A stretch of 24,412 bases of DNA, taken from positions 1 through 24,412 of the IMG/VR virus record IMGVR_UViG_3300040770_000062; one strand, written 5' to 3'. Of the stretch, positions 1 through 24,412 are shown piece by piece. A program made the position numbers and the translations under genes. The first letter of the stretch is position 1, and each line of letters starts with the position of its first letter. Below the pieces are notes generated by a model. That model saw only the letters and a program-made list of their open reading frames with translations, was not told where the DNA came from and did no database searches. This stretch comes from a virus.

Positions 1-117
1 AAAGGCGAATTTGAAATTCAGAAAAAGACATATCATAAACATATCTAATATCTGAAATCCAAAGTTCGCCTAAAGCAAAGGAAATTACATCTTTTGAAAA
101 ATCTACTTTTTCGTTAC
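1..117 (-). CDS. Tail assembly chaperone GT extension (-1 frame), partial
   Basis: This is the -1 reading frame downstream of the A9 slippery run at 118-126. It is open, with no stop, from the slip site to the window edge. The -1 frame begins SNEKVDFSKDVISFALGEL and continues WISDIRYVYDMSFSEFQIR. It has no start codon of its own at the junction. In many siphophages the second tail chaperone (lambda G-T, HK97 gp14-15) is made only as a frameshift fusion to the upstream protein and acts with the tape measure and tail tube proteins during tail assembly. Position directly after the tail tube gene fits that role. The 3' end lies outside the window. Confidence 0.72.
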
Positions 118-435
118 TTTTTTTTTACCTTCTTGAACTGGCACATCTTTATTCATTGAATTAGAAAAAGCTAATGAAAAGTTATTCCAAAACTCGCCAC
201 CAATACCACCGTTATTATCAACTAAATCAAATATGTCTCCCATGTTAAAATCAATATTTAAACCGTTTCTTTGCATAGAATAGGCACGAGAATAATACAT
301 TATTTTAGGTATCAATACTTCATCAGGTTGCGTTCCTAATTCAGTAAGATTTAATTTAGTACCTTCTAATAAAGTACTCAAAAAACCTATGCCAAAATGA
401 AACTCAATATCTAATAGATTTACTTTGTTATTCAT
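103..435 (-). CDS. Tail assembly chaperone (G-like)
   Basis: A 110-residue protein directly downstream of the tail tube gene, the usual place for the first tail assembly chaperone, which would bind the tape measure protein and recruit tail tube subunits. I recognise it by position, length and the frameshift signal rather than by a firm sequence motif. The C-terminal lysine stretch (K104-K106, then VTKK) is encoded by the slippery A-run, so ribosomes that do not slip add only VTKK and stop. The start is the ATG at 433-435, two bases after the tail tube stop. Function is inferred from synteny; the frameshift arrangement is seen directly. Confidence 0.75.
   Translation of the reverse strand: MNNKVNLLDIEFHFGIGFLSTLLEGTKLNLTELGTQPDEVLIPKIMYYSRAYSMQRNGLNIDFNMGDIFDLVDNNGGIGGEFWNNFSLAFSNSMNKDVPVQEGKKKVTKK
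118..126 (-). promoter_or_regulatory. Programmed -1 ribosomal frameshift site
   Basis: Nine consecutive A on the minus strand, read in frame 0 as GGT AAA AAA AAA GTA, supply an A AAA AAA slippery heptamer. The -1 frame is open to the window edge, while the +1 frame hits TAA at once. Frame 0 stops eight codons after the first AAA. No downstream stimulatory structure was identified by eye. Confidence 0.75.
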
Positions 436-436
436 A

Positions 437-880
437 TTATACTATTTTTGGATCGATTGTAACGATAAAACCGCTACCCTCTAAAGTCATAGAAAAAGTA
501 CTTAAATCGTCCCCAGAACCTTGATCCAATGTTAAATCAGTAATGATTACAGTACCGTAATAAGTCGCTCCCGTAACACCTGTAACTAATTTCCATGTTT
601 GAGGTAATTTTGTTGATTGTCTTGTTAGTAAAAAATCGTGCGATGCTTTTGTAATCTCTCCTCCTACGCTAGTTGTGTCGATGTACTCGCCCTCTGCATC
701 AATACTGTAGGTTGTCAAACCCGCCTGTTTAATTGTAACGCCCGGATTACATTTAGTGTTACTTTCAATAACCGCTACTGTACTGCTCAAACTGTTAGAT
801 GTTAAACATGCTACAGGTCTGTAGATTGTGTCATCATGGATGTATAAAATCCCTACTTCCCCTTTAATTGGTAATGCCAT
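437..880 (-). CDS. Major tail tube protein
   Basis: A 147-residue protein that most resembles the TP901-1-type major tail protein family, which polymerises as stacked rings to form the tail tube of siphophages. It is beta-rich with alternating hydrophobic residues, begins MALPIKGEVGILYI, and ends in a strand-rich segment TFSMTLEGSGFIVTIDP, as expected for the tail tube beta-sandwich. Small size fits tail tube proteins without an added Ig domain. It sits between the tail terminator and the tail chaperone, the canonical place. The identification rests on both synteny and overall sequence character; no single catalytic or diagnostic motif exists for this family. Confidence 0.78.
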   Translation of the reverse strand: MALPIKGEVGILYIHDDTIYRPVACLTSNSLSSTVAVIESNTKCNPGVTIKQAGLTTYSIDAEGEYIDTTSVGGEITKASHDFLLTRQSTKLPQTWKLVTGVTGATYYGTVIITDLTLDQGSGDDLSTFSMTLEGSGFIVTIDPKIV

Positions 881-892
881 TGCCTTTTGTTT

Positions 893-1321
893 TTATATTA
901 GTATTAAATTTAATCTTAAAAATGAACGATAAATATTCTCTGTATCCGAAATCGTTTCAAGTTGTTGTTCGTATGTAATGTTTTGCGTTAAGTTTTCAAA
1001 TCCTTCAACTGTAATTTTAGGATTAAGTAAATCAATAACCGCTTGTTCTATGTTGCTTAATAACAAACGTGAGCCACTATTTCCCGCACTTGAGTACTTT
1101 GTATAGATTTCTATTAATAAGCTCGTATTCCAACGATAATTGCACTTATTTTCCTTTGCGACATCTTTTGTTTGAGCAGTCATTAAAATATACTCACTTA
1201 ACGTGGCGTTATTAGTTAGCCTACTATCATAACACCCAATTATTTTACTATCTACAACTATATTGTTAAGTAAGTTAAAAACCGCTTTACGAATAAATTT
1301 ATCGGGGTTCGTTGTTATCAT
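893..1321 (-). CDS. Tail terminator / tail completion protein
   Basis: A 142-residue protein in the position of the siphophage tail terminator (lambda gpU, DUF3168-type), which caps the tail tube and stops its polymerisation at the head-proximal end. Visible features are an N-terminal helix (FIRKAVFNLLNNI), a central beta-strand segment with SLLIEIYTKY, a helix SNIEQAVIDLLN and a final strand SFLRLNLIL, a plausible alpha/beta match for that fold. The ATG overlaps the TGA of the upstream gp10-like gene (ATGA), which indicates translational coupling. The function is assigned mainly by gene order. Confidence 0.6.
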   Translation of the reverse strand: MITTNPDKFIRKAVFNLLNNIVVDSKIIGCYDSRLTNNATLSEYILMTAQTKDVAKENKCNYRWNTSLLIEIYTKYSSAGNSGSRLLLSNIEQAVIDLLNPKITVEGFENLTQNITYEQQLETISDTENIYRSFLRLNLILI

Positions 1322-1821
1322 TTAAACTTTTTTACTAATTTATTTAACTGCTCTAAATATTCCTTTTGTCCTTTAACCCATGCAGGATATAAAAATGGCT
1401 GTGGATTGATTCCTGCACCTAATATTTTAATGAATATCCATTTTGCGTACTTTTCATCAATCCCTTTTGATCTACACCACGCTTGAATACTTTTTAATCC
1501 TTCCTCAAAAGTTCCTGACTTCTTACCCTTAAAACTATTTGCAATATCTTGAAAATCCGTAGGAACTTTAACCTTTGCGCCTGTTCCAAACTCTAAATAA
1601 GCACCGTACTTTTCATTTACGGTAACTTTATAATTTAACTCTCCGCTTTTACTGTTACTAATCGACTGTGCTAATTTACCAAAGTTTTTAGGAGCGTATG
1701 TTTTTGCGTCTTTCTCAATCTTAAATGCAGCGTTCTTTGTTTCGGCTTGTATTATCTTATCTAATTCCTTGCTCTTACCTCTTAGCTCTGCTATCACCGC
1801 ACTTACTCCTTTAACTCGCAT
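1318..1821 (-). CDS. HK97 gp10-family head-tail / tail completion protein
   Basis: A 167-residue protein of the HK97 gp10 family, small proteins at the head-tail joining interface. The recognisable family motifs are YLEFGTG near the middle and QPFLYPA near the C-terminus, preceded by a Lys-rich helical N-terminus with DAKTYAPK. These motifs and the order (head closure, gp10, tail terminator) make the call robust. The start overlaps the upstream head closure gene by 11 bases, and the stop overlaps the downstream ATG by 4, so the three genes are translationally coupled. Confidence 0.88.
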   Translation of the reverse strand: MRVKGVSAVIAELRGKSKELDKIIQAETKNAAFKIEKDAKTYAPKNFGKLAQSISNSKSGELNYKVTVNEKYGAYLEFGTGAKVKVPTDFQDIANSFKGKKSGTFEEGLKSIQAWCRSKGIDEKYAKWIFIKILGAGINPQPFLYPAWVKGQKEYLEQLNKLVKKFK

Positions 1822-2137
1822 TAGCTGTTATATTTACAAATCTAAATAATTCATCTTCAAAACGTATATCATTAACAACATACTTCACACCTTTGTACTC
1901 TATAGATAAATTATTTTCGTTTGCTTCGTTTATAAATTCATTTGCTCTTATCTTGAAAGTATAATTCTTTTTTAAATCTGCCTTACCAATTGAATTATCT
2001 TTAAACGCGCTATTTTGATTAACCTCTGCCCAATAAGAACCTATTAAAATATCTTCAACTAAATTACCACCATAACCATCAGAAACGCTTACAGTATCGT
2101 ATATCTTAACCTTTCTTGTGTATTGTCTTGACATCAT
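1811..2137 (-). CDS. Head closure / head-tail adaptor protein
   Basis: A 108-residue protein resembling the phage head-tail joining family (SPP1 gp16-like). Such proteins bind beneath the connector and seal the packaged DNA in the head. Family-like features are the N-terminal strand and loop VKIYDTVSVSDGYGG, the segment YWAEVNQNS, a central RANEFI, and the strand YKGVKYVVNDIRF, which resembles the barrel-forming strands of this fold. Two tandem ATG codons begin it, and the first overlaps the upstream TGA (ATGATG); either could be used. Synteny with the gp6-like connector upstream and the gp10-like gene downstream supports the role. Confidence 0.82.
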   Translation of the reverse strand: MMSRQYTRKVKIYDTVSVSDGYGGNLVEDILIGSYWAEVNQNSAFKDNSIGKADLKKNYTFKIRANEFINEANENNLSIEYKGVKYVVNDIRFEDELFRFVNITANAS

Positions 2138-2580
2138 AAAAATCTAGTATAAATATCAATTACTTCATGCACCGACATAGGTATTAATGCTGTATTAACT
2201 TGTTTTTCTGATTCATAATACCATACCTTAATTAACTGTAAACACGATTGTACTAACTCATCAGGTACTTCATTTAAAGCATAACCAACGTTTAAAGATA
2301 CTTCTTTTACATCAGGATATACAGTGTACAATTGACGCTCTAATAAAAAAGGCGTAGGAACTGTATTTACTAAATTAATTGGAAAATCATATACTTTAAC
2401 TTGACAAGTACCCTTGTATGCTTTGTCTTGTGCGTAAAACACATGGTTTGTTCTTTTCTCTACATACCTACACGCTCCATTAATCATAGATGTAATTTCC
2501 GAATCATCTTCTATTAATGAAGAATCAATACGTAAATAATTCTTTACCCTTGCTAATGATATAACGCTTAAATAACTCAT
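2134..2580 (-). CDS. Head-tail connector protein (gp6-like)
   Basis: A 148-residue protein of the gp6-like head-tail connector / DNA packaging family, which forms the adaptor ring under the portal. The N-terminus SLARVKNYLRIDSS, followed by DDSEITSMINGACRYVEKRT, is the typical helical signature of this family (L.V..yLRid...DD..I..li..A..yve..t). The remainder is a strand-rich middle and a helical C-terminus with ELVQSCLQLIKVWYYESEK. The gene directly follows the 80-aa unknown gene with no spacing and is coupled to the head closure gene by ATGA overlap. Confidence 0.85.
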   Translation of the reverse strand: MSYLSVISLARVKNYLRIDSSLIEDDSEITSMINGACRYVEKRTNHVFYAQDKAYKGTCQVKVYDFPINLVNTVPTPFLLERQLYTVYPDVKEVSLNVGYALNEVPDELVQSCLQLIKVWYYESEKQVNTALIPMSVHEVIDIYTRFL

Positions 2581-2823
2581 TTACCCTAAATTTAAATATG
2601 CAAATGCTCTAAATGAAGCGTCTGTAAACGTCACAGGAATACCACCGTTGTCATCTTGACAATTAGTCAACAAATCAAAAACAACGTTTGCAATATTTAT
2701 TTTACTATTTACTACTAAATCGTTATTAATGAAATAAACACTTCTTTTCGGTACGTCTGCAATAATTACAGCATTTTCTCGAATAACTAATGCGTTCCCT
2801 TCAATCTTGAATATTTTAGGCAT
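2581..2823 (-). CDS. Small virion-block protein of unknown function
   Basis: An 80-residue protein I do not recognise. It is predicted to be beta-rich, with alternating hydrophobics (IFKIEGNALVIRENAVIIA, then VYFINNDLVVNS), and has no transmembrane segment. It lies between the decoration-like protein and the gp6-like connector, with no gap to the connector gene, so it is probably a structural or assembly protein translated with its neighbours. Beyond that no function can be supported. Confidence 0.7.
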   Translation of the reverse strand: MPKIFKIEGNALVIRENAVIIADVPKRSVYFINNDLVVNSKINIANVVFDLLTNCQDDNGGIPVTFTDASFRAFAYLNLG

Positions 2824-2837
2824 AACTATTTATTTTT

Positions 2838-3164
2838 TTATTGTGAAATAATTGAAACAGTAACAGAAGTAACAGCACTATATGCAATATTTGCAATTCC
2901 TAAATCATTACTAAATCTTAAAGGATCTAAAAACCCTATAACTCTTTCTGCTCCCGCTGGAATACTAATAATTATATCCACATCCGTACCGTAGTTAGAA
3001 AGTTGTTTACTATCTAGTGTAACCGTAACAGCAGAAGCACCACCGTTTTTTACGTGTACATAAGTCCTACCGTTATTTATAAATGAATCGCCAGTTATTG
3101 ACGCTACATTGTAAACAGGAGATACACCTGTTAAAGCAATTTTTTGTACTGTTAATTGTGCCAT
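2838..3164 (-). CDS. Decoration-like capsid-block protein
   Basis: A 108-residue beta-rich protein of a widespread phage family usually left unnamed. Its hallmarks are the start MAQLTVQKIALTGVSPVYN, then GDSFINNGRTYVHVKNGGA, a conserved block (asn-gly-arg-thr, val-lys-asn-gly) in many phages, followed by Ser/Thr/Val-rich strands TVTLDSK and VIGFLDPLRF. Members typically lie next to the major capsid gene and are often thought to be head decoration or minor capsid proteins. Its position two genes downstream of the capsid gene agrees. The family resemblance is from memory; the decoration role is inference. Confidence 0.6.
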   Translation of the reverse strand: MAQLTVQKIALTGVSPVYNVASITGDSFINNGRTYVHVKNGGASAVTVTLDSKQLSNYGTDVDIIISIPAGAERVIGFLDPLRFSNDLGIANIAYSAVTSVTVSIISQ

Positions 3165-3167
3165 TTT

Positions 3168-3374
3168 TTACTTTTTGTTTTTAGTGTTAGCTTTTTTAAT
3201 GTCTTTATCAGCTTCTTCAATAGTTTTTTTATGAGAAATGCCTTTTGTTTCGTAATCGATATACTCTAAAATAGTTTGAGCATATTCTTTTTCAAGTTCT
3301 ATTGTGTCACCTATGTTGTAATCCTTTTGTTCTGATAACTTAAAGAATGGTTTTAATACTTTATATTTTTCCAT
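3168..3374 (-). CDS. Small capsid-adjacent protein
   Basis: A 68-residue protein resembling short proteins commonly found just after phage capsid genes. It has a strand-turn-strand N-terminus (YKVLKPFFKL, then YNIGDTIELEKEYAQTILEYI) in which a Gly-Asp turn precedes an acidic helix, and a very Lys-rich disordered C-terminus ending KKANTKNKK. No enzymatic motif is visible. It is the first gene after the terminator that follows the capsid gene and has a promoter-like TATCTTTG box 18 bases before its start. Function unknown; probably head-related. Confidence 0.65.
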   Translation of the reverse strand: MEKYKVLKPFFKLSEQKDYNIGDTIELEKEYAQTILEYIDYETKGISHKKTIEEADKDIKKANTKNKK

Positions 3375-3391
3375 GTTGTAATTATTTAATT

Positions 3392-3399
3392 CAAAGATA
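3392..3399 (-). promoter_or_regulatory. Promoter-like -7 box (weak)
   Basis: TATCTTTG on the minus strand matches the Bacteroidetes -7 consensus TAnnTTTG and lies between the post-capsid terminator and the next gene. There is no TTG at the expected upstream spacing, so it may be a chance match. Confidence 0.3.
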
Positions 3400-3401
3400 A
3401 T

Positions 3402-3432
3402 AAAAAAACCCTATAAAATTAATTATAGGGTT
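3402..3432 (-). terminator. Intrinsic terminator after the capsid gene
   Basis: On the minus strand AACCCTATAA and TTATAGGGTT form a perfect 10-bp stem with a 6-base loop, followed by a run of T that reaches seven including stem bases. It lies about 20 bases after the capsid stop codon. It probably limits read-through so that capsid mRNA exceeds connector and tail mRNA. Confidence 0.85.
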
Positions 3433-3452
3433 AGTTTTTAATCTAATAACTT

Positions 3453-4595
3453 TTAGATAGCTATAAAGTTACCGTAAATCAAAGCTGCTGGTTGTTCAAC
3501 TGCTAAAGCAACTTGTGCCTCAATACGTGCAGTAATGTTGTTTTTAACGAAGTTAGTACCTTCTGTTTCAGAAAACTCTAAAGATAAACCTTCTGTTACA
3601 ACTTTGTTAACTCTTGACCAATCCCCAACAAAATACTTATTAGCAGTTACCCAAGTAGCTTTATACAAAGGAATTCCGTTAATTCTAAGTACTCCACCAT
3701 CTTGTGTTACAACACCAGGTAAGCCGTAACCTGCACCTGTAGATTTTTCTGTTTTAAGAATATCCCAATAATCAGAAGGTCTTAATACAATTCCATTAAC
3801 AGGAAAATCTAAATTTTCTTGTTTCGCAATTTCATTGATCAACATTTCTACTTTGTTCTTACCTGTGATAATTTCAGTAGATGCAGTAGCTTGTGCTGCT
3901 AATATTGTATTAAAGGCAGCGTTTTCAGCTTTTGCGTAATCTCTGCGTAAAGCGTTAGGAATAAATGAAGTCAAGAATGGCAAGTTATTAGCCATTTTCT
4001 TAGAATAACGTGTAAATCCTGCAATAAAATCAGTGTTTACATCTACCATTGTAAAGTCATAATCCAATTGGTTTTTGTTAGCACCTTCAACTTGTGCACC
4101 TACTACACCCTCTGCACCTGTTTCTCTTACAAATGTATAAGTACCACCGCTAATTGATACAGAACCAACAAGATCAGCAACATCCACCATTTGTGACGGT
4201 GTCTTAACAACATCAAAGTTATAATCTTTAGGTTGTGAGCCTGTTAAGTTTACTGGCAAAGTCATATCGCCAACTACTTTAGTCTGTACCGCATTTCCTT
4301 TGCGAACTTCACTAATTCCTTTAAAGTTTTCAGTAATAGACTTAACTAATACATCCTCTCTTTTGTTGCTAGTGTTAACCGCTTTTTCTTGCAATTTAAC
4401 GTCTAATTTATCAGCGTGTTCTTGAATTGCTTTTAAATCGTTTTTAAGTTCCAATACCGCAGCGTCTTTATCCGCTACCATTTTAGCCTCTAGTGCGTCA
4501 ATTAGGTTTTTAACCTCAACTGTTTGCTCTGCTGATTTTGTTTCAACTTGTGCCTTAATACCTTCTAAGACTGTTTTAATTTCTAATGCTTCCAT
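3453..4595 (-). CDS. Major capsid protein, HK97 fold
   Basis: A 380-residue HK97-type major capsid protein, the shell subunit. Residues 1 to about 75 are a heptad-patterned, charged coiled coil (IKAQVETKSAEQTVEVKNL, later LKAIQEHADKLDVKLQEK) like the delta/scaffolding domain that the prohead protease removes. The remainder has family features: VADLVGSVSISGGTYTF, then FTRYSKKMANNLPFLTSFI, the N-terminal-arm/E-loop region, LRRDYAKAENAAFN, and the P/A-domain segment GIVLRPSDYWDILKTEKS, ending FVKNNITARIEAQVALAV. The gene immediately follows the protease gene and is followed by a strong terminator, consistent with very high expression. Confidence 0.95.
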   Translation of the reverse strand: MEALEIKTVLEGIKAQVETKSAEQTVEVKNLIDALEAKMVADKDAAVLELKNDLKAIQEHADKLDVKLQEKAVNTSNKREDVLVKSITENFKGISEVRKGNAVQTKVVGDMTLPVNLTGSQPKDYNFDVVKTPSQMVDVADLVGSVSISGGTYTFVRETGAEGVVGAQVEGANKNQLDYDFTMVDVNTDFIAGFTRYSKKMANNLPFLTSFIPNALRRDYAKAENAAFNTILAAQATASTEIITGKNKVEMLINEIAKQENLDFPVNGIVLRPSDYWDILKTEKSTGAGYGLPGVVTQDGGVLRINGIPLYKATWVTANKYFVGDWSRVNKVVTEGLSLEFSETEGTNFVKNNITARIEAQVALAVEQPAALIYGNFIAI

Positions 4596-4609
4596 CTTTG
4601 TGTTTGTGT

Positions 4610-5266
4610 TTAAATTTTAAATGATTTTAACGTGTCTAAATATAGCGACTCAATTTTATGAGTATCTGCTTCAGATGGCTCACTAGTTAGTGCTTTTAAT
4701 AAGTTTTCAATTTCTTTTAATCTGCTATCAGAATAATTTAAATTGTATGATTTCTCTATAAGTTGCATTATACCGTAATGTGATTTAATGCTTTTAATAT
4801 CTTGAACGGTACTTAACTCATTTGCACCCCATGAAGATAAAAAGGAATATTCCATTAATTTATATTCAGTAATGATGCTTTTATTCTTTTGATCTCTTTG
4901 CAATACGTTATAACCTATAGATAGCTCTGCATTTAAGCCACTATCATGCATTAACTTTACATCTGTGAACATATCTCTACCTAACTCTTTTTTCATGTTA
5001 AATTGAGTAGTAGTCAATAAACCATAAGCATCTTTAGTGTCAATCAATAAAGGGACACCAACCATCATAGTAGGGTTGTGATCTTTTAGTACTCTTATTC
5101 TTTTGTAATTTTCAGATACCGATTTATCAAAAGAACCAAAAGCAGATATGTCGCCATCAGAATCTTTAATATTGTATGCGTTTGCATAAGCCTTTACGAC
5201 TCCTTTATCTTCATCAAATTCTGTTAGTTTGTAGGCTAACTGTTTGAACTCTATTCTATCAGTCAT
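4610..5266 (-). CDS. HK97-family prohead protease
   Basis: A 218-residue serine protease of the herpesvirus/HK97 (S78) type that cleaves the capsid delta domain during maturation. The N-terminal strands GVVKAYANAYNIKDSDGD match the family start. Candidate catalytic residues are H63 in VLKDHNP and S116 in AELSIGY; an acidic residue in EYKLMEYSFLS (E134 or E139) is likely the third member. The C-terminal 60 residues are polar, as usual for the self-cleaved tail. Its place between MuF and the capsid gene is canonical. Confidence 0.92.
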   Translation of the reverse strand: MTDRIEFKQLAYKLTEFDEDKGVVKAYANAYNIKDSDGDISAFGSFDKSVSENYKRIRVLKDHNPTMMVGVPLLIDTKDAYGLLTTTQFNMKKELGRDMFTDVKLMHDSGLNAELSIGYNVLQRDQKNKSIITEYKLMEYSFLSSWGANELSTVQDIKSIKSHYGIMQLIEKSYNLNYSDSRLKEIENLLKALTSEPSEADTHKIESLYLDTLKSFKI

Positions 5267-5272
5267 ATTTTA

Positions 5273-6031
5273 TTATTTTAATATTAACATTCCATCCTTA
5301 TCTCTCTTACCTTCAAAACCTACAGTACAACGACAATTAATAACTTGTTTAGCTGGTGCGCTTGGATCGCCTGCATACATCATTAAAGTTCCATCAGCCA
5401 TTTTAAAAGGTTTATCAAAATCTACACTTTGATTATTCTCTATTGCGTGATCGTGTCTTGTTCTATTGTCACTAACCGCTATCCACGTTTTAATCATTTC
5501 AAAACCGCTGTTTTGCGCTGCTTTTACTGCTGCAAAGTTAGAAGCAAATGTCGTTTCAGTTCGTGCAATTCTTAACGCTTGCCACTTGTAAAACAATTGT
5601 GTTTTTCTAACTATATTATAAACAATATCACGAATAGAAATCAAAGAACCTTGCTTTGCAATCTCATCATTAACTGCCTTAACCAAATCATTTATTAAAC
5701 TATCTCTAATACTGACTATCTTAATTAACCCTTGATTGTTCAAAAATAGTAAAATTTCCTTTAAGAACGTTTCATTAAATAGAATATTATCTTTTTTTAC
5801 CCTTTCTAAAGTTAAATTGACTTTATTGCCGTAGTTTAATCCTACTTCTTTGTAAAGATCCAATAACATTACTTTTATCTTTTCATCTGTAATATTAGCA
5901 TAGAGTAAATAGTTAAGCGTAGATAATGAAACGTTATTAATTGGTAAATCATTCAATAGCGTCTTTAAATGCTTTTGGATGATTCTATAAGCTTTACGTT
6001 CATATATTCTTTGTTGTTTGTCCCAATTCAT
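5273..6031 (-). CDS. MuF-family minor head protein (SPP1 gp7-like)
   Basis: A 252-residue phage Mu protein F-like head morphogenesis protein, a minor component packaged in or bound to the portal region of the procapsid. The C-terminal MuF domain (about 135-252) shows IARTETTFASN, the WIAVSDNRTRHDHA block and the closing cysteine motif INCRCTVGF, all typical. The N-terminal 130 residues are helical and variable, as in other members. It has no fused toxin or other effector domain at the C-terminus, which ends soon after the NCRC motif. It lies two genes downstream of the portal, separated by an unknown 119-aa gene. Confidence 0.92.
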   Translation of the reverse strand: MNWDKQQRIYERKAYRIIQKHLKTLLNDLPINNVSLSTLNYLLYANITDEKIKVMLLDLYKEVGLNYGNKVNLTLERVKKDNILFNETFLKEILLFLNNQGLIKIVSIRDSLINDLVKAVNDEIAKQGSLISIRDIVYNIVRKTQLFYKWQALRIARTETTFASNFAAVKAAQNSGFEMIKTWIAVSDNRTRHDHAIENNQSVDFDKPFKMADGTLMMYAGDPSAPAKQVINCRCTVGFEGKRDKDGMLILK

Positions 6032-6034
6032 TTA

Positions 6035-6394
6035 CTACTCTTTAAATCCGTTTTCAGCCTCGTCATTTTCAGACCAATTATAAGAATCATCTTTGTCTAT
6101 TACTGTTTCTGATTTGTTATTACTGGAGCAATTTAGTGTATTTGTAGTTATGTAACCACCGCTTGTACCAATACTCGTCCCTTTTTGACATAAAATAAAC
6201 TCATTTATTAAATCACTGCCTTTTAAAGTTACTGTTTTACAATTATCATCTTCAATTATCATATACGTATTAGGTACAAAGCACTTACTTTCTCCATTAC
6301 AATAAATATAATTACCATTATTTTCTGCTTTTATAATATCAAAATCAATTGATAATATAAATTTACCCTCATAATAAATTTTTGCTTTTTTCAT
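6035..6394 (-). CDS. Unknown protein between portal and MuF genes
   Basis: A 119-residue protein I do not recognise. Its first 75 residues look beta-rich (KAKIYYEGKFILSIDFDII, then FVPNTYMIIEDDN) and its last 45 are low-complexity, rich in Asn, Ser and acidic residues (NTLNCSSNNKSETVIDKDD). It contains five cysteines but no spaced metal motif. It is inserted between portal and MuF, which are often adjacent, so it may be an accessory head protein or a small moron-like insertion. Gaps to both neighbours are under 10 bases, so it is cotranscribed. Confidence 0.65.
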   Translation of the reverse strand: MKKAKIYYEGKFILSIDFDIIKAENNGNYIYCNGESKCFVPNTYMIIEDDNCKTVTLKGSDLINEFILCQKGTSIGTSGGYITTNTLNCSSNNKSETVIDKDDSYNWSENDEAENGFKE

Positions 6395-6399
6395 AATTT

Positions 6400-7785
6400 C
6401 TATTGTTTATTTACATTATCAAACATTCCCGCACTTACATCGTCTACTCTAGTTTTACCATTATTAATCCAAACAGTGTCCATTCCATCATCCGCAAGAG
6501 TTTCGTATTTAAAAGCTGTACGCATTTCGTTTGGTGTCATTGGTAGTTTATCAAGCCATTCTATCATCTTTGCCATATCTTCCTGCATCTCTGGCAACTC
6601 GCTAACATCCCACTCTATTACTGCATCTTCATAACCTTTGAAACGTTTGATAAAGTTCTTGTTTAATGCTTCTTGAATTAGTATTAAATCTGGCTGTATG
6701 TCGTTTGTAATAAGTTCTTTTCTTGCGTCTTGTGAATCGGATCTACTTAATGCCCCGCCTGTTTTTTCTCCTAGTAATTCTTTAGGGTAATTAAGAACAT
6801 TACAAATAGTATTTCTATCCCATTGCATATACTCAAAAGGCTTCAATTCATCCGTAGTTAATGCGATCCTTTGAAAACCTATTTCAGCACTTGAAGCACC
6901 TATTTTCCCAAGTCTTGAACTATCATTATCTAACTCAATCAATTTTTCTTTTAATGAATCCGCTTGCGATTGTGTTAATGGGTTGCCTTTACCAAATAAG
7001 AAGCCATAAGCACCTGCGTTTTGCATCATTTTAATATTATTGTCAATACCGCTATTTTGGCTATTTAAGTTTCTTAAAGCAGATCGTAATGGAGAGTGAC
7101 CGTATAAATGAGAACCTAACATATCAAAGTTAGGGTTTGCATATTTTATATGAATAATGTTTTCGTCTTGAAATTCAGCGTAACTATTACCCTCTGTTAA
7201 CAGATATTTGTCTATTGGGTTTTCATCGTTTAACATATTAGCACCATTTTTAAGTACTATCTCTATCAAATGCGATGGTAATACATAAACCAACATAGGA
7301 GCACCTTTGTTCATTCCATCAGTAGGTGTAACAAAGTAAATATAAACGTTCCCAGTAATCTTTAAATAGGTTTTACATAGTGCAAATATATCTGACCATG
7401 TTTGTGTTGGGTTTGGGTTTTCTAAAGGAAAAGGTAGTGTTTCATCACTAAAAGCCTTTGTTTCTAGTTTAATCTGCTTTACAAATTGATTAAGTGATAG
7501 ATCGCCCTTAGTAGCTAACTTGAATTGGTTTAGTTCGTTAAACGCTTTCTTATCATTTACCTTTTTAACGTAGTAAGGAACAGATACCGTTTTAACAGAT
7601 TGTTTGTTAATAATTGCATATACATCAGGATTAATGTTATATCCTTTTTCTAAGTAAGTTGTATTATTATTATCATATCTAGTGTGTCCGCCACCTAATA
7701 ATTGATAAAACGCCTTGTTAAATTGGTTTGCACCCATGTAATTCATTACTGAACGTGCAATAAAATCTTTTATTATATTCGCCAT
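6400..7785 (-). CDS. Portal protein, HK97 family
   Basis: A 461-residue portal protein, the dodecameric ring at the unique vertex through which DNA is packaged and ejected. Family features include NPDVYAIINKQSVKTVSVPYYV near the N-terminus (about 50-72), the segment LKITGNVYIYFV, DENIIHIKYANPNFD, GHSPLRSALRNL, and the helix/crown region FEYMQWDRNTICNVLNYPKELLG with downstream GGALSRSDSQDARKEL. Length is normal for HK97-type portals. The gene begins 25 bases after the terminase gene ends, and a MuF and protease gene follow, which is the standard order. Confidence 0.95.
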   Translation of the reverse strand: MANIIKDFIARSVMNYMGANQFNKAFYQLLGGGHTRYDNNNTTYLEKGYNINPDVYAIINKQSVKTVSVPYYVKKVNDKKAFNELNQFKLATKGDLSLNQFVKQIKLETKAFSDETLPFPLENPNPTQTWSDIFALCKTYLKITGNVYIYFVTPTDGMNKGAPMLVYVLPSHLIEIVLKNGANMLNDENPIDKYLLTEGNSYAEFQDENIIHIKYANPNFDMLGSHLYGHSPLRSALRNLNSQNSGIDNNIKMMQNAGAYGFLFGKGNPLTQSQADSLKEKLIELDNDSSRLGKIGASSAEIGFQRIALTTDELKPFEYMQWDRNTICNVLNYPKELLGEKTGGALSRSDSQDARKELITNDIQPDLILIQEALNKNFIKRFKGYEDAVIEWDVSELPEMQEDMAKMIEWLDKLPMTPNEMRTAFKYETLADDGMDTVWINNGKTRVDDVSAGMFDNVNKQ

Positions 7786-7810
7786 ACGTCAAAATTACTA
7801 AAAAAATACA

Positions 7811-9196
7811 TTAAACTACAAAAAAGTTGTTACTAATTAAATTTCGCTCTATTCCGTAACAAGTTAAATCTATATGCTCATCATGTTTCCCATTAGGAAA
7901 CATTGCTATTTGATTTAAAAAAGATTCATTCCAATTGCCTTTAACTAGCAATACACGTCCACCTTCAATAAAATGCGAACAAGTTCTTGCATTGTCAATC
8001 TTTGAACTATTAACAAAGGTAGTTTTTATTTCTGTAATATTTAAATTAGTTTGCTGCCTAATTAACTGAACTAAAGACTTTCCACTTGCTTTTGGCTCAA
8101 CTAATGACATACTCACATCAACACCGCTTGAAATTATATGATTAGGCACGAACCTTAATAGTTCTGGCATTTCTAAATACTTATCAATACTTGACCATAT
8201 TACATAATCATTATTCCACTTTGCACCAATTTGGAATCCGCTTGGATCGTTCTTAGTGTCTTTAGTATAAGCACCATCTATAAACAACTCCCACGTTAAA
8301 GAACCAATTGGAACCTCTGACTTATCCACTATTTTAAACCAATCTTTTCTCCACTCCCCGCCTTCTGCTGGTGATGGCGTTTGCATATATTGACCCGAAA
8401 AGTTATATCTATTCGCTTGTCTTATTTGCTCTAATTCTTCAAAGTTGTGTTTATCTTCCCATAATGGTACATTATTTTCGTCTAATGCAGGTAAACATAA
8501 ATGTTCCCATTCTTCCCCGCTTCCACCATTCAAAAGAAACCCACTTAAATCTTCTTCATGCAATCTTTGCATAATAACAATTATAGGCGTTTCTCTATCG
8601 TTTACACGGCTTCTTATTGTACTGTTGTATCTTTCATTAACCGAAGTCCTTTTAACCTCACTATTAGCGTCATCTGGCTTCAATGGGTCATCAATAATAA
8701 TAGCACCCGCAAATATTTTACTGTCAGCTACACCTGCACCAAATCCCGTAATTGCTCCACCGCTTGCAGTAGCATAAACACCGCCACCGCTTTCATTAAA
8801 CCACTTTTGCTTACCTTGTGCATCTTTCTTTAGTTTCATCTGCCAAAACTTCTGAAATGATGCACTTTCAACATACTCCTTTGATTGTGAACTATTATCC
8901 AATGCTAAATCACTTGAATATGATAAATGAATGAACTTTGATGCTGGATTAAGTGCTAAACCATAAGCAATAAAACATTTTACTAATGATTCTGTCTTAC
9001 CGTAACGAGGTGGAATATTTATTATACCCCTTTTAATCTCTCCGTTAATAATACGCATTACAAAGTTAGCTAATAAAACAAAATGAGGCGCAACTATAAA
9101 ATTACGCCTGTTGTTTTCTTTATAAATATAACGCATGAAAAATAAAAAATCTTCTTCACACATTACCTTTAATACTTTTTCTTCGTTAGTAAGCAT
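7811..9196 (-). CDS. Terminase large subunit
   Basis: A 461-residue DNA-packaging motor with ATPase and nuclease domains. The Walker A variant is at about 62-70 (PPRYGKTES), Walker B at 165-171 (AIIIDDP, with the expected paired acids), and a coupling motif follows in IIVIMQRLHEEDL. The C-terminal RNase H-like nuclease domain begins around LFIDGAYTKDT, with D307 a likely metal ligand, and ends with a conserved acidic patch KHDEHIDL. The start overlaps the small subunit gene by 11 bases, indicating coupling. The packaging strategy (cos or headful) cannot be read from the protein. Confidence 0.95.
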   Translation of the reverse strand: MLTNEEKVLKVMCEEDFLFFMRYIYKENNRRNFIVAPHFVLLANFVMRIINGEIKRGIINIPPRYGKTESLVKCFIAYGLALNPASKFIHLSYSSDLALDNSSQSKEYVESASFQKFWQMKLKKDAQGKQKWFNESGGGVYATASGGAITGFGAGVADSKIFAGAIIIDDPLKPDDANSEVKRTSVNERYNSTIRSRVNDRETPIIVIMQRLHEEDLSGFLLNGGSGEEWEHLCLPALDENNVPLWEDKHNFEELEQIRQANRYNFSGQYMQTPSPAEGGEWRKDWFKIVDKSEVPIGSLTWELFIDGAYTKDTKNDPSGFQIGAKWNNDYVIWSSIDKYLEMPELLRFVPNHIISSGVDVSMSLVEPKASGKSLVQLIRQQTNLNITEIKTTFVNSSKIDNARTCSHFIEGGRVLLVKGNWNESFLNQIAMFPNGKHDEHIDLTCYGIERNLISNNFFVV

Positions 9197-9482
9197 TGTT
9201 TATACTGTCCTTAATTAACTTAATTTCTTCTACGGTTAAGTCTTTTTGCTCTATGTTTAAGTTAGTCTGTTCTACTATCTGCTTAGGCATACCATAACGA
9301 TACTGTAACCACGTTTTTATGGCTTGTACATCACTATCTAATACTTTAGCATATAACATACGCCAAACTGAATCAGGCACCGCAATAGCATCCATTGTTT
9401 CAATTAGCTTTATTTCGTCTGCCTTTGGTTTTCTTCCTGCCGTTTTATGACCTCCATTATTCTTTCTGCCATCTTCTGCCAT
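9186..9482 (-). CDS. Terminase small subunit
   Basis: A 98-residue protein directly upstream of and overlapping the large terminase gene. It starts with a Gly/Lys/Arg-rich tail (EDGRKNNGGHKTAGRKPKA), common in small terminases of Bacteroidetes phages, then has helical segments including VPDSVWRMLYAKVLDSDVQA and a WLQYRYGMP motif typical of this group, and a charged C-terminal helix. Small terminases recognise phage DNA and load the large subunit. The call rests on position, the AGRKPKA start and the RYG(M/K)P-like motif. At 98 residues it is shorter than many but within the range for this group. Confidence 0.85.
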   Translation of the reverse strand: MAEDGRKNNGGHKTAGRKPKADEIKLIETMDAIAVPDSVWRMLYAKVLDSDVQAIKTWLQYRYGMPKQIVEQTNLNIEQKDLTVEEIKLIKDSINNAY

Positions 9483-9507
9483 GATTAAAAAATATTATTA
9501 TTAAATT

Positions 9508-9515
9508 CAAATATA
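9508..9515 (-). promoter_or_regulatory. Promoter-like -7 box upstream of terminase genes
   Basis: TATATTTG within TTTTGTATATTTGAATTT on the minus strand lies 25 bases before the small terminase start and immediately after a hairpin with a T-run. No TTG is present at the usual -33 distance. A likely start point for the late (packaging/head/tail) transcript. Confidence 0.5.
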
Positions 9516-9528
9516 CAAAATTTATAAT

Positions 9529-9593
9529 AAAAAGCTACTAGCCGATCGAGTAATGCCCAATCCTTTTATATCTTTATGATGCTAATAGCTTTT
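9529..9593 (-). terminator. Long imperfect hairpin with U-run (probable terminator)
   Basis: Arms at 9530-9542 and 9581-9593 pair over 13 bp with one G-U wobble and enclose a 38-base loop. On the minus strand the second arm runs into five T. It overlaps the stop codon of the 62-aa gene and precedes the terminase promoter-like box. The loop carries a CGATCG palindrome at 9543-9548. It could also be part of a packaging site, which I cannot test. Confidence 0.55.
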
Positions 9594-9780
9594 AGTTTAT
9601 TTCTACTTCATAGCCTAACTTTTCCAAAACAACTTTTAAAGCGTTCCTACTATCTTCTGCATATTGTTCTTCTAAATTTTCACCGTTTAAAAATATGTCA
9701 GTTCCATAAGTATAACAACAGCCATCTCCGCAAGTATGATCCCAATCTTTAAAATCAATTATTAATTTTTCTTTTTTCAT
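9592..9780 (-). CDS. Small Cys-containing protein of unknown function
   Basis: A 62-residue acidic protein with a compact cysteine cluster DHTCGDGCCYTYG at about residues 14-26, followed by an acidic helix EEQYAEDSRNALKVVLEKLGYEV. The cluster (one Cys, then Cys-Cys three residues later, with a nearby His) could bind metal, but matches no family I know. A terminator hairpin lies directly before its start codon, leaving only about 11 bases of untranslated sequence after the U-run, so its expression may depend on read-through or attenuation. Confidence 0.7.
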   Translation of the reverse strand: MKKEKLIIDFKDWDHTCGDGCCYTYGTDIFLNGENLEEQYAEDSRNALKVVLEKLGYEVEIN

Positions 9781-9791
9781 AATATACTTTT

Positions 9792-9834
9792 AAAAAAAAG
9801 CCTTAAAACTTGCTTTCAGTTCTATTTTAAGGCT
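9792..9834 (-). terminator. Strong intrinsic terminator
   Basis: On the minus strand AGCCTTAAAA and TTTTAAGGCT (9825-9834 and 9799-9808) form a perfect 10-bp stem with a 16-base loop followed by an eight-base T-run. It lies after the 82-aa gene and only 11 bases before the ATG of the 62-aa gene. A small hairpin (9837-9841 with 9846-9850, loop of four) sits just upstream. Confidence 0.85.
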
Positions 9835-9867
9835 ATAACTACTTCTAGTTTTAACGTATTGAAATTA

Positions 9868-10116
9868 TTAAATATATCTAATTAATACTTTTAAATCGTC
9901 AAGATAAGAGTTGTATATTCTATGATCATTAAAAGACTTAGCATAAAAACTATCATGTTGTTTTTTATTTTTAAAATTTGTCTCCAACTCTCTTTTAGAA
10001 GATTTATTTTTAATTCTTTCTTGAATTATCAATAATCTCGAAACTTTAGTAAACAAGTCAAAAATTTCTTCTCGACTTGCTTTTGCTATAAATTCTTCTA
10101 CTCTCATGTTAAGCAT
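9868..10116 (-). CDS. Small helical basic protein, unknown
   Basis: An 82-residue, mostly helical, basic protein: MRVEEFIAKASREEIFDLFT, then VSRLLIIQERIKNKSSKREL, and a C-terminal YNSYLDDLKVLIRYI. No family is recognised. It overlaps the upstream 68-aa gene by 8 bases, so the two are coupled as a short operon that ends at the terminator at 9792-9834. A second in-frame ATG at codon 4 could also serve as start. Confidence 0.65.
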   Translation of the reverse strand: MLNMRVEEFIAKASREEIFDLFTKVSRLLIIQERIKNKSSKRELETNFKNKKQHDSFYAKSFNDHRIYNSYLDDLKVLIRYI

Positions 10117-10315
10117 TACAATATTGTTTTGCTAATCTATTTGCATCGTATTCTCTTGCAAACATTGTTCTAGTTATAAATTTACTTTCTTCGTTTTGAA
10201 CAGAGAAAAAAGTTCTTTTAGTTCCTTCTTTTATTACTTTAACAACTATTGCTTTTTTGTTTGTATTTGGGTTGTTGTAAGTTGTTTTTGAGTTTAATAC
10301 TTTGAAAGTTGACAT
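10109..10315 (-). CDS. Small basic protein, unknown
   Basis: A 68-residue basic protein with a beta-rich first half (FKVLNSKTTYNNP, then KAIVVKVIKEGTKRTFFSV) and a helical C-terminus (FAREYDANRLAKQYCN). No family is recognised. It is the first gene after a well-formed promoter (TTG, 19-base spacer, TATATTTG) whose -7 box lies 37 bases before its ATG, so it is probably well expressed together with the 82-aa gene it overlaps. Confidence 0.65.
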   Translation of the reverse strand: MSTFKVLNSKTTYNNPNTNKKAIVVKVIKEGTKRTFFSVQNEESKFITRTMFAREYDANRLAKQYCNA

Positions 10316-10351
10316 AATCTTTATTTTTATTGTTCTACCTTATTGGCTCTA

Positions 10352-10381
10352 CAAATATACAACTCTTTTTTAATTACGCAA
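10352..10381 (-). promoter_or_regulatory. Bacteroidetes-type promoter
   Basis: On the minus strand TTG (10381-10379), a 19-base spacer and TATATTTG (10359-10352) match the Bacteroidetes consensus. The spacer, TTG and flanks are nearly identical to those of the promoter at 12557-12586. It would start a transcript near 10346 for the 68-aa and 82-aa genes. Confidence 0.75.
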
Positions 10382-10416
10382 TACTTTTATTAATTTATTT
10401 TCAATTTATTTTAAAT

Positions 10417-10456
10417 AAAAAACCCTCCCTAAGAATATGCAAGACTTAAAGAGGGT
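10417..10456 (-). terminator. Intrinsic terminator
   Basis: ACCCTC and GAGGGT (10456-10451 with 10427-10422) plus an inner CTTA/TAAG pairing, separated by a 2x2 internal loop, form the stem; a six-base T-run follows on the minus strand. It ends the second putative short transcript of this region. Confidence 0.75.
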
Positions 10457-10471
10457 AAAAATATTATTATG
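10417..10471 (-). ncRNA. Putative short RNA 2
   Basis: A predicted transcript of about 55 bases from a TATATTTG box at 10484-10477 to the terminator at 10456-10417. It has no reading frame and consists mainly of a short unstructured 5' end plus the terminator hairpin. The prediction rests only on promoter and terminator placement. Confidence 0.25.
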
Positions 10472-10516
10472 AACTACAAATATAACAAAATAAATGATAT
10501 AAAAAATATTTTACAT

Positions 10517-10544
10517 AAAAAAAGGGACATCTTTCGAAATCCCT
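10517..10544 (-). terminator. Intrinsic terminator with GAAA loop
   Basis: On the minus strand AGGGATTTC and GATGTCCCT form a 9-position stem with one G-U wobble and one U-U mismatch, closed by a GAAA tetraloop and followed by seven T. It lies about 85 bases after the stop of the 163-aa gene. Confidence 0.8.
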
Positions 10545-10612
10545 AAATTGGTAAAAATTAACTTTAAAACAGCCGACAAGCTTTTATTATTAATAAAATA
10601 GTTATTTACTAT
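10517..10612 (-). ncRNA. Putative short RNA 1
   Basis: A predicted transcript of about 95 bases from the TATATTTG box at 10626-10619 to the terminator at 10544-10517. It contains a hairpin ATAGT-AAATA-ACTAT and a second hairpin around AGC-TTGTCG-GCT before the terminator. It could instead simply be the 3' untranslated part of the 163-aa gene. No reading frame is present. Confidence 0.3.
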
Positions 10613-10618
10613 GAAATT

Positions 10619-10626
10619 CAAATATA
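10619..10626 (-). promoter_or_regulatory. Promoter-like -7 box
   Basis: TATATTTG in the context TTTGTATATTTGAATTT on the minus strand, the same extended sequence as upstream of the terminase genes. It lies just after the stop codon of the 163-aa gene. No TTG at the standard spacing is seen. Confidence 0.4.
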
Positions 10627-10630
10627 CAAA

Positions 10631-11122
10631 TTATTTTAATACATACGTTAAACCATCAACAATTATTTCACTTTTTATTATTTCTACCCATATCCCATCT
10701 TTAAGCAATGGTATGTCCCATAGGATTAAGCTTCCATTTCTAAATATAAATTTACTGTCTCTAGGATTAGATAAACAAGCAGTTCCATCTTTATATTTAT
10801 ACATTGTTTTTTTATTTGAATATAAACCTCTTTTAATAGCCTCTTTAATCAATACTGCTTCCCATTCTTCTTCTGTTGCTTCTTTAAGGTCTTTATCATT
10901 TAATAAATCAGGGTAAACAACTAAATCCTCCCATTTTCCATCTGAATTGAAACCATACCATGTCGCATCTGAGACTACCTTAATTAAAAATAATCCAAAA
11001 CTGTAAATCTTTCCTACTTCTAACTTTGTTTTAAAAGCCTCTGGGAACCATTTATGTAATGTAGCATTTGTAAAAGAACTCTCTTTACTTAGTTCTAAAA
11101 TCTGTTCTTTTGTAATTTTCAT
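10631..11122 (-). CDS. Phage accessory protein, unknown
   Basis: A 163-residue protein I recognise only as a type common in Bacteroidetes phages and prophages. The first part is helical (ITKEQILELSKESSFTNAT), followed by a beta-rich region with GKIYSFGLFLIKVVSDATWYG. A helical motif ATEEEWEAVLIKEAIKRG (about 82-99) recurs in related phage proteins, and the C-terminal third is again beta-rich. No catalytic motif is evident. The start overlaps the stop of the 36-aa gene (ATGA), and a putative terminator lies downstream. Confidence 0.7.
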   Translation of the reverse strand: MKITKEQILELSKESSFTNATLHKWFPEAFKTKLEVGKIYSFGLFLIKVVSDATWYGFNSDGKWEDLVVYPDLLNDKDLKEATEEEWEAVLIKEAIKRGLYSNKKTMYKYKDGTACLSNPRDSKFIFRNGSLILWDIPLLKDGIWVEIIKSEIIVDGLTYVLK

Positions 11123-11229
11123 AATTTACTTTTTTTAATTTGTTCTAACTTCTTAGCTTCTTCTAATGCTTTTAACGCTTCTTGTCTTAACTCGTTTGGT
11201 GTTTTGTTTATCCAGTTATTTGTTGCCAT
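11119..11229 (-). CDS. 36-aa small protein
   Basis: A short frame, MATNNWINKTPNELRQEALKALEE at its start, ending in a Lys-rich helix EQIKKSKL. It fills the gap between the 141-aa gene (its ATG is 2 bases after that stop) and the 163-aa gene (its TGA overlaps that ATG). The tight coupling on both sides and the amphipathic helix favour a real gene. Function unknown. Confidence 0.6.
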   Translation of the reverse strand: MATNNWINKTPNELRQEALKALEEAKKLEQIKKSKL

Positions 11230-11231
11230 AA

Positions 11232-11657
11232 TTAAAGTTCTATTAATTGATATTTAGGTTTATCATTTTCCGTTTCAAATAACTTTGTATAATCCATTAT
11301 ATTAGGTATATTATCTAATTCACAAAGATATTCTACTACAGCACAAAGTCCTTTGAATTGAGTTTCTTTACCCTTGTGTTCTTTATTACCTACATCCCAT
11401 TTACTTTCTTCAATTTCATTTATTTTTACGCCAAACATAAAAAGACTTTCTATATTATCAATTTCTACAAATGAATATCCTATTTTAATTGAAATTTCTT
11501 TTCTTTTTTTATAACTACTCCAATTAGTCCAGTAATCTACATTGTCACACATATTTCCAACTGCGCAAGCCTTACAATCCATTCCATTCAATCTATTTTC
11601 GTGAAAAGCATTATACAATTTAGTTACTGCTTTGTCAAATCTTTCTGTTGTTTTCAT
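11232..11657 (-). CDS. Phage protein with CxxC...C cluster, unknown
   Basis: A 141-residue protein with an N-terminal helix (TERFDKAVTKLYNAFHENRL) and a cysteine cluster MDCKACAVGNMC (about 26-37). Similar proteins in Flavobacteriia genomes are sometimes named after NADH-quinone reductase subunit F, which I consider a propagated misannotation, as there is no flavin or ferredoxin domain here. The cluster may bind zinc or iron. The rest includes a conserved-looking segment KGKETQFKGLCAVVEYLCELD. It sits in a run of short accessory genes. Function unknown. Confidence 0.75.
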   Translation of the reverse strand: MKTTERFDKAVTKLYNAFHENRLNGMDCKACAVGNMCDNVDYWTNWSSYKKRKEISIKIGYSFVEIDNIESLFMFGVKINEIEESKWDVGNKEHKGKETQFKGLCAVVEYLCELDNIPNIMDYTKLFETENDKPKYQLIEL

Positions 11658-11672
11658 AATATTGTTTTTAAG

Positions 11673-11870
11673 TTATTGTTTACCGTAATAAAACTCATTT
11701 AATTCGTTGTTGTATTCTTTTACTAAATCTAAATTACCCTCCAAAATAGCTTTATTTATAAGTGTTTTTAAGTCATTTGGTCGGTTTGCTTTTGCGTTGT
11801 ATTTAGCACATTCAGTTTTCCCTTTAGTGAAACATGAATTTTGGCAATGCTTACAGTTTATTCCTTTCAT
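11673..11870 (-). CDS. Small zinc-finger-like protein
   Basis: A 65-residue protein whose first 21 residues carry a four-cysteine cluster plus His, CKHCQNSCFTKGKTEC, spaced like a small zinc knuckle. The remainder is helical (LKTLINKAILEGNLDLVKEY). The start overlaps the upstream 46-aa gene by 20 bases. Probable metal-binding protein, with DNA, RNA or protein binding possible; no family recognised. Confidence 0.7.
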   Translation of the reverse strand: MKGINCKHCQNSCFTKGKTECAKYNAKANRPNDLKTLINKAILEGNLDLVKEYNNELNEFYYGKQ

Positions 11871-11991
11871 AATTCGCTCTTATTTCCTTTGCAATTTTAC
11901 TTAATTCTTTGTAGCACTCCCTCGGAAAACTTTTAATTTGTTTTGTTCCGTACTCTGGTTCTAGTCTTGTATTCTTTTTTCTTCCTGCCAT
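11851..11991 (-). CDS. 46-aa basic small protein
   Basis: A frame beginning MAGRKKNTRLEPEYGTKQIK with a helix ECYKELSKIAKEIRANYERN. The N-terminus is highly basic, suggesting nucleic acid binding. It overlaps the start of the 65-aa gene by 20 bases and lies in the spaced, same-strand run of small genes. Length is below many gene-calling thresholds. Unknown function; reality supported by position and composition only. Confidence 0.55.
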   Translation of the reverse strand: MAGRKKNTRLEPEYGTKQIKSFPRECYKELSKIAKEIRANYERNKL

Positions 11992-12028
11992 TATTTATTT
12001 TTTATGTTAATTTATTTTTTTTGTAACT

Positions 12029-12247
12029 CTAGCTATTATCATTTTCAATTACATTACCTTCTTCTACTACAGTTAATGTGTAATAACAAGTCCCCCATCC
12101 ACCCGCAGAATAAGAAAGTTTACCATCTTTTACATAATTATCTTCTACGTACTTGTCTACTGTTTTTTTGGCTTCATATTTATTTTTAGCTATTGTAAAA
12201 AAAGATACTTCTCCATGTCCATCTGGTTTAAATGCGTATAATTTCAT
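12029..12247 (-). CDS. Small protein, unknown
   Basis: A 72-residue protein with an alternating beta/alpha appearance: MKLYAFKPDGHGEVSFFTIA, then a helix NKYEAKKTVDKYVEDNYV, then GGWGTCYYTLTVVEEG. The arrangement resembles small phage proteins of unknown role that begin with a strand and an EAK helix. No catalytic residues are evident. It follows the 31-aa membrane peptide gene by 19 bases. Confidence 0.65.
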   Translation of the reverse strand: MKLYAFKPDGHGEVSFFTIAKNKYEAKKTVDKYVEDNYVKDGKLSYSAGGWGTCYYTLTVVEEGNVIENDNS

Positions 12248-12266
12248 TTGATTTATTTTTTATTGG

Positions 12267-12362
12267 TTAACTAAAATCTGCTCCTAAATATCCCAATACC
12301 GATAAAATTATAATTACCGCTATAAAGAATTTTATTACTGATATTTTTTCTGACTTATTCAT
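12267..12362 (-). CDS. 31-aa single-pass membrane peptide
   Basis: Starts MNKSEKISVIKFFIAVIII and contains one strongly hydrophobic segment of about 20 residues (VIKFFIAVIIILSVLGYLG) followed by a short polar tail. The ATG overlaps the TAA of the upstream 54-aa gene (TAATG), so the two are probably coupled. A lysis-related or membrane accessory role is possible but unsupported. Confidence 0.5.
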   Translation of the reverse strand: MNKSEKISVIKFFIAVIIILSVLGYLGADFS

Positions 12363-12526
12363 TATTTTATTTCTTTTAAGTTTTCTATAAATTGTTCTAT
12401 AATCTCAATTTGTACTTGTATGCGTAATGCATTTGAATATAATCTACTTTCTACAAAAACATCTAACTGTTTATTATATTTATAAAGCTTGTGTTCGTAT
12501 GCTTGTATAAGTTCTATTACTGTCAT
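12362..12526 (-). CDS. 54-aa helical small protein
   Basis: Begins MTVIELIQAYEHKLYKYNKQ and continues as one long amphipathic helix to IIEQFIENLKEIK. It is the first gene after a well-formed promoter whose -7 box lies 31 bases before the ATG, and it is coupled by a TAATG overlap to the membrane peptide gene. No family recognised. Confidence 0.6.
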   Translation of the reverse strand: MTVIELIQAYEHKLYKYNKQLDVFVESRLYSNALRIQVQIEIIEQFIENLKEIK

Positions 12527-12556
12527 AATGTTATTTTTTAGTTGTTATTTCTTTTA

Positions 12557-12586
12557 CAAATATACAATACTTTTTTAAATAAACAA
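12557..12586 (-). promoter_or_regulatory. Bacteroidetes-type promoter
   Basis: On the minus strand TTG (12586-12584), a 19-base spacer and TATATTTG (12564-12557). The start site would be near 12551, driving the small-gene run from the 54-aa gene onward. It closely repeats the promoter at 10352-10381. Confidence 0.75.
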
Positions 12587-12604
12587 TACTTTTATTAATT
12601 ATTT

Positions 12605-13159
12605 TTATTTTATTTCTTTAATTAGAATATCGTACTTTAATTTTATGGCTATTAATTCGTTCTTTGTGTACTTATAATTTCGCTTTTCATTTGATTCTGA
12701 TTCTAGTTGTTCTACAAATTCAATTCCGTACCTTTTAATTAATCCTTTTCTATACTCCAATAGATTACCGCTTAAATACTTGTTACAATACGTATTACAG
12801 GACCCGTGGCAATTTCTAGGATCAAACATTAAACCCGAATACATACCAGCAGAAAAGTAATGTGATCCACACCAATCAGCAGGCTTTGGATTTCTACAAC
12901 TAATGCACGGCAAATTCTTGTCTCTAAGGCGAATCCAATGCTGAAAACTTTTCTTTGCCTCTGCTTCATATTGTGATAAAGTCTTAATTGATTCTTTTAT
13001 CTTAGCTTTTTCCCTTTTCCATTCTAAAGCCTCTTTGTTAGCTTTTAAAGTCTTTTGATACGATATAGCACACCGATAAGAACATACGCACTCAAGAGGT
13101 CTTTTTATCTCAAATACTTCGTTACAATGTTTGCATTTTCGTTTAGTTACTTTTTTCAT
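12605..13159 (-). CDS. ninG: NinG/Rap-like recombination protein
   Basis: A 184-residue NinG family protein. In lambda, NinG (Rap) is a junction-acting recombination endonuclease. Here an N-terminal zinc ribbon (CKHC at 9-12; Cys 24, 26 and 30) precedes a charged helix, then the conserved core: LPCISCRNP (83-91), GSHYFSAGMYSG (98-109), MFDPRNCHGSCNTYCNKYLS (111-130) and GNLLEYRKGLIKRYG. All the NinG hallmark Cys, His and Asn residues are present. It lies in the accessory block, as in lambdoid nin regions. Confidence 0.93.
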   Translation of the reverse strand: MKKVTKRKCKHCNEVFEIKRPLECVCSYRCAISYQKTLKANKEALEWKREKAKIKESIKTLSQYEAEAKKSFQHWIRLRDKNLPCISCRNPKPADWCGSHYFSAGMYSGLMFDPRNCHGSCNTYCNKYLSGNLLEYRKGLIKRYGIEFVEQLESESNEKRNYKYTKNELIAIKLKYDILIKEIK

Positions 13160-13183
13160 TAAATTTATTGTATTTATTATTTA

Positions 13184-13426
13184 TTATAATTCTTGACTTT
13201 TTTCTTTATTACATATTGAACATCTATAATGATTTGTATTCCAAAATCCTTTAATACCAAATCCTAAGTCTCCTGTATTACCTTTACTGTGGTTAATAAA
13301 TACCCAGTTATGTTTTTTGCCTTTAATACACTGTATTTCTTTTTTAATAAAATAATGTATTTGTAAATAGCAAAACAATATGATTGCTATAAAAAATATT
13401 CCAAAAAAAATATCCGTTTTATTCAT
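13184..13426 (-). CDS. Small membrane protein with zinc-ribbon-like tail
   Basis: An 80-residue protein with an N-terminal transmembrane helix (DIFFGIFFIAIILFCYLQI, residues 5-23) and a cytoplasmic or exposed tail bearing CIKGKKHNW and HYRCSICNKEK, which together could form a small zinc ribbon. Related short phage proteins with KHxW...CxxC tails are common, but without known function. The start lies two bases after the stop of the 41-aa frame upstream. Confidence 0.65.
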   Translation of the reverse strand: MNKTDIFFGIFFIAIILFCYLQIHYFIKKEIQCIKGKKHNWVFINHSKGNTGDLGFGIKGFWNTNHYRCSICNKEKSQEL

Positions 13427-13427
13427 T

Positions 13428-13553
13428 TTATTTATGTTTAAGTTTTATAACGTTTCTATAGACTAAGTTAACACGCTCTTTATTTACACCCATTAGTAAA
13501 TAATATTTCATTATTCTATTTATTCTCTGTAGTGGTGATTGTTTTCTTTTCAT
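13428..13553 (-). CDS. 41-aa basic small protein
   Basis: A short frame starting MKRKQSPLQRINRIMKYYLL, very basic and helical, ending VIKLKHK. It fills the gap between the YopX gene (3 bases away) and the 80-aa gene (1 base away) on the same strand, which supports a real gene. Function unknown; DNA or RNA binding is conceivable from the charge. Confidence 0.55.
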   Translation of the reverse strand: MKRKQSPLQRINRIMKYYLLMGVNKERVNLVYRNVIKLKHK

Positions 13554-13556
13554 GGT

Positions 13557-13982
13557 TTATTTGTTTAATAGTTTTGGGTTTTCGTAAATATTTCCGATTA
13601 CTTCAAATTGAATAATCCATCCTTTAGATTGCATATCTGCACATGATTCATAAAAATATATTTCATTTTCAATTTTATAAAAATCATCATCGTGAATACT
13701 GTAACATAATCCTCCTGTTTTATAAAATATCTTAGATAAATGATGCCTTCCGAATTCATTTTTATACTCTAAAATATCACCCTCATAAATATTAACACCG
13801 TTTTTATCTTTTAGTCCTGTAAATTGTCCTATTGTATGGTCGTAAACTGGATTTCCTCCGTTATAAACTTCAAATATGAAATGCTCTAACCCTTCTTCAT
13901 CTGTGTTACTAAAATATCCACCATAAATCCATTCTCCTTTTGTTTCTTTTTTTATTCCTCTAAACTTAATTTCTCTTTTCAT
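13557..13982 (-). CDS. YopX family protein
   Basis: A 141-residue member of the YopX family, phage and prophage proteins of unknown biochemical function. It has the characteristic start KREIKFRGIKKETKGEWIYGGY, the central IGQFTGLKDKNGVNIYEGDIL (family signature T-G-L-D-K-N-G-..I-Y-E-G-D) and the end FEVIGNIYENPKLL. Complete length. It follows DUF1367 in the accessory block, a frequent phage context. Confidence 0.95.
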   Translation of the reverse strand: MKREIKFRGIKKETKGEWIYGGYFSNTDEEGLEHFIFEVYNGGNPVYDHTIGQFTGLKDKNGVNIYEGDILEYKNEFGRHHLSKIFYKTGGLCYSIHDDDFYKIENEIYFYESCADMQSKGWIIQFEVIGNIYENPKLLNK

Positions 13983-13997
13983 AATGTTTATATTTAA

Positions 13998-14408
13998 TCA
14001 ATAATATTGAGTTATTTCTTCTTCTATTTCAGTGTTTGTTACTCCTAACCATTCTATAATCACTCTGCATACTTTAGAATACAACTCGTTAAATTCTGAT
14101 TGATCCATAGAAGCAAAAGATATGCTTAACGGCTTTTTTATCTCATTTCCTTGCCTATCTTGTATCATTCTGTAATATCCCGAACTAACTGTTAAATCTT
14201 CCCTTAAATCGTCAATATTTGAATAAACATCCTGATTTTGAAATGCTAAGTTAATTAAAGCAAAAAACTTTCTATGATGTTTGTAATTTCTGGGTTGCTT
14301 AAATTCAAACTCATAAATCTGATTTAGTTTAATTTTCTTTAGGCTTTCGTTGTCGCTATCGTATGCAGGCTTTAATCCCGATAAAGTTCTAATAAGTGCT
14401 ATTTTCAT
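13998..14408 (-). CDS. DUF1367 family protein
   Basis: A 136-residue protein matching DUF1367, a phage family of unknown function often found near replication and nin-type genes. Recognisable parts are the start IALIRTLSGLKPAYDSDNES, YNHRKFF-like HHRKFFALINLAFQNQ (about 44-59), REDLTVSSGYY and the family signature PLSISFASMDQSEFNELY (about 92-109). It lacks the longer insert between the HRKFF and GYY regions seen in many enterobacterial members, so it is a short version. Confidence 0.8.
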   Translation of the reverse strand: MKIALIRTLSGLKPAYDSDNESLKKIKLNQIYEFEFKQPRNYKHHRKFFALINLAFQNQDVYSNIDDLREDLTVSSGYYRMIQDRQGNEIKKPLSISFASMDQSEFNELYSKVCRVIIEWLGVTNTEIEEEITQYY

Positions 14409-14410
14409 AA

Positions 14411-14773
14411 TTAATAATTTAAAAAAGCCTCTGGTAATTTATTTTCGCATAGTTCATATAAAATTTCATCAATCTTTATTTTTACAGAATCTTTGTAAAC
14501 CAACTCGAATCTGAAACCTTCTCTTATATTCACAATCCTAACTCCTTCAATTTGATTGTTATTAACCAACTCAAATACATAAGGCTCTTTTTTCTTTATT
14601 TTTTTTAATAATACTTTTAATCTTTTATCAAAAGATAATTTACCAAACCAATCATTTACAAAATCTTCTTTTTTACCTTTAAATGTATTTGGTATTGTTT
14701 TTAACTTGTTTAAAGTTATATAACTTAATATTAAAGTTCCTTTTTCCGTTTCTACTAATTTGTAATTTTTCAT
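14411..14773 (-). CDS. Unknown basic protein
   Basis: A 120-residue lysine-rich protein with no family I recognise. It is mixed alpha/beta: KLVETEKGTLILSYI, a helix-rich centre (NDWFGKLSFDKRLKVLLKKI) and strands GVRIVNIREGFRFELVYKD. It sits between the replicative ATPase and DUF1367, with only 2 bases to DUF1367, so it is probably cotranscribed with the replication genes. Confidence 0.65.
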   Translation of the reverse strand: MKNYKLVETEKGTLILSYITLNKLKTIPNTFKGKKEDFVNDWFGKLSFDKRLKVLLKKIKKKEPYVFELVNNNQIEGVRIVNIREGFRFELVYKDSVKIKIDEILYELCENKLPEAFLNY

Positions 14774-14802
14774 AATATTTATTTTAAGTTAATTATTCTA
14801 TT

Positions 14803-15687
14803 TTAAAATTTAGCTGGTGCAGTATTTTTTGGTAGTTTTTCGCCTTTGCTGTTATCTACTTCATAAGGTAGCCAATCTGTATTAACATCGAAGTGTATAT
14901 CTTCAAACGGCATATTTCTAGAGTACTCACACTTTGCAATACTTACGTTATCTTCTTTCTCTATAAATACGACAGTCTCGGCTTTTTTGAGAACGGAACT
15001 TCCGACATGACCTACTGGTTTAGAAGTTCCAAAGTTCTTATGTAATATTCCTGTTATGTGCATATCACCTCTAGCAGTCCATTGCAATAGCTTTTCAGTA
15101 AGTCCTGATGACTGTTCAAGGCTATTAAAGTCTGTTACTAAATCTACAAATCCATCTATTGAAAGTAAACCTATATTATTTTTAAACTCGCTTTCGTTTA
15201 TAATATAATCAATAAATTGTAAACGCTCTTTAGGTTCGTATGCTCTTAAAGCAAAAGTCTTGTAATTATGATAAATATCACTTTTAACCATTTCCATAAC
15301 TCTACGCTGTACTCTTTGAGTATGAAATTTAGATTGTTCTGTATCAAATGAAATTACATACTTTTCTTTGGTGTCGTGTCCTCTGAAACTAGGGCAAAAT
15401 TGATTTGCATTACCTCCTAAATAACTAGCCTCTATCATTGACTTAAAGAAAGTCTTTCTACTCTTTGATGCCCCAACTATACAAGAAAAGTCACCATACG
15501 AACCAAACGGGATAGGGTAATTTGTTCCTTTGTATTCACTTGTACCTATGCTAATAGCTACGGGTTGCTGCTTCATTTCTTCCGCAGGATCGATGTACGA
15601 ATCAATCAGCATCTTTGAGAAATCTACTGTAACTAAATCAGGTGTTCCTGTTATTTTTAAATTTTCTAATTCGCTTAAATCTATCAT
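14803..15687 (-). CDS. RecA/RepA-fold ATPase, replicative helicase or loader
   Basis: A 294-residue ATPase with a RecA-like core resembling RepA/DnaB-type helicases. The P-loop is at 72-79, GASKSRKT, with Arg in place of the usual Gly before the catalytic Lys. Walker B is NIGLLSIDGFVDL (171-183), with D178. A preceding VISFDTEQSK supplies the sensor/catalytic Glu region, and VGHVGSSVLKKAETVVFIEK resembles the C-terminal RepA/KaiC segment. No primase or DnaB N-terminal domain is fused. The gene follows the DUF6291-type protein and a 168-aa gene, forming a replication operon. Confidence 0.8.
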   Translation of the reverse strand: MIDLSELENLKITGTPDLVTVDFSKMLIDSYIDPAEEMKQQPVAISIGTSEYKGTNYPIPFGSYGDFSCIVGASKSRKTFFKSMIEASYLGGNANQFCPSFRGHDTKEKYVISFDTEQSKFHTQRVQRRVMEMVKSDIYHNYKTFALRAYEPKERLQFIDYIINESEFKNNIGLLSIDGFVDLVTDFNSLEQSSGLTEKLLQWTARGDMHITGILHKNFGTSKPVGHVGSSVLKKAETVVFIEKEDNVSIAKCEYSRNMPFEDIHFDVNTDWLPYEVDNSKGEKLPKNTAPAKF

Positions 15688-15689
15688 AA

Positions 15690-16196
15690 TTAAATATAAT
15701 TATCGGTTTCTTGTAAAAATTCGTTTGCGGTGTTATAAAATGATTTTCTAACATTTTCTAAAGTCCAGTTATTTTTTAGTTTTTCTAACATTTCTTTTTG
15801 ATTATCGCTAATTATTTTACTATTATCTTCTCTATCTGATTTTAAAATTTGATCTTTTATACCAATAGAAATTAAATAATTATCTAAATCTTTGCAATTT
15901 ATATTTTTATGCAACATTTGTATATGAAAATCTAAAGGCTCTTTTAGTATATCAGCAGCAACTTTAATAGCTCCTTTTATATCTCCTGTATGGTGTAAAT
16001 TTCGGTCTATTATGTAGCATAATAATTTTGCATAGAGTAAATTGTCGTCAACTTGTGATTTAGACGCATTTTCAATAGCTGTGTTTAAAGTTTTTATTGA
16101 TTCTATATCATTGTCCCATAGCTTGCCGTTTTGCTCTTTAAATCTCTTAAAAACGTTTATTACTCTTTTTAATGCATTTTGATTAGTCCAACTCAT
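15690..16196 (-). CDS. Replication-block protein, unknown
   Basis: A 168-residue, almost all-helical protein: ALKRVINVFKRFKEQNGKL, then LLYAKLLCYIIDRNLHHTGD, then WTLENVRKSFYNTANEFLQE. The helical character and position between an initiator-like gene and an ATPase suggest a helicase loader or a DnaB-N-like partner, but no motif supports that. Its ATG overlaps the upstream stop by 4 bases, and 2 bases separate it from the ATPase gene. Confidence 0.65.
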   Translation of the reverse strand: MSWTNQNALKRVINVFKRFKEQNGKLWDNDIESIKTLNTAIENASKSQVDDNLLYAKLLCYIIDRNLHHTGDIKGAIKVAADILKEPLDFHIQMLHKNINCKDLDNYLISIGIKDQILKSDREDNSKIISDNQKEMLEKLKNNWTLENVRKSFYNTANEFLQETDNYI

Positions 16197-16861
16197 AATC
16201 TATCGTTTTTAATTGGTTGTTTAACTATTGTTTCTTTAAAATCAAAGTACATTGCAAATTTATCTGGTCTACTTATAAATTCTAATGTTAAGTTTTTATG
16301 TCCGTTTGCTTTGTGAAATTCTGAATTATAACAGTTTGTTATGGAATTTACAATATCGCTTTTTGTGTAACCTTCTTTTAATCTTGCTAAGAATTGTTTT
16401 TTAGATTTATCATCAACTACCTTACAACGTTTTCCTGTTATCTCATTAAATTGATTTAAAAGACCTTCCCAATTCACCTTTGGTGATTCTTTTATTTCTT
16501 TTACATTATCATTATCATTATCATTTACAGTTGATTTAGTTGGGTTTAGTTGAATTTTCAACTCGTTAGTTGAATCTAGTTGCTTTTTTAACTTACGAGC
16601 TTCTGCACTAGCTAAGCCTGCAATCCTAGCTTTTTCAATCCTTTCATTGGATTTATCGTCCCATTTTTCTAAATCTCTTTTTAATGTAGCTTTAATGTCA
16701 ATAAACATTAATTTGGTAGTTCTATCAGGGTATTCTGGTTTTAAGTCATTAACGTACCTAAAAAAGTGCTTAATTAATCTACCTGCTTCATCATCTTCTA
16801 GCTCCTCAAATTTATTAATCCAATCGGCATATACTAAGATATTTTTTTTACCTGTTGCCAT
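16193..16861 (-). CDS. DUF6291-type phage replication protein
   Basis: A 222-residue protein. The N-terminal half (about 1-90) matches DUF6291: ILVYADWINKFEELEDDEAG, RLIKHFFRYVNDLKPEYPD, LMFIDIKATLKRDLEKWDD, and a basic RIEKARIAGLASAEARK. The C-terminal part (WEGLLNQFNEITGKRCKVV ... LTLEFISRPDKFAMYF) resembles the conserved C-terminus of phage replication proteins. I choose the ATG at 16861-16859. An in-frame TTG at 16894 would add 11 residues, but these are encoded by the structured leader and family members start near MxxxKKxxxxYADW. Likely the replication initiator or primosome component. Confidence 0.82.
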   Translation of the reverse strand: MATGKKNILVYADWINKFEELEDDEAGRLIKHFFRYVNDLKPEYPDRTTKLMFIDIKATLKRDLEKWDDKSNERIEKARIAGLASAEARKLKKQLDSTNELKIQLNPTKSTVNDNDNDNVKEIKESPKVNWEGLLNQFNEITGKRCKVVDDKSKKQFLARLKEGYTKSDIVNSITNCYNSEFHKANGHKNLTLEFISRPDKFAMYFDFKETIVKQPIKNDRL

Positions 16862-16874
16862 AATATTATAAAAT

Positions 16875-16963
16875 AAAAATGCCCCTAATTTCAAGCGGGC
16901 AGGCTTTACTTTTAGGAGCTTTTTTAAAAATCTTAATTGTTAATGAACCTGCCCGAACATTAA
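16875..16963 (-). promoter_or_regulatory. Kissing-loop leader RNA 1 (replication operon)
   Basis: Minus-strand RNA elements: P1 hairpin TTAATG/CATTAA (16963-16958 with 16945-16940), 12-base loop containing GGGCAG; P2 stem GCTCCTAA/TTAGGGGC (16919-16912 with 16888-16881; one G-U); inside it P3, AAGC/GCTT (16906-16903 with 16896-16893), capped by CTGCCC (16902-16897). The P3 loop is exactly complementary to the P1 loop. The P2-P3 internal loop is AAGTA opposite GAAA. A T-rich run follows P2 and the gene starts 20 bases after the stem. Confidence 0.72.
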
Positions 16964-16969
16964 CTGATA

Positions 16970-16977
16970 CAAATATA
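16970..16977 (-). promoter_or_regulatory. -7 box for leader RNA 1
   Basis: TATATTTG on the minus strand followed by TATCAG, then P1 of the leader. The expected start near 16964 places the 5' end of the RNA right at P1. No TTG at canonical spacing. Confidence 0.55.
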
Positions 16978-16983
16978 AGTATT

Positions 16984-17718
16984 TTATTTAAATAAATCAT
17001 TAAAATTTAGATAATTAAATACGTTTTCACACTCTATAAACTCATAATTTTCTTCTGTTATGTGTATTAAAAATATCCTGTTTATTTTGTATTTTTTAAG
17101 CAATTCTTTATAGATAGATAATTGAATACAATAATGGTAATAAGTAGAATCTTGATAAATTTTAAAAAAATCTTTCATGCTTTTTCCATATGAATTTTTA
17201 TCTATTTTTGAGTTTGTTTTAAAATCAATTATGTAAAAATTATCCTTACTATCTTTACATACCATATCTATTTGACCAGCTATAAAATCATTGTAAACTA
17301 TGTATTCAGAAGCAACAGGAATTAATCGTTTAGTTATAAAAAAGTCTTTGATAAACTTAACAGCAATAAGGCTTTTATTAAAAAATTCAATATAGTATTC
17401 TGGTTTCACTTCTGACAATTCAATACTAAACTCTGAATTTATAAATGAATATTTATTATAAAAATAATCCTCAAATATCTTATGTATTGCCGTTCCTATA
17501 TCACATGATTTATTTGCTTTTTCTTTCCATTCATTTAATACTTCTTGTTGTGTTTTATTGTCTCTTTTTGCTATTTTTTTAGAATAAAAATCGCTATCAA
17601 ATTTGTTTTTAAACCTACTTAATAAAGTAGTTACAGATTCAAGTTTTTTTTCTCCTAAAAAATAAGAGTGTGTTTCTGATTCAAAACACACTCTTTTATC
17701 ACTACTGTATTTCTTCAT
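16984..17718 (-). CDS. PD-(D/E)XK nuclease, RecB/Cas4-like
   Basis: A 244-residue nuclease of the RecB-like PD-(D/E)XK superfamily. Visible motifs are GTAIHKIFED (75-84, H79), E138 in ASEYIVY, GQIDMV (148-153, D151), the IIDFKTNS core (163-170; D165 and K167 catalytic) and QLSIYK (199-204). There is no helicase domain and no four-cysteine FeS cluster of the AddB/Cas4 type. The start overlaps the IbrB-like gene by 17 bases, so it is the last gene of the Ibr operon. Such nucleases occur in phages as recombination exonucleases; its coupling to IbrAB is notable. Confidence 0.87.
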   Translation of the reverse strand: MKKYSSDKRVCFESETHSYFLGEKKLESVTTLLSRFKNKFDSDFYSKKIAKRDNKTQQEVLNEWKEKANKSCDIGTAIHKIFEDYFYNKYSFINSEFSIELSEVKPEYYIEFFNKSLIAVKFIKDFFITKRLIPVASEYIVYNDFIAGQIDMVCKDSKDNFYIIDFKTNSKIDKNSYGKSMKDFFKIYQDSTYYHYCIQLSIYKELLKKYKINRIFLIHITEENYEFIECENVFNYLNFNDLFK

Positions 17719-18352
17719 CTTTGTAGGTTTCAGCTTCCCAAGCTTTTGAAAATTCCTTATCAGAAAAAAGTTCTACCAAACCACCTATTTGGCAAAGCCT
17801 TAATACTTCATCAGCATCCATACCTAAATTTTTAGATATTTTAGCGTCGCTCCAATTTCTTTTTTTAAGATCAATAACAATATCGCTCATTGCGTCTATC
17901 TTATGTTTTCCTCTAGCTCTATTGTGTCTTATGGTAGATGCAACTCTATCGTTTATTTTTGTTCTATCTTCATTAATGGTAACTACAGGTAAATAACCGT
18001 GAACTCTTTTTTGAATTTCAGAACACTCTTTACCAACTCTATTTCTGTGAAAACCATCTATAACCTCTCTAGTTTCTAAGTCATCTTCAAGCATTGAAAC
18101 TATAGGCTGTGTGTATCCATCTGATTCAATTGATAGCCTTAAAAGTTCCATTTCTGGAGGAGCAACACTATTTGGGTTGTAATCATTTGCGTGAACGCTA
18201 TCATTTTTAACCCATAGTACACAATCTACAGGCTCGCTTCTCATTGGGCTTATTTCATGTAATTTTATTTTAACACTATTTATAAATCTAATTTTGTTGT
18301 GTAAATCTAAAGCGTCAATTTGTTCTATTAATTCATTCAGTAAATTTTCCAT
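17702..18352 (-). CDS. ParB/Srx-like protein, IbrB-like
   Basis: A 216-residue protein with a ParB/sulfiredoxin-type nuclease or phosphate-binding domain (about 45-145). Motifs include DYNPN (57-61), IESDGYTQPIV (75-85) and the phosphate-binding VIDGFHRNRVG (97-107), followed by STIRHNRARGKHKIDAM. A helix-turn-helix-like C-terminal segment WSDAKISKNLGMDADEVLRL (167-186) follows. Its partner upstream is a PAPS-reductase-like protein, the IbrA-IbrB pair named from E. coli regulators and common in phages. No ParA or centromere is present, so plasmid partition is unlikely. Confidence 0.85.
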   Translation of the reverse strand: MENLLNELIEQIDALDLHNKIRFINSVKIKLHEISPMRSEPVDCVLWVKNDSVHANDYNPNSVAPPEMELLRLSIESDGYTQPIVSMLEDDLETREVIDGFHRNRVGKECSEIQKRVHGYLPVVTINEDRTKINDRVASTIRHNRARGKHKIDAMSDIVIDLKKRNWSDAKISKNLGMDADEVLRLCQIGGLVELFSDKEFSKAWEAETYKDEEIQ

Positions 18353-18354
18353 AA

Positions 18355-19569
18355 TTATAGTTTAAAGTTATTTAATTCTCTTTGTTGTTTTTTTAATTTT
18401 AAATATTTATTGTAAGCATCTGTTTTGTGTTGTGTAAATCCAAGTCCTTTGCACCAGTAATCATTTCTTAAAAGTGATTTGCAAACCCTTCTCCAAGAAG
18501 GAACAACTCTTTCACTCTCTAGTATTGATGGAGCTTGATCTGGTAATCCATCTTGGTAACCTCTATCTTCCCACCATTTTATAAAAGTGTATATTTTATT
18601 TTTGTAGTGCTCAGATGTTACTTCTGGAAGCGTGTTTAATATTAACTCTGAAAAAGATTTCCAAGTGTGATGAGCTGGTTTTGTTATTTTTCCATATCCG
18701 TTTATATTTCCAGTATCTTGAACGTATAAAGCTCCACTATTTGCACCTTCAACCCTTGCCACTACTTTTGCCCATGTTTCAGGTTCTATTAAATGAAATA
18801 AATACAAACCCCTTCTTTGATCATCTCCATAAGGTTGGCAAATTCGTTGCAAGTGTATTGATAAACCTGATTTTTGCATTAAGTCATAAAGTTTGTTATG
18901 TCTTTTATGCTTATTCTTACCGTGATAAGTCCATATATCTTCTGTTTTCCAATCATAAATAGGATACACATTAAAAACATTATCTGTTACTTTAGTAGTC
19001 CATTGTTTATTATTAAAAGTTATTTTTTTATTACTTGCAATAGTTCTAAAACGGTTTAAACTTTCGTCTGCTCTAATTCCAACTAAACAAGCGCAAGTCT
19101 TGCCTTGCGAATACCATTCACCAAATTCAGGTACAAACTCTTCAAACTCCATTCCGTCACGAAAAAAAGGAAAGTAATTAGTATCTGAAATACTAAGTTT
19201 AGGTAAATCTCTAATCCAATCATTTTTTACTTCTGGATCCCAACATTTCCAAAAAGGTTTAAATACACTAACCGCATTTCTTAAATGAATAGGTAAACAA
19301 ACCCAATATAAATCTATGTTATCTTTGTACATTTCAATACACTCAATCATATGATCTATAGTCAATTTATATTGACCTTCTAAGTCGACAATCATTAAGC
19401 CTATTTTTACATTTCTTTTAACCGCTTCATCCATAACTATGTGAAGCATTACCGTACTATCTTTACCTGCTGAAAAAGATAAATATATTTTTTCAAAATT
19501 GTCAAAGGTATATTTTACCCTATCTACAGATGCTTCATAAACGTTTTGTTCTAAATAAATTTTAGGCAT
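18355..19569 (-). CDS. PAPS-reductase-fold protein, IbrA-like
   Basis: A 404-residue ATP-pyrophosphatase (PP-loop) family protein. The PP-motif is SFSAGKDST at 31-39; further conserved blocks are LVGIRADESLNRFRTI (162-177) and VYPIYDWKTEDIW (201-213), with a C-terminal region of the DUF3440/IbrA type (about 250-404). Cys-Ala-Cys at 159-161 precedes the VGIR block. True PAPS reductases are shorter and have a C-terminal ECG motif not seen here, so assimilatory sulfate reduction is unlikely. It overlaps the 126-aa gene by 8 bases and lies 2 bases before the IbrB-like gene. Biochemical role unknown. Confidence 0.88.
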   Translation of the reverse strand: MPKIYLEQNVYEASVDRVKYTFDNFEKIYLSFSAGKDSTVMLHIVMDEAVKRNVKIGLMIVDLEGQYKLTIDHMIECIEMYKDNIDLYWVCLPIHLRNAVSVFKPFWKCWDPEVKNDWIRDLPKLSISDTNYFPFFRDGMEFEEFVPEFGEWYSQGKTCACLVGIRADESLNRFRTIASNKKITFNNKQWTTKVTDNVFNVYPIYDWKTEDIWTYHGKNKHKRHNKLYDLMQKSGLSIHLQRICQPYGDDQRRGLYLFHLIEPETWAKVVARVEGANSGALYVQDTGNINGYGKITKPAHHTWKSFSELILNTLPEVTSEHYKNKIYTFIKWWEDRGYQDGLPDQAPSILESERVVPSWRRVCKSLLRNDYWCKGLGFTQHKTDAYNKYLKLKKQQRELNNFKL

Positions 19570-19942
19570 AATTACTATTTTTTAAATTATTTTCATATTC
19601 TATTATTATTTTTTCGGCTATATCGCAAGATATTTTTTGCCTTTCTTTACTTAAAAACCTCCAATGATTCATTGTTATTTTATATGGTATTTTTGAATAT
19701 AAACAACAAGCAGCCTGACCTAGCCACGCAACCCTGTTTAGTGATATATTACTAAGATTGTGTTCGCATGAATTAATCCATTTTAAAACAACTTGCCTCA
19801 TGTTTAATTCTGTTAACTCTGAACTTTCAAACATTTCAACTACTTTTTTTTCTAAGTTTGTTTTTTCGATTCCTGATATATTATCAAAAAAACCATTTTT
19901 GTAACATTCCCAATTTTCATACCTGTGATAAATTCTATCCAT
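19562..19942 (-). CDS. Ibr-cassette protein, unknown
   Basis: A 126-residue, mostly helical protein with an N-terminal YHRYENWECYKNGFFDN, a central helix RQVVLKWINSCEHNLSNISL, the segment NRVAWLGQAACCLYSKIPYK and a final charged helix. I recall similar short proteins beside IbrA-like genes in phages, with the start HxYExWExxxxGx, but know no function. It is the first gene after leader RNA 2 and overlaps the IbrA-like gene by 8 bases, so it is a tightly coupled component of the cassette. Confidence 0.7.
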   Translation of the reverse strand: MDRIYHRYENWECYKNGFFDNISGIEKTNLEKKVVEMFESSELTELNMRQVVLKWINSCEHNLSNISLNRVAWLGQAACCLYSKIPYKITMNHWRFLSKERQKISCDIAEKIIIEYENNLKNSNYA

Positions 19943-19955
19943 AATTTTTTAAATT

Positions 19956-20048
19956 AAAAAATCCCTATAAAATCTAAAGCCTCTCACCGCTTTGTCATTT
20001 ATAAGGATTGTTTATAATTCCGTTAGTTGGGGTAATTTGAGAGCCAAC
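19956..20048 (-). promoter_or_regulatory. Kissing-loop leader RNA 2 (Ibr operon)
   Basis: Minus-strand RNA elements: P1 GTTGG/CCAAC (20048-20044 with 20030-20026), 13-base loop beginning CTCTCA; P2, 12 bp with one G-U, AATCCTTATAAA/TTTATAGGGATT (20009-19998 with 19971-19960); inside it P3, AAAGC/GCTTT (19993-19989 with 19980-19976), capped by GGTGAGAG. TGAGAG of the P3 loop is exactly complementary to CTCTCA of P1. The internal loop is TGAC opposite AGAT (possible tandem G-A pairs). T-run after P2, then the 126-aa gene start at 19942. Confidence 0.72.
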
Positions 20049-20055
20049 ATTAATA

Positions 20056-20063
20056 CAAATGTA
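20056..20063 (-). promoter_or_regulatory. -7 box for leader RNA 2
   Basis: TACATTTG on the minus strand (TAnnTTTG consensus), followed by TATTAAT and then P1. Predicted start is near 20050, at the base of P1. No TTG at the canonical distance. Confidence 0.5.
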
Positions 20064-20066
20064 ATA

Positions 20067-20138
20067 CTATTTTTTAGATAAAAAACATTTAAGCCAAAAA
20101 TAATGATAATCTTTTAATTCGTTTATGTAGTCTTTCAT
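20067..20138 (-). CDS. Possible 23-aa peptide
   Basis: A short frame MKDYINELKDYHYFWLKCFL ending SKK, between the GIY-YIG gene and leader RNA 2, partly covering the leader promoter. Nothing beyond an ATG and an aromatic-rich sequence supports it; it may be a chance frame. Confidence 0.2.
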   Translation of the reverse strand: MKDYINELKDYHYFWLKCFLSKK

Positions 20139-20183
20139 GGTTAAAATATAAATGGATTAATAGTCTTTTGTTTTTCGTAGTAG

Positions 20184-20729
20184 TTAAATGTATTTAAACA
20201 TTGTATTATTTTTTATACTACCATTTAGTTTAGCTTTAAAACTACTGTATTTTATGTTAGTAGTTTCGCAAGCATCTAATGCGCAATCATAATATATTCC
20301 TGTCTCAAAATTTAAAACAAGTTTAGATAAATGATGTAATCCTCTTTTCTTTCCGAACATTACATTTTTATATCCGTCTTGTTTTCCTTTATTAGATAAT
20401 TTCCATTTTTCTATTTGATCCTTAGATTTATATAGATTTAAAGTTCCTTCACCTCCATCGGTTAAGTTTACTAATGTGCCTCCATCAGGAATTTTTCTTT
20501 TATAAATTGAAATTAAAAAAACTTCTAACTCTTTAGCATATTCTAATGTTAATTCATCAAAAATTATTTCATAATCAAAGCCGTATTTTTTATAAACATT
20601 GTTCCAAAAGTTATTTCTTCCGTGAATAAAACTAGCTCTTTTGTATTTTTTTTGTTTACTAATTCCAATATAAAAAACAATATTTGTTCCTTTTATAAAG
20701 TGCCTATAAACATAATAATTATTAATCAT
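20184..20729 (-). CDS. GIY-YIG homing endonuclease
   Basis: A 181-residue free-standing homing endonuclease of the Seg type. The catalytic domain has YVYRHFIKGTNIVFYIGIS (6-24, GIY-YIG strands), K/R-rich KYKRASFIHGRNNFW with R31, a glutamate in YAKELEVFLI (E67 or E69) and LVNLTDGGEGTLN (87-98). The C-terminal part has a NUMOD3-like segment with SNKGKQDG and FGKKRG, and a NUMOD1-like DNA-binding repeat, LVLNFETGIYYDCALDACE ... KAKLNGSIKNNTMFKYI. It interrupts the early region between the phosphoesterase and the Ibr cassette, as an invading selfish gene would, and has its own promoter and leader. Confidence 0.88.
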   Translation of the reverse strand: MINNYYVYRHFIKGTNIVFYIGISKQKKYKRASFIHGRNNFWNNVYKKYGFDYEIIFDELTLEYAKELEVFLISIYKRKIPDGGTLVNLTDGGEGTLNLYKSKDQIEKWKLSNKGKQDGYKNVMFGKKRGLHHLSKLVLNFETGIYYDCALDACETTNIKYSSFKAKLNGSIKNNTMFKYI

Positions 20730-20734
20730 AATAT

Positions 20735-20813
20735 AAAAAAGATATGCTTTCGGTGAGGGAACCTACTAACATATCTTTAAATTAATATTTTAAAATATAG
20801 TCCCTCAACTACA
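20735..20813 (-). promoter_or_regulatory. Kissing-loop leader RNA 3 (GIY-YIG gene)
   Basis: Minus-strand RNA elements: P1 TGTAGT/ACTATA with one G-U (20813-20808 with 20801-20796), loop TGAGGG; P2 perfect 9 bp AAAGATATG/CATATCTTT (20778-20770 with 20746-20738); inside it P3, GGT/ACC (20763-20761 with 20754-20752), capped by TCCCTC. The P1 and P3 loops are complementary over 5 bases (up to 7 if closing pairs open). The internal loop is TTAGTA opposite GAAAG. A six-base T-run follows P2, and the ATG is 8 bases downstream. Confidence 0.72.
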
Positions 20814-20816
20814 TTG

Positions 20817-20832
20817 TAAATATACAAATAAA
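20817..20832 (-). promoter_or_regulatory. Promoter-like region for leader RNA 3 (weak)
   Basis: The minus strand reads TTTATTTGTATATTTA. TTTATTTG and TATATTTA each differ by one base from TAnnTTTG. The former gives a start at a distance from P1 comparable with the other two leaders. Confidence 0.35.
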
Positions 20833-20844
20833 ATAACTATTAAA

Positions 20845-22044
20845 TTAAAACAAATGTGTTATTCTCATTACTTGACCGTGCTTTTTATCGTGAACAAATC
20901 CCTCGACTGCTTTTGGTGCATGCTCATAACCGTTTCTATGATGCCAGCTATCTGTTCCGCTCGGTGTTCTTAATGCTTCAACACAAACACTCATGTAATC
21001 CTTGCTAATTTTGTGATGAAAATGATGAATATAAAAGTATTTATGTTTACAATTTACCCAGTCTTTACTTTCGTGCGCCATTAACATTGGCAAGTCTACT
21101 TGTTTTGCTCCATCACCGTGAGAGGTGCCTATTAAATTATTACCGTAAACAAAATATTTTCTATGTGCTATACTACAATCAAACTTTACATTATCACAAT
21201 TTCTAAAATGAGTTTCTATTAATTGAGCTAAAAAGAATCCGTTTGTATAATCGTGATTTGATGGATTAAAAACAACCTCAACATCAGCAACACAAATTAA
21301 TTTTTCTATAATGTCAACGTATAACTGCTTAGCTATAATAAAATTACTATGCCACATTCCGTCTGTATCTTGTGGTGTTCCGCTTGTAGTAGTTCGCTTA
21401 GGATTGTCTATGTGTAAAATATCATTACCAATAACAAATAATATTTTATCAATACTTAAACTACTTACTTTGTTTAAAATTCCACTAACACCGTTTAAAA
21501 CTCTATTTACTGCTATTTGATTATTATAACTTTCTCCAACTTCAAAAGCACTACATAATTTACCTATGTGTATATCTGCTGGATCAATAACTAATAAATG
21601 AGATTCTTTTTGTATTTCTCTTTTATAAGTATTGTATTTTGGAGAATATGCCTTTAAATCATCTATAATTATCTTATGTAAATCTTGTATTTCCTTTTCT
21701 TCATCACTTTCGTAAAAAGCAATATTATAAAATGGGATTCCTGTATGCGTAACTAATTTAAAAGACCTTACTTTCTCAAAATCTAAACCCCAAAATTTGC
21801 AGTAAGTTTCTATATTCATTATTTTACCATCTTTCGACACTGCGGTAAAAAATTGTTTTTTAGGCTCATAACCTTTTGTTGTTGTTTCTGTAGTTTCAAT
21901 ATCTAAAGACCTAATTAATTTAAGTTCTTTTTGTTGTTGAGCATCTAATCTATACTTTGCGTTACCTTTACCCTCGTTTATATTCAAATCAAAACCTAGT
22001 GCGATTGCTTCATGGTCTTTTAATCTTAGTCTTATTTTAGTCAT
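20845..22044 (-). CDS. Metallophosphoesterase (SbcD-like core)
   Basis: A 399-residue protein with a calcineurin-like phosphoesterase domain from about 150 onward. Metal-binding motifs are DPADIHIGKL (154-163; D157, H159), VIGNDILH (204-211; D208), NPSNHDY (260-266; N263, H264), GTSHGDG (306-312) and HHFHHK (340-345). The N-terminal 140 residues have no recognised fold and may bind DNA or partners. The enzyme probably hydrolyses a phosphodiester, perhaps as a nuclease of the SbcD/Mre11 type, but no SbcC partner is present. It follows ERF and SSB genes, suggesting a recombination or DNA-processing role. Confidence 0.88.
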   Translation of the reverse strand: MTKIRLRLKDHEAIALGFDLNINEGKGNAKYRLDAQQQKELKLIRSLDIETTETTTKGYEPKKQFFTAVSKDGKIMNIETYCKFWGLDFEKVRSFKLVTHTGIPFYNIAFYESDEEKEIQDLHKIIIDDLKAYSPKYNTYKREIQKESHLLVIDPADIHIGKLCSAFEVGESYNNQIAVNRVLNGVSGILNKVSSLSIDKILFVIGNDILHIDNPKRTTTSGTPQDTDGMWHSNFIIAKQLYVDIIEKLICVADVEVVFNPSNHDYTNGFFLAQLIETHFRNCDNVKFDCSIAHRKYFVYGNNLIGTSHGDGAKQVDLPMLMAHESKDWVNCKHKYFYIHHFHHKISKDYMSVCVEALRTPSGTDSWHHRNGYEHAPKAVEGFVHDKKHGQVMRITHLF

Positions 22045-22054
22045 AATTAATTTT

Positions 22055-22309
22055 TTAAATTAGTTTAAATTTTAAGCCTTCTTTTAATAATGAAATAACT
22101 TTTTGTTTGTGTAGTTCATTATCTAATCTACATTGTGTAATTGACTTGTAAATTTTACCATCTGAAACCCTTAAAACTTTTTTACCTGTATGAGAGTTGC
22201 CTATTCTTTTATCTGTTAATACTTTGTTGTAATATTTATTTTCACTTAATTTTACTTCTTTTTCAAATTTACCGTTAGGTAGTCTATGATATATTTTTAT
22301 TTGTTTCAT
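22055..22309 (-). CDS. Stand-alone NUMOD1-like DNA-binding protein
   Basis: An 84-residue protein without a nuclease domain. The C-terminal half, GKKVLRVSDGKIYKSITQ followed by CRLDNELHKQKVISLLKEGL, resembles the NUMOD1 helix-turn-helix repeat found at the C-terminus of homing endonucleases (V..v.tGkiY.Si..a...n......i...L...). The same type of repeat ends the GIY-YIG protein at 20184. It could be the remnant of a degraded homing endonuclease or a recruited DNA-binding module. It overlaps the upstream gene by 26 bases. Confidence 0.6.
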   Translation of the reverse strand: MKQIKIYHRLPNGKFEKEVKLSENKYYNKVLTDKRIGNSHTGKKVLRVSDGKIYKSITQCRLDNELHKQKVISLLKEGLKFKLI

Positions 22310-22661
22310 TTTTCAATCTTTCAATGTAAATAGTAGCATCCATTAATTCCTGTTGTAAGTGATTTAACCACCCTAAAAAATCAATATCTTTTCGCTCTGT
22401 TGTTACACCGTACTTTATTAAACCTAGTTCAGCACGTTCTTTATATTGATTAATTACTGATTGTACGTTTTTATCTATCTTGTTTTCGTTTGATTCTGAT
22501 TGTTCTAATTTAAACCAGTAATTAAATTCTTCTTTTGTTTCTGACCATTCAAAAGCCATGTTTAAATCATCTGTTTCTTTATTACAGTGAATGTTTTTTT
22601 CATTTCTCTGATATTCCAAAGCTATCTTTTTAATATCTTCTGGTAGTTCGCTAATTTTCAT
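22284..22661 (-). CDS. Early-region phage protein, unknown
   Basis: A 125-residue acidic protein. The N-terminus ELPEDIKKIALEYQRNE and AFEWSETKEEFNYWFKLEQ resembles short conserved phage proteins, and the C-terminal part GLIKYGVTTERKDIDFLGWL followed by NHLQQELMDATIYIERLK recurs in many phage proteins and loosely resembles all-alpha nucleotide pyrophosphatase helices (E..D...Y). The metal-binding pattern is incomplete, so I do not assign an enzyme. The start overlaps the HTH gene upstream by 11 bases. Confidence 0.65.
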   Translation of the reverse strand: MKISELPEDIKKIALEYQRNEKNIHCNKETDDLNMAFEWSETKEEFNYWFKLEQSESNENKIDKNVQSVINQYKERAELGLIKYGVTTERKDIDFLGWLNHLQQELMDATIYIERLKNETNKNIS

Positions 22662-22863
22662 AATTTATTTTTGAGTTTAAATTAATTTCAGTTATTTTTA
22701 ATGTGAAGTATAATGTGAAATGTATGTAATCTTCTTGGTATTTATCAAAGAAAATACGCCTTCCTATTCTCATTGCAGGGACTATCTTTTCGTTCTTAAT
22801 TACGCTTATAAACTCTTTATACTGCATACCGCACTCCTCTGATATTTGCATCAATGATTTCAT
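22651..22863 (-). CDS. Small HTH DNA-binding protein A
   Basis: A 70-residue protein with a likely winged-helix or excisionase-like segment: MQISEECGMQYKEFISVIKN (helices), then a wing MRIGRRIFFDKYQEDYI. The rest is a short beta-rich tail. The first five codons and preceding bases are identical over 20 bases to the next gene upstream, and both read MKSLM. Possibly a phage regulator or Xis-like protein. Confidence 0.6.
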   Translation of the reverse strand: MKSLMQISEECGMQYKEFISVIKNEKIVPAMRIGRRIFFDKYQEDYIHFTLYFTLKITEINLNSKINYEN

Positions 22864-22868
22864 AATTA
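22849..22868. repeat. 20-base exact repeat at gene start (copy 1)
   Basis: CATCAATGATTTCATAATTA (plus strand) covers the start region of HTH gene A and recurs exactly at 23208-23227 at the start of HTH gene B. It includes the ATG, codons 1-5 and five upstream bases. Confidence 0.9.
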
Positions 22869-23222
22869 AAATATATAATTGTTATTTATTTTTGATTCTA
22901 CTATTATAAATCCGTCTTTATTGTATTCTCTTATGCAATCATAAGTAAGTTTAGTACTTATTTTTAAAGTTTCAGCCACCAATCTACCTACAACGCCTTT
23001 TTTATAAAGCTCTATTATTTGTATCTTTCTTGGATGGTTTTTAAAAGGCATTCTTTCGCTCATTAAAATACGCATTATTTGACCTTCACTAAAAAAAATT
23101 GTTGCATCCGTTGATAATACCTTTCCTTTTATTCCTAGTTTATAAACTCTTTTTGTAAGTATTGAAACTTTTATATTATATTTTTTAGATATTTGTTTAT
23201 ATGTGTACATCAATGATTTCAT
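22866..23222 (-). CDS. HTH DNA-binding protein B
   Basis: A 118-residue protein with two HTH-like regions: YTYKQISKKYNIKVSILTKR (about 6-25) with a wing VLSTDATIFFSEGQIMRILM, and a second segment IQIIELYKKGVVGRLVAETL (about 67-86) followed by ISTKLTYDCIREYNKDG, like a recognition helix pair. The first half parallels HTH gene A in layout, and both genes share the 20-base start repeat, so they are likely duplicates. A GC-rich hairpin precedes the start. Probable phage regulator. Confidence 0.62.
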   Translation of the reverse strand: MKSLMYTYKQISKKYNIKVSILTKRVYKLGIKGKVLSTDATIFFSEGQIMRILMSERMPFKNHPRKIQIIELYKKGVVGRLVAETLKISTKLTYDCIREYNKDGFIIVESKINNNYIF

Positions 23223-23227
23223 AATTA
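23208..23227. repeat. 20-base exact repeat at gene start (copy 2)
   Basis: Second exact copy of CATCAATGATTTCATAATTA, at the start of HTH gene B. Confidence 0.9.
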
Positions 23228-23239
23228 TTTTTTATTAAT

Positions 23240-23263
23240 AACCCGCCAAATTAATAGCGGGTT
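23240..23263 (-). promoter_or_regulatory. GC-rich hairpin between SSB-like and HTH genes
   Basis: AACCCGC (23263-23257 on the minus strand) pairs with GCGGGTT (23246-23240), a perfect 7-bp stem with a 10-base loop. There is no T-run on the minus strand, so it is not a normal terminator in the direction of transcription. It may be an mRNA-stabilising or processing element. Confidence 0.6.
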
Positions 23264-23275
23264 TTGTTGTTGATA

Positions 23276-23650
23276 TTAAAAAGGAAGTGAATCTTTTTCA
23301 TCATCTACTACATTTGATGTAGGTACAAATGATTGTGCTGATGGTGTAGGTGTTTGTAAAGAAGTATCTGCTTTAAAAACTTTCCAAGATTGTAAAGCAG
23401 TAAAATATTTACCGTTCCACTCGTTTGTTGATATGTTGAAGCTAACTTCTACATTATCGCCTTCTTTGTTAAATTTATTAAAGTTTTGCACTTTTTCCTC
23501 TCCAAATATTTCAAAGCAAAATATCGCTTCTTTACCTTCGTATCCATCATTATTTGAAACGACAAATAATTGTTTTTGCCAATCCTTACCGTCTTTTGTT
23601 TTCCCTGATTCTAATGGTAAAACTTTTTTAATTAATCCTTTTAATTCCAT
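23276..23650 (-). CDS. SSB-like OB-fold protein (DUF3127)
   Basis: A 124-residue DUF3127 protein, a Bacteroidetes single-stranded DNA-binding-like family. Strand-rich core: GLIKKVLPLESGKTKDGKDW, KQLFVVSNNDGYEGKEAIFC, then NVEVSFNISTNEWNGKYF. A Pro/Ser-rich linker leads to an acidic C-terminal tip DDEKDSLPF, like the protein-docking tip of bacterial SSBs. With ERF two genes upstream it would cover the ssDNA substrates used by the annealing protein. Confidence 0.9.
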   Translation of the reverse strand: MELKGLIKKVLPLESGKTKDGKDWQKQLFVVSNNDGYEGKEAIFCFEIFGEEKVQNFNKFNKEGDNVEVSFNISTNEWNGKYFTALQSWKVFKADTSLQTPTPSAQSFVPTSNVVDDEKDSLPF

Positions 23651-23667
23651 GTTTATTTATTTAATTA

Positions 23668-23886
23668 TTATTGATTGTTTCTTTTATTAAAAAGATAGGT
23701 TTGTAATTCGTTTTTAGCCTTCTTTTCTGCCTTTTTAAGCGTTAAATAATTTTTATCATCTTTGTTATTGTCGTACTCGTTTGATTCCCTAAATTCAACG
23801 TATATTAAAGATTCTCTTTCTTGCTGATGCATTGCGTTAAATTGATCTTCACGCATGATGCAAAATATCTCTTTAGATAAGCCCAT
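23668..23886 (-). CDS. Small phage protein, unknown
   Basis: A 72-residue acidic/charged protein: MREDQFNAMHQQERESLIYV, then a Lys-rich helix LTLKKAEKKAKNELQTYLF. No family recognised. It lies 2 bases after ERF and shortly before the SSB-like gene, so it is cotranscribed with the recombination genes. A second in-frame ATG at codon 11 (MREDQF) is also possible as a start. Confidence 0.65.
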   Translation of the reverse strand: MGLSKEIFCIMREDQFNAMHQQERESLIYVEFRESNEYDNNKDDKNYLTLKKAEKKAKNELQTYLFNKRNNQ

Positions 23887-23888
23887 AA

Positions 23889-24412
23889 TTAATAAATATC
23901 TGATTCTGTAGCGTCACAATTTTCTAACAAATAAAAAGAGTTTTTTAATTTATCTTTCAATTTAACTACTGTCTTTTGTTCCGCTGGTGTTAAACCTTTA
24001 AAAGTTTCAGCTAATTCATTTAACGTAGTACACTCATTTAATCTAGCTTCTAAGCGCGGCACATCTAATTTAGGTCTTTCTACCTTACTTGCTTTGTTTC
24101 CGTCATCATCTTCTGCTTGTAGACCTAATAAAGATTGTAAAGTGTATCTTCTGTAATAGGTAATTGCGGAACCTAATTTTTGCGGATCTTGTAAGTTAGG
24201 TAATGTAATTTCACTACTTACCATTTTTTCAGTTTCTATATGGTAAATAACACTTAAAACCTTGCCATCTAAAATAGGTTGCAATAAAAGCAAACCGTTT
24301 TTTTCTAGTAATGGCTCTACTTGCTGAATAAGTGAGTTAATATCAAAATACTTTGATTTAAAGAAAGGGTTAGTTTCTGTCTTTGATAATGTACCGACTT
24401 CTTTTTTTACGT
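23889..24412 (-). CDS. erf: ERF family single-strand annealing protein, partial
   Basis: The reading frame is open from the window edge, so the 5' end is missing and the first codons lie beyond 24412. The part present begins VKKEVGTLSKTETNPFFKSK and contains ERF signature blocks: YFDINSLIQQVEPLLEKNG, LLLLQPILDGKVLS, TLPNLQDPQKLGSAITYYRR followed by YTLQSLLGLQAEDDDGN. The C-terminal 60 residues are a variable charged helical tail. ERF (P22 Erf type) anneals complementary ssDNA in phage recombination. An internal TTG at 24293 is not the real start, since conserved ERF sequence precedes it. Confidence 0.93.
   Translation of the reverse strand, partial: VKKEVGTLSKTETNPFFKSKYFDINSLIQQVEPLLEKNGLLLLQPILDGKVLSVIYHIETEKMVSSEITLPNLQDPQKLGSAITYYRRYTLQSLLGLQAEDDDGNKASKVERPKLDVPRLEARLNECTTLNELAETFKGLTPAEQKTVVKLKDKLKNSFYLLENCDATESDIY

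Follow-up and report, generated by a model that had tools for sequence, protein, structure and literature searches.

Three leaders in one virus record

The window, that is, the whole stretch of DNA analysed here, is a virus record of 24,412 bases related to Flavobacterium phage 11b, in which nearly all genes in the list of open reading frames (ORFs) lie on the minus strand. Three minus-strand leaders, A, B and C (Table 1), had been picked out in a preliminary description, and all three were recovered at the positions given there with the same order of parts: a promoter box, a hairpin (P1), a linker, a longer stem (P2) around an internal loop and a small stem (P3), a U-run and the start codon. 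In what follows, K1 and K2 denote the complementary segments of the P1 and P3 loops, respectively, and K the kissing helix formed between both. The complementarity claimed for every copy is present, over 8 bp in A and 6 bp in both B and C; the length first given was correct for B and one or two pairs too short for C (5 bp) and A (6 bp). The P2 lengths of 8, 12 and 9 bp agree with the sequence, the P2 of leader A enclosing 23 nt. Canonical -7 boxes precede A and B as described, the gap of 5 nt between box and P1 in A being the usual spacing over the 51 elements introduced below; the box ahead of C, TATATTTA, is weak and not canonical, which makes C the weakest copy in the window. No Shine-Dalgarno (SD) sequence is visible before the three genes that follow.

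Table 1. Features of the three minus-strand leaders of the window.
Leader	Feature	Coordinates	Strand	Basis
A	Bacteroidota -7 promoter box TATATTTG	16970..16977	-	sequence
A	hairpin P1 GTTAATG/CATTAAC	16939..16964 (arms 16964-16958 / 16945-16939)	-	sequence
A	K1 CGGGCAGG in P1 loop	16955-16948	-	sequence
A	terminator-like P2 GCTCCTAA/TTAGGGGC	16881..16919 (arms 16919-16912 / 16888-16881)	-	sequence + fold
A	internal loop AAGTA/GAAA, short P3	P3 arms 16906-16904 / 16895-16893	-	sequence + fold
A	K2 CCTGCCCG in P3 loop	16903-16896	-	pairs with K1 CGGGCAGG over 8 bp
A	U-run ATTTTT	16875..16880	-	sequence
A	ATG of DUF6291 gene	16861	-	sequence; DUF6291 match, E 2e-19
B	-7 box TACATTTG, canonical	20056..20063	-	sequence
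B	hairpin P1 GTTGG/CCAAC	20026..20048	-	sequence
B	K1 CTCTCA	20043-20038	-	sequence
B	P2, 12 bp, AATCCTTATAAA/TTTATAGGGATT	19960..20009 (arms 20009-19998 / 19971-19960)	-	sequence + fold
B	tandem G.A internal loop TGAC/AGAT inside P2		-	sequence + fold
B	P3 AAAGC/GCTTT	19993-19989 / 19980-19976	-	sequence + fold
B	K2 TGAGAG	19986-19981	-	sequence + fold
B	U-run	19956..19959	-	sequence
B	ATG of 126-aa ORF	19942	-	sequence, ORF list
C	weak box TATATTTA	20824-20817	-	sequence
C	hairpin P1 ATGTAGT/ACTATAT	20795..20814	-	sequence; descriptor score 38
C	K1 TGAGGG = P1 loop	20807-20802	-	sequence
C	P2, 9 bp, AAAGATATG/CATATCTTT	20738..20778 (arms 20778-20770 / 20746-20738)	-	sequence + fold
C	internal loop AGTA/GAAA and 2-bp P3 inside P2		-	sequence + fold
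C	K2 CCCTCA	20759-20754	-	pairs with K1 TGAGGG over 6 bp
C	U-run end	20735..20737	-	sequence
C	ATG of 181-aa ORF	20729	-	sequence, ORF list

A descriptor scan of the window returned exactly leaders A, B and C as its best minus-strand matches, with scores of 47, 39 and 38. Three such leaders in 24 kb are well beyond chance, since among 20 dinucleotide shuffles of the window a single score reached at least 38 (a 44) and all others stayed at or below 37. Leader B is additionally matched by the covariance model R1 (57.5 bits, E 2e-9). Its operon (19942-17702, minus strand) encodes the 126-aa protein, a DUF3440/PAPS reductase (IbrA-like) and a ParB-like protein in the position of IbrB, with close relatives in phages from many phyla and on contigs binned as Heimdall- and Lokiarchaeota. 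The 181-aa ORF behind leader C has no Pfam match, and a viral search using this gene found no relatives.

An orthologue of leader A is present in phage 11b at 33634. Its P1 (GTTATTA/TAATAAC) keeps the pairing with changed bases and its P2 reads GCTCATCA/TGATGGGC in place of GCTCCTAA/TTAGGGGC, while the loops, the internal loop and the U-run are kept. At L016:468, it is K that has changed on both sides, from GGGCAG/CTGCCC to GTGCAG/CTGCAC. The window also holds promoter-to-terminator leaders that lack a kissing pair, at 9876-9786 and near 10630-10510 and 10490-10415 (all minus strand); some of these units have no gene directly behind them, the last looks like a terminated RNA of about 65 nt, and a similar unit lies near 30326-30407 in phage 11b.

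Distribution among phages and hosts

Further homologues with covarying loops exist both in phages and in IMG/VR contigs. Sequenced isolates bearing the element are elemoA_7-9A, hemulen6-1 (two copies), Harreka_1, FCOV-F14, phi13:2 (two copies) and 11b, and dozens of IMG/VR contigs carry the same architecture upstream of operons. In a survey of 277 loci (3.44 Mb), a sample centred on a few genes, a descriptor score of at least 38 combined with a promoter box near P1 (matches to the consensus TAnnTTNG) was reached 65 times, against 3 times in matched shuffles. Removal of redundancy and of evident false matches left 51 elements; the distinct loop pairs, counted before the evident false matches were dropped, number 47.

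Under strict filters, R1 found a single match in 399 genomes of the family to which Myroides indicus belongs; it lies on a Flavobacteriaceae contig of 3.5 kb and is followed by a replication-type gene. A DNA pattern of one subtype found none in 395 genomes of the phylum. Both results suggest a phage rather than a host RNA. Contigs of non-Bacteroidota genomes showed no excess over shuffles. The only copies that look convincing there are two in L074 (1169 and 3559) and one in L357 (4357), and being so few they are only suggestive of the element's presence in phages that use SD sequences. Both contigs keep the U-run ahead of their SD. In all three copies a further hairpin separates P1 from P2, and L074 also has sigma70-type promoters.

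Anatomy of the element

Over the 51 elements, P1 mostly follows the box by 2-7 nt, in line with the proposal that the RNA starts at or near P1, and 76-101 nt separate the start of P1 from the end of P2. The loops pair over 6-8 bp, and K has a GC content of 60% in contigs of 31% GC. Within the helices, non-Watson-Crick pairs are G-U in 44 cases and A-C in 7, a bias to be expected if selection acts on the RNA of this strand rather than on DNA. Even where a U-run was not demanded, 38 of 38 intergenic matches have at least 5 T in the 8 positions at the end of P2. Over the 51 elements, T is enriched after P2 (6.1 of 8) more strongly than A is before it (3.7 of 8). In 33 of 37 cases an ATG lies within 60 nt of the end of P2 (spacing 7-49 nt), usually within 30 nt; this placement and the constancy of the U-run lend indirect, sequence-level support to the attenuator that had been among the readings first offered.

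Conservation of sequence is confined to the internal loops and the linker. Inspection shows at least three recurrent types of internal loop: UGAN/NGAU, a tandem G.A, as in leader B; AGUA/GAAA, the loop-E consensus, as in leaders A and C; and GGV/AAA. More than 20 unrelated families are represented among the first genes behind the elements, and the device is thus modular. In 12 of 13 contigs with at least two elements, each loop pairs with its own partner over 6-10 nt and never over more than 4 nt with those of the other elements. L022 alone departs from this privacy: its elements at 2939 and 14304 share one loop pair and precede HNH-like genes of one type, and they are a recent duplication. 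A third partner for K is found in the contigs 51 times against 43.9 expected, and the lack of any excess suggests that K works in cis.

Mean folding energies are -17.8 kcal/mol for P2/P3 and -10.2 kcal/mol for the K duplex. Alternative pairing of P1 plus linker with either arm of P2 has a mean energy equal to that of permuted pairs, and thus gives no sign of a classical two-state switch. A leader-peptide attenuator is not supported: an AUG opening at least 6 codons is present in 29 of 51 leaders, and the frame is not kept, the interiors of the pattern being 17, 18, 19 or 20 nt long. The lengths of P1, linker and P2 covary weakly, an observation set aside as evidence because the calling of P1 biases lengths. 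Variant leaders with a small hairpin added in the linker occur at L018 8398, L030 6280 and L100 37571; in L018 and L030 the U-run of P2 is itself paired (GAGAAACCC/GGGTTTTCTC). In many elements unrelated to one another (L171, L209, L364 and others), the linker carries a recurring motif resembling AARRNATTWTTRA immediately ahead of P2.

Kissing pairs in sets chosen blind to the loops

A first and very loose set of 610 candidates, chosen without regard to K, gave only a small excess of loop pairing at 7-8 bp. An intergenic, ORF-linked set therefore took its place. In this second set, leaders were picked by box, P1, terminator hairpin and following ORF, with loop pairing left unused; 16 of 20 nonetheless have a GC-containing loop pairing of at least 6 bp, where permutation of partners gives a mean of 1.2 and a maximum of 5. 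Three of the four failures (window B, L064 and L059) trace to a wrong P1 call, the loop pair being present on inspection. A DNA pattern describing the inner P2 and the internal loop of one subtype, with the loops entered as N, was scanned over IMG/VR and matched 65 contigs, 39 of them distinct; the loop pair is present in 35 of the 39, compared with 5.9 by permutation, and the remaining 4 matches are coding sequence. The corresponding pattern for the AGTA/GAAA subtype gave two matches, both chance matches in coding sequence. R1, too, is free of the pseudoknot, and the loops of its match in the host contig pair over 9 bp (GCCTTCGAC/GTCGAAGGC).

Thirteen of the free-loop pattern matches make up alignment A4, which represents the subtype of leader B and supports the early claim that the covarying kissing loops are a real RNA architecture. 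In A4, 94.2% of cells are paired and 20 of 28 pairs show two-sided changes, a result reached by 0 of 500 shuffles; sliding the partners out of register lowers pairing to 29-46%. The kissing helix alone is paired in 96.2% of cells, with two-sided changes in 7 of its 8 pairs. The pattern left P1, K, P3 and the outer P2 free, whereas the inner five pairs of P2 are uninformative, being fixed by the search; the lower pairing of P1, 77%, reflects rows that are not in register.

A probable terminator closed by its own leader

Comparison of the sequences shows the fold, the kissing pairing, RNA-level selection, private loops, the U-run and the position of these leaders. They form a class of cis-acting 5' leader RNA of Bacteroidota phages that is most likely an attenuator with a self-kissed terminator, a reading to which we give an even chance. 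Transcription would begin at P1; about 90 nt on, the AU-rich P2 hairpin would fold, capped by the small internal loop and P3, whose GC-rich loop would kiss the loop of P1. P2 and the U-run most likely constitute an intrinsic terminator ahead of the first start codon, whose folding the kiss would couple to the hairpin at the 5' end of the same RNA. Polymerases would thus stop at P2 in a set proportion, the remainder reading into the operon. The distance of 7-49 nt to the ATG is too short for a second promoter and leader, which leaves passage through P2 as the only way into the gene, and the succession of promoter, P1, terminator and gene within about 110 nt implies the logic of an attenuator. 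The kiss probably helps P2 to fold, given that it is compatible with P2/P3, adds about 10 kcal/mol to about 18 and is the most GC-rich part of the structure. Termination at P2, a kiss that favours the terminator and regulated read-through during infection are what we infer from this arrangement.

Attenuation alone leaves the need for private loops without explanation. The kissing loop may be a private key, in that each operon's own loop pair would set transcription read-through in cis, a tentative extension that we consider somewhat less probable than attenuation itself.

P2 could also be a mere stable 5' UTR hairpin before a U-rich translation start. The leader would then be a stabiliser or insulator in which P1, at the 5' end, and the kissed P2/P3 shield phage mRNA from decay and keep the start region open, the U-run serving as a U-rich landing site for ribosomes and not as part of a terminator. 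The start of P1 at the 5' end, the start codon close behind P2, the many unrelated genes served and the lack of a visible SD before the three window genes all suit this explanation, which is unlikely but deserves to be taken seriously. However, it leaves the constant U-run unexplained: T after P2 exceeds A before it, a run right after the stem is the classical layout of a terminator, and L074 and L357 retain the run even where an SD follows.

The narrow length range and the structure at both ends raise the question as to whether the product is rather a stable, compact, end-protected phage small RNA of about 90 nt that acts in trans, read-through giving the mRNA. Such an RNA might be a decoy for an RNase or RNA polymerase, or a dual small and messenger RNA like IsrK of Gifsy-1, a promoter-terminator unit that yields both an sRNA and an mRNA (PMC4825925). 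We hold this to be improbable. Nearly every copy stands directly before a gene, sequence is not conserved except in internal loops and linker, and complementary third sites in the phage contig do not exceed expectation; a purely free-standing stable RNA is further weakened by a start codon too close for a second promoter.

Still less credible is a leader of processive antitermination, in which the kissed fold would bind RNA polymerase, as put RNA does, and carry it past P2 and later terminators. The elements are indeed promoter-proximal, free in sequence and placed at operons of unrelated genes, and their conserved internal loops could be a contact site; however, the leader is not known to act on polymerase, and we know of no put-like RNA built around its own terminator. 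Chance, or repeats at the DNA level, can be dismissed: AT-rich genomes do hold many hairpins, and shuffled sequence gives about 3 box-bearing matches per 3.4 Mb, but the K-blind tests, the covariation and the G-U bias refute it.

Relation to known RNAs

Rfam 15 gave no match at gathering score in the window or in 18 element-bearing loci, and at E<=5 only off-target chance matches, none on the leaders, in keeping with the initial impression that no named family has this form. No description was found in the literature on kissing loops, attenuators, structured RNAs and Bacteroidetes or Flavobacterium phages, as covered mostly by papers outside subscription. The class is likely to escape ordinary searches by homology or nested structure, its contact being a kissing helix and its sequence not being conserved.

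In the lambda pR'-tR' leader, a phage promoter is followed by a short leader and a terminator, in a system that depends on binding of Q to DNA. The put RNA of HK022 is a promoter-proximal structured RNA that controls read-through and lacks a terminator of its own closed by a kissing loop. The phage leaders resemble both in layout. In RNAs of the purine-riboswitch type, two hairpin loops of one RNA kiss and lock the fold ahead of the expression platform, the hairpins branching from a three-way junction whose ligand core is conserved. By comparison, the phage leaders have no outer junction stem, and their internal loop is of at least three types.

The nearest working analogue is the attenuator of the pT181 type. 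The pT181 repC leader combines a 5' sensing hairpin with an intrinsic terminator, loop-loop kissing with an antisense RNA sets the outcome, and orthogonal loop variants work without cross-talk (PMC4878617). Both systems thus have a leader hairpin, a terminator before the gene, kissing loops and orthogonal variants. In pT181, however, an antisense RNA acting in trans supplies the partner, and the 5' hairpin contains an antiterminator sequence that captures an arm of the terminator, whereas the phage leaders carry the partner in the same RNA and show no such pairing above permutation. They lie outside the pT181 family, and we rate them as most likely leader attenuators in kind whose body is a new RNA class. 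Gifsy-1 IsrK is similar in its phage promoter, short RNA, terminator and read-through into an operon; it differs in acting in trans on a known target, and the abstract of its report mentions no kissing closure of its terminator (PMC4825925). Candidate structured RNAs from the human microbiome, in the main text of their report, include terminator-containing ones in Bacteroidetes, some near phage genes; that text gives them no pseudoknot or kissing pairing, which sets the phage leaders apart by description, although overlap is possible (PMC8040213).

Implications

The timing of genes in Bacteroidota phages, which are common in aquatic and gut habitats, is little known, and a recurring RNA control element whose tertiary contact can be predicted exactly offers a direct, mutable handle on it. 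If each loop pair is indeed a private key, no copy would be able to lock the terminator of another, be it in the same genome or in a co-infecting phage, and the device would range across the phages of Bacteroidota and into some phages whose hosts use SD sequences (L074, L357). With the class come dozens of natural kissing loops that are orthogonal to one another, and similar hidden RNA classes may exist in other phages.
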